DNA of 64,000 nucleotides from assembly GCA_900470805.1 (NCBI GenBank), contig UCCA01000039.1, forward strand, positions 1 through 64,000. The letters run 5' to 3'. Each line of letters starts with the position of its first letter. Within the stretch, counting starts at the first letter, position 1. The notes under the pieces are model-generated. The model did not search any database. It worked only from the letters and a program-made list of their open reading frames with translations, and was not told where the DNA came from. The DNA comes from Hyphomicrobiales bacterium (GTDB lineage: Bacteria > Pseudomonadota > Alphaproteobacteria > Rhizobiales > Rhizobiaceae). Below are positions 1 through 64,000 of the stretch, piece by piece. Made by a program: the position numbers and the translations under genes.

Positions 1-2843
1 GCGCCGAGACGCTCGCGTTCCATCTTCAGCCGCTCAAGCTCACGCTCGACCTCGCGGAGATCAGGCATCGACTGCATCGCCTCGAGGCCGGCCAGTCGCA
101 GGGCTTCGTGCGGAGCAACGTTCAGCGCCTCGCGGATGCGGGCTTCGGTCTCAAGACGTTTCTCACGAGCGGACACGAGGCGTTCCTCGGCACGGCCGCG
201 GCGTTCGCGGCTCTCGGCGAGCTCCGACAGCGCGGTCGCCGCCTTGTGGTCGACATCGCGCTGGACCAGTTCGGCTTGGGCCAACAGATCGGCTGCAGCG
301 CGTCTGCTATCATCGGCCTTCTGCAATTCATTCAGCAGGCCACGGCGCTTGTCGTCGAATTCGTCGGGGGCCATCTCGAGATCAGCCGCTTCCTCGCGGG
401 CCTCCTCCTCGCGGTCGCGCAACGTGGCGATATGATCCTCGGCGCTTGACGCGCGCTGGCGCCAGGTTTCTCGTTCCTGGCCAATCGCCAATATGCGGCG
501 CTGGCGGGCATCGTTTTCGCGGTTCAGGCTTTCGTGCCGGGCACGGGCTTCGGCCAGCGCGCCGCGATCGGTGGCAACGTCGGCCTGCTGCAGGCGCAAT
601 TTCTCGTCGATGGCGGTCAGATCCGGCGCATCGTCGAGCTCGATGCGGGCGTTCTCTTCCTGAATGGCGATGTCTTCGAGCTGGCTCTGCAACTGGCTGA
701 CGGCCTCGGCGATGACGTCGCGGCGGCGGATGAGATCGCCGGAGGCACGCTCGGCGGCAGCGAGTGCCTCGCGCGCTTCGGCCAGATGCCGGGCGGCCGT
801 GCGGCTGACGTCGCGGGCGGCGGCCAGCCGTTGTTCCTCTTGCGAGATGGCCTCGGCGGCGACCGCAAGCCGCTCCTCGGCTTCCTCAAGCACGTCGCGG
901 GCGAGCGCGGCTTCGCTCTCCAGTTCCGACAGCCGGTTCTTCTGGGCGAGACGCAGGGCGGCAGCGCTCGGCGCGTCGGCGCCGGTGACGTGGCCATCCC
1001 AGCGATAGACGGCGCCGTCCCTCGTCACCAGACGCTGGCCGGGCTTGAGGCTCGGCATCAGGCGCCGCGCATCGGCATCCGAGACGAGGCCGATCTGCTT
1101 CAGGCTGCGCGTCAGGGCGGCCGGGGCGTTGATGTGGTCGAGCAGCGGCGTGACGCCGCCGGGCAACGCGGGGTCAGACGTACCATCGCCATTGTCGGAC
1201 CAGTGGGCGGGCGCCTGCGGATCGAGCGGCGATTCCAGATCGTCGCCGAGCGCCGCACCCAGTGCGGTCTCAAAGCCGCGGTCGACGCGCAGATCATCGG
1301 CCACGGGCGCGAACTCGCCGGCGGCGGCACCTGATGCCAGCATGCGGGAAATGGTGCGCGCTTCTGTCTCAATGGCGTTCAGTTGCGAGCGGGCCTGATC
1401 CACCGGCGCGCGCGACAGCGCTTCGGTCTGGCGGGCGGCGGCCAGCGCCTGTTCAACCGTCTGGATGGCGGCTTCGGCGTCGGCGACCGCGCTTTCGCCG
1501 TCTTCGACCACGGTGCGTTTCTCGTCGGGATCCGGCAGCGTGGCGATACGCTCGCCGACCGACGAGAGCTCGCGGTTGGCCTCGTCCATCTGCCGCTCAA
1601 GGCGCATCTTGCGATCGGCGAGATCGCGGATGGCGCGTTCGAGCTGGTTGCGGCCGGCGGCGGCCTCGGCGCGCTCGGCGGTCAGGCCGGTGAAGATGCG
1701 CTCGCTGTCGGAAAGCTTGGCGGCGGCTTCCTCGAAGGCCTCGCGGGTCTCTTCGGCATAGCGGCCGGAATCGGCGAGGATCTCGTTGATCTCCGCCTCT
1801 TCGGCATCGAGCCGCGCCAGAATCTCGGCGTTGTCGGCAACGAGACGCTCCTCGCGCCTGATATCTTCGGCAAGCTGGGCCAGCCTGCGGGTCAGCTCGT
1901 CGCGGCGGCGCAGGATGCGGTTGGCATCCTCTTCGAGCTGGGTCTTGGCGATCTGCAGGCGCTGCAGGGCGGCGGCGGCGCGGGCCTCGCCTTCGCGCAG
2001 TTCCGGCAGCTTCAGGCTCGATATGGCCTGCGCCTTGGCGGCCTCCATCTGCATCTGCGCCTTTTCGGCGACGATCGAGGTGGCCTGGTTGAGGGCGCTG
2101 TCGGCCTCGGCCTCGGCTTCCTTGGCCTGGACCCAACGGATATGCAGAAGCATCGCCTCACGGGCGCGGATATCGGCGGAGAGCGACTTGAAGCGATTGG
2201 CCTGGCGGGCTTGGCGCTTCAGGCTCTCGATCTGGCTTTCAAGCTGCGAGGTGACATCATCGAGGCGTTCGAGATTGCCTTCGGCGGCGCGCAGACGCAG
2301 CTCAGCCTCGTGGCGCCGCGAATGCAGGCCGGAAATGCCGGCGGCCTCTTCCAGCAGCTGGCGTCTCGCCTGCGGCTTGGCCGAGATCAGCTCGCCGATG
2401 CGCCCCTGCCCGACCATCGACGGCGAGCGGGCGCCGGTGGAAGCGTCGGCGAAAAGCAGTTGCACGTCCTTGGCGCGGCTTTCCTTGCCATTGATGCGGT
2501 AGACCGATCCCTGCTCGCGCTCGATGCGGCGGGTGACCTGGATCTCGTCGCTATCGTTGAAGGCGGCCGGCGCCGTGCGATCGGAGTTGTCGAGGTAGAG
2601 CGCCACTTCGGCGGTGTTACGGGCGGGTCGATTGCCGGAACCGGAGAAGATGACGTCGTCCATGCCAGACGCACGCATGTTCTTGTAGGAATTCTCGCCC
2701 ATCACCCAGCGCAGCGCTTCGACGAGATTGGACTTGCCGCAGCCGTTCGGGCCGACGACCCCGGTCAGGCCGCGCTCGATGATGAATTCGGAGGGTTCGA
2801 CGAAAGACTTGAAGCCGACGACGCGAAGCTTGTTGAACTTCAT
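1..2843 (-). CDS. smc: Chromosome segregation ATPase SMC (3' end beyond window)
   Basis: SMC is the coiled-coil ATPase of the condensin complex that compacts and segregates the chromosome with ScpA/ScpB. The frame is open from the ATG at 2843 to the left edge, about 947 codons of the usual ~1150. Residues 31-38 read GPNGCGKS (Walker A). They are followed by a long Glu/Arg/Ala-rich coiled coil, a hinge-like globular part at about residues 505-620 (nucleotides ~1330-985), and the returning coil. The C-terminal ABC signature and Walker B lie outside the window. The start MKFNKLRVVGFKSF matches the family N-terminus. It lies downstream of a DsbA-like gene on the same strand, across a 96-bp gap. 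The opposite strand carries a long spurious open frame. Confidence 0.97.
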   Translation of the reverse strand, partial: MKFNKLRVVGFKSFVEPSEFIIERGLTGVVGPNGCGKSNLVEALRWVMGENSYKNMRASGMDDVIFSGSGNRPARNTAEVALYLDNSDRTAPAAFNDSDEIQVTRRIEREQGSVYRINGKESRAKDVQLLFADASTGARSPSMVGQGRIGELISAKPQARRQLLEEAAGISGLHSRRHEAELRLRAAEGNLERLDDVTSQLESQIESLKRQARQANRFKSLSADIRAREAMLLHIRWVQAKEAEAEADSALNQATSIVAEKAQMQMEAAKAQAISSLKLPELREGEARAAAALQRLQIAKTQLEEDANRILRRRDELTRRLAQLAEDIRREERLVADNAEILARLDAEEAEINEILADSGRYAEETREAFEEAAAKLSDSERIFTGLTAERAEAAAGRNQLERAIRDLADRKMRLERQMDEANRELSSVGERIATLPDPDEKRTVVEDGESAVADAEAAIQTVEQALAAARQTEALSRAPVDQARSQLNAIETEARTISRMLASGAAAGEFAPVADDLRVDRGFETALGAALGDDLESPLDPQAPAHWSDNGDGTSDPALPGGVTPLLDHINAPAALTRSLKQIGLVSDADARRLMPSLKPGQRLVTRDGAVYRWDGHVTGADAPSAAALRLAQKNRLSELESEAALARDVLEEAEERLAVAAEAISQEEQRLAAARDVSRTAARHLAEAREALAAAERASGDLIRRRDVIAEAVSQLQSQLEDIAIQEENARIELDDAPDLTAIDEKLRLQQADVATDRGALAEARARHESLNRENDARQRRILAIGQERETWRQRASSAEDHIATLRDREEEAREEAADLEMAPDEFDDKRRGLLNELQKADDSRRAAADLLAQAELVQRDVDHKAATALSELAESRERRGRAEERLVSAREKRLETEARIREALNVAPHEALRLAGLEAMQSMPDLREVERELERLKMERERLG

Positions 2844-2939
2844 GCGACCTGCCTCGGGAGCCACAGGCGCAAAGGTTCAATCAACGAAAAAACGGGCGCA
2901 CGGCTTCCGCCATCGCCCGTCTTGTGGAAACGGTTCAGC

Positions 2940-3626
2940 TTAGAGCAGGCTGTCGATAAGGGCCGACAGGGTGTCAACCGACATGTCTCCAGAGTAGCGC
3001 TTTCCGTTGATGAGGAAAGTCGGCGTGGCGTTGACGCCGAATTCCTTGGAACCCCGTTCCCGCGTCGCGTTCACTTCATCCAGCAGCGTCTGGTTCGTCA
3101 AGCACTTCGTGAAGCTATCCTCACTAAATCCAGCGAGTTTCGACATCTGCAGCAGTGCGGCGCGGCCGTCTTCGGCGGCGGCCCAGGTCTGCTGCTGCTT
3201 GAAGAGCATGGAGACCATCGGGAAATACTGTTCCGGCGTGCTCAGATCATCCGGCTTCGACGGGTTGCAGCGGGCCAGCATGAAGGCGGCGGCGGCGCGT
3301 GGGTCGAAGGGGAATTCGCGGATGACGAAGCGTGCCTTGCCGGTATCGACATACTTCTTCTTGATCTCGTCGAAGGTGGTGTTGTGGAAGTGGGCGCAAT
3401 GCGGGCAGGTCATCGACATGTATTCGACGATGGTGACCTTGGCATCTTCCTTGCCCAGCGACATTTCAGGCAGAGCGCCGGGGGTCAGCACGGCAGCCAT
3501 GTCGACATCGCCGTCAGCAGTTGGAATTTCAACAGCCGCGTTGGCGTTGCTGAAAACCGCCAAACTTGCCGTTGCGGCAGCAGCGCCGCCCAGAAGCTGG
3601 CGTTTGGTCAGTTGCATTTCGGACAT
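2940..3626 (-). CDS. DsbA family thiol:disulfide oxidoreductase
   Basis: A periplasmic thioredoxin-fold protein that oxidises or isomerises disulfides. From the ATG at 3626 it has 228 residues. An N-terminal KRQLL followed by an Ala-rich hydrophobic stretch ending near ANA (residue 30) is a signal peptide; it lacks a true twin-arginine pair, so Sec export is more likely. CPHC at residues 74-77 is the redox centre, and TPT with the cis-proline lies near residue 202. The start is chosen because GAGGAA sits 9 bases upstream of this ATG. An ATG six bases further upstream is too close to it, and the frame stays open further 5'. This is the DsbA/ScsC/BdbD-like type; the exact subgroup cannot be settled by eye. 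Confidence 0.9.
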   Translation of the reverse strand: MSEMQLTKRQLLGGAAAATASLAVFSNANAAVEIPTADGDVDMAAVLTPGALPEMSLGKEDAKVTIVEYMSMTCPHCAHFHNTTFDEIKKKYVDTGKARFVIREFPFDPRAAAAFMLARCNPSKPDDLSTPEQYFPMVSMLFKQQQTWAAAEDGRAALLQMSKLAGFSEDSFTKCLTNQTLLDEVNATRERGSKEFGVNATPTFLINGKRYSGDMSVDTLSALIDSLL

Positions 3627-3838
3627 CTGCATAAATTCCTCATAAGCGAGAGTAGCGGCTGTGACTGCGATATAACGGCGCGAGGCCGCGAACAAGGCAC
3701 GCGTGAGGCAGTTTCTTCAAACAATTGTGACCTTGATGGGACGAAGGTGCGCGGCTGGCAAGCAACTTTGGATTTTATTTGGCGCGGAAGGCGGCTGGGG
3801 TGTTTCTGCCAGCATAGAGAAACCGTCTGTTTCGCCTA

Positions 3839-4324
3839 TTACCGCCGCTTCCCCAGCATGACGGTCCCCAGCCGCTTGACCGCATCGCGCAGCTTGCCGT
3901 CCTCGATCCCCTCCATCATGTCCTCGAGCCTTCTCGCCGCCTCGCCCTTCAGCGGCAGCGGGGTGCGGGAGCGCTTGTGGGCCTGCGAGACCGGCTTCTG
4001 GACGATGCGGATCTGGTGGACGGCGGAGAAGCCGAAGAAGCTGTTGATGCGTTGGATGAGTTCGCCTTGGGCGTGGGTGAGAAACAGCGCGCGAGCGCCT
4101 TCGCAGGCGATGGTCAGCACGCCGGGGCGAAAGCTGCCTTCGTCGCCCCCCCTCGCCCAGGCGATCTTTTCCGGCCGGGTGCAATCGGCGAAATCCTCGC
4201 CGGCGATCTCGTCCCACGAGCCGAGCAACGCCGTGTTGATGCCGGCGCGCTTGGCGAGCACGGGGTCGATCAGGCCGTTGGCCAGTTCGGATATCTGTTT
4301 TTCGCCTTTGCGTGGATAACTCAT
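3839..4324 (-). CDS. DciA-like DUF721 protein
   Basis: A 161-residue protein of the DUF721 family, which includes DciA, the helicase-loading factor found in bacteria lacking DnaC. The family core WDEIAGEDFADCTRP near the N-terminus and LTIACEGARALFLTH in the middle are recognisable: an alpha/beta KH-like domain followed by a basic tail. It is transcribed away from mutY with a 94-bp shared promoter region, and towards the DsbA-like gene. The assignment to the family is good. A replication role in this organism is inferred from the family. Confidence 0.8.
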   Translation of the reverse strand: MSYPRKGEKQISELANGLIDPVLAKRAGINTALLGSWDEIAGEDFADCTRPEKIAWARGGDEGSFRPGVLTIACEGARALFLTHAQGELIQRINSFFGFSAVHQIRIVQKPVSQAHKRSRTPLPLKGEAARRLEDMMEGIEDGKLRDAVKRLGTVMLGKRR

Positions 4325-4418
4325 CGAAACCTTCGGATGCCGTGACTATCAGGCGCCTTCGCCTTGATCGGGCGTCATTGCTTCGCCAAGTATACGGCAA
4401 TTCCCCTCGCCACGGCAA

Positions 4419-5513
4419 ATGATGACCCTAGCAACCCTCACCGCGCCCTCCGCAAAGCCCCTGCTCGACTGGTACGATCGCCACCACCGCGACCTGCCCT
4501 GGCGCGTCTCGCCGCCGATGGCAAAACGCGGGATCAAGGCAGAGCCCTATCATGTCTGGCTGTCGGAGGTGATGCTGCAGCAGACCACAGTGCCGGCGGT
4601 CAAACCCTATTTCCTCAATTTCCTGGCGCGCTGGCCGACGGTGGGCGATCTTGCCGACGCGCCGAATGAGGACGTGATGGCGGCCTGGGCGGGGCTTGGC
4701 TATTACGCCCGCGCCCGCAACCTGAAGAGATGCGCCGAAGCGGTGGCGCGCGAGCATGGCGGCGTGTTTCCCGATACCGAGGAAGGGCTGAAGGCGCTGC
4801 CGGGGATCGGCGACTATACGGCCGCCGCCGTGGCGGCGATCGCGTTCAACCGGCAGGCATCCGTCATGGACGGCAATATCGAGCGGGTGGTCTCCAGGCT
4901 CTATGCCATCGCGACGCCGCTGCCGGCGGCCAAGCCGCTGATGAAGCAGAAGGTGGGCGTTCTGACGCCAGCGGACCGGCCCGGCGATTTCGCGCAGGCG
5001 ATGATGGATCTTGGCGCAACGATCTGTACGCCGAAGCGGCCGGCCTGCGCGCTCTGTCCGTTCAACGGATCGTGCGAGGCCTTGATGCTGCATGATCCCG
5101 AGCACTTTCCGGTCAAGGCCGCCAAGAAGGCAAAGCCCGTGCGCCAGGGTGCCGCCTTCGTGGCGGTGACATCTGACGGCGAGATCCTGCTCAGGCGGCG
5201 GATCGAGACCGGGCTTCTCGGCGGCATGACCGAGGTGCCGACGACCAGGTGGACGGCGCGTGTTGACGGCGAGACATCGGCGGATGCGGCGCCGTTTGCG
5301 GCGGATTGGGAGCCTTGCGGCACGGTCGTGCATGTGTTCACCCATTTCGAGCTGCGGCTGTCGATCTGGCGCGTCGCCATTCCCTCCGCTCTCCCGTCGG
5401 TTGACGGATGGTGGGAGGCGGTTACAAATCTTCACGCACAGGCGCTGCCAACCGTCATGAAAAAAGCGATCACCTCAGCTATTCCCCTCGCATTCAACCA
5501 TTCCAAGGACTGA
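4419..5513 (+). CDS. mutY: A/G-specific adenine DNA glycosylase MutY
   Basis: Removes adenine mispaired with 8-oxoguanine or guanine in base excision repair. 364 residues, normal for the family. Catalytic Glu50 lies in LSEVMLQQTTV. The helix-hairpin-helix LPGIGDYTAAAV spans about 127-138, with the essential Asp151 in VMDGNIERV. The [4Fe-4S] cluster cysteines are C203, C210, C213 and C219 in the C-x6-C-x2-C-x5-C spacing. The C-terminal ~140 residues form the NUDIX-like 8-oxoG recognition domain. It is followed three bases later by a HAD phosphatase gene, so the two are probably cotranscribed. Confidence 0.97.
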   Translation: MMTLATLTAPSAKPLLDWYDRHHRDLPWRVSPPMAKRGIKAEPYHVWLSEVMLQQTTVPAVKPYFLNFLARWPTVGDLADAPNEDVMAAWAGLGYYARARNLKRCAEAVAREHGGVFPDTEEGLKALPGIGDYTAAAVAAIAFNRQASVMDGNIERVVSRLYAIATPLPAAKPLMKQKVGVLTPADRPGDFAQAMMDLGATICTPKRPACALCPFNGSCEALMLHDPEHFPVKAAKKAKPVRQGAAFVAVTSDGEILLRRRIETGLLGGMTEVPTTRWTARVDGETSADAAPFAADWEPCGTVVHVFTHFELRLSIWRVAIPSALPSVDGWWEAVTNLHAQALPTVMKKAITSAIPLAFNHSKD

Positions 5514-5516
5514 TCA

Positions 5517-6125
5517 ATGCCCATCGATCATATTGTCTTCGATATCGGAAAAGTTCTGATCCATTACGATCCCGATATTCCCTTCAGCCGCCTGATCCCC
5601 GACGAGACCGAACGAAAGTGGTTCTTCGACAACGTCTGCACCCACGACTGGAACATAGAGCAGGACCGCGGTCGCACATGGGACGAAGCCGAGGCACTGC
5701 TGATCGAAACCCACCCCGCGCATGAGGCCAACATCCGCAGCTTCCGCAAGCATTGGCACGAGATGGTCTCGCATTCCTACGACGACAGCGTCGCCATCAT
5801 GGAAGCGCTGATCGCCGAGGGCCGCGACGTGACGATGCTGACCAACTTCGCCTCCGACACGTTCCGCGAGGCGCAGGTGCGCTTTCCGTTTCTCACCAAG
5901 CCCCGCGGCGTAACGGTGTCTGGTGATATCGGACTGATCAAGCCTGACATCGCGATCTACGAGACGCATGCCAGAAGCTTCGGCCTCAATCCGGCGACGA
6001 CGATCTTCATCGACGATTCGGCGCCCAATGTCGAAGGCGCCAAGGCAGCCGGCTGGGATGCGGTCCTGTTCACCGGCGCCGACAGGCTGCGCGCCGATCT
6101 GGCCGAACGCGGCGTGAGGGTCTGA
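5517..6125 (+). CDS. HAD family hydrolase (haloacid dehalogenase type)
   Basis: A 202-residue HAD-superfamily phosphatase. Motif I is FDIGKVLIHYD, in which a Gly replaces the second Asp of the usual DxD; this is typical of the YihX/acid-sugar phosphatase and epoxide-hydrolase-N type group. Motif II is MLTNF, motif III the Lys in GLIKPD, and motif IV IDDS. The cap is helical. The gene begins three bases after the mutY stop with AGGA seven bases upstream, and a SnoaL-like gene follows two bases after its own stop. The three genes probably form one transcript. The substrate is not deducible. Confidence 0.85.
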   Translation: MPIDHIVFDIGKVLIHYDPDIPFSRLIPDETERKWFFDNVCTHDWNIEQDRGRTWDEAEALLIETHPAHEANIRSFRKHWHEMVSHSYDDSVAIMEALIAEGRDVTMLTNFASDTFREAQVRFPFLTKPRGVTVSGDIGLIKPDIAIYETHARSFGLNPATTIFIDDSAPNVEGAKAAGWDAVLFTGADRLRADLAERGVRV

Positions 6126-6127
6126 TC

Positions 6128-6493
6128 ATGGCATTCGATCCGGTCAAGGAAATCACCCTCTTCCACGATGCCATCAACAGACTCGACTACCAGATGATCG
6201 AGGACTACTTCTCCGAGGACGCGACCTACGTGTCGAACGGCGTCGGCAGTCTTGCGGGGCGCGACGCGATCATGACGGCCTTCCGCAAATATTTCGACGA
6301 TTATCCGGACCAGACGGCATTCAACACGCTTATCGAGCGCGTCAGCCCGCAGGCCGGCCGCGCCGTGTGGTCGGTGCGGGCGACGCACAGCAAGACCGGC
6401 AAACCGCTGGTGCGCGAGGGCGAGGAGACGATCACCTTCAACGAGGATGGCCGCGTAACGCGTGTCGATGTCAAGGACTATCAGGCGTTCTAA
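6128..6493 (+). CDS. SnoaL-like / NTF2-fold protein
   Basis: A 121-residue protein of the NTF2-like (SnoaL, DUF4440) fold, judged from the pattern FHDAINRLDYQMIEDYF, then SEDATYVSNGVG, then a C-terminal TITFNEDGRVTRVDV. The fold serves small-molecule isomerases or ligand-binding proteins. No catalytic set is diagnostic enough to name a reaction. It starts two bases after the HAD gene and is the last gene before a strong hairpin at 6510-6545, which probably ends the mutY transcript. Confidence 0.7.
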   Translation: MAFDPVKEITLFHDAINRLDYQMIEDYFSEDATYVSNGVGSLAGRDAIMTAFRKYFDDYPDQTAFNTLIERVSPQAGRAVWSVRATHSKTGKPLVREGEETITFNEDGRVTRVDVKDYQAF

Positions 6494-6509
6494 TCCCTGC
6501 CCTCCGCCC

Positions 6510-6545
6510 TAACGCGACGAGAAACGCAAATTTCTCATCGCGTTA
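6510..6545. terminator. Strong 14-bp inverted repeat after SnoaL gene
   Basis: TAACGCGA-C-GAGAAA is followed by a 6-base loop and then TTTCTC-A-TCGCGTTA: 14 pairs with a single C/A mismatch. It begins 17 bases after the SnoaL stop and has no T-run, so it is either a hairpin-type transcript end or a protein-binding palindrome. A GGAAC follows immediately at 6546. Confidence 0.5.
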
Positions 6546-6570
6546 GGAACAATCAGCGCCGTTGACGGTT
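6546..6570 (+). promoter_or_regulatory. Weak candidate EcfG-type promoter
   Basis: GGAAC at 6546-6550 is followed after 16 bases by GGTT, one mismatch from the alphaproteobacterial general-stress sigma factor EcfG consensus (GGAAC-N16/17-CGTT). It lies 70 bases upstream of the 25-residue peptide gene. The match is imperfect and should be treated as a suggestion. Confidence 0.3.
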
Positions 6571-6639
6571 TTGTGATGACCCGCGCATGACGCGGCTTCG
6601 AGCAAAACGATAAGTCAGCCGTGCTGACAGGAGGTTACG

Positions 6640-6717
6640 ATGGGTAGAGGTATCTTGCTGTGGTTTCTGGGCGTTCCGATTCCGCTGATCCTTCTCATTC
6701 TGCTGTTCTGGCACTAG
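6640..6717 (+). CDS. 25-residue single-span membrane peptide
   Basis: A short gene with an ideal ribosome-binding site: AGGAGG at 6629-6634, five bases before the ATG. The product begins MGRGILLWFLGVPIP and continues as an unbroken Leu/Ile run ending FWH. It is a single transmembrane helix with a short Arg-containing N-terminus and almost no soluble part. The stop is followed nine bases later by the ATG of the PhnA-like membrane protein, whose own Shine-Dalgarno overlaps this stop, suggesting coupled translation. I recognise the general look of small inner-membrane peptides but cannot assign a function. Confidence 0.75.
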   Translation: MGRGILLWFLGVPIPLILLILLFWH

Positions 6718-6726
6718 GGGGTGGCG

Positions 6727-7638
6727 ATGTCGTTTACCTCCCCCACGGTGGCCGACGCGCCACTGGAATCATCGTCCTCGGCCGTCAGCTGGGGACCAAT
6801 AATCGCCGGCACGCTTGCCGCCACCGCAATCTCACTCGTCTTCCTGCTGATCGGCTCCGGCCTCGGGTTGACCATGGTGTCGCCTTGGTCGCATGACAGC
6901 GCCTCGCTGACGACGGTCGGCGCGACGGCTGCCATCTGGCTAATCGTCGTGCAGTGGGTTTCGGCCGGCCTCGGCGGCTATCTCACCGGTCGGCTGCGCA
7001 CCAAATGGGTCGGCGTTCACACCTACGAGGTGTTCTTTCGTGACACCGCGCATGGCTTCCTCGCCTGGGCGCTAGCAACCGTCATCGTTGCCGGCGTGCT
7101 TGGCTCAGCGCTGTCCTCGATCGTCAGCACCGGAACGCAGGCGACTGCAACAGCAGTTGGTGCCGTCGGCGCCGCGGGTGCGGCAACGGCCGCAAGCGCC
7201 AGCGACGGTGCGACCGGCGGATTCTCGCCAGCCTACTTTACCGATGCGCTGCTGCGTCCGGCAAACACGGCACCGGCTGCCGGCAACCAGAGTGACGAGG
7301 CCGTCAGTGCGCAGGTGACCCGCGTGCTGGTCAACGGTTTCGTTGACGGCAAGCTCTCGGCCGATGACCAGGCCTATGTCGAGCAGGTCGTTGCGGCACG
7401 CACCGGGCTGTCGGAAACCGATGCCAAGGCCCGCGTCGATGCAGTGCTGAAGCGGATCGACGAGACCAAGGTGGCGGCACAGAAGGCGGCGGATACCGCC
7501 CGCAAGACGGCCTCGGCCGTGGCGCTGTTCGGTGCGCTGTCGCTGTTCGTCGGTGCATTCATCGCCAGCGTTTCCGCCGCAATCGGCGGTCGTCAGCGCG
7601 ATGAAGACGAAGAGCGGTTGGCGCTGCTGCAGCGTTGA
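6727..7638 (+). CDS. PhnA-like multi-span membrane protein
   Basis: A 303-residue membrane protein of the kind annotated in rhizobia as PhnA-like; the name carries no proven phosphonate role. Residues about 20-45, 65-90 and 105-125 are hydrophobic spans. A long Ala/Thr/Ser-rich and then charged helical region (about 130-265) follows, and a final span lies near 270-292, ending in an acidic, basic tail. ATG 6727 is preferred over GTG 6721 because AGGGGGTG at 6716-6723 serves as its ribosome-binding site. It probably acts with the 25-residue peptide directly upstream and ends at a T-tailed hairpin. Confidence 0.7.
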   Translation: MSFTSPTVADAPLESSSSAVSWGPIIAGTLAATAISLVFLLIGSGLGLTMVSPWSHDSASLTTVGATAAIWLIVVQWVSAGLGGYLTGRLRTKWVGVHTYEVFFRDTAHGFLAWALATVIVAGVLGSALSSIVSTGTQATATAVGAVGAAGAATAASASDGATGGFSPAYFTDALLRPANTAPAAGNQSDEAVSAQVTRVLVNGFVDGKLSADDQAYVEQVVAARTGLSETDAKARVDAVLKRIDETKVAAQKAADTARKTASAVALFGALSLFVGAFIASVSAAIGGRQRDEDEERLALLQR

Positions 7639-7665
7639 ATAGGTCAAACCCTGTAAAGATCGGGA

Positions 7666-7693
7666 GACGCTCGGAGAAATCCGGGCGTCTTTT
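7666..7693 (+). terminator. Rho-independent terminator of PhnA-like gene
   Basis: GACGCTCGG pairs with CCGGGCGTC across a 6-base loop (one G-T wobble) and is followed by TTTT. It stands 28 bases after the stop of the PhnA-like gene. Confidence 0.75.
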
Positions 7694-7741
7694 GCGTTTG
7701 CTGCCTCAAGCTTCGGCGTTTCTAGCCCGCAAACGTGAAGA

Positions 7742-7770
7742 CGCCCGGGGTATGATCCCGGGCGCCTTTT
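7742..7770. terminator. Second GC-rich hairpin between convergent genes
   Basis: CGCCCGGG and CCCGGGCG pair perfectly (8 bp) around a 7-base loop, followed on the plus strand by CCTTTT. It lies between the PhnA-like gene and the convergent ccrM, and may end transcripts from either side. Confidence 0.6.
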
Positions 7771-7833
7771 GCCGTGTTCCGCAACTGGAGGTACAAAAAC
7801 CGGAACGCGGCAGTCTCGATCAGGCCTCGTGGA

Positions 7834-8976
<1,143 letters not shown>

Positions 8977-9107
8977 TCATACACGTTACGCTCTTTACTG
9001 TCTGTTATGGTTACTCATCTTGGTTACCAAAGCCTGAACCGGCGTGCGATTTCGGGAAAATAAATGGCTTGATGGCGAAGATTAACGAGATGCTGTAGAG
9101 ACAACCC

Positions 9108-9404
9108 ATGCGAAAAAGGGAAGCGATCAAGCGTCTGAGAAGCAATGCCGAGGCGGTTCGCGCGCTCGGCGCGACCTCGCTTTATCTGTTCGGCTCCGTT
9201 GCCCGTGACGAGGCAAAAACGGCAAGCGACATCGACCTGTTCATCGACTACGATTCCAAGAGCACATTCAACGCCTTCGATCTGATCGGCATCAAACTGA
9301 TGCTTGAGGAAAGGCTTGATGGGTATGTGGACATTACGACGCGCGATGGTCTGCATCCGCGGCTCAAGTCTAACATCGAAGAAACGGCGATGCGGGTGTT
9401 TTGA
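9108..9404 (+). CDS. MNT-type nucleotidyltransferase (orphan MntA-like)
   Basis: A 98-residue minimal nucleotidyltransferase. The fold signature GSVARDEAKTASDIDLFID at about 42-60 carries the catalytic G-S and D-x-D residues. Such proteins usually act as the antitoxin of HepT/MntA pairs, adding AMP groups to the HEPN toxin. A HepT gene would be expected to overlap the 3' end, but no HEPN protein with R-x4-6-H is found here; the next open frame after a 110-bp gap is a nitrilase. The gene is divergent from ccrM. Confidence 0.8.
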   Translation: MRKREAIKRLRSNAEAVRALGATSLYLFGSVARDEAKTASDIDLFIDYDSKSTFNAFDLIGIKLMLEERLDGYVDITTRDGLHPRLKSNIEETAMRVF

Positions 9405-9517
9405 CGACGCGCGAAATCCTCAACTCTTAAAAAAGAAGTCCTCGCCTTCACTCCGATTTTGCGGTCTGCTGCCTGTACTGCCGAACAGAAAGCGAGTCGT
9501 GCATTCGGGAGGGAGCA

Positions 9518-10354
9518 TTGCAGATAGCTACCGCACAATCGGTCGTTTCGCCTGATATCGCCGCGAATGGAGCGGCGATACGCATGCTCATACGCCAAGC
9601 CGCCGCAGCAGGAGCAAGATTGGTCAGCTTCTGCGAAGGAGCTCTTTCCGGATATGGAAAGATGCAGATCATGAGCCCGGCTGACTGGGCGACATTCGAC
9701 TGGGCAGCCCATACGGCCGAGCTTCGCACGATCTCCGAGTTGTGCGGAGACCTTAAGATATTCGCGGTCATTGGCGGCGCTCACCGCTTCGCCGATGACC
9801 GCCCGCCGCACAACAGCCTTTACGTATTGTCCGACGCGGGCAAACTGATCACCCGATACGACAAGCGCTTTCTCTCCAACTCGGAACTTCAGGGCTGGTA
9901 CACCCCTGGCACGGCGCCGATCTCGTTTGACGTCGATGGCTATCGTTTCGGCTGCGCAATCTGCATCGAGGCACATTTCCAGGAGGTGTTCATCGAATAT
10001 GAGCGGCTGGGCGTGGACGCGGTCATCTTCTCGTCCTACGGAATCCCACCAGATTTCCAGATCGTATTGCGGGCGCATGCCAGTCTGAACTGCATCTGGA
10101 TCGGGGCTGCCACGCCAGTGCAGAAGACTCACAAGGGGCCGGCCGGAACAATCGGGCCCGATGGAAACTGGGTGGCGCAATGCCCGGCGAAGACGGAACC
10201 CGGATTTGCGATTGCCACCCTCGACCGGGACGATCCGGGCCACGACATTCCACTCAACAAAGCGCGCCCATGGAGGGCAAGCGCAAGGCAGGGCGACATA
10301 TACCGAACGCAAATGCGAGACGACACAGCCGCCGAGGACAGAAGCAGCTATTGA
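9518..10354 (+). CDS. Carbon-nitrogen hydrolase (nitrilase superfamily)
   Basis: A 278-residue amidohydrolase of the nitrilase superfamily. The Glu-Lys-Cys triad is visible: Glu40 in SFCEGALSGYG, Lys116 in RYDKRFL and Cys149 in CAICIE. The start is the TTG at 9518, supported by GGGAGGGA four bases upstream; there is no suitable ATG. The C-terminus (from ~255) is hydrophilic and probably disordered. Such enzymes hydrolyse small amides or carbamoyl compounds; the substrate is not readable. It is not obviously linked to its neighbours and may be a strain-specific insertion beside the MNT gene. Confidence 0.85.
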   Translation: MQIATAQSVVSPDIAANGAAIRMLIRQAAAAGARLVSFCEGALSGYGKMQIMSPADWATFDWAAHTAELRTISELCGDLKIFAVIGGAHRFADDRPPHNSLYVLSDAGKLITRYDKRFLSNSELQGWYTPGTAPISFDVDGYRFGCAICIEAHFQEVFIEYERLGVDAVIFSSYGIPPDFQIVLRAHASLNCIWIGAATPVQKTHKGPAGTIGPDGNWVAQCPAKTEPGFAIATLDRDDPGHDIPLNKARPWRASARQGDIYRTQMRDDTAAEDRSSY

Positions 10355-10364
10355 GCAAGACCTG

Positions 10365-10718
10365 CTACCCCACCGCCTCATGCACCGCCCGGCTATCCAC
10401 GGGCGCCTCCGCTCTCTCGTTCATCCCGTAATCGCGCACCACATTTCCGATCCTCAGCCGATAGTCGGCGAAGATGCCGTTGCGGCCGGCGCTTTGCGCG
10501 GCGCGATGGCATTCGAGGTTGCGCCAGCGCTTGACCGCCTCCTCGTCGCGCCAGAAGGAGAGCGAGAGGAGCTTGCCGCGCATCGTCAGGCTTTCGAAGC
10601 GCTCGATGGAGATGAAGCCGTCCATCTTTTCCAGCTCGGCCCGCAGTTCTCCGGCGAGGTCGAGATAGGTGTGGCGTTCGCCGAGATAGGGCAGAACTTC
10701 GAAGATGACGGCGATCAT
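10365..10718 (-). CDS. Antibiotic biosynthesis monooxygenase (ABM) domain protein
   Basis: A 117-residue dimeric alpha-beta barrel protein. The ABM pattern is visible: VIFEVLPYLGERHTYLDL, then DGFISIERFESLTMRGKLLS and SFWRDEEAVKRW. Related proteins are cofactor-free quinol monooxygenases or haem-degrading enzymes. Its ATG overlaps the TGA of the upstream NIPSNAP-like gene (ATGA at 10715-10718), so the two are translationally coupled. The divergent ArsR regulator probably controls both. Confidence 0.8.
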   Translation of the reverse strand: MIAVIFEVLPYLGERHTYLDLAGELRAELEKMDGFISIERFESLTMRGKLLSLSFWRDEEAVKRWRNLECHRAAQSAGRNGIFADYRLRIGNVVRDYGMNERAEAPVDSRAVHEAVG

Positions 10719-11044
10719 GGCTGCACCCGTGCGGCGTGAGGCAGGGATACGTTCTTCAGGAAGATGCGGTCTTCCTTAAGGATGAAGCGCTCGCGCTTGG
10801 CGAATTCGTAGTTCTCGCGGCCGAGCGGGTCGGCGGCGAGACGGGCGCGGTAGGCTTCGTAGGCGGCGAGGCTTTCGATGTTGTAAACGCCGTAGGAGGT
10901 GGTCGTGGAGCCCTCGTGTGGGGCGAAATAGCCGATCAGCTCGGCGCCGTTGCGCGGAATGGCCTGGCCCCAGTTGCTGCTGTACTCGGCGAATTGATCC
11001 TTCTTGAACGGATCGATCTCGTAGCGGATGAAGCAGGTAATCAT
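10715..11044 (-). CDS. NIPSNAP family protein
   Basis: A 109-residue ferredoxin-like alpha-beta barrel protein. ITCFIRYEIDPFKKDQFAEYS and a conserved YFAPHEGSTTTSYGVY place it in the NIPSNAP family, distant relatives of ABM monooxygenases. The ATG at 11044 is chosen because AAAGGAGA lies 6-7 bases upstream; a longer frame starting at 11080 lacks such a site. It overlaps the following ABM gene by four bases, and its promoter region (11045-11133) is shared with the divergent ArsR gene. Confidence 0.8.
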   Translation of the reverse strand: MITCFIRYEIDPFKKDQFAEYSSNWGQAIPRNGAELIGYFAPHEGSTTTSYGVYNIESLAAYEAYRARLAADPLGRENYEFAKRERFILKEDRIFLKNVSLPHAARVQP

Positions 11045-11133
11045 CGTCGTCTCCTTTTGTCGGTGAGACGGTTTTGCCATATTGCCGGGCGGGCATGCTT
11101 CGGTTACGGTCGAACTATGCAGGAGATCGACCC

Positions 11134-11820
11134 ATGAAAGAAGGACCCGACATCGCGCAGATCGGCGCGCTCATCGGCGATCCCGCCCGTGCCAACATGC
11201 TGACGGCACTGATGGGCGGCAAGGCGCTGACGGCGACGGAGCTTGCTGCGGCCGGCGGCATCACCGTGCAGACGGCGAGCACGCATCTGGCCAAGCTTGA
11301 GGCCGGGCAACTGTTGGCGCAGCGCAAGCAGGGGCGCCACCGCTATTTCACGCTGGCCGACGATGCGGTCGGCAAGCTGCTCGAAAACATCATGGGATTT
11401 GCGGCCGGGCGCGGGCATCTGCGCCATCAGCCGGGGCCGAAGGAACCGGCGCTGCGCAAGGCGCGGATCTGCTACGATCATCTGGCCGGTGATTTCGGCG
11501 TGCGGATGCTGGATAGTCTGGTCGCCAAGGGCGCGATCGATGCCATCGGCGACGGGTTGGCGCTGACAGGTAAGGGCGAGAGCACGCTGAAATGCATCGG
11601 TATCGATGTCGGCGATCTCAAAGCGTCCAGGCGGCCGCTTTGTCGCTCCTGTCTCGACTGGAGCGAACGGCGCGCGCACCTGGCCGGCAGTCTCGGAAAA
11701 GCGCTGCTCTTGAAGTTCTTCGACAAGGGCTGGGCGCGGCGGACGGCCGGCAGCCGCTCGGTAATCTTTTCACCGAATGGAGAGCGGCAGTTTTTGGCGC
11801 TGTTTCCGATCGACGCTTGA
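11134..11820 (+). CDS. ArsR family transcriptional regulator with C-terminal extension
   Basis: A 228-residue winged-helix regulator. The ArsR helix-turn-helix spans about residues 8-90: IGDPARANMLTALMGGKALTATEL, then QTASTHLAKLEAGQLL and the wing QGRHRYF. It is more than twice the length of a minimal ArsR protein. The extension contains CRSC near 170 and a C-terminal FDKGWARR. No CVC-type arsenic site is present. AGGAG lies eight bases upstream of the ATG. Divergence from the NIPSNAP-ABM operon suggests it is that operon's local repressor, perhaps sensing an electrophile or quinone (inference). Confidence 0.85.
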   Translation: MKEGPDIAQIGALIGDPARANMLTALMGGKALTATELAAAGGITVQTASTHLAKLEAGQLLAQRKQGRHRYFTLADDAVGKLLENIMGFAAGRGHLRHQPGPKEPALRKARICYDHLAGDFGVRMLDSLVAKGAIDAIGDGLALTGKGESTLKCIGIDVGDLKASRRPLCRSCLDWSERRAHLAGSLGKALLLKFFDKGWARRTAGSRSVIFSPNGERQFLALFPIDA

Positions 11821-11961
11821 GGGCGCGGGGCGCAGGCCCTGCGGGTCGCATGCGCGCCAGGCGCGCAATTCACAGGCGTGCGAGCGGGCATTGCAAATTC
11901 TAATCGATCGGATGAGTATATGCCGCCGGTTTGTCGGTATTGCAAAGCGATCGAGGCCTTG

Positions 11962-13203
11962 ATGTTTCCGCTTTCCCACATGATGAAATCGTTCATACGC
12001 AAGGGCCGCCTGACCGTCATCGATGCCGATGGGAAGCGCCATGTTTTCGAAGGCTCGGCCGGTCCTCACGTGACCATGCGACTGACAGACAAGAAGCTCT
12101 ACAAGACTCTGGTCTTCAAGGCCGAGCTTGCGGCGGGTGAAGCCTATATGGATGGAACGATGCGGTTCGAGGAGGGTTCGACGCTGCGCGACTTCCTGAC
12201 CCTTTTCTCGATCAACCGCCTGTCGCTCGGCTCCTACCCGATCCAGAAGGTGCTGCGCGCCATCAAGATGCGGTTTCGCAAGCGCCAGCAGTCGAACCGC
12301 AAGGGCGAGGCGCAGCAGAACGTTGCCCATCACTACGATCTCGGCAATGATTTCTACAAGCTGTTTCTCGACCGGAACATGCTCTACTCCTGCGCTTATT
12401 TCCGCGAGCCCGGCGAAACGCTGGAAGAGGCGCAGCGCAACAAGCTGCGGCTTCTCGCCAGCAAGCTCGGGCTCAAGCCGGGAATGAAGGTGCTGGATAT
12501 CGGCTGTGGCTGGGGCGATCTGGCGCTTTATTTGGCGGCGCTCGAGGATGTCGAGGTTGTCGGCGTGACTCTGTCCGTCGAGCAGCAGGCGCTTGCCACC
12601 GAACGCGCCAAGGAGGCTGGACTTGCCGATCGCGTCCGCTTCGAGCTCAAGGACTACCGGGAGGTCGAGGGGCAGTTTGATCGCATCGTTTCCGTCGGTA
12701 TGTTCGAACATGTCGGCGTCCAGCATTATGACGAGTTCTTCAAGAAGCTGAACGCGCTGATGCCCGACGACGGTCTTGCGGTGCTGCATTCGATCGGCCA
12801 CATGAGCCCGCCGGGCATGGCCAGCGCCTGGCTGCGGAAGTACATTTTCCCCGGCGCCTATTCGCCGGCGCTGTCGGAGGTGTTTGCGGTCGTCGAGCAG
12901 AACAGCCTGTGGGTCACGGATCTCGAATTCCTGCGTGTGCACTATGCGACGACGCTTGCTCACTGGGCCGAGCGCTTCGAGCATAACCGCGACAAGGTCA
13001 TCGCGCTCTATGACGAGCGCTTCGCGCGGATGTGGGAATTCTACCTGATCAGCGCCGAGATGATGTTTCGCACCGGCAGCCAGCTAGTCTTCCACATGCA
13101 GCTGTCGCGCTCGCGTGATGCCGCCCCCGTCGTACGCGATTACATCACCGACAGGCAGCGCGATTATCTGGCGCTTGAAAAGACGCTGAACCTGCCGGTG
13201 TGA
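11962..13203 (+). CDS. cfa: Cyclopropane-fatty-acyl-phospholipid synthase
   Basis: Adds a methylene from SAM across double bonds of membrane phospholipid acyl chains, usually in stationary phase and acid stress. 413 residues from the ATG at 11962. The N-terminal lipid-binding part spans about 1-110. The conserved HHYDLGNDFYKLFLD is near 123-137, the SAM motif LDIGCGWG at 178-185 and FDRIVSVGMFEHVG near 245. An in-frame GTG at 11878 would add 28 residues that look non-conserved; ATG 11980 is another option. Alphaproteobacteria often carry several paralogues, so the symbol is family-level. Confidence 0.9.
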   Translation: MFPLSHMMKSFIRKGRLTVIDADGKRHVFEGSAGPHVTMRLTDKKLYKTLVFKAELAAGEAYMDGTMRFEEGSTLRDFLTLFSINRLSLGSYPIQKVLRAIKMRFRKRQQSNRKGEAQQNVAHHYDLGNDFYKLFLDRNMLYSCAYFREPGETLEEAQRNKLRLLASKLGLKPGMKVLDIGCGWGDLALYLAALEDVEVVGVTLSVEQQALATERAKEAGLADRVRFELKDYREVEGQFDRIVSVGMFEHVGVQHYDEFFKKLNALMPDDGLAVLHSIGHMSPPGMASAWLRKYIFPGAYSPALSEVFAVVEQNSLWVTDLEFLRVHYATTLAHWAERFEHNRDKVIALYDERFARMWEFYLISAEMMFRTGSQLVFHMQLSRSRDAAPVVRDYITDRQRDYLALEKTLNLPV

Positions 13204-13224
13204 TTGAAACCCATGCGTTGGATG

Positions 13225-13650
13225 CTACCGTGCGGCAACCAGCACACCCTTGAAGCCATTGCCGGCAACGGTGTCGCAGAGCTCGTTCCATTCGCAATCC
13301 GTGCAGGCCTTGCGGATGGTGCCGGCGGCGAAGTTGCGACGCAGTCTTGCGAGCAGCTTGCCGTCGGGAACGATCCGCGTGCCCTCGCCCACGGGCATGC
13401 CGAGCAGACGGCTGACCGCTTCGGCGGCGGCCGCATCACGCGTGCAGACATTGGCGTTGCGACAGTGCGCCGACCTGCCCGAAAGCAAGGGCGCACAGAT
13501 ATCGTCGGGGCCGGAGACGATCTCGATCTCCTCCCCCGACGACAGAAGTTCGGCGATCCTGATGTAGTTGGCGGTGAAGGCTGGCGTATAACCCTCACCG
13601 ACAAAGGTCAGCATGCAGAGCAGATGGTGGGCGCGCAGGTGAACCGTCAC
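13225..13650 (-). CDS. DUF1284 cysteine-rich protein
   Basis: A 141-residue DUF1284 protein starting with GTG at 13650, one base after the bioY stop. The family signature LRAHHLLCMLTFVGEGYTP is at the N-terminus. Further cysteines occur in DDIC, HCRNANVC and, near the C-terminus, CTDCEWNELC. This spacing suggests an iron-sulfur or zinc site, although no function is established. Placement directly behind bioY puts it in the BioR-controlled unit. It converges on the cyclopropane synthase gene across 21 bases. Confidence 0.8.
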   Translation of the reverse strand: MTVHLRAHHLLCMLTFVGEGYTPAFTANYIRIAELLSSGEEIEIVSGPDDICAPLLSGRSAHCRNANVCTRDAAAAEAVSRLLGMPVGEGTRIVPDGKLLARLRRNFAAGTIRKACTDCEWNELCDTVAGNGFKGVLVAAR

Positions 13651-13651
13651 A

Positions 13652-14230
13652 TCAGCGTCCGGTATAGATCCTCAGGCCCTTCAGGGCCGCGGCGGCGAGC
13701 GCCGACTTCAGCACGGCGCCGAGGATGAACGGGGCGACGCCGAGCAGCCATGCCTTTTCCATACCAAGCAGGCTTGCCAGCCACAGGCCGCCGATCGCCA
13801 GGCACAGGAGATTGGCCAGCAGGTGCGCGCCGAAGCTGCGGATCACCTTGTCGCCGGTCCAGCCGCGCTCGGCCAGCCAGCCGGTGAAAGCGGCAATGAT
13901 CGGGAAGGAGACGAGGTAGCCGGCCGTGGCGCCCGCGAATGGCGCGAGACCACCGGCGCCGTTGGCGAGCACCGGGAAGCCGACAGCGGCCTCGGCGAGC
14001 CAGGCGAGAACCGTCAACGCACCGAGACGCCAGCCGTAGAGCGCGCCGATCATCGTGACGGCAAAGGTCTGCATGGTGATCGGCACGGGCACCATCGGCA
14101 CTGAAATCTGCGAGGCGAGTGCCAGCACCAGCGTGCCGGCCAGCACGAAAACGGCCTTGATGGCCGCCGGGCGGGCGGACAGGCGCAGCGGGTCGAAAAC
14201 GAGCTTGGCCGAGTGATCGAACAGGGACAT
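13652..14230 (-). CDS. bioY: Biotin transporter substrate-binding subunit BioY
   Basis: The S-component of the biotin importer, able to work alone or with an ECF module. From the ATG at 14230 it has 192 residues with about six membrane spans. The BioY pattern SVPMVPVPITMQTFAVTMIG is near 40-60, followed by the GFPVLANGAGG loop; the C-terminus contains the conserved ASLLGMEKAWLLGVAPF region. A good Shine-Dalgarno (AAGGAG) precedes this start. No ecfA/ecfT genes are adjacent. Two BioR boxes lie upstream, so expression should be repressed when biotin is plentiful. Confidence 0.95.
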   Translation of the reverse strand: MSLFDHSAKLVFDPLRLSARPAAIKAVFVLAGTLVLALASQISVPMVPVPITMQTFAVTMIGALYGWRLGALTVLAWLAEAAVGFPVLANGAGGLAPFAGATAGYLVSFPIIAAFTGWLAERGWTGDKVIRSFGAHLLANLLCLAIGGLWLASLLGMEKAWLLGVAPFILGAVLKSALAAAALKGLRIYTGR

Positions 14231-14249
14231 GAGTTTCTCCTTCTCCAAA

Positions 14250-14259
14250 TTATAGATAA
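14250..14259 (-). promoter_or_regulatory. BioR box proximal to bioY
   Basis: TTATAGATAA on the plus strand (TTATCTATAA read towards bioY) ends 20 bases before the bioY ATG. It matches the BioR operator known in Agrobacterium and Brucella. With flanks it is identical over 18 bases, in inverted orientation, to the box at 14411-14420. Confidence 0.85.
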
Positions 14260-14314
14260 TTTTTGATTCCATCTATTTTATGAAAGAGAATTTTTGTGAA
14301 CGCAAGCGGATGAT

Positions 14315-14334
14315 CATGGTGACCAAGCACCATG
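14315..14334. other. Perfect 7-bp inverted repeat between the BioR boxes
   Basis: CATGGTG, six bases, then CACCATG. It lies in the 150-bp segment between the two BioR boxes and has no T-run, so it could be a short hairpin or a binding site for another factor. Confidence 0.4.
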
Positions 14335-14410
14335 TCCATTCGTTTGCAGCCGCTATGGTGCGAATATCGCGATATTCCGGCAATTTTCGCAGAAAAACGG
14401 CCAGATAAAA

Positions 14411-14420
14411 TTATCTATAA
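14411..14420. promoter_or_regulatory. BioR box distal, just past the bioR stop
   Basis: TTATCTATAA with A/T flanks, 10 bases downstream of the bioR stop codon and about 180 bases upstream of the bioY ATG. It is the inverted partner of the box at 14250-14259. Confidence 0.8.
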
Positions 14421-14430
14421 TTTGTGGAAA

Positions 14431-15102
14431 TCAGCCGACGATGGCGAATGCGTCAGGGGCGACGGCACCCTTTTGCGTGGATTTCGGCGCGCGGCCGATC
14501 CACTGGACATGCCGTTCGAGGATCGACGCCGCCTCGTCGGCCCTGCCCTGGCGCAAGGCCAGCAGGATGGCGCGGTGGTCGTGATCGGTGCGCTTTTCCC
14601 AGCCGGAACGCCAGGCGGAAAACAGGAAGCGGGCGCTGGCGGCGTGGAGGTCGTCGATCGAGGCCAGCAGGCGACTCATGTTGCAGGGCGCGAGGATCAA
14701 TGTGTGGAAACGCCGGTTGGCCTCTTCCCAGGCATGGACGTCGGCGGCGGCATCGCCCTCGCGGGTCGCCTCCTCGGCCGCGTCCAGAATGGCCGGCGTC
14801 AGATGCTTGGCGGCGTGGCGCAGGGCAAGCACTTCAAGCGCGGCGCGCATCTCGGCGACCTCGCGCACCTCCTTCAGATCGAAGGAGGCGACACGGACGC
14901 CGCGGCGGGGCTCGCTGATCGCCAACCCCTGCGCCTCCAGCCGGCGAAACGCCTCGCGGACCGGGACATGGCTGGTGCCGAATTCCTCGGCGATGTGATC
15001 CTGGCGCAGGCGCAGGCCGGCCGACAGTTCGCCGCGAACGATGCGGTCGGCGAGCACGCGGCTGATGCGGCTTGCAATTGTGTCTTCCGGTTCCTTGGCC
15101 AT
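14431..15102 (-). CDS. bioR: GntR-family biotin regulator BioR
   Basis: A FadR-subfamily GntR repressor. The winged helix covers about 8-75 (RIVRGELSAGLRLRQDHIAEEFG, split by the recognition helix TSHVPVREAFRRLEAQG). A helical FCD-type ligand domain covers about 80-210 (MRAALEVLALRHAAKH, NRRFHTLIL). The gene neighbours bioY, and two TTATCTATAA operators separate the genes; both facts identify it as BioR, which represses biotin genes in Rhizobiales. ATG 15102 is preferred over 15108 because AAGGG lies six bases upstream of it. No BioR box precedes its own start, so autoregulation is not evident. Confidence 0.85.
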   Translation of the reverse strand: MAKEPEDTIASRISRVLADRIVRGELSAGLRLRQDHIAEEFGTSHVPVREAFRRLEAQGLAISEPRRGVRVASFDLKEVREVAEMRAALEVLALRHAAKHLTPAILDAAEEATREGDAAADVHAWEEANRRFHTLILAPCNMSRLLASIDDLHAASARFLFSAWRSGWEKRTDHDHRAILLALRQGRADEAASILERHVQWIGRAPKSTQKGAVAPDAFAIVG

Positions 15103-15283
15103 ACCCATCCCTTAGAGGCCGGAGGGTGGCTTGTCGAGGCGACAGGGCCTGCATCCGCAGGCAATTCGATTGCGGACAAAGCAAGCCTCCCGGTCGCCAC
15201 AGGCCAGCCATGACGCGCTGCCGGTTGAGATCGGGCTTGGCATCGTGTAAAGCCGCCTCATTCCCAAACAAGGCGTGACTTAC

Positions 15284-15973
15284 ATGAACGGCTTCGACCT
15301 CATCATTTTCGACTGCGACGGCGTTCTGGTCGATTCCGAAATCATCGCCGCCGACGTCGAGTCCAGGCTCCTGACGGAGGCCGGTTATCCGATCGGCATC
15401 GAGGAAATGGGCGAGCGCTTTGCCGGCATGACCTGGCAGAACATCCTGCTGCAGGTCGAGCGCGAGGCAAGCATACCGATCTCGGCCTCGCTGCTTGACA
15501 AGTCCGAAAAGCTTCTCGACCTGCGGCTGGAACAGGACGTGCAGGCTATATCGGGCGTCGAGGCTGCGGTGAAGCGGATCGAGCTGAAGCGCTGCATCTG
15601 CTCGAACTCGTCGAGCGCCCGGCTCGACATGATGCTTGGCAAGGTCGGGCTGAAGCCGCTGTTTGCGCCCAACATCTTCTCGGCCAAGGATCTCGGCGCC
15701 GACCGCGTCAAGCCGAAGCCTGACATCTTCCTGCACGGCGCCAAGCAGATGGGCGTTTCGCCATCGCGCGCCGTCGTGGTCGAGGATTCGGTGCATGGCG
15801 TTCATGCGGCGCGTGCCGCCGGCATGCGCGTCATCGGCTTTACCGGCGCGTCGCACACCTATCCCTCGCATGCCGACAAGCTCACGGATGCCGGCGCCGA
15901 GACGGTGATTTCGCGGATGATCGATCTGCCCGGCGTGGTCGCGGCACTTGCCGAATGGGACGGCGTTCTCTGA
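15284..15973 (+). CDS. HAD-IA family phosphatase
   Basis: A 229-residue HAD hydrolase of the phosphoglycolate phosphatase/beta-phosphoglucomutase group. Motif I is FDCDGVLVDSE (Asp nucleophile and general acid). Motif II is CSNSSS, motif III the Lys in VKPKPDIF, and motif IV VEDSVHGVHAA. The helical cap lies between residues ~15 and 85. ATG 15284 is preferred to GTG 15275. It stands alone, divergent from bioR; the substrate is not deducible. Confidence 0.88.
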   Translation: MNGFDLIIFDCDGVLVDSEIIAADVESRLLTEAGYPIGIEEMGERFAGMTWQNILLQVEREASIPISASLLDKSEKLLDLRLEQDVQAISGVEAAVKRIELKRCICSNSSSARLDMMLGKVGLKPLFAPNIFSAKDLGADRVKPKPDIFLHGAKQMGVSPSRAVVVEDSVHGVHAARAAGMRVIGFTGASHTYPSHADKLTDAGAETVISRMIDLPGVVAALAEWDGVL

Positions 15974-15988
15974 TTCCGCTCGGGCGGT

Positions 15989-16909
15989 TCAGATCCTGAT
16001 CGACAGGGCGGAAGGCAGAATATCGAAGCGGGCCGGCAATTGTCCGGGCGCTTCGCCGTCGCTGTCGATCAGCGCCGCATCCTTACCGATCGGCCATGCC
16101 TCGACGCATCTTGCGCGGTGGGTGGTGACCAGCGGGCTTTTCAGATGGGCGCCGCTGTAGATGCTGTTCAGCAAGGTGAGAACCTTCAAGCGCGGCGCGG
16201 CGCGCATGATCACCACATCGAAGAAGCCATCCGCCAGGTCGGCCCCGGGCGCAACCCGCATGCCGCCGCCGAACCATGCGCCGTTAGCAACCGCGACCGC
16301 CGTGATCGGTCCCTCGTAGACATCCTCGCCATCAAGCCGAAGCCGGACGCTGCATGGGCGATAGCGCAGGATCTGCCACAGGCTGTGAAACAGGAACACC
16401 GCCGGGCCGGGCAGCCGCCTGCCGTTTCGCGCGGCGTTGACGGCGCGCACGATCTGGCCTGATACGCCGAAGCTGGCGATGTTGGCAAAGTGCCGGGTGA
16501 TCGGATTGCCGCTTTCGTCGTGGCAGGTGAGAACACCGGCATCGATCCGCCGGATCGCTGCCGCCATGACATGCGCGACAGCAGACACAGGATCGGCGGG
16601 CAGGGAAAAATTGCGCTGGAAATCGCAGCCGGTGCCAGTCGCGATGAAGGAAAAGGCGGTGTCCGGGCGCTGCGATTTCAGGACGCCACCGGCGACCTCG
16701 CCGATCGTTCCATCGCCACCGACGGCGACGACCAGATCAGCACCGTCATCGGCCAAGCCGCGCGCCAGACGCTCGGCGTCGCCCGCACGCTCGGTCTCAA
16801 GCAGGGTCAGTTTGGCGCCATGCGTTTCGAACGCCCGCCGCAGCGTCGAGCGGAGGGCTTCCAGCCCGCGTCGCCCGGACGCCGGATTGAGGATCATGCC
16901 GACCTTCAA
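15989..16909 (-). CDS. Diacylglycerol kinase-like lipid kinase (YegS/DagK type)
   Basis: A 306-residue lipid kinase. The nucleotide-binding motif VGGDGTIGEVAGG is near residues 63-75. NPASGRRG at the N-terminus and TGTGCDFQRNF are also conserved in the DAGK catalytic family. Such enzymes phosphorylate diacylglycerol, sphingosine-like or undecaprenol lipids at the inner membrane face. The initiator is TTG at 16909; the next in-frame ATG would drop four residues. It follows a lipoprotein gene on the same strand by 60 bases. Confidence 0.88.
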   Translation of the reverse strand: MKVGMILNPASGRRGLEALRSTLRRAFETHGAKLTLLETERAGDAERLARGLADDGADLVVAVGGDGTIGEVAGGVLKSQRPDTAFSFIATGTGCDFQRNFSLPADPVSAVAHVMAAAIRRIDAGVLTCHDESGNPITRHFANIASFGVSGQIVRAVNAARNGRRLPGPAVFLFHSLWQILRYRPCSVRLRLDGEDVYEGPITAVAVANGAWFGGGMRVAPGADLADGFFDVVIMRAAPRLKVLTLLNSIYSGAHLKSPLVTTHRARCVEAWPIGKDAALIDSDGEAPGQLPARFDILPSALSIRI

Positions 16910-16969
16910 CGCAATCTTGCCCCCGGAGCGAATGCGGAAACCCTTGCCGCCAACGCAGCGATGCGGGGC

Positions 16970-17617
16970 TTACCTCTTTTTCTTGCCCTTGGCAGGCGCG
17001 CCCTGGTCGAAGCCGATATTGACGCGGACAAGCGCACCGGAGCCGACCGGCAGCTTGATGTTGTCCTTGCGGAACAGAACCTGGGTGGCGCCGCTCGGAT
17101 CGACCGTGGCCGGGAAATTCGTCACCTCTGAATAGAGCGAGTCTTCGCCGTCGAGCACGGTGATGCGGATCGGCAGCGTGACGCTGGCGGGGCCGCCCGC
17201 GGGACCGGCGATGACGCGCAGCTGGGCAACGACCGTCATCGTCAGGTTCTGCTCATTGAGCGTGCACTGGCGGGTATAGTTGCCGATCGTGGCCTGGAAG
17301 GAGAGCTTTTCGGGCGCACCGGTTTTGGCGCCGCCGGCATAGCTGTGATAGATCGCTTCGGCGTCCTTCATGTAGATCGTCGGGCAAGCGCCCTGCACGA
17401 CGGGAGCCGTGGTGCCGGAAGCGGTCGTCGCCGTGCCGATGGAGGGGTCGCTTGAAGAAGGGTTGGCGGGCGCCAGCGGCATCACCTGCGCGTTGCCGGA
17501 GGGCTGTGCCGGGGCCGATGTCTTGCTGTCTCCACCGCCCATGCCGAGCGAGTTGCAACCGACCAGGATAGCCGCGACAGATGCGGAAACGATAAGACGA
17601 GAGATCTTGCCGAGCAC
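16970..17617 (-). CDS. Predicted secreted lipoprotein
   Basis: A 215-residue lipoprotein starting at GTG 17617. A type II signal peptide ends in the lipobox ILVGC (Cys about 21). A Ser/Pro/Thr/Ala-rich linker runs to about 75, and a beta-rich domain follows with CPTIYMKDAEAIYHSY and paired cysteines (CPT, QCTLNE), ending in a lysine-rich tail KGKKKR. I recognise this as a conserved rhizobial lipoprotein of unknown function. It is divergent from thrC with a 233-bp gap. Confidence 0.7.
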   Translation of the reverse strand: MLGKISRLIVSASVAAILVGCNSLGMGGGDSKTSAPAQPSGNAQVMPLAPANPSSSDPSIGTATTASGTTAPVVQGACPTIYMKDAEAIYHSYAGGAKTGAPEKLSFQATIGNYTRQCTLNEQNLTMTVVAQLRVIAGPAGGPASVTLPIRITVLDGEDSLYSEVTNFPATVDPSGATQVLFRKDNIKLPVGSGALVRVNIGFDQGAPAKGKKKR

Positions 17618-17850
17618 GATATACGACCCTTTTCACAAAGTTTTTTGTCAAGCCCGATCAGTGAAAACAGGGCCTTTCGTGACAGTTTGCGATGGTCTAT
17701 ATCAGCGGCGCAAACAAAAATCGATTGGGCAAGCACTGTTTTGATGCACATTTCGGGATTGCAGCCGACCTTGGCCGGCGCGACAGGCGAGATGCGACGT
17801 GGAGCAGGTTTTCTCTCCAACCCGGATTTCCTCCGGCCGGCAGATCAAGG

Positions 17851-19251
17851 ATGACGACAGTGGACTATATCTCGACCCGCGGTGAAGCCCCTGCCCTCGG
17901 TTTCTGCGACGCATTGCTGGCTGGTCTGGCGCGCGACGGCGGCCTGTATGTGCCGCGCGCATGGCCGCAGTTCTCGAAGAAAGAGATCCGGGCGCTGCGT
18001 GGCAAGAGCTATCAGGACATCGCCTTCACCATTCTCTCGCCGTTCACCAATGGCGAAATCCCCGCCGACACCTTCCGGGCGATGATCGATGAGGCCTATG
18101 GCACGTTCCGCCATCCGGCGATCGCGCCGCTGGTGCAGACCGGTCCGAACAGCTTCGTGATGGAGCTGTTCCACGGCACGACGCTGGCGTTCAAGGATGT
18201 CGCCATGCAGCTTCTGGCGCGGATGATGGATTACGCGCTGGAAAAGCGCGGCGAGCGCGCCACCATCGTCGGCGCCACCTCGGGTGATACCGGCGGCGCG
18301 GCGATCGATGCCTTCGCGGGCCGCGAGCGCACCGATATCTTCATTCTCTTCCCGCACGGCAAGGTTTCGCCGGTCCAGCAGCGGCAGATGACGACGTCAA
18401 CCTCGGCAAATGTGCATGCGCTCGCTGTCGAGGGCAATTTCGACGATTGCCAGAACCTCGTGAAGGCGATGTTCAACGACGGTTTGTTCCGCGACAAGGT
18501 CAAGCTGTCGGGCGTCAACTCGATCAACTGGGCGCGCATCATGGCTCAGATCGTCTATTACTTCACGACGGCCGTGGCGCTCGGCGGGCCGGACCGGAAG
18601 ATATCGTTCACTGTGCCGACCGGCAATTTTGGCGACATCTTCGCCGGTTACTGCGCCAAGCGCATGGGCCTGCCGATCGGCAAGCTGGTCGTTGCCACCA
18701 ACGAGAACGACATCATCGCCCGGACGCTGAAGACCGGCCGCTACGAGATGAAGGAGGTCAAGGCGACGACCTCGCCGTCAATGGATATCCAAATCTCGTC
18801 GAACTTCGAACGGCTGCTGTTCGAGGCCTATGACCGCGACGCCTCGAAGGTGCGCGCCGCCATGGACAGCCTGAAGCAGTCGAACGGCTTCGAGATATCG
18901 TCCAAGGCGCTCGCCTTCATCAAGAAGGATTTCCGCGCCGGCCGCGCCAGCGAGAAGCAGGTGGCGGAAACGATCAAATCGACACTGGCCAAGACCGGTT
19001 ACCTTCTCGATCCGCATTCGGCGATCGGCGTGTTCGTTGCCGACAAGCACGAAAAGCCGAATACGCCGATGGTTGCGCTGGCGACCGCGCACCCCGCCAA
19101 ATTCCCCGCCGCCGTAAAATCGGCCTCCGGTATTGACCCCGCGCTCCCGACGTGGCTTGCTGATCTGATGGACAAGGAGGAGCGCTTCCAGATCGTTAAG
19201 CCCGAGCTTAAAGCCGTAGAAACGTTTATCGGCAAGCATTCCCGGGCCTAA
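17851..19251 (+). CDS. thrC: Threonine synthase
   Basis: Converts O-phosphohomoserine to threonine with PLP, completing the pathway whose kinase (thrB) is at 36.6 kb. 466 residues, fitting the longer fungal/proteobacterial class. Lys115 in FHGTTLAFKDVAMQ binds PLP; the GATSGDTGGAA phosphate-binding loop is near 138-148, and FTVPTGNFGDIFAGY is near 255-270. The frame remains open upstream, but MTTVDYISTRG matches the family N-terminus. An M16 peptidase gene follows after 27 bases. Confidence 0.97.
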   Translation: MTTVDYISTRGEAPALGFCDALLAGLARDGGLYVPRAWPQFSKKEIRALRGKSYQDIAFTILSPFTNGEIPADTFRAMIDEAYGTFRHPAIAPLVQTGPNSFVMELFHGTTLAFKDVAMQLLARMMDYALEKRGERATIVGATSGDTGGAAIDAFAGRERTDIFILFPHGKVSPVQQRQMTTSTSANVHALAVEGNFDDCQNLVKAMFNDGLFRDKVKLSGVNSINWARIMAQIVYYFTTAVALGGPDRKISFTVPTGNFGDIFAGYCAKRMGLPIGKLVVATNENDIIARTLKTGRYEMKEVKATTSPSMDIQISSNFERLLFEAYDRDASKVRAAMDSLKQSNGFEISSKALAFIKKDFRAGRASEKQVAETIKSTLAKTGYLLDPHSAIGVFVADKHEKPNTPMVALATAHPAKFPAAVKSASGIDPALPTWLADLMDKEERFQIVKPELKAVETFIGKHSRA

Positions 19252-19278
19252 TCGGCGGCAGGCGCAGAAAGATAGCCA

Positions 19279-20577
19279 ATGACAGTTGAGTGCACCCGGC
19301 TAAAGTCCGGGCTGACAGTAGTGACACAGACGATGCCGCATCTCGAAAGTGCAGCACTCGGTGTCTGGATCAAATCAGGTTCGCGCAACGAGACGACAGA
19401 CGAGCACGGTATCGCCCACCTGCTCGAGCACATGGCCTTCAAGGGAACGGCGCGACGCAGCGCCCGCGAGATCGCTGAGGAGATCGAGGATGTGGGCGGC
19501 GAGGTCAACGCCGCGACATCGACCGAAACAACATCCTACTACGCCCGCGTCCTGAAGGACCACGTGCCGCTTGCCGTCGACATCCTGGCCGACATCCTGA
19601 CCGAATCGGCGTTCGAAGAGGAAGAGTTGGAGCGTGAAAAGCAGGTCATCCTGCAGGAGATCAACGCCGCCAACGACACGCCCGACGACGTGGTCTTCGA
19701 CCGCTTCTCTGAAGTCGCCTATCGCGACCAGACGCTCGGCCGCGCCATTCTTGGCACGCCGCAGACGGTTGTTTCGTTCACGCCCCAGCAGATTCGCGGC
19801 TACCTCAGCCGAAACTATACGACCGACCGCATGTTCGTGGTCGCCGCCGGCGCCGTGCAGCACGACGAATTCGTGCGCATGGTCGAGGACCGGTTCTCGT
19901 CGCTTCCGACGGCGCCCAGCGCACCGCCTGTCATGGATGCCGCCCACTATATCGGCGGCAACATCCGCGAGACGCGCGACCTGATGGATGCGCAGATCCT
20001 GCTCGGTTTCGAGGGCAAGGCCTACCACGCGCGTGACTTCTACTGTTCGCAGATCCTCGCCAACATTCTCGGCGGCGGCATGTCGTCGCGACTGTTCCAG
20101 GAAGTGCGCGAAATCCGCGGCCTCTGCTACTCGATCTATGCCTTCCACTGGGGCTTCTCCGACACCGGCATCTTCGGCATCCATGCCGCGACCGGCGGCG
20201 AGAACCTGCCGGAACTGGTGCCTGTCATCATCGACGAGTTGCACAAGTCGACGACATCGATCGACCAGAAGGAAATCGAGCGCGCTCGGGCGCAGATCCG
20301 CGCGCAGCTTCTGATGGGCCAAGAAAGCCCGGCGGCGCGCGCCGGCCAAGTGGCGCGGCAGATGATGCTTTACGGCCGCCCGATCTCCAATCCGGAGATG
20401 ATGGAACGGCTCGAGGGCATCACCATCGACCGACTGACCGATCTCGCCGGCCGGCTGTTCTTCGACACCGTGCCGACATTGTCGGCGATCGGCCCGCTCG
20501 AGCATCTCGCACCGATGGAAGACATCGCCGCGTCCCTGTCTTCGCCTGCCCCGCTGGGCAAGCAAGCCGTGCTTTGA
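19279..20577 (+). CDS. M16 family zinc peptidase (processing-peptidase-like)
   Basis: A 432-residue M16 peptidase, relative of the mitochondrial processing peptidase beta subunit. The inverted zinc motif HLLEH is at 47-51, and Glu127 (KQVILQE) falls exactly 76 residues after the second His, so all ligands are present. A GGGMSSRLFQEVRE loop is conserved near 270-283. No signal peptide is seen, so it is cytoplasmic. The immediate thrC-M16 arrangement is common in rhizobia; the physiological substrate is unknown. Confidence 0.93.
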   Translation: MTVECTRLKSGLTVVTQTMPHLESAALGVWIKSGSRNETTDEHGIAHLLEHMAFKGTARRSAREIAEEIEDVGGEVNAATSTETTSYYARVLKDHVPLAVDILADILTESAFEEEELEREKQVILQEINAANDTPDDVVFDRFSEVAYRDQTLGRAILGTPQTVVSFTPQQIRGYLSRNYTTDRMFVVAAGAVQHDEFVRMVEDRFSSLPTAPSAPPVMDAAHYIGGNIRETRDLMDAQILLGFEGKAYHARDFYCSQILANILGGGMSSRLFQEVREIRGLCYSIYAFHWGFSDTGIFGIHAATGGENLPELVPVIIDELHKSTTSIDQKEIERARAQIRAQLLMGQESPAARAGQVARQMMLYGRPISNPEMMERLEGITIDRLTDLAGRLFFDTVPTLSAIGPLEHLAPMEDIAASLSSPAPLGKQAVL

Positions 20578-20606
20578 TTTTGCCGTTGCGCTGCCGGGAG
20601 TGATCG

Positions 20607-21221
20607 ATGCCAAAATCGGTGTTTCGATTCCTATCTCGGCAGCCGGAAGCGGTGGAGATCGAAGACGACAACTATGTGCTGCGGCTGCCGCGCTACCAGG
20701 ATTTCAACCAGTGGCACAAGCTCCGGTCTGCCAGCCGGGGCTTTCTCGAACGCTGGGAGCCGACATGGCGGCGAGACGAGCTGACCGAGGGTTCCTATCG
20801 GGCGCGCGTCATTCGCGGCAAGCAGGAATATGCGTCCGGCCAGGCCGTGCCGCTGCTGTTGTTTCACCGGGATAACATGACGCTGCTCGGCGGCATCACC
20901 ATCGGCTACATCAGGCGCGGGGCAGCGCAAAGCTGCATGATCGGCTACTGGATGGGCGAGGCGCATGCCGGCCAGGGTCATATGTTCGCCGCACTTCGGT
21001 TGGTTATACCCTACATCTTCGCAGGGCTTGAGTTGCACCGTATCGAAGCAGCCTGTATTCCAGACAATGCTCGGAGCATCCGCCTGCTTGAAAAAGCCGG
21101 GTTTCAGCGGGAAGGCTATCTGCGCGGATACTTGAAGATCAACGGTCAGTGGCATGATCACGTGATGTTTTCACTGCTCGCCACCGATACGGATAAAGGC
21201 AGGATAACCGACAGCCGATGA
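20607..21221 (+). CDS. GNAT acetyltransferase (RimJ/RimL-like)
   Basis: A 204-residue GNAT enzyme. The acetyl-CoA motif appears as GYWMGEAHAGQGHMFAAL, followed by LELHRIEAACIPDNARSIRLLEKAGF and GYLKINGQWHDHVMFSL, the pattern of ribosomal-protein or N-terminal acetyltransferases of the RimJ/RimL type. GGGAG precedes the ATG by seven bases. The stop overlaps the next gene's start by four bases (21218-21221), so it is cotranslated with the EAL-domain protein. The acceptor substrate is not known. Confidence 0.88.
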   Translation: MPKSVFRFLSRQPEAVEIEDDNYVLRLPRYQDFNQWHKLRSASRGFLERWEPTWRRDELTEGSYRARVIRGKQEYASGQAVPLLLFHRDNMTLLGGITIGYIRRGAAQSCMIGYWMGEAHAGQGHMFAALRLVIPYIFAGLELHRIEAACIPDNARSIRLLEKAGFQREGYLRGYLKINGQWHDHVMFSLLATDTDKGRITDSR

Positions 21222-24130
21222 CCAACAAACGCATGCTGCCCTCATCACCGACCGGACGCTTCGTCGCGGTGATCGCAGCGCTTTTCCTGTCGGTGTTGAC
21301 GCTTGCATCGGGCGTCGCGCAGGCAGCTGAACCCGTCAAGATTTCGCGCGACGATACCGCACTCGACCTGACCAAGACCACCGAGATCTACGCCAACCAG
21401 GGCGAGGCCTTTCAGGTTTCGACCGCCGCCGGCGCCGACGGTATCCGCCGCCGCATCGAGGTGCGCTCGAGCTCGGGCAACCACCAGGGCGACTGGGCGG
21501 TGTTTGCGCTCGCCAACGTGTCGGACGAACAGCTGGAGCGCGTCATCGTCGCACCGCATTTCCGTCTGGTGAATTCCAAGCTGTTCTGGCCGGATCTCGG
21601 CGCGCAGCGCATCATCGCGATCACGCCGAGCGAAGGCTTCGCGCTCGACCGGCAGCCGAGCGATGATTCCGACGTGTTCCGCATCACGCTCAATCCGGGT
21701 TCCGTCATCACCTTCGTCGCCGAGTTGGCGACGCCGGAGCTGCCGCAGATCTATCTGTGGGAACCCAATGCCTACAAGGACACCATCAACGCGTTTACGC
21801 TCTATCGCGGCATTGTGCTCGGCATCGCCGGCCTGCTGGCGGTGTTCCTGACCATCCTGTTCGTCGTCAAGGGCACGTCGATGCTGCCGGCGACGGCGGC
21901 GCTTGCCTGGGCGGTGCTCGGCTATATCTGCGTCGACTTCGGCTTTCTCGGCAAGCTCGTGAGTATCGCCTCGGCGGACCAGCGAATATGGCGCGCCTGC
22001 GCGGAGGTAGCGCTGGCATCGAGTTTCGTCATTTTCCTGTTCACCTATCTCAACCTCAACCGATGGCATACGCATCTCGGCTATGTGACACTTGCCTGGG
22101 TGCTCGGTCTGGCGCTGCTGTTCGGCGTGGCGATCTACGATCCGTCGATCGCCGCCGGTGTCGCCCGTCTGTCGTTTGCGTTGACGGCGACGATGGGACT
22201 GCTGCTTATCGTCTATCTCGGCCTCAACCGCTATGACCGCGCCATCCTCCTCGTGCCCGCGTGGGCGCTGATCCTGGTGTGGATATTCGGCGGCTGGCTG
22301 ACCATCACCGGCCAGCTGGACAACGACATCATCCAGCCAGCGCTCGGCGGCGGTCTGGTGCTGATCGTTCTTTTGATGGGCTTCACGGTGATGCAGCACG
22401 CGTTTGCCGGCGGCGCTTTCCAGCAGGGGCTGTTTTCCGATCTGGAGCGGCAATCGCTGGCGCTCACCGGCTCCGGCGACATGGTGTGGGACTGGGACGT
22501 GGCGCGCGACCGCGTCGTGACCATCCCCGATGTTTCCGTCAAGCTCGGCCTTTCACCTGGTGTGATGCATGGTGCGGCGCGCAACTGGCTGCCGCGCCTG
22601 CATCCCGACGACCGCGACCGTTTCCGCGCCACGCTCGACGTGCTGCTCGAGCATCGCCGCGGCCGCCTGAACCACGAATTCCGCATCCGCGCCGAGGACG
22701 GGCATTTCCACTGGCTGCTGATCCGCGCGCGGCCAGTGCTCGGCTCGAACGGCGAAGTGATCCGCTGCGTCGGGACGATCATCGACGTCACCGAACAGAA
22801 GAATTCGACGGATCGCCTTTTGCAGGACGCGCTGCATGACAACCTGACCGGCCTGCCGAACCGGCAGCTGTTCCTAGACCGGTTGCAGGGTGTGCTGGCG
22901 CTGGCACCGGGCAGCGATACGCTTCGCCCGACCGTGATGGTGATCGACATCGACCGCTACAAGCTGGTGAACGACGCGCTCGGCGTTGCGGCCGGCGACA
23001 ACATTCTGATCGCGCTGACGCGACGCCTGCGCCGCCTTTTGAAGCCACAGGATACGCTGGCAAGGCTTTCCGGCGACCAGTTCGGCCTGATCCTCGTTTC
23101 GGAGCGCGATCCGGCCAAGATCGCCGATTTCGCAGATGCGATCAGCAAGGCGATCATGGTGCCGATCAACTTCGCCAATCGCGAGATCATCCTCACGGCA
23201 TCGATCGGGCTCGCCTCGTTCGTCGACCAGCAGGAAAACGCGACGGGGATGCTCAGCGATTCCGAGCTTGCCATGTACCGGGCCAAACGCGCCGGCGGCA
23301 ACCGCGTCGAGCCGTTCCAGCCCGCCTTCCGCGACTTCGGCGCCGACCGGCTGCAGCTTGAGAGCGATCTGCGCCGCGCTCTGGAGCGCAAGGAACTGTC
23401 GATGGTCTACCAGCCGATCGCCGGTCTCGAGGATGTCGAGATCGCCGGCTTCGAGGCCCTGATGCGCTGGGAGCATCCGAAGCGCGGCAATATTCCGCCG
23501 TCGGAATTCATCCCGATCGCCGAGGCATCCGATATCATCAACATGCTTGGCATTTTCGCGCTCGAACAGGCGACCAACGACCTGATGGCCTGGGAAAACC
23601 AGACCGGCGAGCTGCCGATCTTCGTATCGATCAATCTTTCCAGCGCGCAACTACTGAACAACGATCTTTATGACGATGTTCGCTCGGTGCTGGCCAAGAC
23701 GCATTGCGATCCGGCGCGGCTGAAGCTGGAACTGACTGAGACGATGGTGATGGAGAACCCGGAACAGGCGCGGCTTGTGCTGGAAAAGCTCCGCGATATC
23801 GGCCTTGGCCTAGCGCTCGACGATTTCGGCACTGGCTACTCTTCGCTGTCCTACCTGACGCGCTTCCCGTTCGACACGATCAAGCTCGACAAGTCGCTGG
23901 TGTGCGACACCAGCGATCGGAAATCGACGGTGCTGCGCTCGGTCATCTCCATGGCGCGGGAGCTCGAGATGAAGGTGGTCGCCGAGGGGATCGAATCCAA
24001 CGAGGACGCGATCGCGCTGGCGAAGATGGGCTGCACCTATGGCCAGAGCTACCTGTTCGGACCGCCGATGGCGGCCGAATCCGTGCTGCGGTTGCTGAAG
24101 GAACGCTTTCCGTTGACCAAGCGGGCTTGA
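21218..24130 (+). CDS. 7TM-PAS-GGDEF-EAL protein (likely c-di-GMP phosphodiesterase)
   Basis: A 970-residue membrane signalling protein. Signal peptide ~1-37; a periplasmic beta-rich sensor ~38-190; about seven membrane spans ~195-395, resembling 7TMR-DISM receptors; PAS/PAC ~420-530; GGDEF ~540-690; EAL ~710-960. The GGDEF motif is degenerate (SGDQF) and the inhibitory RxxD is replaced by KPQD, so cyclase activity is unlikely. The EAL ligands are intact: EALMRW, NLSSAQ, ELTETM, DDFGTGYSS, KLDKS, AEGIES. It probably degrades c-di-GMP in response to an external cue. It overlaps the GNAT gene. Confidence 0.9.
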   Translation: MTNKRMLPSSPTGRFVAVIAALFLSVLTLASGVAQAAEPVKISRDDTALDLTKTTEIYANQGEAFQVSTAAGADGIRRRIEVRSSSGNHQGDWAVFALANVSDEQLERVIVAPHFRLVNSKLFWPDLGAQRIIAITPSEGFALDRQPSDDSDVFRITLNPGSVITFVAELATPELPQIYLWEPNAYKDTINAFTLYRGIVLGIAGLLAVFLTILFVVKGTSMLPATAALAWAVLGYICVDFGFLGKLVSIASADQRIWRACAEVALASSFVIFLFTYLNLNRWHTHLGYVTLAWVLGLALLFGVAIYDPSIAAGVARLSFALTATMGLLLIVYLGLNRYDRAILLVPAWALILVWIFGGWLTITGQLDNDIIQPALGGGLVLIVLLMGFTVMQHAFAGGAFQQGLFSDLERQSLALTGSGDMVWDWDVARDRVVTIPDVSVKLGLSPGVMHGAARNWLPRLHPDDRDRFRATLDVLLEHRRGRLNHEFRIRAEDGHFHWLLIRARPVLGSNGEVIRCVGTIIDVTEQKNSTDRLLQDALHDNLTGLPNRQLFLDRLQGVLALAPGSDTLRPTVMVIDIDRYKLVNDALGVAAGDNILIALTRRLRRLLKPQDTLARLSGDQFGLILVSERDPAKIADFADAISKAIMVPINFANREIILTASIGLASFVDQQENATGMLSDSELAMYRAKRAGGNRVEPFQPAFRDFGADRLQLESDLRRALERKELSMVYQPIAGLEDVEIAGFEALMRWEHPKRGNIPPSEFIPIAEASDIINMLGIFALEQATNDLMAWENQTGELPIFVSINLSSAQLLNNDLYDDVRSVLAKTHCDPARLKLELTETMVMENPEQARLVLEKLRDIGLGLALDDFGTGYSSLSYLTRFPFDTIKLDKSLVCDTSDRKSTVLRSVISMARELEMKVVAEGIESNEDAIALAKMGCTYGQSYLFGPPMAAESVLRLLKERFPLTKRA

Positions 24131-24142
24131 TCCCCGGGCTGA

Positions 24143-24164
24143 GCGTCAGGCTGCGGCCTGACGC
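24143..24164. terminator. 9-bp perfect hairpin between convergent genes
   Basis: GCGTCAGGC and GCCTGACGC pair around a TGCG loop. The hairpin covers the stop codon of the minus-strand metallopeptidase and lies 12 bases after the EAL gene stop. It has no T-run, so it is a candidate two-way transcript end. Confidence 0.45.
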
Positions 24165-25231
24165 GGCTCCGCTACCCGGTTCTGAATCAGCTGGTGCAGA
24201 TATTCGAGCTTGTCGACGACAGGGTTCGACAACACGAACGGATAGGAATCGGGCTGGCCCATGCTGCGCTGGATGGCGTTGATGGCGACCGATAGCGGCA
24301 CCCAGGCGCTCACCAACTGCTCGGCATTGGCGGCCCGGTAGGGATCGAAATCCACCTCCGACGCCATTTCCTCATGCCCGCGCGGATCGATTGCGATGCC
24401 AAAGCCGCGTGCGGTTTCGAGCGTGTCGACGATGTGCAGGTAGTGCGCAAAGCACTCGGCGAAATCTTCCCACGGGTGGGCGGTGGCGTAAGCGCTGATA
24501 TAGCTCTGCTGCCAGCCGGCCGGCGCGCCGCTCTGGTAATGGTTCTGGAGCGCGACGCCGTAGTCCTGGCGCTCGTCGCCGAACACGGCGCGGAAACCGT
24601 CGAAGGCATTGCGGTCGCGGATGAGCTTGTTCCAGACAAAGTGCCCGACCTCGTGGCGGAAATGGCCGAGGAGCGTGCGGTACGGCTCGTTCATCGAGGC
24701 GCGGGCCAGCTCGCGGGTGATGTCATCGGCTTCGGCGGCGCGGATGGCGATGACGCCTTCGTCATGGCCGGTGATTGCCGGTATCACGTGGCCGTCCATC
24801 TGCACCTCGTCCTCGAGAAAATCGAAGACGAGACCGCCTTGCGGATCCTCGTTGCGATCGGGCGGAGGCAGGCGCCAGCGCAGCAGCGAGTAGAAGAGAT
24901 GGCGTTGCGCCTGGCTGATGCGGCGCCAGCGGTCGATGCCGTCCTGCGTATCGGTATTGGGCACCAGCCGGTTGTGGCGACAGGCAATGCAGAATTCGTG
25001 GTCGTCGTTCGGTCCGACCAGCCAGTTGCAGATGTCGAGCCCGGCATTGGCGCAGAAGCGCACCGGGCGTTCCGGCTCCGCGGTCAGCTGCCAGAGGTCG
25101 CCATCGCGCGGCTCAAGCGAGCGCATCGAGAGGTCGTCGGGGAGGAAACCAAGGCGATGATTGCACCGGACGCACTGCCGGTTATCGAAATGCACGACCT
25201 GATCGCAATTATCGCAGGCAAAAAGCCGCAT
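24146..25231 (-). CDS. Zinc-ribbon putative metallopeptidase (Peptidase_Mx type)
   Basis: A protein of 361 residues from ATG 25231 (365 from 25243). The N-terminus is a four-cysteine zinc ribbon (C6, C9, C20, C23), with a second cysteine set at C60, C68, C81 and C84. A predicted gluzincin core follows, with HEVGH at 193-197 in LLGHFRHEVGHFVW and a downstream WEDFAECFAHYLH that supplies the third ligand. This layout fits the DUF2248/Peptidase_Mx family. No signal peptide is present. Activity and substrate are unknown. No Shine-Dalgarno separates the two possible starts. Confidence 0.85.
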   Translation of the reverse strand: MRLFACDNCDQVVHFDNRQCVRCNHRLGFLPDDLSMRSLEPRDGDLWQLTAEPERPVRFCANAGLDICNWLVGPNDDHEFCIACRHNRLVPNTDTQDGIDRWRRISQAQRHLFYSLLRWRLPPPDRNEDPQGGLVFDFLEDEVQMDGHVIPAITGHDEGVIAIRAAEADDITRELARASMNEPYRTLLGHFRHEVGHFVWNKLIRDRNAFDGFRAVFGDERQDYGVALQNHYQSGAPAGWQQSYISAYATAHPWEDFAECFAHYLHIVDTLETARGFGIAIDPRGHEEMASEVDFDPYRAANAEQLVSAWVPLSVAINAIQRSMGQPDSYPFVLSNPVVDKLEYLHQLIQNRVAEPRQAAA

Positions 25232-25259
25232 CGAACGCCCCATGAACCGGTGTTGATAT

Positions 25260-25291
25260 AAAAACGACCCGCAGCGCGAAAGCGCAACGGG
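25260..25291 (-). terminator. Terminator of csbD-like gene
   Basis: Read on the minus strand, CCCGTTGCGC, a TTTC loop and GCGCTGCGGG form a mostly paired stem (one wobble, one mismatch) followed by TCGTTTTT. It lies 22 bases after the CsbD stop and just before the metallopeptidase start. Confidence 0.65.
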
Positions 25292-25312
25292 CCATTGAAA
25301 GAGCCTGATCGA

Positions 25313-25504
25313 TCAGAGACGATCGACGACGCCCTTGATCTTGTCCTTGGCATTGCCTTCGGCAACCTGGGTCTTGCCCTTGGCTTCCTGTACGGCACCC
25401 TTGACGCGCATGGAGTCGTCGCCCGAAGCCTTGCCGATGGCCTGCTTTGCCTTGCCGGCGAGTTCGTTGGTCTTGCCGGAAATCTTGTCGGTGGTGCTAC
25501 CCAT
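25313..25504 (-). CDS. CsbD family stress protein
   Basis: A 63-residue hydrophilic, lysine-rich CsbD-like protein. The internal repeat of K-x3-NELAGKAKQAIGKASGDD and GAVQEAKGKTQVAEGNAKDKI is typical. These small proteins accumulate in general stress; their molecular role is unsettled. AAGGAG lies seven bases before the ATG. A perfect EcfG-type promoter stands 48-72 bases upstream, and a T-tailed terminator follows, so the gene is monocistronic and stress-controlled. Confidence 0.92.
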   Translation of the reverse strand: MGSTTDKISGKTNELAGKAKQAIGKASGDDSMRVKGAVQEAKGKTQVAEGNAKDKIKGVVDRL

Positions 25505-25551
25505 CTGAAATTCTCCTTTTAGGACGAGCCTGTTGCCCGTTGCGAAAAGAG

Positions 25552-25576
25552 AACGTCGCTTCCGGATATTCGTTCC
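25552..25576 (-). promoter_or_regulatory. EcfG (general stress) promoter of csbD
   Basis: On the minus strand GGAAC (25576-25572), exactly 16 bases, then CGTT (25555-25552): a full match to the EcfG/SigmaEcfG consensus of alphaproteobacteria. The CGTT ends 47 bases before the CsbD ATG. Confidence 0.85.
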
Positions 25577-25619
25577 GAGAATTATTCGCCAACACGATCA
25601 TACCTTGACGATCTGGTTT

Positions 25620-26225
25620 TCAGGCGTGCCCGGCCTCCGGAGACAGCATGGCGGCGGTCACGCCCATGCCGGCCAGGGCGCGCTCATACTTGTCGTCGAG
25701 GTTGCGATCGAAGATCAGCGCATCGTTGGCAGGGCAATTCAGCCAGCCATTGCTTGAAATCTCCGCCTCCAGCTGGCCAGCGCCCCAGCCGGCATAACCG
25801 AGCATCATGGTGGCGCGCTTCGGGCCCTTGCCCTTGGAGATCGCCCGGATGATGTCGAGCGTCGCCGTCATGCAAATATCGTCGCTCACGGGAATGCTGG
25901 CATCGCAGAGATAATCGTCGGAGTGCAGCACGAAGCCGCGGCCGCTTTCAACAGGGCCGCCGGTCTGGATCGGCAGTTCACGGGCGGGCGGCGGCAGCAC
26001 GATCGCCTCGTCGTCCTTGATCATGTCGAGATGCAGGAGAACATCGGTGAAGGTCAGATCCTGCGGCCGGTTGATGATGAAGCCCATGGCGCCAGCATCG
26101 GAATGGGCGCAGATGAAGATGACGGAACGGGCAAAGTTGCTGTCGGCCATGCCGGGCATGGCGATCAGGAACTGGCCATCGAAGAAACCGCGTTCGCGTC
26201 TGTTTTTCAGGGTCGACAGGGACAT
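25620..26225 (-). CDS. YqgE/AlgH (UPF0301) family protein
   Basis: A 201-residue member of the YqgE/AlgH family. [21 protein letters not shown] near 20-40 and [13 protein letters not shown] are diagnostic, with [11 protein letters not shown] toward the C-terminus. The fold is known from structures but the biochemical role is not. ATG 26225 is chosen because AGGAGG lies four bases upstream; the longer frame from 26285 lacks this. It is divergent from the DsbD-N-like gene. Confidence 0.92.
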
Positions 26226-26365
26226 GATACCTCCTGATGCCAGACCGCCCGAGGCCCCGACAAGAGAAACATGGGGCAATGTCACAGATCAATCAACCGA
26301 AAATGACAATTTAATCGGAAGCACCTTCTGGCGAAGAGACACCGCTTTGGGTAACGATTGCCGTC

Positions 26366-27205
26366 ATGATCGCCAGCCATCGCCTCCATCGTCTGCTCCT
26401 TGTCGCCGCCGCCACGCTTGGCCTGTCGCTGCCGGTATTTTGTCCGGCCCGCGCCGAGACCAGCGACTGGGTCGACAATGCCGGCGGACGGATGCGGCTG
26501 GTGGCGCTGGCGCCGGATAAGAACGGCAAGATCCGGGCCGGGCTGCAGATCGAGCCGAACGCCGGCTGGATCACCTACTGGCGGGAGCCGGGCAATAGCG
26601 GCATCCCACCGCAGATCACCATGGCGCCGGGAAGTGGCGTCATCCTTGAAAGGGTCGATTATCCCACGCCCAAGCACATCGCCAACGGCACGCTCGACGA
26701 TATCGGCTACGACGGGGCGGTGACGCTGCCGCTGACGCTTTCGGCTCAGAGCGGGACGGCGAACGAGATCAAGGCGCAGGCCTTCATCGGCATCTGCAAG
26801 GAGGTCTGCGTGCCGTTCCAGGCCGATCTCTCGCTGCGGTTTTCCGGGTCCGCTCAATCGCGCCCTGAAGAAGAAGCCATTCTGGCTGCCGCGAAGGCAA
26901 GCCTGCCGGAGGCACCCTCGTCAGACTTCCAGGTGAACAGTCACACGCTGTCCGACGACCGCACGCAGCTGACGCTGCAGATCACACTGCCCGAGACTGG
27001 GGACACGACACCTCAGGTGATCGTCGCCGGCCCCAGCGGTTACGTCTTCCCAAAGCAGCTGATGAGCAAGCGCGACGGCACCACTCTGACGACAACCATC
27101 GCCATCGGCAAGCTGCCGAAGAGCTACGACATTCATGGCAAGAGCTGGAGCGCGCTGGTAATCGACGGGTCGCGCGCCATCGAGAGCACGCTTGTCTTCA
27201 AATGA
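26366..27205 (+). CDS. Periplasmic DsbD N-domain-like protein
   Basis: A 279-residue exported protein. A signal peptide ends near ARA (residue ~30). The rest resembles the N-terminal periplasmic domain of DsbD/ScsB-type reductases: GWITYWREPGNSGIPPQI near 70-87, then FIGICKEVCVPFQADLSL, whose CKEVC holds the two redox cysteines. The transmembrane and thioredoxin domains of DsbD are absent, and no ccdA is adjacent. It may receive electrons from a separate membrane reductase. A peroxiredoxin gene follows after 60 bases, suggesting a shared thiol-redox theme. Confidence 0.8.
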   Translation: MIASHRLHRLLLVAAATLGLSLPVFCPARAETSDWVDNAGGRMRLVALAPDKNGKIRAGLQIEPNAGWITYWREPGNSGIPPQITMAPGSGVILERVDYPTPKHIANGTLDDIGYDGAVTLPLTLSAQSGTANEIKAQAFIGICKEVCVPFQADLSLRFSGSAQSRPEEEAILAAAKASLPEAPSSDFQVNSHTLSDDRTQLTLQITLPETGDTTPQVIVAGPSGYVFPKQLMSKRDGTTLTTTIAIGKLPKSYDIHGKSWSALVIDGSRAIESTLVFK

Positions 27206-27265
27206 TCCGGCAGAGCAGTCCAATTCCCGCGGCCGCGTGCCGCTCAACCCAATGAGGAGACCTTC

Positions 27266-27751
27266 ATGACCATCGCAATCGGTGACACGCTTCCGGCGGC
27301 AACCTTCAAGGAAAAGACAAGCGACGGCCCGGTCGAGACGACGACGGACAGCCTGTTCAAGGGCAAGCGCGTGGTGCTGTTCGCCGTGCCCGGCGCATTC
27401 ACGCCGACCTGCTCACTGAACCACCTGCCCGGCTACCTCGAAAACCGCGACGCCATCCTCGGCAAGGGCGTCGACGATATCGCGGTGATCGCCGTCAACG
27501 ACTGGCATGTGATGGGCGCCTGGGCACAATCATCCGGCGGCGCCGGCAAGATCCACTTCCTTGCCGACTGGGACGCCTCCTTCACCAAGGCACTCGGTCT
27601 CGACGCCGACCTCTCCGGCGGCGGCCTCGGCGTGCGCTCGAAGCGCTATTCGATGCTTGTCGAGGACGGTGTCGTCAAGTCGCTTAATGTCGAGGACAAT
27701 CCCGGCCAGGCGACTGTCTCGAGCGCCGCGACGATGATCGAGCAGCTCTGA
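27266..27751 (+). CDS. Peroxiredoxin (Prx5/hybrid type)
   Basis: A 161-residue thiol peroxidase that reduces hydrogen and organic peroxides using glutathione, glutaredoxin or thioredoxin. The active site PGAFTPTCS places the peroxidatic Cys at 49. VIAVNDWHVMGAWA and DWDASFTKALGLD are typical of the Prx5 subfamily. No C-terminal glutaredoxin domain is fused. GAGGAGA lies six bases before the ATG. Confidence 0.93.
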   Translation: MTIAIGDTLPAATFKEKTSDGPVETTTDSLFKGKRVVLFAVPGAFTPTCSLNHLPGYLENRDAILGKGVDDIAVIAVNDWHVMGAWAQSSGGAGKIHFLADWDASFTKALGLDADLSGGGLGVRSKRYSMLVEDGVVKSLNVEDNPGQATVSSAATMIEQL

Positions 27752-27845
27752 GGCGACGGGCCCATGCACCTGCTCTGACGGGGGAGAATATTCCGTCGTG
27801 GGTGTTTGCCGAGAGCCGAAACGTCGTAATCGTGGCGACGTGATT

Positions 27846-27874
27846 AGATCCTCGGGACGAGCCCGAGGATGACG
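27846..27874 (+). repeat. Palindromic intergenic repeat, copy A
   Basis: A 29-base element containing ATCCTCGGG, a 5-base spacer and CCCGAGGAT, ending in GACG. It is nearly the reverse complement of copy B at 27934-27962 (three differences). Such ATCCTCGG palindromes are scattered between genes in rhizobia. Confidence 0.7.
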
Positions 27875-27933
27875 GCGGAGTGTGTGGCAGGCGTTTCTAA
27901 CCCGTTGAAAGAACGACGTTTCAGCTCGTTCGA

Positions 27934-27962
27934 CGTCATCCTCGGCCTTGTGCCGAGGATCT
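27934..27962 (-). repeat. Palindromic intergenic repeat, copy B
   Basis: The inverted partner of copy A: CGTCATCCTCGGC, a short loop, then GCCGAGGATCT. Together with the 59 bases between, the pair could fold into a large hairpin. The 410 bases from 27752 to 28161 hold these repeats and no gene that I can support. Confidence 0.7.
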
Positions 27963-28161
27963 GCCAGGGGTTCGAATTTTTCGACGCAATTGGATCCTGA
28001 GGCAGAGCCAAGCAACTTTTTCGGGGCTTCGCGTTTCCGCGCCTCCCCTATCGACAACGCCCCGTTCTTTCCGAGCATTTGCGGGGGCCCGTCAACCGCC
28101 GCCGCTACCTCTCTGCCCTTATCCCCACCTCCCATACTCACCGCCACAATCTTGCCATATT

Positions 28162-28192
28162 TGTTATAACATAACAGTAATGTTATTACATT
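28162..28192 (+). promoter_or_regulatory. Zur-type operator (two overlapping palindromes)
   Basis: TGTTATAACATAACA at 28162-28176 is a TGTTAT/ATAACA palindrome of the alphaproteobacterial Zur type. It is followed two bases later by AATGTTATTACATT (28179-28192), a second related palindrome. They lie directly before the zinc importer operon, 12 bases upstream of its first start codon. Confidence 0.8.
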
Positions 28193-28203
28193 TGAGGCAG
28201 TTT

Positions 28204-28326
28204 ATGAAATCACGCTCGACCGCTATCGGCGCCATCGGACTATCGGCCGCCAACCGGGTGCTCGGCGCCATCATGCTCGCCGGCCTGTTGTGGGCCGCCA
28301 TCGCATGGGCCGTCCGCCTGCCATGA
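28204..28326 (+). CDS. 40-residue membrane peptide leading the zinc importer operon
   Basis: A short gene between the Zur box and the ABC importer. GAGG lies 6-7 bases before the ATG. The product begins MKSRSTAIGAIGLSAANRV and continues with a hydrophobic helix (about 20-37: GAIMLAGLLWAAIAWAV) ending RLP. Its TGA overlaps the ATG of the ATPase gene (ATGA at 28323-28326), so the two are translationally coupled. I do not recognise a family. It could be a small transporter subunit or regulator, or a leader that sets translation of the ATPase. Confidence 0.65.
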   Translation: MKSRSTAIGAIGLSAANRVLGAIMLAGLLWAAIAWAVRLP

Positions 28327-29063
28327 GCGCCCCCCTCATCCGGCTTTCCAACCTGACGGTTGCCTATAACAGACATCCGGCGGTCCACCACGTCTCCGGC
28401 AGCATTGCATCCGGCAGCCTGACGGCGATCGCCGGGCCGAACGGCGCGGGAAAATCGACGCTGTTGAAGGCGATCATGGGCGAGATGCGGCCTTCCGGCG
28501 GTCAGATCGAGCACCAGCTAAAGCGCACCGACTTCGGCTACCTGCCGCAGGCCGCCGATATCAACCGGCGCTTTCCCGTCACCGTGCTCGACACAGTGAT
28601 GATGGGCGCGTGGCGGCAGATGGGTGCGTTCGGGCGGGTCTCCAAAGACGAGATGGCCAAGGCGCGCGCCGGGGTGTCCGCCGTCGGGCTCGAAGGCTTC
28701 GAAACGCGGCTGATCGGCGCCCTGTCGTCCGGCCAGCTGCAGCGCGTGCTGTTTGCCCGGCTGCTCTTGCAGGATGCCAAGGTGATCCTGCTCGACGAGC
28801 CGTTCACGGCGATCGATGCGCGCACCACACGCGACCTGATCGACATCATCCGGCGCTGGCATGGCGACGGTCGAACGATCATCGCCGTGCTGCATGACTT
28901 CGAGCAGATCCGCGCGCATTTTCCCGAGACGCTGCTGCTCGCCCGCGAGATGATCGACTGGGGGCCGACGGCAACCGCGATGTCAGCAGCAAACCTCATG
29001 AAGGCGCGCGCCATGGCCGAGCGCTGGGACGAGGACGCAGACACCTGCGCGCCGGCAGCATGA
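28323..29063 (+). CDS. Zinc ABC transporter ATP-binding protein (AztA/TroC/ZnuC type)
   Basis: A 246-residue ATPase of the cluster-9 (Zn/Mn) ABC importers. Walker A GPNGAGKST is at 38-46, LSSGQLQR is the ABC signature, ILLDEP is Walker B, and the His switch is in VLHDFEQ. It starts in a four-base overlap with the 40-residue peptide and ends in a four-base overlap with the permease gene. Gene order ATPase-permease-binding protein fits the AztABC and TroCBA systems. The Zur box upstream argues for zinc. Confidence 0.92.
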   Translation: MSAPLIRLSNLTVAYNRHPAVHHVSGSIASGSLTAIAGPNGAGKSTLLKAIMGEMRPSGGQIEHQLKRTDFGYLPQAADINRRFPVTVLDTVMMGAWRQMGAFGRVSKDEMAKARAGVSAVGLEGFETRLIGALSSGQLQRVLFARLLLQDAKVILLDEPFTAIDARTTRDLIDIIRRWHGDGRTIIAVLHDFEQIRAHFPETLLLAREMIDWGPTATAMSAANLMKARAMAERWDEDADTCAPAA

Positions 29064-29932
29064 CGATCTACGATCTCCTTTTCGCACCCTTCATCGATTA
29101 CGGCTTCATGCGCCGGGCGCTGGTCGCATGTCTGTGCCTCGGGCTCGGATCCGGGCCGATCGGCGTGTTCCTGATGCTGCGGCGGATGAGCCTGGTCGGC
29201 GACGCGATGAGCCACGCCATCCTGCCGGGCGCGGCGATCGGCTATCTCGTTGCCGGCTCGCTGTCGCTAACGGCGATGGGCATCGGCGGGCTGGTGGCTG
29301 GGCTGGCGGTGGCGCTGTTGTCGGGCGCGGTCAGCCGGGTGACGGTGCTGCAGGAGGATGCGAGCTTTGCCAGCTTCTACCTGGCATCGCTGGCGCTTGG
29401 CGTGCTGATCGTGTCGCTGCGTGGCTCCAATATCGACCTGCTGCATGTGCTGTTCGGCACCATTCTCGCCATTGATCCCCCGGCCCTTTACCAGATCGGC
29501 GCGATCACGACGCTGACGCTGGTGGCGCTCGCCATCATCTACCGGCCGTTGATTGTCGAATGCTTCGATCCGAGTTTCCTCAGGGCGATCGGCGGGCGCG
29601 GTCCGGTCTATCACTTCCTGTTCCTGCTGCTCGTCGTACTCAATCTCGTCGCCAGCTTCCAGGCGCTCGGCACGCTGATGGCCGTCGGCCTGATGATGCT
29701 GCCGGCGGCGATCGCGCAGCTATGGGCGCGCAGCCTGCCTGCGATGCTGCTGGTGGCGGCGGCAAGTGCCGCGGCGTCCGGCTATTTCGGACTGATCGCC
29801 TCCTACCATCTCGAACTCGCCTCCGGCCCGACGATCATCATGACGGCGGCGCTGATCTATGGCTTTTCCATCTTTTTCGCACCGTCGGGCCTTGTCCGGC
29901 GCCTATTCCCCCGCCCGCATCTCAAGGGCTGA
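29060..29932 (+). CDS. Zinc ABC transporter permease (AztB/TroB/ZnuB type)
   Basis: A 290-residue ABC-3 family permease with about eight or nine membrane helices. The family pattern GSGPIGVFLMLRRMSLVGD followed by AMSHAILPGAAIGYL is near 28-60. It overlaps the ATPase gene by four bases, and the binding-protein gene follows 16 bases after its stop. It forms the membrane channel of the zinc importer. Confidence 0.92.
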   Translation: MTIYDLLFAPFIDYGFMRRALVACLCLGLGSGPIGVFLMLRRMSLVGDAMSHAILPGAAIGYLVAGSLSLTAMGIGGLVAGLAVALLSGAVSRVTVLQEDASFASFYLASLALGVLIVSLRGSNIDLLHVLFGTILAIDPPALYQIGAITTLTLVALAIIYRPLIVECFDPSFLRAIGGRGPVYHFLFLLLVVLNLVASFQALGTLMAVGLMMLPAAIAQLWARSLPAMLLVAAASAAASGYFGLIASYHLELASGPTIIMTAALIYGFSIFFAPSGLVRRLFPRPHLKG

Positions 29933-29948
29933 CACAAAGGATATCTCG

Positions 29949-30848
29949 ATGATTTCGCGCAGACTGCTTCTTTCCGCGGCACTTCCGACGCTGATGGCGC
30001 TTTCCGCAATGCCGGCATCGGCAGAGACGCTAAAGGTCGTCGCCTCCTTCACCGTTTTGGCCGACGTGGTCAAACAGGTTGGCGGCGACCATGTCGATGT
30101 GAAGAGCCTCGTCGGCCCGAACGGCGACCCCCATGAATTCGAGCCGTCGCCCACCGATGCCAAGAACCTCAACGCTGCCAAGGTCACCTTCGTCAGCGGC
30201 GAAGGCCTGGAAGGCTGGATGGACCGGCTGATCACGGCATCCGGTTACAAAGGCAAGCCGGTTGTCGCGTCCGAGGGAGTCAACACCCGCACGATGGAAG
30301 AGGACGGCCAGACCGTGACCGATCCACATGTGTGGAACAGCCCCGTCAACGTAAAGGTCTGGGTCTCCAACATCGAGAAGGCGTTGTCGGAAGCCGACCC
30401 CGCCGATGCCGCCGCCTTCAAGACCAATGCGCAAGCTTACACCAGCAAGCTCGACGAGTTGGACGCTTACGCAAAGTCGAAGTTCGAGAAGATCCCCGAA
30501 GACCATCGCAAGGTACTGACCAGTCATGACGCCTTCGGCTACTTCGGCCGCGAATATCATGTCGGCTTCCTGGCGCCGCTTGGTGTCTCCACCGAGAGCG
30601 AAGCCTCGGCCGCCGACGTCGCCAAGCTGATCGAGCAGATCAAGGCCGAGCACGTGAAGACCTACTTCTTCGAGAATTCAAACGATCCGCGTCTGGTAAA
30701 GCAGATCGCCAAGGCGACCGGCGCCGAGCCGGGCGGCGAGCTTTATGTCGAGTCGCTATCCGGTGCCAAGGGACCGGCTTCGACCTACGAGAAGATGTTC
30801 CGCTACAACGTCAACCAGATCACCGCCGCAATGGCGAAGAGCAGCTGA
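29949..30848 (+). CDS. Zinc ABC transporter substrate-binding protein (AztC-like)
   Basis: A 299-residue periplasmic cluster A-I binding protein. Signal peptide 1-~24 (ends ASAETLKVV). Metal-ligand histidines are visible in GDPHEFEPSP, TDPHVWNSP and TSHDAFGYF. The fourth ligand position, normally Asp in LYSDALS, is Glu268 in LYVESLS. The His-rich flexible loop of classical ZnuA is absent, which fits AztC rather than ZnuA. AztC systems usually have an AztD chaperone, but no aztD gene follows here. ATG 29949 begins a normal signal peptide; the frame is open further upstream. Confidence 0.9.
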   Translation: MISRRLLLSAALPTLMALSAMPASAETLKVVASFTVLADVVKQVGGDHVDVKSLVGPNGDPHEFEPSPTDAKNLNAAKVTFVSGEGLEGWMDRLITASGYKGKPVVASEGVNTRTMEEDGQTVTDPHVWNSPVNVKVWVSNIEKALSEADPADAAAFKTNAQAYTSKLDELDAYAKSKFEKIPEDHRKVLTSHDAFGYFGREYHVGFLAPLGVSTESEASAADVAKLIEQIKAEHVKTYFFENSNDPRLVKQIAKATGAEPGGELYVESLSGAKGPASTYEKMFRYNVNQITAAMAKSS

Positions 30849-30878
30849 TAGTCGAGCGACACTCTTCGGCCTGCGGGG

Positions 30879-31187
30879 TCAAACCTGCAGGTCGAAGACG
30901 ATGAGGCCGCCAAGACCGCCATCCAGCGACGACACGATCCGCTCGCCGACGACGACATGATCGGGATGGACGAGATAGGCGTCACGCGCCTCCGGACTTT
31001 CGAACGTGACCGCGAAGCCATCGACGAAGCCGGCATGCAGCCCTTCCGGCGAGACATTCGGGCCGTACTTGATATCGATAATGCCGGGAATGACCTGCTT
31101 CAGGGCGGCGATCGATTCGAACAGGGATTGCTTTTCTTCGCCCGTGATGGCGGCCTTCAGCCGCATCAGCACCGAGTGCAGGATCAT
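30879..31187 (-). CDS. Dabb (stress-responsive A/B barrel) protein
   Basis: A 102-residue dimeric alpha-beta barrel protein. The N-terminus MILHSVLMRLK, the GVNVSPEG-like segment YGPNVSPEGLHAGF and HPDHVVVGERIVSS are the Dabb pattern. The family includes stress-induced plant proteins and some cyclases; bacterial members are mostly uncharacterised. GGGAGG lies six to seven bases before ATG 31187; a longer frame to 31247 is unlikely. The gene is convergent with the zinc importer. Confidence 0.85.
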   Translation of the reverse strand: MILHSVLMRLKAAITGEEKQSLFESIAALKQVIPGIIDIKYGPNVSPEGLHAGFVDGFAVTFESPEARDAYLVHPDHVVVGERIVSSLDGGLGGLIVFDLQV

Positions 31188-31321
31188 ATGGAGGCCTCCC
31201 TGATGATTATTATTCGCCGAGCATAGAGGGAAAGTGCCGGCGGGCAAGATGCAAAGATATCAGGACCACGACGCGATCGGCGGCACCCCCGTCACGTTTT
31301 GGTGCTTACAGGCAGCAGCCA

Positions 31322-31360
31322 TAAAAAAGGCCGCAGCCAGACCATGTCCAGCTGCGGCCG
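31322..31360 (-). terminator. Terminator of the MCP gene
   Basis: On the minus strand GGCCGCAGC, a 13-base loop and GCTGCGGCC are followed by TTTTTT: a classical intrinsic terminator, 23 bases after the MCP stop. Confidence 0.9.
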
Positions 31361-31382
31361 TTCGATGTCGCGGTGCTATCGC

Positions 31383-33266
31383 TCAGGCGGCGGAGCGACC
31401 GGAGAAGGACGAGGCCAGCCTCTGGCCCAGCGCGCGCGCCGGCGACTGCACAGGCCGCGAAGCCGAGTTGGCGGCGCCGATGCTGCGGTCATCCAGCTTG
31501 AACTGCGCCAGCAACTCGATCAGCGTCGCTGCCTGCGTGGCAAGGCCGTGGCTTGCCGCGGTGGTCTGCTCGACCATTGCCGCGTTCTGCTGCGTGCCCT
31601 GGTCCATCTGGTTCACTGACGTGTTGATCTCGGACAGACCGGTCGACTGCTCCCGCGACGAGAGCACGATCGATTCGACGTTGCGGTTGATCTCCTGAAC
31701 CTCGACGACGATCTCTTGGAGAGCCTTGCCGGTTCTGCCGACGAGATCGACGCCGCCGCGCACCTGATCGCCCGACTTGGTGATCAGCTGCTTGATCTCC
31801 TTGGCGGCATTCGCCGAGCGCTGGGCGAGTTCACGCACCTCCTGCGCAACGACCGCAAAGCCCTTGCCGGCTTCACCGGCGCGCGCCGCCTCGACACCGG
31901 CGTTCAGCGCCAGCAGATTGGTCTGGAAGGCGATGTCGTCGATCACGCCGATGATGTTACTGATCTGGCTCGACGACTGTTCGATCTCGTGCATCGCATC
32001 AACCGCCTCGCGAACGATCTCGCCGGACCGCTCGGCACCCGCCTGCGTGCGCTGGACCAGGTTGCCAGCTTCGCCGGCCCGGGTGGCCGAATCCTTGACC
32101 GCCGTCGTGACCTCCTCAAGGGCTGCCGCGGTCTCTTCGACCGAAGCCGCCTGCTGCTCCGTGCGTCTGGAAAGATCATCGGCGGAGGAGCGGATTTCGC
32201 TGGCGCCGGCGTCGATCATCTTGGCGTTCTCGCCGACGGTGCGCAGCGTGTCCTGCAGCCTGCCAATCGATTCATTGTAGCTGATGCGCAATGCATCGAG
32301 CTGCTCGGCGAACGGCGTATCGAGGCGATAGGTCATGTCGCCATCGGACAGGCGCTGCAGGCCGATCCCCAGGCCATCGACGGCAAAGCGGACATCTTCG
32401 GCTTCGCGTGCCTTCTGCTCTTCGCGGGCGATGCGTTCGTGCTCGCTGAGGCTGCGGTTTGCCTCGGTCTCGCGCTCCAGCCTTTCGCGCTCCAGCGCGT
32501 TGTCGCGGAAGATGGAGACGGCCGCGGCCATCTCGCCGATCTCGTCGCGACGACCGCCATGCGGGATCTCATGCGTATTGTCGCCGGCGGCCAGCTGGTT
32601 CATCGAGGCGGTGATATCGCTGATCGGACGGGCGACACGGAAGAACGAGATCAACGCAGCTGCGATGGCAAGCATGGCCGCGACGGCGACGGCCCCGATG
32701 GTCGATATTCTGGCAAAACTGATGACATCGGTCGAGATTGCGATCGACTGGGTGGCCAGATCCTTGTTATTGTTGACTACACCAATGATGATACCGCTGG
32801 CTTCGGCGCTGATCGGGTCCATGTTCTCTACCATGAACGGCTTCAGATTGGCCTGATCGCCGGCAAGCGCCATTTTCGCGATGGTGGCGCCGAAGTCGTC
32901 GTACGCGCGGAAATCTCTCTTGAGGGTATCGACCTTGGCGCGGGTGGCAGGAAGCGTGACCCGGCCTTCGAATGCGGCCAGTGCCTCGTCGCGAACGGCA
33001 CGTGATTTTTCAAGAGCCGTCTGCAAGGCGGCGATTTCCTGCGGCCCCGCGGCGGAGAGCATGGCCGTGATGTCGCGGCGCTGGTCGCCGAAGCTGTTGT
33101 CGAGCGCGGCCAGGAAGCTGTTACCGGTCATGTTGCGGACCATCAGTTCCGACTGCACCTCCAGATCCGAAATGGACTTCAGCGCCAAGCCGCCCTGGAT
33201 GACACCCAATATGACGACGCAGCCAAACAGCGCCGGTATCATTGTCCTGATCTTCAAATTCATCAT
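31383..33266 (-). CDS. Methyl-accepting chemotaxis protein
   Basis: A 627-residue chemoreceptor. A membrane span lies at ~8-28, a mainly helical periplasmic four-helix-type sensor at ~30-185 and a second span at ~190-212. HAMP follows at ~213-265 and a second HAMP-like segment at ~300-355. The signalling domain contains the highly conserved hairpin tip [20 protein letters not shown] (near 460-480) and methylation helices rich in Glu/Gln. There is no CheR/CheB-binding pentapeptide at the C-terminus (ends FSGRSAA). The ligand is unknown. It has its own terminator and no adjacent che genes. Confidence 0.95.
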
Positions 33267-33558
33267 CGTAAACCCCGGTCATTCTTCACTATTGCTCGAT
33301 TCGGCCCTCCCAATCCGATGTGCCCTTTTGACGAATGGCAATTTAATAAGAACTTACCGATCGGTCCGTTGCGGCGAAATGTAGCATCGCCTTATTCAGC
33401 TGCATCTGTGACGTCGCGACGCCGAAGCGTCCCTTTCCAGCGAACAAACCGTCGTAAACGGAACGACACCCGGGCCATTCTGCTCTAAGCTGCGACCAAC
33501 GACCGCACGGGAAGAGGAGCCCGCGCGGGCGGCCACATTTTCAACGGAGGAGATGGAA

Positions 33559-34749
33559 ATGAGCAAGAACCGTGGCGTCGTCTACATGCGACCCGGCGTC
33601 GTCGAAATCCACGACATCGACGATCCCAAGCTTGAGGCCCCAGATGGGCGCCGCATCGAGCATGGCGTTATCCTGAAGGTGATCTCGACCAATATCTGCG
33701 GCTCGGACCAGCACATGGTGCGCGGCCGCACGACGGCGATGCCGGGGCTGGTGCTCGGCCACGAGATCACCGGGCAGATCATCGAGAAGGGCATCGACGT
33801 CGAGATGCTCGAGGTCGGCGATATCGTCTCCGTGCCCTTCAACGTCGCCTGCGGTCGCTGCCGTTGTTGCAAGTCGCAGGACACCGGCGTCTGCCTCACC
33901 GTCAACCCGTCGCGCGCCGGCGGCGCCTACGGTTATGTCGACATGGGCGGCTGGATCGGCGGACAGGCACGCTACGTGACCATCCCCTATGCCGACTTCA
34001 ACCTCCTGAAATTCCCCGACCGCGACCGGGCGATGGAGAAGATCCGCGATCTCACCATGCTCTCCGACATCTTGCCGACGGGCTTTCATGGCGCGGTACG
34101 CGCCGGCGTCGGCGTCGGCTCGACCGTCTATGTTGCCGGTGCCGGTCCGGTCGGTCTCGCGGCAGCCGCCTCCGCCCGCATCCTCGGCGCCGCCGTGGTG
34201 ATGATCGGCGACTTCAACAAGGACCGGCTGGCCCATGCCGCCCGCGTCGGCTTCGAGCCGATCGACCTGTCGAAGAGCGACCGGCTGGGCGAGATGATCG
34301 CGCAGGTGACCGGCAGCAACGAGGTGGACAGCGCCATCGACGCCGTCGGCTTCGAGGCGCGCGGGCATTCGGGCGGCGAGCAGCCGGCGATCGTCTTGAA
34401 CCAGATGATGGACATCACCCGCGCCGCCGGCTCGATCGGCATTCCCGGCCTCTACGTGACCGAGGATCCGGATGCCGTCGACAGCGCCGCGAAATCCGGC
34501 AACCTGTCGCTGCGCTTCGGCCTCGGCTGGGCGAAGGCGCAATCCTTCCACACCGGGCAGACGCCCGTGCTCAAGTACAACAGGCAGCTGATGCAGGCGA
34601 TCCTGCACGACCGCCTGCCGATCGCCGATATCGTCAACGCCAAGGTGATCCCACTCGAGGAGGCCGTGCAGGGCTACGAGAGCTTCGACCATGGGGCGGC
34701 GACGAAGTTCGTGCTAGACCCGCATGGGGATGTGGCGAAGGCGGCTTAA
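33559..34749 (+). CDS. fdhA: Glutathione-independent formaldehyde dehydrogenase
   Basis: A 396-residue zinc-dependent medium-chain dehydrogenase oxidising formaldehyde with tightly bound NAD, like the Pseudomonas putida enzyme. ISTNICGSDQHMVRGR and LVLGHEITG carry catalytic-zinc ligands; CGRCRCCKSQDTGVC carries structural-zinc cysteines; GAGPVGLAAAASARILGAA is the nucleotide fold. GGAGGAG ends six bases before the ATG at 33559, so the in-frame ATG at 33553, which abuts the site, is rejected. A perfect terminator follows. The gene is monocistronic and divergent from the MCP. Confidence 0.95.
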   Translation: MSKNRGVVYMRPGVVEIHDIDDPKLEAPDGRRIEHGVILKVISTNICGSDQHMVRGRTTAMPGLVLGHEITGQIIEKGIDVEMLEVGDIVSVPFNVACGRCRCCKSQDTGVCLTVNPSRAGGAYGYVDMGGWIGGQARYVTIPYADFNLLKFPDRDRAMEKIRDLTMLSDILPTGFHGAVRAGVGVGSTVYVAGAGPVGLAAAASARILGAAVVMIGDFNKDRLAHAARVGFEPIDLSKSDRLGEMIAQVTGSNEVDSAIDAVGFEARGHSGGEQPAIVLNQMMDITRAAGSIGIPGLYVTEDPDAVDSAAKSGNLSLRFGLGWAKAQSFHTGQTPVLKYNRQLMQAILHDRLPIADIVNAKVIPLEEAVQGYESFDHGAATKFVLDPHGDVAKAA

Positions 34750-34772
34750 ACTCGAGCGATCCCAAGCAAGGG

Positions 34773-34805
34773 GCGACGGATGCGGATTGCATCCGTCGCT
34801 TTTTC
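34773..34805 (+). terminator. Terminator of fdhA
   Basis: GCGACGGATGC and GCATCCGTCGC pair perfectly (11 bp) around GGATT and are followed by TTTTTC, 23 bases after the fdhA stop. Confidence 0.92.
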
Positions 34806-34835
34806 TATCGCGCTGGCCATAACGTCAGCACGAAC

Positions 34836-35642
34836 TCACCGCATATCCAGCAGCAGCGCGCGATGGTCGGACACTTCGGGCTCTACGACCGGATCGAACC
34901 GCGCCACCTCGAGATCCGACGTCACGAGCATGTAATCGGCGAAGCGACCCGGCTTGGTGTAGTATGAGGTGCGCGTGTCGGCGTGGCCGCGGGACGTAAC
35001 GAGATCGGCAAGATCGAGCTCGGCCAATGCCTTGAAGGTAATGCTGTCGGGCAAAACATTAAGATCACCGCAAACGATAAGCGGTTCGCCGCCCCGCCAC
35101 AGACGACGGATCAAAGCGACCAATGAGCTTGCCTGCGCAACGCGTGCTGGCGTGTCGTCCTTGCCGGCGAGATCGCGCAGGCCGTGCAGCTGGGCGATGG
35201 TGATCGGCCGATTGCCGGCATAGTCGAAGAGACGAATACAGTGTGCGTTGCGGGCGCGGGGATGCTCGCCATAGCCGTCGCTGGAGAAATCTCCATGAAC
35301 AAAATCCATGGCATGGCCGATGACTGGATAAGTGTTGCGGATGAAGGTGGCGAGGCCGAATTCCGAGCGGACCTGCTTGTCACCATCAAAGAGTTCGCCG
35401 CGAGCCATCGGCGCGAAAAAGGCGTCGTGATCGGGCAGAATCGCCTTGATCTCGTCAAAGAGATTGGCGCGCTGCGCCAGGATGTGACTGCCATCGCGAT
35501 ATTCGAGCCAACCAGACTCGACGGCGACCGAGCGGGTCACTTCCTGCAGGCAGAGGACATCGGGATCGGCGGCGGCGAGATATGTGAGCAGCGGCCCGTG
35601 CAACTTGCCGCCCCAGGCATTCAGCGACATCACGCGCACCAC
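34836..35642 (-). CDS. Endonuclease/exonuclease/phosphatase family protein
   Basis: A 268-residue EEP-superfamily metal-dependent phosphodiesterase. The conserved VMSLNAWGG, LCLQEV (metal-binding Glu), VCGDLNVLPDS (catalytic DxN) and the C-terminal SDHRALLLD are all present. No signal peptide is visible. The substrate could be DNA, inositol phosphates or lipids and cannot be told from sequence. The start is GTG (35642, or the adjacent GTG at 35639), behind GAGGAG. Confidence 0.88.
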   Translation of the reverse strand: MVRVMSLNAWGGKLHGPLLTYLAAADPDVLCLQEVTRSVAVESGWLEYRDGSHILAQRANLFDEIKAILPDHDAFFAPMARGELFDGDKQVRSEFGLATFIRNTYPVIGHAMDFVHGDFSSDGYGEHPRARNAHCIRLFDYAGNRPITIAQLHGLRDLAGKDDTPARVAQASSLVALIRRLWRGGEPLIVCGDLNVLPDSITFKALAELDLADLVTSRGHADTRTSYYTKPGRFADYMLVTSDLEVARFDPVVEPEVSDHRALLLDMR

Positions 35643-35778
35643 AGTCTCCTCATCCGATCATTGAAGCGCTTGTCCAACTGATTCACTGCGGCGTTCCATC
35701 CGTTTGATATTATGGGCTTTGCCGGCGAAGGCCATCGGCTTCCGAAGGAGCCTTGGCCGGTCGGCTGAAAGAGTGTTA

Positions 35779-36120
35779 CTAGCTGAACCCGTAAGCGGCG
35801 CGGGCTTCCAGGCAGGCGCCGTCGCCGGGCATGCAGTCGCGACAGATATCGGGCCTGATGTCGTAGACCATGCAGGCGGTGTGGACGCCGACGCTGCCAG
35901 ACAGCGCCGAACAGCGATCGCAATCCCAGCGCATGCCCTGCTCGTCATCGGCCACGAAATGTCGCGGTAGCTCCTCCAGTTCCTCATCGGTCTCGGTGGA
36001 AAAGCGCGGCCAGCTGGCATCGTAAGCGCAGCAGGCGCCGCAGCTCTGGCAGTCGAAATCGGCGATCGCGGTCAGAGGCGGTGAGGCTTGGGGCGGTGCG
36101 GGCGGGGGCACGGCGGTCAT
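35779..36120 (-). CDS. YkgJ family cysteine cluster protein
   Basis: A 113-residue protein with a proline-rich N-terminus. A dense cysteine set follows: DCQSCGACCAYD near 23-34, then WDCDRCSAL, ACMVYDIRPDICRDC and a last ACLEAR. This matches the YkgJ/UPF0153 zinc or iron-sulfur cluster-binding family, of unknown function. It lies 57 bases downstream of rnhA on the same strand and may be the last gene of the ispH-thrB-rnhA unit. Confidence 0.85.
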   Translation of the reverse strand: MTAVPPPAPPQASPPLTAIADFDCQSCGACCAYDASWPRFSTETDEELEELPRHFVADDEQGMRWDCDRCSALSGSVGVHTACMVYDIRPDICRDCMPGDGACLEARAAYGFS

Positions 36121-36177
36121 GGGGCATTCTGCTTTCCAATATCGAGACGCGCAACGTGCTTCGCGACTGTGTCGAAT

Positions 36178-36618
36178 TTACCGTTTCTTGAAGGGCTCCA
36201 TGCCCTTGCGGGCGAGTTCGTCGGCGCGTTCGTTTTCCGGATGGCCGGCGTGACCCTTGACCCAGTGCCACTTGACCTTGTGGCGCTGGTTGGCGGCGTC
36301 GAGCGCCTGCCAGAGTTCGCCGTTCTTCACCGGCTTCTTGTCGGCCGTCTTCCAGCCGTTCTTCTTCCAGCCGAAGATCCACTTGGAAATGCCGTCCATG
36401 ACGTATTTGCTGTCGGTGTGGAGATCGACCTCGCAGGGGCTGGTCAGCGCCGTGAGAGCGGAAATCGCGGCCAGCAGTTCCATGCGGTTGTTCGTCGTGT
36501 CGGCCTCGCCGCCGCAAAGGTCCTTTTCGACCTCGCCGTAGCGCAGCACCGCGCCCCAGCCACCAGGGCCCGGATTACCGGAGCAGGCACCATCCGTGTA
36601 GATATCGACGTGTTTCAT
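36178..36618 (-). CDS. rnhA: Ribonuclease HI
   Basis: Cleaves the RNA strand of RNA-DNA hybrids. 146 residues, normal length. The four catalytic acids are in place: Asp9 ([14 protein letters not shown]), Glu47 (NRMELLA), Asp69 (HTDSKYV) and Asp133 (NERADELA), with the assisting His123 in VKGHAGH. Its ATG overlaps the stop of thrB by four bases (36615-36618). Confidence 0.97.
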
Positions 36619-37580
36619 AGCGACAATCCATATTCGGCGGCGGATTTGATCTGACGGTGGAAGCGCAGCTTGCGCAGATATTCGAGCGGGTCCTTCTTGG
36701 TGACCATGGCGCCCTCGGGCGTGGTGAGCCAGTCGTAAAGGCGGGTCAGGAAGAAGCGCAGCGCGGAGCCCCGGGCGAGGATCGGCAGGGCGGCGAGTTC
36801 GGCGTCGCTCAGCGGCCGGACGCTGCGATAGCCTTCCAGCATCGCCATGCCCTTGGTGATGTTGTAGGCACCGTCCTTTTCGAAGCACCAGGCGTTGAGG
36901 CAGATTGAGACGTCGTAGGCCAAGAGGTCGTTGCAGGCGAAGTAGAAGTCGATCAGGCCGGAGAGATCATCGCCGAGGAAGAAGACGTTGTCGGGGAAGA
37001 GATCGGCGTGGATGACGCCCGAGGGCAAGTCTTTCGGCCAATGGCTTGAGAGGAAATCCAGCTCGGTGCGGATTTCGGCCTGCAGGCCCTTCTCGACCTC
37101 GTCGGCGCGGGCTTCCGACTTGTCCCAGAGCGGCTGCCAGCCATCGACGGAGAGCGCGTTCGGACGGGTGAGCGCAAATCCTTCGCCCGCGATGTGCATG
37201 CGGGCCAGCGCTTTGCCGACCTCGCGGCAGTGTTTCGCCTCCGGCTTGCGCAGCCACATGCCCTCGAGGAAGGAGATGAGGGCGGCCGGGCGATCCGAGA
37301 GATGACCCAGCAGCGCGCCATCCTTGCGCGGCAGCGGCAGCGGGCAGGACAGACCACGGGCCGACAGATGCTGCATGAGGCCGAGGAAGAATGGCAAGTC
37401 GCTCTTTTCGACGCGCTTTTCGTAGAGCGTCAGGATCAGCGGCTCCTTGCTGGTGTGCAGCAGGAAGTTGGTGTTCTCGACGCCTTCGGCGATGCCCTTG
37501 TAGGACATCAGCGTGCCGGCGTCATATTCCGTCAGGAACCACTTCAGATCGTCTTCGGAAATATCGGTATAGACTGCCAA
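36615..37580 (-). CDS. thrB: Homoserine kinase (ThrB2, choline-kinase fold)
   Basis: Phosphorylates homoserine for threonine synthesis, feeding thrC at 17.9 kb. 321 residues of the aminoglycoside/choline-kinase-like class, not the GHMP class of enterobacteria. [10 protein letters not shown] near 32-41 is the nucleotide loop, [14 protein letters not shown] holds the Brenner motif HxDxxxxN, and [11 protein letters not shown] holds the DFG-like Asp. The initiator is TTG at 37580 (TTGGCAGTC), since no in-frame ATG is nearby. It overlaps rnhA and follows ispH across a RIME-like repeat. Confidence 0.95.
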
Positions 37581-37625
37581 GGCGGGCTCTCATTCTGGTG
37601 TGATGGGCTGTCGGCGCAAATGATA

Positions 37626-37781
37626 CCCCCCTCTGCCCTGCCGGGCATCTCCCCCACAAGGGGGGAGATTGGATGGAGGCACCGTCTTCCCCAAACAATT
37701 GTGGTCAGTGGTGAGACAGGGAGTAAGCGTCTGGTTGATCTCCCGCCTTGAGCGGGAGATGTCCGGCAGGACAGAGGGGGG
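37626..37781. repeat. RIME-like intergenic mosaic element
   Basis: A 156-bp element bounded by inverted ends: CCCCCTCTGCCCTGCCGGGC on the left and GTCCGGCAGGACAGAGGGGG on the right. Inside each end lies a palindrome: ATCTCCCCC...GGGGGAGAT on the left and ATCTCCCGC...GCGGGAGAT on the right. This layout matches the Rhizobium-specific intergenic mosaic elements. It sits between ispH and thrB; no gene is present in 37581-37802. Confidence 0.8.
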
Positions 37782-37802
37782 CCGCCCACCCTCCAACGCT
37801 CG

Positions 37803-38804
37803 CTACCCGTTCACAAACGCCATGTCCGCCGTCGTCAGCTCGATGCTGCGCAGCTCGCGGTTGACGAGGAAGTGTTCGTTTTCCTGCACGGTCTCGGCGA
37901 GCTCGACACCCGCCTCGAAGCGGGTGCGGAAGGCTTCGATGATCTCGTTGACGATGACCTCGGGCGCCGAGGCGCCGGCCGACAGGCCGAGCGTGCCGAT
38001 GACGCCGATGTCGTCCCAGTCGAGTTCGGAGGCGCGCTGCACCAGGATCGACTTCTTCGCCCCTGCCCTGAGCGCGACCTCGACGAGGCGCTTGGAGTTG
38101 GAGGAGTTCGGTGCGCCGACGATGATGAAGAGATCGCAGCCGGGTGCCGCCTGCTTGACCACTTCCTGGCGGTTGGTGGTGGCGTAGCAGATCGAATCGG
38201 CCGACGGCGCCGTGAGGTTCGGGAAGCGTTCCTGCAGGCGGGCGATGACGCCGGCGGTGTCGTCGACCGATAGGGTCGTCTGCGTGACGTAGCCGAGGTT
38301 GTCAGGATCTTCGGGTTCGTAGAGGTCGACGTCGGCGATGGTCTCGACCAGCGACACCGCACCCTCAGGCAGCTGGCCCATGGTGCCGATCACCTCGGGA
38401 TGGCCGGCATGGCCGATCAGGACGACGTGGCGCCCGAGCTTGTTGTGGCGCATGGCCTGCTTGTGGACCTTGGAGACCAGCGGGCATGTGGCGTCGAGAT
38501 AGAAGAGGTTGCGTGTTGTCGCATCCTCCGGCACCGACTTCGGCACGCCGTGCGCGGAGAAGACCACCGGCTGGGCGCGATGCTCCTCGGGGATCTCGTT
38601 CAACTCCTCGACGAAGACGGCGCCCTTGGCTTCCAGGCCCTCGACGACATAACGATTGTGGACGATCTCGTGGCGGACATAGACGGGCGCGCCATAGGAT
38701 TTCAGCGCCAGAACGACGATCTGGATCGCCCGGTCGACGCCGGCGCAGAAGCCGCGCGGGCCGCAGAGGCGGATCGTCAGTGGTGGTTTTGCCGCAATGT
38801 TCAT
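37803..38804 (-). CDS. ispH: 4-hydroxy-3-methylbut-2-enyl diphosphate reductase
   Basis: The last enzyme of the MEP isoprenoid pathway, making IPP and DMAPP with an iron-sulfur cluster. 333 residues. Cluster cysteines are visible in [12 protein letters not shown] (about residue 21), [14 protein letters not shown] (about 110) and [11 protein letters not shown] (about 205). [10 protein letters not shown] and VVFSAHGVP carry active-site histidines; [12 protein letters not shown] binds the diphosphate. It lies downstream of the SURF1 gene on the same strand. Confidence 0.97.
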
Positions 38805-38866
38805 GTCTTTTCCGGTTTGTACAGATACGCGTCTCTAGCCCAATATAGGCAGAATTTGAAGCGATA

Positions 38867-39622
38867 CTATTGCGCCGGTGGATTGCCACGCTTGCGTAGC
38901 CCGGCCACCAGCACGATCACGACAAGCGTCGCCGCCAGCCCATACCAGGTGAAAGCATACTGCAGGTGGTTGTTTGGCAGGTTGACCTCGGTGACGCCGC
39001 CGATCGGCATGCCCTTGGGATTGGGCGTATCGTCGGCATCGATGAAGAAGGGCACGACGGCGGCCTTGTCGAGGCCGGTGCTGGACGCCATGACGTCGAG
39101 GTCTTTCCAGTAGAAGATGTTCTTCGCCACGTCATTGTCGGGCACCACCCAAGACGGCTTGCCAGGGAGTCTGGCGCGGGCAAGGCCGGTGACAGTCTGC
39201 TCGCCCGTCAGCTGGCCCTGCATTCGCATCTCCGGTTCCTTGTTATCGTAGGGAACGAAGCCGCGGTTGACGAACAGGAAGCGACCATCGGCAAGTTGCA
39301 GCGGCGTATAGACATAAAAGCCGGTCTGGCCGCGCCAGGTGGCGAAGAAGTGACGTTCACGGCTGTTGTCGTAGACACCGGAGGCCGTAACCTCACGATA
39401 TTCGATATCCGTCCCCTTGGCGGCCATCGCCTCAATGTCCGATAGCGGCACCGGGGCGGTAGCGCGGCGCTCGGCGATATCGGCAAGCAGGCCTTCCTTC
39501 CAGTGCAGGCGCTCGACCTGCCAGGTGCCGAGCGTGACGAGAATGGCGAGTGCGATGAGGACGGCGATGCCGGTGAGGATCGGCAGTTTGCGGCGTAGTG
39601 CCGGCGCTTGGGCATCAGTCAC
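38867..39622 (-). CDS. SURF1 family cytochrome oxidase biogenesis protein
   Basis: SURF1 (Shy1) helps insert haem a into oxidase subunit I. About 251 residues from the GTG at 39622, which overlaps the DUF983 stop by eight bases; an ATG at 39646 would give 259 residues with a 32-base overlap. An N-terminal span ILTGIAVLIALAILVTLG, GTWQVERLHWKEGLL near 40 and a C-terminal span with NNHLQYAFTWYGLAATLV are the SURF1 hallmarks. It belongs to the oxidase gene group at 42.9-48.2 kb although separated from it here. Confidence 0.92.
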   Translation of the reverse strand: MTDAQAPALRRKLPILTGIAVLIALAILVTLGTWQVERLHWKEGLLADIAERRATAPVPLSDIEAMAAKGTDIEYREVTASGVYDNSRERHFFATWRGQTGFYVYTPLQLADGRFLFVNRGFVPYDNKEPEMRMQGQLTGEQTVTGLARARLPGKPSWVVPDNDVAKNIFYWKDLDVMASSTGLDKAAVVPFFIDADDTPNPKGMPIGGVTEVNLPNNHLQYAFTWYGLAATLVVIVLVAGLRKRGNPPAQ

Positions 39623-39998
39623 GGGACAGGCGTCCTTCGCTGGCATTGTGGCGATACTGCATGGCGATCAGGATGCCTTTGCACCAGCGCAGCGCCAAGA
39701 GCGACAGGATGATCGTCAGGGGCGCGAACAGTAGGATATGCAGCCAGATCGGCGGCGCGTAGTTGACCTCCAACCACAGCACCGAGCCGATGACGATGAA
39801 ACCAACAATAAGGATGACGAAGACGGCGGGGCCATCGCCGGCGTCGGCGAAGGCGTAATCGAGGCCGCAGGCGGCGCAGCGCGGCTTCAAGGCCAGCAAG
39901 CCATTGAAAAGCTTTCCCTCCCCACAGCGCGGGCAACAGCCGCGGATGCCGGTTCTCACCGGATCGACGGGCGGGAAATGCGCGCTGTCGTCGTTCAT
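39615..39998 (-). CDS. DUF983 family small membrane protein
   Basis: A 127-residue protein. A CPRCGEGKLF segment near 21-30 and a CAACGLDY segment near 42 form a zinc-ribbon-like head. Two membrane helices follow at ~58-80 and ~85-105 (WLHILLFAPLTIILSLL). DUF983 genes usually lie beside ctaE and SURF1 in alphaproteobacteria, suggesting a role in oxidase assembly. GGGAGG lies six bases before the ATG. Confidence 0.9.
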   Translation of the reverse strand: MNDDSAHFPPVDPVRTGIRGCCPRCGEGKLFNGLLALKPRCAACGLDYAFADAGDGPAVFVILIVGFIVIGSVLWLEVNYAPPIWLHILLFAPLTIILSLLALRWCKGILIAMQYRHNASEGRLSRD

Positions 39999-40128
39999 GC
40001 TATCCTCCCGATAGGCTGTGGCTTGTGCAAAGCCCGCCTTAAGTCACCCATAATCTATCCGCACTACGAAAGGAAATGCCTGCGCGATTTCGTCTCGCCG
40101 ATTCGCGCCAAACAAAAGAAGAAAAGAC

Positions 40129-40770
40129 ATGACCGAGGAAACTCCCGCCGCGCAGATCGTCATCCTGAACGGCGCGCCCCGAAGCGGAAAATCGGCGATC
40201 GCCAAGGCGATCCAGGACGAATTCGACGGACCCTGGATGAACATCGGTGTCGATGCCTACAACGGCATGACGCCGCAGCGCTACCTGCCCGGCATCGGCC
40301 TGAGACCCGGCGGCGAGCGGCCGGACCTTGAAGAGGTGGTGCCGTTCCTCTACGCGGCACTCTATGAAACGATCGCCATTCATGTCGGCCTGGGCTTGAA
40401 TGTCGTCGCCGATCTCGGTCACCATGATTTCTACTCGCAACCGCTTGGCATTCTTGCCGACTGCGCCCGCCGTCTGGAGGGGTTTCCGGTGCTGTTCGTC
40501 GGAGTCCATTGTCCGGTTGACGCGATCATGCGGCGCCGCGATATCCGCATGCCGGGGCGCGAAGAGCTTTATGATCGCGGCAGCGCCGAAGATCCCGTTC
40601 CCGACTCCGTGCAGCGCTGGCAGGACCATGTCCACCAGCCCGGCATCTACGATCTGGAGCTTGACACCTCGCTGCTGACACCGCTGGAATGCGCGGAAGC
40701 GATCCGCCAGCGGCTCGATTTCGGCATTCCCGAGCCGTCGGCCTTTACCAGGATTGCCGAGGGGCGCTGA
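40129..40770 (+). CDS. Chloramphenicol phosphotransferase-like P-loop kinase
   Basis: A 213-residue P-loop kinase resembling the CPT family. Walker A is NGAPRSGKSAIA near 14-25. MNIGVDAYNGMTP, then VVADLGHHDFYS and FVGVHCPVDAIMRRRDIR are the family's substrate and Walker B regions. Whether it confers chloramphenicol resistance cannot be read from the sequence; many chromosomal homologues act on unknown small molecules. It is the first plus-strand gene of a group that interrupts the otherwise minus-strand oxidase and ispH cluster. Confidence 0.8.
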   Translation: MTEETPAAQIVILNGAPRSGKSAIAKAIQDEFDGPWMNIGVDAYNGMTPQRYLPGIGLRPGGERPDLEEVVPFLYAALYETIAIHVGLGLNVVADLGHHDFYSQPLGILADCARRLEGFPVLFVGVHCPVDAIMRRRDIRMPGREELYDRGSAEDPVPDSVQRWQDHVHQPGIYDLELDTSLLTPLECAEAIRQRLDFGIPEPSAFTRIAEGR

Positions 40771-40907
40771 TATCACGCGTAAGGCCCTGTAAATACAGTC
40801 TTCGCAGGCCTATGGATTAACGGACTACTCGCCCTAATTGGTTCCCAAGAGATGCTGCAAATGCGAATACTGGCAGCATCCCCCGTTCGAGCAGCAAAGA
40901 GCGTTAC

Positions 40908-42437
40908 GTGCAGCCTCCCGCCATAACCTTCGACAAGCAAAGACTTTCGGCCCTCGACATCTACAACGTCCTCGACACGCCACCGGAGCAAGGCTTTGAT
41001 GACATCGTGTTGCTGGCGACGCAGATTTGCGAGACGCCGGTGGCGCTTGTCAGCCTCGTTTCCGGCGACCGGCAGTGGTTCAAGGCACGGATCGGCTTCG
41101 AGCCGTGCGAGACAGATCTCGACAGCTCGGTCTGCGCCCACGCGCTCGGCGAACCAGACCTGCTTGTCATTCCCGACCTGACGAAGGACGAGCGGACGAG
41201 GTCCAATCCGCTCGTGACTGGAGAGCCCCATATTCGTTTCTACGCAGGCGCGCCGCTGCGCACGCCCGATGGACAGGTGATCGGCAGTCTGTGCGTGATT
41301 GATGGCGTACCGCGCCCGGACGGGTTGACGGAGGTGCAGGCCAGCGGCCTCAGAAACCTGTCCCGACAGGTGATGAGCCAGCTGGAATTGCGCAGGGCGC
41401 TTGCGGAACGGGATGCGGCAATCGACACGCAGCGCGCTCACCAATTGCGCAAGGACGAGAGCGAACGGCAATATCGGGTGCTGTTCGAAGCGATCGAGGA
41501 CGGCTTCTGCATCATCGAAATGAAATTCGAAGGCGAACGCGCGACCGATTACCGCTTCGTCGAGATCAATCCGGCGTTCGCGGGGCAAACCGGCCTGCTG
41601 GATGCGCAGGGTAAGTGGATGCGCGACATCGCGCCCGAGCACGAAGAGCACTGGTTCGAGATCTACGGCAATGTCGTCACGACGGGCGAGCCCGTTCGGT
41701 TCGAGCACTATGCCAACGAGCTGGGCGAACGTTGGTACGACGTTCACGCATTCCGCATCGGCGATCCGGCGTTCAATAGGGTGGCGGTGCTGTTCAACGA
41801 CAAGACCGATCGAAAGGCGACCGAAGCTCTACAGAAACTGGCCGAGGACGCGCAGGACGTTCTCAACCAGGAACTCAGCCATCGGATGAAGAATACCTTT
41901 GCCATGGTTCAGGCGATCGCAACGCAGACGTTGCGCTCGGTCGAGGATCGAAAGCCTGTCGATGCCTTCACACAGCGGCTGCATGCGCTATCGACGGCGC
42001 ATGACGTGCTTCTCAGGGGCAGCTGGATGGCAGCCGACTTTCGCGACGTCATCCACAGCGTCCTCTCGACACTTGCCGATCCGGAACGATTCGACACTGC
42101 CGGCCCCTCCGTCCGGCTCGGTGCGCGCGCAACCCTTTCTGTTTCGCTGCTGCTGCACGAGCTGGCGACCAATGCCCTGAAATACGGCGCCTTGTCCGCT
42201 GATTCGGGCCTCATCGCCGTCACCTGGGACATTGCCGGTTCCGGCGAAGACGCCGAGTTGCAGCTGCAGTGGCAGGAATACGGCGGACCTCCGGCACAAG
42301 AGCCGGAAACCCGGGGCTTCGGCTCCAAGTTGATAAAGATGGGCCTGGTCGGAACGGGTGGCGCCGAGCTTCGTTACCTCCCCACAGGTTTCCAAGGCAA
42401 GTTCAACGCACCGCTCGCTCAGGTGCAGCATTCCTAG
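40908..42437 (+). CDS. GAF-PAS HWE-family sensor histidine kinase
   Basis: A 509-residue soluble sensor kinase beginning at GTG 40908. GAF domain ~20-165 (VALVSLVSGDRQWFKARIG, FYAGAPLRTPDG), PAS ~185-300 (YRVLFEAIEDGFCIIEMKF), then an HWE kinase core. His325 in ELSHRMKNTFAMVQA is the phosphorylation site. LLLHELATNALKYGAL is the N-box with the family His, and LQWQE carries the W-x-E that defines the class. No membrane segment is seen. GAF domains of this form often sense redox, cyclic nucleotides or light through a bilin. The following receiver gene is its likely partner. Confidence 0.92.
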   Translation: MQPPAITFDKQRLSALDIYNVLDTPPEQGFDDIVLLATQICETPVALVSLVSGDRQWFKARIGFEPCETDLDSSVCAHALGEPDLLVIPDLTKDERTRSNPLVTGEPHIRFYAGAPLRTPDGQVIGSLCVIDGVPRPDGLTEVQASGLRNLSRQVMSQLELRRALAERDAAIDTQRAHQLRKDESERQYRVLFEAIEDGFCIIEMKFEGERATDYRFVEINPAFAGQTGLLDAQGKWMRDIAPEHEEHWFEIYGNVVTTGEPVRFEHYANELGERWYDVHAFRIGDPAFNRVAVLFNDKTDRKATEALQKLAEDAQDVLNQELSHRMKNTFAMVQAIATQTLRSVEDRKPVDAFTQRLHALSTAHDVLLRGSWMAADFRDVIHSVLSTLADPERFDTAGPSVRLGARATLSVSLLLHELATNALKYGALSADSGLIAVTWDIAGSGEDAELQLQWQEYGGPPAQEPETRGFGSKLIKMGLVGTGGAELRYLPTGFQGKFNAPLAQVQHS

Positions 42438-42455
42438 AGCGACGGAGAATGAAAT

Positions 42456-42821
42456 ATGACACCCGCCAAACAGGTCGTCCTCGTCGTCGAGGATGAACCC
42501 CTGCTTAGAATGGCAGCAGTCGACATGATCGAGGCTGGGGGATTTATCGCGGTAGAGGCCGCGGATGCCACCCAGGCGGTTGAAATCCTTGAGAACCGTC
42601 TCGATATCCGGATCGTGTTCACCGACATCGACATGCCGCGCGGCATGGACGGCATGAAGCTGGCCGCCCTTGTCCGCGACCGCTGGCCGCCAATCCATAT
42701 CATCATCACCTCAGGACACGTCACGCCGCCCGCCGCCAGCCTACCCACCGAAAGCGTGTTCTTCTCGAAGCCGTATCGGGAACGGGAAGTGCTGGCGACG
42801 ATCCGGAGGATGGCGGCATAG
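42456..42821 (+). CDS. Single-domain response regulator
   Basis: A 121-residue receiver domain with no output domain. Acidic pocket Glu12-Asp13, phospho-acceptor Asp57 in FTDIDMP, Thr/Ser in IIITSGH and Lys in FFSKPYRE are all present. GGAGA lies seven bases before the ATG. It starts 18 bases after the HWE kinase gene and is its probable phospho-acceptor. A strong terminator follows. Confidence 0.93.
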   Translation: MTPAKQVVLVVEDEPLLRMAAVDMIEAGGFIAVEAADATQAVEILENRLDIRIVFTDIDMPRGMDGMKLAALVRDRWPPIHIIITSGHVTPPAASLPTESVFFSKPYREREVLATIRRMAA

Positions 42822-42843
42822 TCCAGCTTTCCGCAGACATGCC

Positions 42844-42869
42844 AAGGGGCGCCGCAGCGCCCCTTTTTT
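42844..42869 (+). terminator. Terminator of the kinase-receiver unit
   Basis: GGGGCGC and GCGCCCC pair perfectly around CGCA, followed by TTTTTT. It lies between the receiver gene and the convergent ctaE. Confidence 0.92.
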
Positions 42870-42891
42870 ATTGCGAAATCAGATCTATGCC

Positions 42892-43770
42892 CTACCCCGC
42901 CGCGAGCGGTGCGCCCCAGCCGCCCCAGACGTAGATCGAGAAGAACAGGAACAGCCAGACCACGTCGACGAAGTGCCAATACCAGGCCGCCGCCTCGAAG
43001 CCGAAGTGTTGCTTGGGCGTGAAATCGCCGCGCATGGCGCGGATCAGGCAGACAATCAGGAAGATCGTGCCGACAAGCACGTGGAAGCCGTGGAAGCCGG
43101 TCGCCATGAAGAAGGTGGCGCCGTAGATCGAGTTCTTGAAGGCGAACGGCGCGTGGGCGTATTCGTAGGCCTGGACAGCCGAGAACAGAACGCCAAGCAG
43201 CACCGTCAGCGTCAGGCCCTGGATCAGGCCCTTGCGGTCATTGTGCAGCAGCGCGTGGTGCGCCCACGTGACCGTGGTGCCCGAGAGCAGCAGGATGACG
43301 GTGTTGTAGATCGGCAGGTGCCAGGGATCGAGCACCTCGATGCCCTTCGGCGGCCACTGGCCGCCGGTGAAGGCGACGCGCGAGGCCTGAATGGCTTCAT
43401 GCGGATAAAGGCTGGCGTCGAAATAGGCCCAGAACCAGGCGACGAAGAACATCACCTCGGAGGCGATGAACATGATCATGCCGTAGCGAAGGTGCAGCGA
43501 GACGACGCGGGTATGGGCGCCCTCGTTGGCTTCTTTCACAGTGTCCGCCCACCAGCCGAACATCACATAGAGAACGACGGCGAGACCGATGAAGAACAGC
43601 CATGGATGGGCCCATTCGACGCCGAAGATGTGCAGCGAGCCGCCATTGATGTAGCGCATGAAGCCGACGCCGCCGAAGGCCATGACGAAGGCGCCGATCG
43701 AGGCCAGCAACGGCCACGGAGACGGGTCGATGATGTGATAATCGTGATTCTTCTGATGCGCATCAGCCAT
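42892..43770 (-). CDS. ctaE: Cytochrome c oxidase subunit III
   Basis: Subunit III of the aa3-type oxidase, a seven-helix membrane protein supporting proton uptake. 292 residues. [20 protein letters not shown] at the N-terminus, [14 protein letters not shown] near 235 and [21 protein letters not shown] at the C-terminus are family hallmarks. GGGGGAG lies six bases before the ATG. It is the last gene of the ctaC-D-B-coxF-G-E run, here convergent with the kinase-receiver unit. Confidence 0.97.
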
Positions 43771-43828
43771 ATGAACTCCCCCAGATCTCTTCCTCTTCGT
43801 TCCGGCTTAGCCGCAAACGAACCCAGTA

Positions 43829-44434
43829 TCAAAGTTTCTTTTCAAGCTTTCGCGTTCCATCCTCGCGCGACGCCACCGGCTTCGGCCCTTCCTTCGGATA
43901 GAACGTGTAGGACAAGGTGACCGTGTGGATGTCCTTGGACTCCACGGCCTTTACGATATCCGCATCGATGTAGAAGACGACAGGCATATCCAGCTTCTCG
44001 CCCGGCTGCAGCACGGTCTCGTTGAAGCAGAAGCACTGCACCTTGTTGAAATAGACGCCAGCCTCTCCCGGGGTGACGTTGAACACGGCCTGGCCGCGCT
44101 GCGGCTGGTCGGACTTGTTGACGGCGGTGAAGTTCACCTGGATGGTCTCGCCGATGCGCGGATTGACCTCGCGCTGGACCGGCTTGAAATCCCAATCGAG
44201 GCCGGGTGCGACGTTGGCATCGAAGGTGACGCGCATCTTGCGGTCGAGCACCACGGTCGACGCCTGCTCGACGCGCTGCGTCGTGCCGTTATAGCCCGTG
44301 AGCTGACAGAACATCCGGTAGAGCGGCACGGCGGCATAGCTCGCCGCTCCCATGCCGAAGACGAAGGCAAGGCACATGAAAACGACGGCGCTGTTGTTGC
44401 GCGGCTTTCTCGGCGTGCTTTGCGCTTCGCTCAT
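43829..44434 (-). CDS. ctaG: Cytochrome c oxidase assembly protein CtaG/Cox11
   Basis: Inserts copper into the CuB site of oxidase subunit I. 201 residues: one N-terminal span ([20 protein letters not shown]) and a periplasmic beta domain. [14 protein letters not shown] near 132-145 holds the Cx-C copper pair, and the [18 protein letters not shown] segment carries the third conserved Cys. Gene order between the CoxF-like gene and ctaE is as in other rhizobia. Confidence 0.96.
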
Positions 44435-44446
44435 CCTAGATTTGCC

Positions 44447-44575
44447 TCACGTGAACTTGACGATGGTGATGGCGTAGAAAATCACGACCAGACCGGCCAG
44501 CACGAGGCCGAGCGCGACGTTGCGGTTGCGGCGCGACTTGCGCTGTGCGTCTGTGAGCTTGATGGTCTCGATCAA
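44447..44575 (-). CDS. coxF: CoxF-like oxidase-cluster microprotein
   Basis: A 42-residue protein starting at TTG 44575, whose codon overlaps the ctaB stop (TTGA). Its basic N-terminal half ([17 protein letters not shown]) leads into one membrane helix ([18 protein letters not shown]), ending KFT. Small CoxF proteins of this form lie between ctaB and ctaG in rhizobia; the function is presumed to be oxidase assembly. No ATG is available in frame, and the overlap supports translational coupling. Confidence 0.82.
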
Positions 44576-45528
44576 AGGACCGCTCCCCAATGCGTCATCA
44601 GGAATGCGGCGAGGCGATCGAACATCAGCGCCGAGAAGATGGCGAAGAGGTAGAAGATCGAGTAGGCGAACAGCTTCTTGGCCGGCACCATCTTCTCGTC
44701 GCCATCGGGCATGCGCCAGCAGATCACCGACCAGTAGACGAAGATGGCGCTCAGCAGCGCGGCGGCGATGCCGTAGCCGGTGCTGGCGAAGCCGAGGAAG
44801 GTGGGCGCGACGGCGCTGACGGCGGTCAGCACGGCGTAGACGACGATCTGGTTCTTGGTGGTGCGCTCGCCCGAGACGTTGGGCAGCATCGGCACGCCGA
44901 CGGACTGGTAGTCGCGCATCTTGAACAGCGCCAGTGCCCAGAAGTGGGCCGGCGTCCAGAGGAAGATGATCAGGAAGAGAACCGTGCTTTCGATGGTGAC
45001 GCTGTCGGTCACGCAGGCCCAGCCGATCATCGGCGGGAAGGCGCCGGCTGCACCGCCGATGACGATGTTCTGCGGCGTCGAGCGCTTCAACCACATCGTA
45101 TAGACGACGGCGTAGAAGAAGATGGTAAATGCGAGGATCGAGGCTGCGAGCCAATTGACGGCGAGCCCGAGGATCGACACGGAAAAGCAGGAGAGCACGA
45201 GGCCGAAGGCGAGTGCCTCGTTCGGCGCGATGCGACCGTCGGGGATCGGGCGCTTGGCGGTGCGGGTCATGATCGCGTCGATATCGGCGTCGTACCACAT
45301 GTTGAGCGCGCCGGACGCGCCAGCGCCGACAGCGATGCAGAGGATGGCGATGATGCCGATGACGGGGTTGATGTGGCCGGGAGCGACGATCAGGCCTGCA
45401 AACGCGGTGAATACCACCAGCGACATGACGCGCGGCTTCAGGAGCTCGAAATAATCGCGTGCACTGGCTTCCGACAGGCGCAATTCGCCGTCATCGATGA
45501 GAGCGTCATGATTGCTCAGTATTGTCAT
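44572..45528 (-). CDS. ctaB: Protohaem IX farnesyltransferase
   Basis: Converts haem B to haem O, the precursor of haem A for the oxidase. 318 residues from ATG 45528, preceded by AGGACAG; an upstream in-frame ATG at 45555 is less likely. Seven or more spans of the UbiA family; [19 protein letters not shown] near 100 is the prenyl diphosphate site (NxxxDxxxD), with a second Asp-rich loop further on. It sits between ctaD and the CoxF-like gene. Confidence 0.96.
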
Positions 45529-45596
45529 TATTCTGTCCTGCAAACTCGGAGGCAACCGCCACGCTCATTCGGCGGCGGTCGCGATATCTCGCATCC

Positions 45597-48202
<2,606 letters not shown>

Positions 48203-48541
48203 GTTTTCATCTCCCTCGAGCGCTGACCTGCATAAAATACCATGCAGAATCCTAGCCATCCCTATGCGCTTCAAACCACAGTTTAGCACTTGCCGCAACA
48301 AGCCAAAGCGTTTGGCCGTGCGGCATTTTCGCTCCTTCGCGCCCTCCTCCGGGCGCGCCGAAACCTACCATGATTTTCTGCATGATACGGAAAATGTCGG
48401 CATGGGCCAGCCACCCGATCCAAGAATAATCAAGAAACGTCCCATTTCCGCCGTAGTCCCCGGCTTTTCAGCGGGTAGGGCTTTTCATTTTGGACGCCCC
48501 GCCCCAACTTAGCGGCACTGATTCGAATTGCAGAGGTTTTC
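48203..48541. other. Divergent promoter region ctaC / ialB (no gene seen)
   Basis: 339 bases with no supportable gene. It holds the palindrome GCCAAAGCGTTTGGC (48302-48316, a 6-bp dyad with a 3-base centre), the hairpin GCGCCC-N6-GGGCGC (48339-48356), and the 8-bp dyad ATTCGAAT close to the ialB start. Promoters for both the oxidase operon and ialB must lie here, but I cannot place their -35/-10 elements. Confidence 0.5.
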
Positions 48542-49147
48542 ATGGGTTTCCGTTCCCTAGCGCGGCCATTTGTGCTGTCAGCCTGCGTCGCGGCCGCAGC
48601 GATCGCTCCCGCTTTCGCACAGCAGCCGACGCCGGCTCCCGCCCCCGCCGCGCCGGCACAGCCCGCTCCGGGCGCCCCTGCGGCCCAGGCGACACCCGGC
48701 CAGACGCAACCGCAGGCTCCCGGCACGGTCCGCTCCAACCACGGCGCATGGTCCGTGGTCTGCGACAAGCCTGCCGGCGCTTCCGCCGAGCAGTGCGCAC
48801 TGATGCAGAACGTGATCGCCGAGGACAGGCCTGAAGTTGGCCTCTCGGTCGTGGTGCTGAAGACCGCAGACCGCAAGTCGAAGATTCTGCGCGTACTTGC
48901 CCCTCTCGGCGTGCTTCTGCCGAACGGTCTCGGCCTCAATGTCGACGGCAAGGATATCGGCCGCGCCTATTTCGTGCGCTGCTTCGCCGACGGCTGCTAT
49001 GCCGAAGTCGTGCTCGAGGACGAGCTCTTGAAGACCTTCCGCAGTGGCGCCAGCGCCACCTTCATCGTCTTCCAGACGCCTGAAGAGGGCATCGGCATCC
49101 CCGTCGATCTCAAGGGTTTTGCCGAAGGCTACGACGCTCTCCCCTGA
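48542..49147 (+). CDS. Invasion-associated locus B (IalB) family protein
   Basis: A 201-residue exported protein. Signal peptide 1-~26 (ends AFAQQ); a Pro/Ala-rich linker to about 60; then the IalB domain beginning NHGAWSVVCDKP, with conserved cysteines in VVCD, EQCALMQ and VRCFADGCYAEV. IalB aids Bartonella entry into erythrocytes; in free-living rhizobia the role is unknown and probably envelope-related. AGAGG lies six bases before the ATG. Confidence 0.9.
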   Translation: MGFRSLARPFVLSACVAAAAIAPAFAQQPTPAPAPAAPAQPAPGAPAAQATPGQTQPQAPGTVRSNHGAWSVVCDKPAGASAEQCALMQNVIAEDRPEVGLSVVVLKTADRKSKILRVLAPLGVLLPNGLGLNVDGKDIGRAYFVRCFADGCYAEVVLEDELLKTFRSGASATFIVFQTPEEGIGIPVDLKGFAEGYDALP

Positions 49148-49255
49148 TCGTCTCGATGATTTCGGCGACGACCCGTCGATTTCCACCCTTGCTCGAACCG
49201 TCCCCGGGACCTACATCGGCTGGAAGCCTTTCCTGCCGCAGCGGAGCATAATGAC

Positions 49256-50671
49256 ATGAACACCGATCTCCTGACGCTATTCGACGCCGACGAAGCGAAG
49301 ATGCGCGCGCTCGTCGCCGAAGCGCTCTCCGGCGCCGACGACGGCGAGTTGTTCATCGAACATGCGCAGGCCGAATCGCTGATGTTCGACAACGGCCGCC
49401 TCAAGGGCGGCAGCTTCAACACCGAGCAGGGTTTTGGCCTGCGCGCGGTGGCGGGCGAAGCGGTGGGTTACGCGCATGCGGGCGATCTTTCGGTTTCGGC
49501 GCTGAAGCGGGCGGCGGATGCCGTGACCGCCGTGACGCGCGGCTATACCGGCAGCTACGCGGCTGCGCCGCAGGGCACCAACAAGAAGCTCTACAGCGAC
49601 GAGAACCCGATCGGCTCGCCGACCTTCGAGGAGAAGGTGAAGGTGCTGCAGGACATCGACGCCTATCTGCGCGGGAAGGACGACAAGGTGCGGCAGGTGA
49701 CGGCTTCGGTCGCCGCCAGCTGGCAGGTGGTCGACATCCTGCGCGCCGATGGCCACCGGGTTCGGGACATCCGCCCGATGACGCGCATCAACATCTCCGT
49801 CATGGTCGGCCAGGGCGACCGGCAGGAAAGCGGCTCTTACGGCAGCGGCGGCCGCATCGGCTTCGGCGACTTCATCGCCGAGGGCAGCTGGCAGTACGGC
49901 GCCGACGAGGCGCTGCGCCAGGCGCTGGTCAATCTCGAGGCGATCGAGGCCCCTGCAGGCACGATGGACGTGGTGCTCTCCTCCGGCTGGCCGGGCGTGA
50001 TGCTGCACGAAGCCGTCGGCCACGGGCTGGAAGGCGACTTCAATCGCAAGAAGACATCGGCGTTTGCCGGCCTGCTCGGCCAGATGGTCGCCGCTCCCGG
50101 CGTCACCGTCGTTGACGACGGCACGATCGACAACCGTCGCGGCTCGATCACCATCGACGACGAAGGCACGCCGTCGGCCTACAACGTGCTGATCGAGGAC
50201 GGCAAGCTCACCGGCTACATGCAGGACCGGCAGAACGCCCGACTGATGGGCATGAAGGCAACCGGCAACGGCCGCCGCCAGGGCTATGCCCACGTGCCGA
50301 TGCCGCGCATGACCAACACCTACATGCTCGGTGGCGAGAAGACACCGAAAGAAATCATCTCGTCGGTCAAGAAGGGCATCTATGCCGTCTCGTTCGGCGG
50401 CGGACAGGTTGATATCACGTCGGGAAAATTCGTGTTCGGCTGCACCGAGGCCTATCTGATCGAGAACGGCAAGATCGGCCCCGCCGTCAAGGGCGCCATG
50501 CTGATCGGCAATGGGCCGGATGCGATGAAGCGGATTTCCATGGTCGGCAACGACATGAAGCTCGACACGGGCATCGGCAATTGCGGCAAGGCCGGCCAGT
50601 GGGTGCCTGTGGGCGTTGGGCAGCCCCATTTGCGGATGGATCAGGTGACGGTCGGCGGGACGCAGACCTGA
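49256..50671 (+). CDS. tldD: Metalloprotease TldD
   Basis: With TldE/PmbA forms a heterodimeric zinc peptidase that degrades unfolded peptides, for example in microcin maturation and CcdA turnover. 471 residues. HEAVGH in VMLHEAVGHGLEGDFN (near residue 250) is the HExxxH zinc motif, and GCTEAYLIENGKIG with the downstream glycine-rich stretch provides the C-terminal Cys ligand. No pmbA gene is nearby. A GC-rich hairpin follows the gene. Confidence 0.96.
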   Translation: MNTDLLTLFDADEAKMRALVAEALSGADDGELFIEHAQAESLMFDNGRLKGGSFNTEQGFGLRAVAGEAVGYAHAGDLSVSALKRAADAVTAVTRGYTGSYAAAPQGTNKKLYSDENPIGSPTFEEKVKVLQDIDAYLRGKDDKVRQVTASVAASWQVVDILRADGHRVRDIRPMTRINISVMVGQGDRQESGSYGSGGRIGFGDFIAEGSWQYGADEALRQALVNLEAIEAPAGTMDVVLSSGWPGVMLHEAVGHGLEGDFNRKKTSAFAGLLGQMVAAPGVTVVDDGTIDNRRGSITIDDEGTPSAYNVLIEDGKLTGYMQDRQNARLMGMKATGNGRRQGYAHVPMPRMTNTYMLGGEKTPKEIISSVKKGIYAVSFGGGQVDITSGKFVFGCTEAYLIENGKIGPAVKGAMLIGNGPDAMKRISMVGNDMKLDTGIGNCGKAGQWVPVGVGQPHLRMDQVTVGGTQT

Positions 50672-50694
50672 TTCTGTCACGACTGACGAGACTG

Positions 50695-50710
50695 CCCGGC
50701 CTTGGCCGGG
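50695..50710. terminator. Terminator-like hairpin between tldD and MazG-like gene
   Basis: CCCGGCC and GGCCGGG form a perfect dyad with a two-base centre, 24 bases after the tldD stop. There is no T-run; it could serve the convergent genes. Confidence 0.45.
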
Positions 50711-50726
50711 TAATCGTCTTTGGCAG

Positions 50727-51041
50727 CTATGCCGATAACTCATCCAATGAAAACAGCCATTTGCGCTGGATCGCCGCCGCAAGATCGAGCTCGTTCCTGT
50801 GCGCGAAGAGCAGGATGTGGCCGAGCACGTCGGCGGTCTCGTCGGCGAGGTCGCGGGCCATCTCCTCATCGGAGCGACCCTTGCGGCGGCCGCGACCGCT
50901 GACGCGGTTCCAAGCCTGCGTGAGTTCGCCCATTTCCTCTTGTAGCTTCAGCAGAAACCAGTCGTCGTCGCGCTCGATGCCGTTCTCGCCGGCATAGGCT
51001 TGCGACGCATTCTCGAATTTACGAGCAAGATCATCGAGCAT
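50727..51041 (-). CDS. MazG-like nucleotide pyrophosphohydrolase
   Basis: A 104-residue all-alpha NTP pyrophosphatase. WFLLKLQEEMGELTQAW holds the metal-binding E-E-x-x-E pattern and DLADETADVLGHILLFA the second E-x-x-D pattern of the MazG fold. Such enzymes remove aberrant nucleotides. The ATG at 51041 has AAGGAG six bases upstream; the GTG just before it is less well spaced. It lies downstream of the carboxypeptidase gene by 58 bases. Confidence 0.85.
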   Translation of the reverse strand: MLDDLARKFENASQAYAGENGIERDDDWFLLKLQEEMGELTQAWNRVSGRGRRKGRSDEEMARDLADETADVLGHILLFAHRNELDLAAAIQRKWLFSLDELSA

Positions 51042-51099
51042 CACGTTCTCCTTTTGTTTATGAAGGAGAACCGTGATTCATCGGCAATGTCCAGCGGGA

Positions 51100-52449
51100 T
51101 CAGCCGTGGTCTGGAAGCAGCATGCAGTCGTAGGAGCGCTTCTTCAACGCGTCGCAGGCGGACGTCGCGGCGTCGCGGCTCTGGAAGCCGGTGAAGCGGG
51201 CGCGGTAGACCTTGTTGGAACCCTTGCCGACCGCTTCGGTCACGGGGCTCGCCGACTTCAGCGCAACGCCGCCTTCGGACTTCGCCTGGGCGAGGAGAGC
51301 GCGGGCGGCTTCGTCGCTTGGAGCAGCGGAGATCTGGATCTGCCAGTCGCCGGTCGAGGCGATGGCGCCGAGCGGCTTGACGGATGGCGCCAGCTTGCCG
51401 GTCGGCGAGACCTGGGCGATTTCATCCATCGCCGAGGGGCGCTCCATCGGCACGGTGTCGCTGAGATAGCCGAGCGCCTTCGGTGCCAGATCGTTGTTGC
51501 GGGCAATCTTGTTGCCGCGTGTGGGGGCAACGGGGGCAATATCCTCGACGCGGGGTGCGGTTTCCGGGATCGGCAGGTCGCTGGCGTCGGCGGCCGAAGC
51601 AACTTCAACCGGCTCGCGGGAATTGACGCTGGCAACCAGACGCGCGCCGCCCGAAGAGGACGCGCGGCCCATCGCCTTGTCGAGCAGGCCAGCCATCTTG
51701 TCGTCGCGGCTGCGAGCGGTGCGGCCGCCGAGCACGACACCGACAACGCGACGGTTGCCGTCCCTGACGGCGCTGACGAGGTTGAAGCCCGAGGCGTTGG
51801 TATAGCCGGTCTTGATGCCGTCCATGCCCTGATAGCGGTACATGAGGTTGTTGTGGCCACGAATCTGGCGGCCGCGGAAATTGAAGCTGGCGGTGGAGAA
51901 CAGGCGATATTCGCGCGGATAGTTCTTCATCAGCGCGACGGCGAGCGTCGACATGTCGCGCGCTGTGGTGATCTGGCGGCCATCCGGCAGGCCGGAAGCA
52001 TTGACGAAGGTGGTGCGGCTCATGCCGAGCTGGCGCGCCTTCTGCGTCATCATGCTGGCGAAATTGCTTTCCGAGCCGCCGAGCTTCTCGCCCATGGCGG
52101 CAGCGGCGTCGTTGGCGGACTTGGTGATCATGCCGAGGATCGCTTCGCGAACGGTGATCGACGTGCCGGCGCGGGCGCCGAGCTTGGTCGGCGGACGGGA
52201 GGCGGCCCACTTCGACATCACGATCGGGGTGTCCCAATTGATCTTGCCGCGGTTCAGCGCCTCGAATGCCATGTAGATGGTCATCATCTTGGTCAGCGAC
52301 GCGGGATGATTGAGGACGTCGGCATTTTCGGACGAGAGAACCTTGCCGGTCCTGGCATCGAGAATGAGCGAGGCGCTGCCAGCCATAGCCGACAACGGCG
52401 CCGCAACGACCAATGTCGCGGTGATAATCGCGGCCAACAGCTTTCTCAT
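51100..52449 (-). CDS. D-alanyl-D-alanine carboxypeptidase with SPOR domain
   Basis: A periplasmic penicillin-binding protein (peptidase S11) that trims stem peptides of peptidoglycan. 449 residues from ATG 52449 (GAGGGGAAG upstream). Signal peptide 1-~23; Ser51-x-x-Lys54 in HPASLTKMMT is the nucleophile motif; KSANDAA carries SxN, and DGIKTGYTNASG carries KTG. After a variable Pro/Ala/Ser region, the last ~80 residues are a SPOR domain (WQIQISAAPSDEAARALL, YRARFTGF), which targets denuded septal glycans. Confidence 0.95.
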   Translation of the reverse strand: MRKLLAAIITATLVVAAPLSAMAGSASLILDARTGKVLSSENADVLNHPASLTKMMTIYMAFEALNRGKINWDTPIVMSKWAASRPPTKLGARAGTSITVREAILGMITKSANDAAAAMGEKLGGSESNFASMMTQKARQLGMSRTTFVNASGLPDGRQITTARDMSTLAVALMKNYPREYRLFSTASFNFRGRQIRGHNNLMYRYQGMDGIKTGYTNASGFNLVSAVRDGNRRVVGVVLGGRTARSRDDKMAGLLDKAMGRASSSGGARLVASVNSREPVEVASAADASDLPIPETAPRVEDIAPVAPTRGNKIARNNDLAPKALGYLSDTVPMERPSAMDEIAQVSPTGKLAPSVKPLGAIASTGDWQIQISAAPSDEAARALLAQAKSEGGVALKSASPVTEAVGKGSNKVYRARFTGFQSRDAATSACDALKKRSYDCMLLPDHG

Positions 52450-52678
52450 GCACTTCCCCTCGATGAACGGACGACCCTCGTCGCCCGGAATTTGTCCCGT
52501 TCCGCTACAGAAGGACACAATGTGGCGCGACTTTGCGGCAACGCATACCATTTTTGTCAAATTTTACCCTTCATGGTGAAAAAACCGTAAAGCCCGCGTG
52601 AGAATCTTTGGCATTCAGCAAGACTTAACCCCGGTCTTGGTAGTTTCGGCCTGTTGAGAAACCGCGGACGGAGCGGAC

Positions 52679-53728
52679 ATGACGAACGCAAAGATGCTGG
52701 CTAGGCGGATCGCCATTACCGGCGGACTTGAGATTGCCAACCTTCTGCGGGCGACGGGGCTGATGCGCGGCGCGCGCGGACGCGGCGCGATCTTCACCCT
52801 GCACCACGTTCGCCCGCACGAGGCCTCGGCGTTTTCGCCGAATGCGCATCTGGAGATCACGCCTGAATTTCTCGACGCGGCGCTGACGCAATTGAAAAGC
52901 GATGGCTATCGCTTCGTTTCTCTTGCCGAGATCCCTGCCCTGCTTGCGGAACCGGCAACAAAGCAGCCCTTTGCCGCCTTCACGCTCGATGACGGCTATC
53001 GCAACAATCTCGTCTACGCCATGCCGGTCTTCGATCGCCACGAGGCGCCGTTCACGATCTTCGTGGCCAAGGGGCTGGTGGAGCGCACCCACACGATCTG
53101 GTGGGAGACGCTGGCGACGCTGCTGCGCAAGGAAGACAGGCTGAGTTTCGATTTCGGTGACGGCATCGAGGCGATCAGCGTTGCCACGCCGGCCGAGAAG
53201 CACCGGGCGTTCGCCCGCTTCGCCGCCCATATTCACAGCAAGAACGAGACGGCGGCCGTGCTTGAGATCGACACGCTGGCGCGGGCGCATGGCATCGATC
53301 CAGTCGAGATCGTCGAAGACCTCGTCATGGGCGCACCCGAACTCAATCTGCTGGATGCCAGCCCACTAGCCGCGCTTGGCGCACATACAGTCAGCCACCG
53401 CGCCGTCGCGCGGCTTTCCGACGCGGAGGTTCGCGACGAGATGTCTGTCTCGTCCGACTATGTCGAGGCGATCAGCGGCCGGCGCCCCCGGACATTCGCC
53501 TATCCCTACGGCACACGTGAGGCGGTGACGCAACAGCAGGCGGCGATCGCCCGTGACTTCGGCTTCGCCATCGCCGTGACGACGCAGCCCGGCGTCGTCG
53601 GTGAACGGGCGCTTGATAACGCCACCTATCTGCCGCGACTGTCGATCAACGGTCTCTATCAGAAAACGCGTTACCTCTCAGGCCTCGCCTCGGGCATTCC
53701 GCTGAAGCTGATGGGCAACCGGGCTTGA
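52679..53728 (+). CDS. Polysaccharide deacetylase family protein
   Basis: A 349-residue NodB-homology-type protein. FTLHHVRPHE near 40, AAFTLDDGYRNN with the catalytic/metal Asp pair near 100, LGAHTVSHRAV (metal histidines) near 235 and TFAYPYGTREAV near 275 follow the carbohydrate esterase 4 order. No signal peptide is visible, so the substrate is probably a cytoplasmic or membrane-associated glycan precursor. GGAG lies seven bases upstream of the ATG. It is divergent from the carboxypeptidase gene. Confidence 0.9.
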   Translation: MTNAKMLARRIAITGGLEIANLLRATGLMRGARGRGAIFTLHHVRPHEASAFSPNAHLEITPEFLDAALTQLKSDGYRFVSLAEIPALLAEPATKQPFAAFTLDDGYRNNLVYAMPVFDRHEAPFTIFVAKGLVERTHTIWWETLATLLRKEDRLSFDFGDGIEAISVATPAEKHRAFARFAAHIHSKNETAAVLEIDTLARAHGIDPVEIVEDLVMGAPELNLLDASPLAALGAHTVSHRAVARLSDAEVRDEMSVSSDYVEAISGRRPRTFAYPYGTREAVTQQQAAIARDFGFAIAVTTQPGVVGERALDNATYLPRLSINGLYQKTRYLSGLASGIPLKLMGNRA

Positions 53729-53844
53729 TCCGGCATGCGAGCCTGGTGTCCGTGAGGGAATGATCACATTCTTTTGAAGGCGTCGCCGATCCGGCGGCGC
53801 ACCACGGCTGCTGTTTCAACCCTGCCTTGAGCCGGCGCAATGGT

Positions 53845-54465
53845 TCAAGGGTACATCCGCACCTTATCCCAACCACCGTCTGGCGTGGCACGCCGGAACT
53901 CGATGCGGTCGTGAAGCCGGAATTTCTGGTCCTTCCAGAATTCGATCGATGTCGGCCGGATGCGGAAACCGGACCAGTGAGCCGGGCGCGGGATCTCGCC
54001 GATCGCAAAGCGGGCGGTGTATTCGGCAACCGCCTTTTCAAGCGCAAAGCGGCTTTCCAGCGGACGGGACTGCTTGGATGCCCAGGCGCCGATGCGGCTG
54101 CCGCGGGCCCGCGTCTTGTAATAGGCGTCGGCTTCCTCGTCGCTGACGACTTCAACCGGGCCGCGCAATCTCACCTGCCGGCGCAGCGTCTTCCAGTGAA
54201 AGCACATGGCGGCTTTCTTCTGCCCGAGAACTTCCCGGCCTTTCTGACTTTCAAAATTCGTGTAGAAGACAAAGCCGTCTTGATCGAATCCCTTAAGGAG
54301 AACCATGCGGACATTGGGAAGGCCGTCTTCATCGACCGTCGCAAGCGCCACCGCGTTCGGGTCATTGATCTCGGAGGCCTCGGCTTCCTTCAGCCAATCC
54401 GCAAAAAGCTGGAACGGCTCGTTTTGCTCGGTGAAGTCACTGGTTGTTAACTCATGTTCCGACAT
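53845..54465 (-). CDS. pdxH: Pyridoxamine 5'-phosphate oxidase
   Basis: FMN-dependent final step of PLP synthesis, oxidising PNP and PMP. 206 residues. [21 protein letters not shown] near 37-57 and [15 protein letters not shown] carry FMN and substrate contacts. [12 protein letters not shown] and the C-terminal [10 protein letters not shown] are also family hallmarks; the protein ends WDKVRMYP, close to the usual W-x-x-x-RLxP. Divergent from a lipoprotein gene across 66 bases. Confidence 0.95.
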
Positions 54466-54531
54466 ATTAGCTCAAATGCCCCGGGTTTATTCGATAATTG
54501 CCCAGCCTAAAGCTACTGGACAGGACGCAGG

Positions 54532-54990
54532 GTGGAAGTCATAGCAAAGTCAGATCGTCATACAAAGGGCCAGTTGCACCAGTGCGCGGCCTTATGCATT
54601 GTCGGCCTGGCCGTGCTTACCCTCTCCGGCTGCGTTGCCGGCGGGCTCGACATGTTCTCGAGCGCCAAGGTCGACCGTTCGGTCGCAACCGGCACCGTGC
54701 CGCAACCGGCGCCGACCAGCGATTCCATCTCGGACGAAATGACCGTCGGCAATGCGGTGACCTCGGCTGACATCAATGGGCTGGAAGGCCGGCCGCTTCC
54801 CTGGGCCAACGCCTCCACCGGCAGCGCGGGCGTCATCGACACCATCGTCGAGAACAACGACACCGGCCAGGTCTGCCGCCAGTTCAAGACGACACGCCAC
54901 TCCTATGTCGGCATCGCCAAATTCTATGGCAAGACCTGCCTCGTCGGCGGCGGCAACTGGCAGCTTCTGAGCTTTCAGCCCGAAAGCTGA
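54532..54990 (+). CDS. Surface-antigen-like lipoprotein
   Basis: A 152-residue lipoprotein starting at GTG 54532. An N-terminal hydrophobic stretch ends in the lipobox TLSGC (Cys ~34). A low-complexity linker follows, then a domain with GRPLPWANASTGSAGVI, CRQFKTTRHSY and a final GNWQLLSFQP, resembling the C-terminal domain of the rickettsial 17-kDa surface antigen family (RT0821/Lpp0805). The basic region before the hydrophobic part is long for a signal peptide. Function is unknown. Confidence 0.75.
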   Translation: MEVIAKSDRHTKGQLHQCAALCIVGLAVLTLSGCVAGGLDMFSSAKVDRSVATGTVPQPAPTSDSISDEMTVGNAVTSADINGLEGRPLPWANASTGSAGVIDTIVENNDTGQVCRQFKTTRHSYVGIAKFYGKTCLVGGGNWQLLSFQPES

Positions 54991-55199
54991 GACTTGCCGT
55001 CAGTCAAGCCTTAACGGCTGATCCGGATTTCCCTCAATATTTAGCAAAACGATAACCATTCCGCGTGAAACCGTGGCGTGTTCCCCTGCAGGATAAGGAC
55101 TGATTAGCAACTTTCCCGGACTGTGGTTTCCCATATGTGTGCTGACTTTTCTTCTCGCGAAGCGAACTTCAACGCACCAAATGAGTTGTATGGGGGCGT

Positions 55200-55228
55200 C
55201 GGAGTGCCGGACAATAAAAGGCACTCCG
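55200..55228. other. Perfect 9-bp hairpin in the leader of the DnaJ-like gene
   Basis: CGGAGTGCC, an 11-base A-rich loop, then GGCACTCCG, ending 25 bases before the DnaJ-like ATG. There is no T-run and it does not cover the ribosome-binding site. The 263 bases 54991-55253 otherwise show no gene. Confidence 0.55.
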
Positions 55229-55253
55229 CATTTGGACACCGGCGGTTTGGAAC

Positions 55254-56456
55254 ATGCGCGATCCTTATAAGATCTTAGGCGTCAAGCGCGACGCAGGGCA
55301 GGACGAAATCAAGGCGGCTTGGCGCAACATGGCCAAGGTCGTGCATCCCGATCACAACCAGGGCGACCCGCTGGCCGGCGCACGCTTCGCGGAGATCGGT
55401 CGTGCCTACGACACGCTGAAGGATCCGAAGAAGCGCAGTCTTTTCGACAACGCTGCGCGGATGGCCGAAACCAAGCAGAACGAAAACACCATCATGCAGC
55501 AGCGCCAGGCGGCGCGCGAAGCGGCGATCAAGGCCAAGCAGGCGCAGGAAAATGCCGAGCGAGTGATGGAAGAACTTGCCCGCGCAGCAGCCCAGAAGGC
55601 CGCCGCCGAGGCCGCCAAGCAGCCGCAACAACAACAGCAGCAACAGGCCGGCGCCGCCGAGCCTGCCGAAGAGATGATCGAACGGATCTTTGGCGCGCAG
55701 GCCCGAACCGCCAGTGGCGGCGGCGGTCGCTCACAGGGCTTTTCAGCCGGTGCCACAAGACGTCCGCAAGCGGAAAGCGCAGGCGCCGACAAGAGTGGCG
55801 ATACCGCCAAGGCTTCCGAGGCTGATCGGACAGGCGATGGCGAACAGACGGCCGAAGAGGCAGCCGCAGCGACGAGCGCGGTTCTGCAGCCGCTCAGCCT
55901 GCTGACGTCGCTGGTACGCCGTTTCACCGGCACCGCACCGGCGCCGGAAAAAGCGCCGGACCAGCTGGCGATCGCCACCGTGACGATCGACGACATTCTG
56001 AAGGGCAGCTGGGTGAACGTCGATCTCGGCGACGGTCGCGAGGCGGGCTTCGCGCTGACGCCAGGAACGACCGAAGGCCAAACCGTTCGGCTGAAGGGCC
56101 AGGGGCACAAACTCACCGGCATGCAGCGCGGCGATGCGGTCATCAACATCCACATTGCTCCGCACGAGGATTTCACCGTCGATGGCTTCGATCTTCATAC
56201 GGTGCTGCCGGTAACGATCGAAAACGCGGTGCTAGGCACCGACGCACGCATCGACGGGCCAAATGGGCCTCTAACCGTGACTGTTCCGCCATGGTCCGGA
56301 TCCGACAAATCCATCCGCTTCGCGGGGCAGGGTTTGCCTAATAGCGACGGCGGAAAGGGCGACCTGGTGGTCGAACTGCGCATTATTCTGTGGGAAAAGC
56401 CCGACGATAAGGTCACGGATTTGATGCGTATTATGAAGAACGGGCTGTTTTTGTGA
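55254..56456 (+). CDS. DnaJ-domain (CbpA-like) co-chaperone
   Basis: A 400-residue J-domain protein. Residues 1-65 are the J domain, with HPD at 31-33 for DnaK stimulation. An Ala/Gln-rich region with a seven-glutamine run near 125-131 and a Gly/Ala-rich stretch extend to about 235. Two beta domains of the DnaJ C-terminal substrate-binding fold follow (VTIDDILKGSWVNVDLGDG; FTVDGFDLHTVLPVTIENAV). The cysteine-rich zinc domain of true DnaJ is missing, so this is a type II/CbpA-like partner. The fabI gene follows after 122 bases. Confidence 0.88.
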   Translation: MRDPYKILGVKRDAGQDEIKAAWRNMAKVVHPDHNQGDPLAGARFAEIGRAYDTLKDPKKRSLFDNAARMAETKQNENTIMQQRQAAREAAIKAKQAQENAERVMEELARAAAQKAAAEAAKQPQQQQQQQAGAAEPAEEMIERIFGAQARTASGGGGRSQGFSAGATRRPQAESAGADKSGDTAKASEADRTGDGEQTAEEAAAATSAVLQPLSLLTSLVRRFTGTAPAPEKAPDQLAIATVTIDDILKGSWVNVDLGDGREAGFALTPGTTEGQTVRLKGQGHKLTGMQRGDAVINIHIAPHEDFTVDGFDLHTVLPVTIENAVLGTDARIDGPNGPLTVTVPPWSGSDKSIRFAGQGLPNSDGGKGDLVVELRIILWEKPDDKVTDLMRIMKNGLFL

Positions 56457-56578
56457 GATTTCCACGACAATAGCACCCTTTGTTACGTTCCCTAACAGTT
56501 GATGATTGCTGGCAATCTTGAACCGGCTGTCCGGCTATGCCATAGGCAGGACCGATCAATTTCCTTAGGGGGCGAAAC

Positions 56579-57397
56579 ATGGCTCAGGCACAAGGCCTCA
56601 TGTCAGGCAAGCGCGGCGTCATTATGGGCGTTGCCAACAATCGTTCGATTGCGTGGGGCATTGCCAAAGCTATTCATGCACAGGGCGGCGAGATCGCCTT
56701 TACTTACCAGGGCGATGCGCTGAAGAAGCGGGTCGAGCCGCTGGCAGCAGAACTCGGCGGCATTCTTGCCGGACACTGTGATGTCAGCGATGAAGCATCG
56801 ATCGACGCGGTTTTCGACAATATCGAGAAGACCTGGGGCAAGATCGACTTCATCGTGCATGCGATCGGCTTTTCCGACAAGGACGAGCTCACCGGCCGTT
56901 ACGTCGACACCTCGGCAGACAACTTCGCCAAGACGATGCAGATCTCGGTCTATTCCTTCACTTCCGTTGCGCGTCGCGCCGAGAAGCTGATGACGGATGG
57001 CGGATCGATGCTGACGCTGACCTATTACGGCGCCGAAAAGGTCATGCCGAACTACAATGTCATGGGCGTTGCCAAGGCCGCACTCGAAGCCAGCGTCAAG
57101 TATCTGGCCGTCGACCTCGGACCGAAGAACATCCGCGTCAACGCGATCTCGGCTGGCCCGATCAAGACGCTTGCTGCCTCCGGTATCGGCGACTTCCGCT
57201 ATATCCTGAAGTGGAACGAGTACAACGCGCCGCTGCGCCGCACCGTCACCATCGAGGAAGTCGGCGATGTCGGCCTCTACATGCTGTCGGATCTGTCGCG
57301 CTCGGTGACCGGCGAAGTGCACCATGCGGACAGCGGCTACCACGTCATCGGCATGAAGGCGGTGGACGCGCCTGATATTTCCGTCATAAAAGACTAA
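56579..57397 (+). CDS. fabI: Enoyl-[acyl-carrier-protein] reductase (NADH)
   Basis: Last reductive step of fatty-acid elongation. 272 residues of the divergent SDR family. GVANNRSIAWGIAKA near 20-34 binds the cofactor, and the Tyr-x6-Lys catalytic pair is in NYNVMGVAKAALEA near 160-168. RVNAISAGPIKTLAASGI is the substrate-loop region. The gene's final codons lie inside an 11-bp perfect inverted repeat with a U-rich 3' arm. A mutase-like phosphatase gene follows. Confidence 0.96.
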   Translation: MAQAQGLMSGKRGVIMGVANNRSIAWGIAKAIHAQGGEIAFTYQGDALKKRVEPLAAELGGILAGHCDVSDEASIDAVFDNIEKTWGKIDFIVHAIGFSDKDELTGRYVDTSADNFAKTMQISVYSFTSVARRAEKLMTDGGSMLTLTYYGAEKVMPNYNVMGVAKAALEASVKYLAVDLGPKNIRVNAISAGPIKTLAASGIGDFRYILKWNEYNAPLRRTVTIEEVGDVGLYMLSDLSRSVTGEVHHADSGYHVIGMKAVDAPDISVIKD

Positions 57398-57412
57398 CCG
57401 CAGTCTTTTATG
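57385..57412 (+). terminator. 11-bp perfect hairpin across the fabI stop
   Basis: CATAAAAGACT, a six-base loop, then AGTCTTTTATG. The fabI TAA (57395-57397) is inside it. The U-rich descending arm resembles an intrinsic terminator, but no T-run follows the stem. Confidence 0.5.
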
Positions 57413-57423
57413 CGTCGTGCTCG

Positions 57424-57459
57424 CGGCCCCTTCCCTTCGCGCAAGCGATTCAGGGGCCG
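57424..57459. other. Hairpin upstream of the phosphatase start
   Basis: CGGCCCCT and AGGGGCCG pair across a 20-base loop, which itself contains the small stem TCGC-GCAA-GCGA. It ends 21 bases before the TTG start at 57481 and, with the hairpin at 57385-57412, fills the fabI-phosphatase gap. Confidence 0.5.
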
Positions 57460-57480
57460 TGCGCAATACGGAGCCGTTCA

Positions 57481-58071
57481 TTGCTTATCTACGTCATTCG
57501 CCACGGTCAGACCGACTGGAACGCCGAGCGTCGCCTGCAAGGGCAAAAAGACATTCCGCTCAATGCCATCGGCCGCGAACAGGCGCGCCAGAACGGCACC
57601 AATCTCGCGGAAATCCTCAAGGTCGAGAGCATCCCCTTCGATTTCATCGCCAGCCCTCTGGGGCGCACGCGCGCGACGATGGAAATCGCCCGCGAGGCAA
57701 TGAGCCTTCCGCCCAAGGATTACAGCACCGACGAGCGCTTGGTCGAAGTCTCCTTCGGTGACTGGGAAGGGCATACGATCAAGGAACTGAAGGCGACCGC
57801 CAAGGACCGTATCGTCGAACGCAATCTCAACAAGTGGGATTTCATTCCGCCCGGTCCGGATGCGGAAAGCTACGAGATCATGTCGTGGCGGGTTGCGTCC
57901 TGGCTGAATGCTGTGGAACGCCCGACGGTCTGCGTGACCCATGGCGGTGTCATCCGCAGCCTGTTCCGCACGATCGCCAATGTCCCGAAGGACGAAGCGG
58001 CGGAGGGCGAGATCCCGCAGGATCGCATTCTGAAAATCGTCAGGGATTCAAAACAGATCGCCTGGATCTGA
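57481..58071 (+). CDS. Histidine phosphatase (phosphoglycerate-mutase-like)
   Basis: A 196-residue histidine phosphatase. The RHG motif is in VIRHGQTDWNAERRLQG near residues 6-22, with the phospho-acceptor His8. SPLGRTRATMEIA supplies the arginine, EVSFGDWEG the acid, and VTHGGVIRSLF the second His near 155. The start is TTG with GGAG about seven bases upstream; no ATG is available. It may be a cofactor-dependent mutase or a broad phosphatase; sequence alone cannot separate these. Confidence 0.88.
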   Translation: MLIYVIRHGQTDWNAERRLQGQKDIPLNAIGREQARQNGTNLAEILKVESIPFDFIASPLGRTRATMEIAREAMSLPPKDYSTDERLVEVSFGDWEGHTIKELKATAKDRIVERNLNKWDFIPPGPDAESYEIMSWRVASWLNAVERPTVCVTHGGVIRSLFRTIANVPKDEAAEGEIPQDRILKIVRDSKQIAWI

Positions 58072-58105
58072 GCGTATTATCGGATGCCGGAATTGCTGGT
58101 AGGCG

Positions 58106-58366
58106 TTACTGGACGATGTCGAGATCGTTGATGACGCGCTTGCCGTCGACTTCGGTGTAGAAGACAATGACCTTGACGCCGGCCTTGAGCCCTTCAAAGT
58201 TGAATTCCTCGGATGCCTGATAGGTCTTGCCGTCATCCAGCGTCAGGCTGAGATTGCTCATGTCGATCGTCTTGATCGTCGCCTCGACATCGGCGCTTTC
58301 AGCAAAGCCGCTGATCGGCGACAGGAAACTTGCTGTGGCCAGAAGTGTAGCAACTACGAAGCGCAT
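58106..58366 (-). CDS. DUF1344 small periplasmic protein
   Basis: An 86-residue exported protein: a signal peptide to about residue 23 (ends SGFAES), then DVEATIKTIDMSNLSLTLDD, LDIVQ at the end and a short beta-rich body typical of DUF1344. The family is found mainly in Rhizobiales and has no known function. ATG 58366 is chosen for its signal peptide and AAGGAA upstream. It converges on the phosphatase gene. Confidence 0.85.
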   Translation of the reverse strand: MRFVVATLLATASFLSPISGFAESADVEATIKTIDMSNLSLTLDDGKTYQASEEFNFEGLKAGVKVIVFYTEVDGKRVINDLDIVQ

Positions 58367-58582
58367 GGCGGCATTCCTTCGAAAACGCGATTCAAACATC
58401 CAATTGCGTACAGATAGCCCTCCGAATATGGCGAAATTTGCCCTGAACCGTGACCATTCCCGCCCAATTGATGAAGCGCATTTTAACGAAAATCAAAAGA
58501 TTCCGTTAAGTCACGCAGAACTTAAGTTCTGGCTAAAATACCGCCTGTAAGAAATCGTAAATTAACCCCCTCTACCTACAGT

Positions 58583-61500
58583 GTGTGGAAACGGGGGAGA
58601 CGGGATTTGCTATTCCGCCAGACAGACAGACAAGCATCGCGGAAAGTCTCCCGAAACACCCCTATCGCGTTTCTGGTTTCCTGTCTCGTTGCCGTGGTCG
58701 TCATCATTGTCGGCTTCAGCCTAGATCGCGCCAATACGGCAGCGAACCTGCGCGAACTGACGATCCGCACGGAAAACGAAATCAGCCTGATCCGCACACG
58801 GGTGAACGCCCAGATCAACATGGACATCACCATCGTCCGCGACCTCTCCAACATGGTGGCTATAAGCACCAATGTCGATCAGGAGGAGATGGAGCGCCAG
58901 ATCACCTGGCTGCTGATCCAGAACCCGCATTTCGTGCACATCGCGGTTGCTCCCAATTTCGTCGTACGCTCAGTGTTTCCGCCGACGGAAGGCCAGCAGC
59001 GCATCGGCAAGGACGTCCGCGAATTCATGAACGATCGCCAGTCGGTCTCCCGCACCACGGGCAGCCAACAGGCACGCTTCTACGGCCCGATCCGTTCGGC
59101 TGACGGCAAGGATACGTTCGCCATCTTCTTCCCTGTCTACGTCAAGGACAAGGGACTGCGGCGCATGTGGGGCGCCGTCGAAGTCGTCATCGATGCGGAG
59201 ATGTTCTACCAGAGCACCGGCCTGGAACCGGCCCGCGACAGCGAGAACCAGGAAAAATATCCGCATCTCGACCATCTCTCGATCGCGCTCCGGGACCTCG
59301 GCTCGACGGGCGGAGCGCAGGCACCGTTCTTCGGCTTGCCTGATGTGCTCGAGCAGAGCCCGATGACCCGCAACATCACTTTTGCCGGTGGACGCTGGGA
59401 AATCGCCGCCGTTCCAAAGACCGGCTGGGATGCAGCACCCGAAAACCAGCATATGCTGCGGCTGATCATTCTCGCCGCCGCCTGCCTGATAATCATCCCC
59501 GTCTTCTTCGCCAGCCTGCTGTTGGGGGAGCGGACGAAGAATATAGGTCAATTGGAAAAGCGTGAGGAAACGCTGCTGGAACTGTCGCAGCGGCTCGATC
59601 TGGCACTGGAATCGTCGAACATCGGCATCTGGGAACTGAAGGACTCCGGCCGCAGCCTGTTTTGGGACGAGCGCGCCGCGGCCCTGCACGGCAGACCGGC
59701 TGTCGAAGGAAGCTACGCGCTGGAAGACTGGCTTGACAGCATCGCAGCGGCGGACAGGCGCATCGCCAAGGTCCACCTGCGCAACGAAGGCAAATCGGGC
59801 TCGGCCTACACCACGCAATACCGTGTGGAGCTTGCCGACGGCAGCATCCGGCACCTGCGGTCGGTGGGCTCGGTTTATAGCGATGGCGGCGGGACCAGCA
59901 AGACGATCGGTATCGTTTGGGACGTCACCGCCGATGCCGTTGCCGCCGAAACGCTGCGCAAGGCCAAGGACCTGAGCGACATCAAGAACGCCGAGCTGGA
60001 GCTTGCGCTCGATGAAATCTCGCACAGAGAGGCCGAACTGGTGGAATTGTCGGGCAAGCTGGACTTGGCGCTTGATTCCTACCAGTGCGGCATATGGGAA
60101 GCCTCTCTAAGTAACGAAGGCGGCTCCTACTGGGACGACCGGATGCATGAGCTCTACGGCCTGGAGCCGAAGCCTGGCTTCATGGACGAAGCGACATGGC
60201 TGTCGCGCATCCTCGAAGAGGACCGGGCGCAGGCAATCGAAAGCGCACGGCATTTCAAGAAGATCGGCGACACCCATACGGTGGTCTGCCGCGTCCCGAC
60301 GGAAGACGGCGGCATGCGCTACGTCCGCTCGACCGGCAAGGTTCATGAAACATCGAGTGGTCAGCTGAAGATCATCGGCGTGGCGTTCGACATTACCGAG
60401 GACGCGCTGATGACGGCGCAGCTGAAGGCCGCCAAGGACGAGGCCATCGGCAAGAACATCGAGCTGGAGCTCGCCAACCACCGCATCGAGCACAACTCGC
60501 TGCACGACCCGCTGACCGGGCTCGCCAACCGCCGCAAACTCGACTTCGCGCTGGAGCGGATAACACAGGACGGGCGTGAGACGCGGCAGAAATTCGCCAT
60601 CCTTCACATCGATCTCGATCGCTTCAAGGAAATCAACGACACGCTGGGCCATGCAGCCGGCGACGCCATGCTCGTGCATGCATCCGAGGTTCTGTCGCGC
60701 AGCATCCGGCTCGGCGATATCGTCGCGCGCATCGGCGGTGACGAGTTCGTGATCCTGGCGCTGCATGCCAACGATGCCGAGATGTCGGCGCTGGCCGGAC
60801 GGATTGTCGAGGAGATGCGACAGCCCATCGATTTCCAGGGGTTCGCATGCCGGTGCGGCGTCTCGATCGGCATTGCGCTTGCAAGCGGCCTGCGCGTCGA
60901 CGCCCGCAAGGTGCTGATCAACGCCGACATCGCGCTTTATCGCGCCAAGAGCCAGGGCCGCAACCGCTACCAGTTCTTCAATCAGAACCTGCAGGCCGAC
61001 ATCATCAACAACAAGCGGCTCGCCGACGAAATCCTCACGGGGCTTGAGAACGGCGAGTTCACCGCATGGTACCAGCCGCAATTCAGCGCACGAACCATGC
61101 AACTCACCGGGGTGGAGGCGCTGGTGCGCTGGCAGCATCCGTCGCGCGGGCTGCTGACACCAGACAAATTCCTGAAGATCGCCGAAGAGATCAACGTCGT
61201 GCAGATGCTGGACCGGATCGTGCTGGAGACGGCACTGAAGGACAAGATGCGCTGGGCGGCACTCGGCGTCAGCGTTCCGAAGGTTTCGGTCAACGTATCG
61301 GCGCGGCGCCTGCATGACGATACGCTGGCGGAATCGCTGAGCAACCTGCAGATCAGACCGGGCGAGATTTCCTTCGAGCTGGTGGAATCGATCTTCCTCG
61401 ACGAGAGCGAGGACGTCGCCACCGACAATCTCGAGCGGATCAAGGCGCTCGGCATCGATATCGAGATCGACGACTTCGGCACCGGTCACACTTCGATCGT

Positions 61501-61783
61501 CAGTCTTCTGAAGCTGAAACCGAAGCGGCTGAAGATCGACCGTCAGCTGGTGCAACCGATCATCACTTCGCCGCAGGAGCGCGCGCTCGTCAGCTCGATC
61601 ATCGAGATCGCCCGTTCGCTCGGCGTCGAGACGGTGGCCGAGGGCGTCGAAACGCTGGCGCATGCCAGCCTGCTGCACGACCTCGGTTGCGACCTGCTGC
61701 AGGGTTACGCCTTCTCGCGTCCCCTCTCCTTCGACGACTTCACCGAAGCGGCAACCGGGACCGCATGGCGGATTGCCTCGTAA
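58583..61783 (+). CDS. CHASE-PAS-PAS-GGDEF-EAL c-di-GMP turnover protein
   Basis: A 1066-residue membrane protein. A span at ~27-47, a periplasmic CHASE-type sensor ~50-290 and a second span ~292-315 are followed by two PAS/PAC repeats (~330-465, ~485-615), GGDEF ~640-790 and EAL ~805-1055. GGDEF is intact, with an inhibitory site RLGD exactly five residues before it. EAL is also intact: VEALVRW, NVSARR, ELVESI, DDFGTGHTS, KIDRQ, AEGVET. Both activities are possible. GTG 58583 gives the longest frame; TTG 58607 has a better spaced GGGGGAG. Confidence 0.92.
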   Translation: MWKRGRRDLLFRQTDRQASRKVSRNTPIAFLVSCLVAVVVIIVGFSLDRANTAANLRELTIRTENEISLIRTRVNAQINMDITIVRDLSNMVAISTNVDQEEMERQITWLLIQNPHFVHIAVAPNFVVRSVFPPTEGQQRIGKDVREFMNDRQSVSRTTGSQQARFYGPIRSADGKDTFAIFFPVYVKDKGLRRMWGAVEVVIDAEMFYQSTGLEPARDSENQEKYPHLDHLSIALRDLGSTGGAQAPFFGLPDVLEQSPMTRNITFAGGRWEIAAVPKTGWDAAPENQHMLRLIILAAACLIIIPVFFASLLLGERTKNIGQLEKREETLLELSQRLDLALESSNIGIWELKDSGRSLFWDERAAALHGRPAVEGSYALEDWLDSIAAADRRIAKVHLRNEGKSGSAYTTQYRVELADGSIRHLRSVGSVYSDGGGTSKTIGIVWDVTADAVAAETLRKAKDLSDIKNAELELALDEISHREAELVELSGKLDLALDSYQCGIWEASLSNEGGSYWDDRMHELYGLEPKPGFMDEATWLSRILEEDRAQAIESARHFKKIGDTHTVVCRVPTEDGGMRYVRSTGKVHETSSGQLKIIGVAFDITEDALMTAQLKAAKDEAIGKNIELELANHRIEHNSLHDPLTGLANRRKLDFALERITQDGRETRQKFAILHIDLDRFKEINDTLGHAAGDAMLVHASEVLSRSIRLGDIVARIGGDEFVILALHANDAEMSALAGRIVEEMRQPIDFQGFACRCGVSIGIALASGLRVDARKVLINADIALYRAKSQGRNRYQFFNQNLQADIINNKRLADEILTGLENGEFTAWYQPQFSARTMQLTGVEALVRWQHPSRGLLTPDKFLKIAEEINVVQMLDRIVLETALKDKMRWAALGVSVPKVSVNVSARRLHDDTLAESLSNLQIRPGEISFELVESIFLDESEDVATDNLERIKALGIDIEIDDFGTGHTSIVSLLKLKPKRLKIDRQLVQPIITSPQERALVSSIIEIARSLGVETVAEGVETLAHASLLHDLGCDLLQGYAFSRPLSFDDFTEAATGTAWRIAS

Positions 61784-61947
61784 ATGTCTTCCACTGTTCG
61801 CAATTCGAAGAAACAGCATTTCCTCGTGACGACGGTTTGACGCAAAGAAAGCCTTTTGCCCTCACAGCTTTTGGCCTATGAGTGACGCGCCTTTTAGAAG
61901 AATGGCGCGGCCGGTGACGCCCGGCGGGCGCGATCCGGTCGGAACAT

Positions 61948-63045
61948 ATGTCGCATAACTCATTCGGTCACCTTTTCCGCGTAACCACCTGGGGCGAAAG
62001 CCACGGTCCTGCCCTCGGCTGCGTCGTCGACGGCTGCCCTCCGGGCCTGCGCTTCAAACTCGCGGACCTGCAGGTCTGGCTCGACAAGCGCAAACCAGGC
62101 CAATCGCGCTTCGTGACGCAGCGCCGCGAGGATGATCTCGTCAAGGTCCTGTCAGGCGTGATGCTCGATGCCGACGGCGAGACGATGATCTCGACCGGAA
62201 CGCCGATCTCGATGCTGATCGAAAACACCGACCAGCGTTCCAAGGACTACGGCGAAATCGCCCGCCAGTACCGTCCCGGCCATGCCGACTACACCTATGA
62301 CGTCAAATACGGCATCCGTGACTATCGCGGCGGCGGGCGCTCTTCGGCGCGCGAGACCGCTGCCCGTGTCGCAGCCGGCGGCATCGCGCGCCTTGTCGTA
62401 CCCGGGGTCACCGTGCGCGGTGCGCTGGTGCAGATCGGCAAGCATAAGATCAACCGGCAAAACTGGGACTGGGCGCAGGTCGACCAGAACCCGTTCTTCG
62501 CGCCCGATCCAGAGATCGTTCCTGTCTGGGAAGAGTATCTCGACGGCATCCGGAAGAACGGTTCGTCGATCGGTGCGGTGGTCGAGGTGATCGCCGAAGG
62601 TGTTCCGGCGGGCCTCGGCGCGCCGATCTACGCCAAGCTCGACCAGGACATTGCCTCGCTTCTGATGTCGATCAACGCCGTCAAGGGCGTGGAGATCGGC
62701 AACGGCTTCGAGGCCGCCGAAATCACCGGCGAGGAGAACGCCGACGAGATGCGCATGGGCAATGACGGGCAGCCGATCTTCCTGTCGAACCATGCCGGCG
62801 GTATTCTTGGCGGCATTTCCACCGGACAGCCGATCATCGCCCGTTTCGCGATCAAGCCGACGTCCTCGATCCTGACCGAGCGTCAGTCGATCGATGCCGA
62901 CGGCAAGAATGTCGATATCCGCACCAAGGGTCGCCACGATCCCTGTGTCGGCATCCGCGCGGTGCCGATCGGCGAGGCGATGGTCGCCTGCGCCATCGCC
63001 GACCACTATCTTCGAGACCGCGGCCAGACCGGCCGGCTGAAATAG
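61948..63045 (+). CDS. aroC: Chorismate synthase
   Basis: Makes chorismate from EPSP using reduced FMN, the last shared step to aromatic amino acids. 365 residues. [20 protein letters not shown] (residues ~7-26) is the first family signature, [20 protein letters not shown] near 130 the second, and [17 protein letters not shown] near the C-terminus the third; His17 and His106-type residues are retained. ribB follows after nine bases, so the pair is cotranscribed and links the shikimate and riboflavin pathways. Confidence 0.97.
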
Positions 63046-63054
63046 GAACTTCCC

Positions 63055-64000
63055 ATGGCTTATGATCAGAAGCGCGTCGTAGACGCTATCCGGGCCTTCG
63101 AGGCCGGCGAAATCGTCGTCGTCGTCGATGATGACGGCCGCGAGAACGAAGGCGATCTCATCGTCGCCGCCGTTCACTGCACGCCCGAGAAGATGGCCTT
63201 CATCGTGCGCCACACCTCGGGCATCGTCTGCACGCCAATGCCGAAGGAAGAGGCCAAGCGCCTCGGCCTCAACGCCATGGTCGCCGAAAACGATTCGGCG
63301 CATACGACAGCCTTCACCGTTACCGTCGACTTCAAGCACGGCACGACCACGGGCATCTCGGCCGACGACCGGACGCTGACGGTGCGCAACCTCGCCAACC
63401 CGAATGTCGGCGCGTCCGACTTCGTTCGTCCCGGCCACATCTTCCCGCTGGTCGCCCGCGAAGGCGGCGTACTGATGCGCTCCGGCCATACCGAGGCCGC
63501 CGTCGATCTCTGCCGCCTGGCCAACCTCCCGCCGATCGGCGTGATCTGCGAACTGGTCAACGACAACGGCACCGTGACCCGCGGCCAGCAGGTCACCGAT
63601 TTCGCCAAGGAGCACGGGCTGAAGCTGGTGTCGGTCGCCGATCTCATCGCCTACCGCCAGCGCAAGGAAACGCTGATCCAGCTGCAGGCGAGCTTCGACG
63701 TCGAGACGCCGTTCGGCAAGGCCAAGGCGCACAGCTATTCGCTGCCCTGGGATCCGATGCAGCATCTCGCCGTCGTCTTCGGTGATATCAGGGACGGCAT
63801 CGACATTCCCGTGCGCCTGCACACCGAAAGCGTCGTGGACGACCTGTTCGGCAAGCGGTCGGTCGATCGCTACATGAAGAAAATCTCGGAAGAAGGCCGC
63901 GGTGTCATCGTCTATCTGCGCGAGGGCTCGGTTGGCGTCGGCCATCAGGACAACGGCCGCAAGGCGCTTGGCCAGGGCCGCGAAGCCCATGCGGAAGCGC
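63055..64000 (+). CDS. ribB: 3,4-dihydroxy-2-butanone 4-phosphate synthase (3' end beyond window)
   Basis: Converts ribulose 5-phosphate to the four-carbon riboflavin precursor. The ATG at 63055 opens a frame that runs off the right edge after about 315 codons. VVVDDDGRENEGDLIVAA near 21-38 carries the acidic metal site, IVCTPMPKEEA and GHTEAAVDLCRLA near 145 are also RibB signatures. After residue ~210 a RibA-like (GTP cyclohydrolase II) domain begins (QHLAVVFGDIRDG, VRLHTESV). The zinc cysteines expected of active RibA are not seen in the visible part, so it may be a degenerate RibBA. Confidence 0.93.
   Translation, partial: MAYDQKRVVDAIRAFEAGEIVVVVDDDGRENEGDLIVAAVHCTPEKMAFIVRHTSGIVCTPMPKEEAKRLGLNAMVAENDSAHTTAFTVTVDFKHGTTTGISADDRTLTVRNLANPNVGASDFVRPGHIFPLVAREGGVLMRSGHTEAAVDLCRLANLPPIGVICELVNDNGTVTRGQQVTDFAKEHGLKLVSVADLIAYRQRKETLIQLQASFDVETPFGKAKAHSYSLPWDPMQHLAVVFGDIRDGIDIPVRLHTESVVDDLFGKRSVDRYMKKISEEGRGVIVYLREGSVGVGHQDNGRKALGQGREAHAEA

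Follow-up and report, generated by a model that had tools for sequence, protein, structure and literature searches.

A small single-helix membrane protein encoded ahead of zniC as a candidate accessory subunit of Zni-type zinc importers

The 40-codon frame that precedes the ATPase gene of a putative zinc importer operon in the window (the whole 64,000-nucleotide stretch of Rhizobiaceae DNA analyzed here) looks, from its sequence, like a real peptide gene, considering the preservation of the frame, the signature of selection at the protein level, the overlap with the ATPase gene and the Zur-like boxes in front of it. The interpretation that we favor, with moderate confidence, is that the product is a genuine 40-residue inner-membrane protein that would act as an accessory subunit of the Zni-type importer, docking on the permease. 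Because the peptide is conserved and travels with one importer branch across many Proteobacteria, this importer has probably been described with one of its working parts missing. The published work on Zni, in the parts of it that are drawn upon here, treats and mutates importers of this class as three-gene systems. Should a fourth, nearly invariant membrane part, frequently overlooked by annotation, be real, the existing deletion and promoter constructs would need to be re-read, reconstitutions might lack a component, and there would be a handle on the tuning of ABC zinc importers after their synthesis.

The small frame, its operator and the importer genes

The frame extends on the forward strand from the ATG at 28204 to the TGA at 28324-28326 and encodes the peptide MKSRSTAIGAIGLSAANRVLGAIMLAGLLWAAIAWAVRLP. 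A GAGG ribosome-binding site (28194 to 28197, forward strand) is located 6 nt 5' of the ATG, and the TGA overlaps by 4 nt, in the form of ATGA, with the ATPase start codon at 28323. The small gene sits between a tandem Zur-like operator and the AztA/ZniC-like ATPase gene. The sequence-only reading of this DNA had described a 40-residue frame with this ribosome site and this overlap, and the sequence confirms both. An alternative in-frame ATG at 28180, which would give 48 aa, is disfavored because it lies inside the second Zur-like box and a ribosome site is not evident.

The operator consists of two abutting 15-bp units, back to back and without an assigned strand, namely box 1, TGTTATAACATAACA (28162 to 28176), and box 2, GTAATGTTATTACAT (28177 to 28191). 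Each has a single match in the window at up to two mismatches, that of box 1 being exact, with 0.00 (box 1) and 0.01 (box 2) matches expected in shuffled sequences. When up to two mismatches are allowed, box 2 occurs 3 times in the 6.49 Mb genome; the control, in which the pattern is read backwards, gives 1 forward and 1 reverse match. The reading of the boxes as Zur sites, already put forward as a double operator by the earlier reading, is sound because the other two genomic matches (L420 and L421; G000:C52, around 36061 and 37188) have as neighbors a znuA/znuC-like pair of divergent genes and a frame resembling a COG0523 GTPase, these names being our reading of the translations. Box 2 is conserved exactly in 111, and at up to two mismatches in 143, of the 147 loci from the same genus; box 1 is found at up to two mismatches in 92 of the 147. 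Farther upstream, between the peroxiredoxin gene and the operator, there is an inverted repeat (27846-27962) with 32-nt arms that are 88% complementary and 53 nt apart, which we take to resemble a rhizobial intergenic palindromic element. An Rfam scan of 27700-30900 produced no match at the gathering score, and an RNA leader or riboswitch was rejected on this ground.

The large genes of the operon encode, all on the forward strand, an AztA-like ATPase, ZniC (246 aa, 28323 to 29063, PF00005), an ABC-3 family permease, ZniB (290 aa, 29060 to 29932, PF00950), which is joined to the ATPase gene by another ATGA overlap at 29060, and a zinc-binding protein of the ZnuA family, ZniA (299 aa, 29949 to 30848, PF01297). 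The nearest curated NCBIfam families for all three are those of the AztABC(D) importer; however, all three proteins of the window remain under the respective cut-offs (211.7 bits vs 220 for AztA, 263.4 vs 280 for AztB and 283 vs 350 for AztC) and are thus not assigned to AztABCD. Inspection of the list of frames reveals no conspicuous aztD-like gene beside the operon. The order of ATPase, permease and binding protein behind a Zur box is that of ZniCBA.

In Rhizobium leguminosarum UPM791, zniCBA has been tested and found to be a Zur-repressed zinc importer, growth at low zinc requires at least one of ZniCBA and ZnuABC, and a Zur motif lies 153 bp upstream of zniC, according to the sections of the report considered here (Soldek et al. 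2025, PMC12183173). The same distance of exactly 153 bp separates the start of box 2 from the ATG of zniC in the R. leguminosarum-type loci L266, L271 and L272, where a 42-codon frame fills the 125 bp adjoining zniC; in the window, the corresponding distance is 146 bp, the peptide being two codons and the leader one base shorter. Because the gene order is the same and the 153-bp Zur motif is reproduced in these three loci, we take the operon of the window to be the R. leguminosarum zniCBA, to which zinc-specific uptake and Zur repression would extend by orthology with the UPM791 system. The same sections of that report describe an 88-bp promoter fragment as inactive and a 258-bp fragment as active (PMC12183173); judging by the distances, the former would start within the small frame and the latter would include it.

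Conservation and phyletic spread of the peptide

The zniC ATPase is present, at E 1e-60, in 147 of the 148 genomes of the same genus (Rhizobium), G099 being the sole genome without it. A single upstream region per genome was used for all 147, with the second, more distant ATPases of G164 and G089 excluded, and in every one of them the stop codon of a small frame overlaps the start codon of the ATPase gene (143 ATG, 4 GTG) as A/GTGA. Under the start rule that was applied, the peptide begins with ATG in 145 of the 147 loci, and after start curation its length is 42 aa in 115 of them. The loci encode 136 different peptides, and within the last 27 codons of these, S-27, R-23, L-12, W-11, I-8, W-6 and A-5 are each found in at least 135 (L and A in all 136; S, R, I and both W in 135); the core of the family reads SAxxR...LWxAIxWA.

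The dN/dS ratio in frame is 0.18 (Nei-Gojobori; 400 pairs differing at 5-25% of bases), compared with 1.15 (71 pairs) and 1.97 (400 pairs) when the frame is shifted by one and two bases, respectively, the pairs being non-independent in that they share sequences; for a stretch located 150 bases upstream, the ratio is 0.99, from only 11 pairs. Stops interrupt the +1 frame in 124 and the +2 frame in 51 of the 144 unique sequences. The sequence-only reading had made its case depend on conservation of the peptide sequence and the frame in relatives that carry the same operon, and both turned out to be kept, with the dN/dS value of 0.18. A short stretch beside an operator might, in principle, be a chance open frame kept by constraint on the DNA; this explanation is extremely improbable and is effectively refuted by the substitution pattern, by the stops in the shifted frames and by the spread of a family that is recognizable across Pseudomonadota.

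Scans against Pfam and NCBIfam with 26 Rhizobium members and 10 distant members of the family brought up no known family near its cut-off. The best matches, NCBIfam SepX/GlpR (E 0.0025) and YshB (E 0.0041), score far below the NCBIfam cut-offs, and identity with either was rejected. The peptide profile has one match in total in the genome at E 0.01, that is, no second copy; it scores at most 6.7 bits in the loci, each about 3.5 kb long, that encode nine further ABC ATPases of the genome, including a znuC-like one, and at most 8.3 bits in the rest of the window. In named genomes, a narrow alignment of Rhizobium-type peptides identified 27 loci, of which 22 come from records named Rhizobium, R. 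johnstonii 3841 and R. leguminosarum included, and five from 'Rhizobiales bacterium' records.

In a draw of 394 genomes from the same family, the peptide profile A1 matches 48 (E 0.01) and the ATPase query 149 (E 1e-60); within the closer ATPase branch, to which the locus of the window belongs, all 45 loci have the frame, vs 0 of 25 AztA loci. Draws at the class and phylum levels (385 and 398 genomes, respectively) yielded ATPase matches in 62 and 65 genomes, and the 113 further loci from these draws, which are all listed places beyond the earlier loci except for G243, comprise 104 positive and 9 negative ones (L355, L395, L399-L405). A profile built from the genus only exceeds 10 bits upstream of 160 of 219 ATPases on the coding strand and of 0 of 219 on the reverse strand. 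The detection rate follows ATPase identity: 58 of 58 loci at 66% or more, 41 of 42 at 58-66%, 32 of 40 at 55-58%, 12 of 22 at 53.5-55% (an example of the distant members that the genus-only profile overlooks in part), 17 of 35 at 51-53.5%, falling to 0 of 22 at lower identity. After three rounds of iteration, the profile reaches at least 10 bits upstream of 184 of the 219 ATPases, a non-random sample, given that selection was by ATPase similarity, up to the phylum level, and took in many loci from Rhizobium. L221 and L227 represent the same peptide. Because the iterated rounds include rows that they score, independent figures are those obtained with the genus-only profile.

Of the 35 misses, 33 are AztA loci, one is an aztA locus on a Klebsiella plasmid (L223, annotated as aztABC and distinct from the chromosomal zniCBA of K. 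pneumoniae that gave the system its name) and one is the borderline locus L355. The AztA sample (25 + 8) consists of 32 of the approximately 105 loci in the family search and one from the phylum search; besides these 33 loci, the frame is absent from 7 further annotated AztA loci on plasmids (L409-L415), which in this respect differ, as does the entire sample, from the operon of the window. The NCBIfam AztA threshold (E 2e-65, equivalent to about the 220-bit cut-off) is passed by 33 of 33 peptide-less ATPases vs 5 of 32 peptide-bearing ones and is, accordingly, an imperfect divider. L355 (G893:C28) is a second ATPase copy in its genome that is preceded by a look-alike small frame scoring 4.1 bits, and was counted as a miss.

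In a maximum likelihood tree of the 219 ATPases, a quick one that is midpoint-rooted and has some long branches, the peptide label changes twice, compared with a mean of 33.0 for shuffled labels, and a single clade (SH-aLRT 99) unites the peptide-less rows with one exception out of 35, namely L355. Because of the midpoint rooting, a gain in the Zni branch and a loss in the AztA branch are indistinguishable. One genome, G338, provides an internal control, in that its Zni-type ATPase is accompanied by the peptide and its AztA ATPase is not (G338:C10 and G338:C16; L239, L261).

The spread extends to records of Comamonas antarctica and Neisseria gonorrhoeae, which carry the frame next to ATPases with only 47-48% identity; scored with the genus-only profile, the respective peptides reach 21.3 and 13.4 bits, and with the iterated one 29.1 and 25.3 bits, compared with at most 8.6 bits anywhere in nine loci without the peptide. 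The N. gonorrhoeae peptide (L418) consists of 34 aa from its ATG and ends in an ATGA overlap with a metal importer ATPase; it has no listed gene in a record in which hardly any genes are listed. Plasmid loci of Rhodobacterales (L406, L407 and L408) score 35.9, 14.9 and 32.9 bits with the iterated profile, L407 reaching 1.4 bits with the genus-only one. The link does not hold for every non-Azt relative, because a Bradyrhizobium plasmid system (L417) that has no Azt annotation lacks the peptide as well. Annotation of the gene is uneven: it is a 'hypothetical protein' in the records of Thioclava GXIMD2076, Skermanella, Paracoccaceae LA6 and Comamonas, and is unlisted in Bartonella HY038, Neorhizobium NCHU2750 and Thioclava GXIMD4216, the plasmid gene table used being, according to its description, incomplete.

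These observations bear on the view that the frame is a leader and nothing else, the translation of which opens the ribosome site of the ATPase gene and sets the dosage of ZniC, with a product that is jobless. Such a role would suit the first frame past the operator, equipped with its own ribosome site, and coupling by itself could preserve the overlap, which is found in 147 of 147 same-genus loci and, in the wider set, in 152 of 184 (30 of 30 genus rows and 122 of 154 others). A leader, however, does not depend on particular residues, whereas Ser, Arg, Trp, Ile and Ala positions of the peptide are nearly invariant and dN/dS is 0.18; furthermore, 32 of the 154 members from outside the genus have lost the overlap and retained the peptide, the sampled AztA operons manage without the frame, and Rfam finds nothing in 27700-30900. 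Hence a leader without any further function is decidedly unlikely. The sequence-only reading had left the choice between a small transporter subunit and a coupling leader, and this interpretation is supported; the conservation of residues, together with the association with a single ATPase branch, makes a functional protein preferable to a pure leader, with coupling of ZniC translation probably occurring as well.

Membrane topology, histidine-rich tails and the proposed role

The single membrane helix that had been suggested from the letters of the sequence reappears in the AlphaFold2 model, which is one helix (residues 4-38, mean pLDDT 85.5). Within 12 residues of the membrane stretch, Lys and Arg are in excess on the N-terminal side in 175 of 182 unique peptides, with 6 ties and 1 case of fewer, and because these residues are mostly on that side, the N-terminus is predicted to be inside. 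The peptide of the window contains no His. Outside the Rhizobium-type set (L031-L218), 29 of 124 members carry a His-rich N-terminal tail, defined as five or more His among the 70 residues that precede the helix; within the set, the count is 1 of 58, and that one (L032) is an artefact of a too distant start codon. Such counts use the farthest start codon, so that tail length may be overstated. In one group from the same order (L340, L343, L344, L364, L377, L378, L383-L386), 9-18 His are found within the 70 residues before the helix. With a 60-residue limit, the tail is present in 30 of the 184 rows of the tree, with 12 changes on it. Because the tails are missing in the Rhizobium-type rows and change 12 times on the tree, zinc binding is not the core function of the peptide.

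Two further comparisons concern the partner proteins. The His loop of ZniA has a median of 3.5 His per 25 residues in 14 loci with a tail vs 6.0 in 23 loci without one, from partial sequences and with overlapping distributions; no claim is made that the His loop of ZniA has been traded for the His tail of the peptide. Among the 290 positions of the permease, 15 appear Zni-specific in a comparison with only 9 permeases, and their reading as marks of a docking site is suggestive at most.

Our hypothesis, then, is that the peptide, as the first gene product of the Zur-repressed zniCBA operon, would be translated at zinc limitation along with the ATPase, to which it would be translationally coupled. 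Its helix would be inserted with the N-terminus inside, so that SAxxR would mark the cytoplasmic end and LWxAIxWA would point toward the periplasm. The helix most likely packs on the ZniB permease, the likeliest partner because the conserved part lies within the membrane; by doing so, it might stabilize the importer or tune transport. In the many relatives that possess it, the His-rich cytoplasmic tail could bind zinc at the exit side, either receiving the metal or signaling fullness. A broader version of this hypothesis, which we advance tentatively and consider possible but doubtful, holds that Zni-type importers are four-part throughout Pseudomonadota, Neisseria included, with the subunit serving as a cytosolic zinc-sensing or zinc-receiving element. 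If true, the helix would lock on the permease and the tail would provide feedback or hand-off, that is, a post-translational layer beside Zur.

The same data can be read in the opposite functional sense, with the peptide as a negative regulator, comparable to MgtR in its action on MgtB, which would send the permease to a protease or slow it down once zinc becomes available again; the His tail, where there is one, would be the sensor of cytosolic zinc. The His-rich tails are on the predicted cytosolic side, and the size and layout of the peptide fit MgtR, MgtS and MntS as far as these are described in the part of the source used here (PMC10710835). Against this stand the operon organization, from which co-induction with the importer at zinc limitation would be expected, and the lack of His in the Rhizobium form of the window; we find such a regulator rather unlikely. 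It is very improbable that the peptide works on its own as a zinc-binding protein anchored in the membrane, buffering zinc or passing it on without any contact with the transporter: His-rich tails in 29 of the 124 members outside L031-L218 would suit such a function, yet most members, including that of the window, have no such tail, the conserved part is the membrane helix, and presence of the peptide tracks the ATPase branch with one borderline exception (L355). An accessory subunit that contacts the permease remains our preferred interpretation, in keeping with the selection on the protein, its association with one ATPase branch, its place in a Zur-repressed transport operon and its single helix.

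Comparison with known small proteins and importers

A literature search at the level of titles and the openings of abstracts found no description of this peptide. Several among MgtS, MgtR, MntS and SgrT are single-helix membrane proteins. Small membrane partners of transporters are a known kind: AcrZ is a single-helix membrane protein, and AcrZ, MgtS, MgtR, MntS and SgrT are likewise small proteins that act on transporters, according to the portion of the source consulted (PMC10710835). None of these five is described there as acting on an ABC-3 zinc importer, the comparison being one of descriptions only (PMC10710835). LucB is a small transmembrane protein in the structure of a mycobacterial lipid-uptake ABC transporter, again as presented in that portion (PMC10710835); in contrast to the peptide analyzed here, it belongs with another importer family and another substrate, as judged from descriptions only. 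The peptide shares with proteins of the AcrZ, MgtR and LucB type a single helix in fewer than about 60 aa and co-occurrence with one transporter branch; some of the His-tailed relatives exceed this length, and the peptide of the window, at 40 aa, is within it. With respect to ZniCBA of UPM791 itself, the sections of the report considered here give zniC as the start of the operon and treat the preceding region as promoter, with the small frame unmentioned in these sections (PMC12183173). On the searches described here, a small-protein partner for ABC-3 zinc importers, with such a spread and with His-tailed forms, appears to be new.
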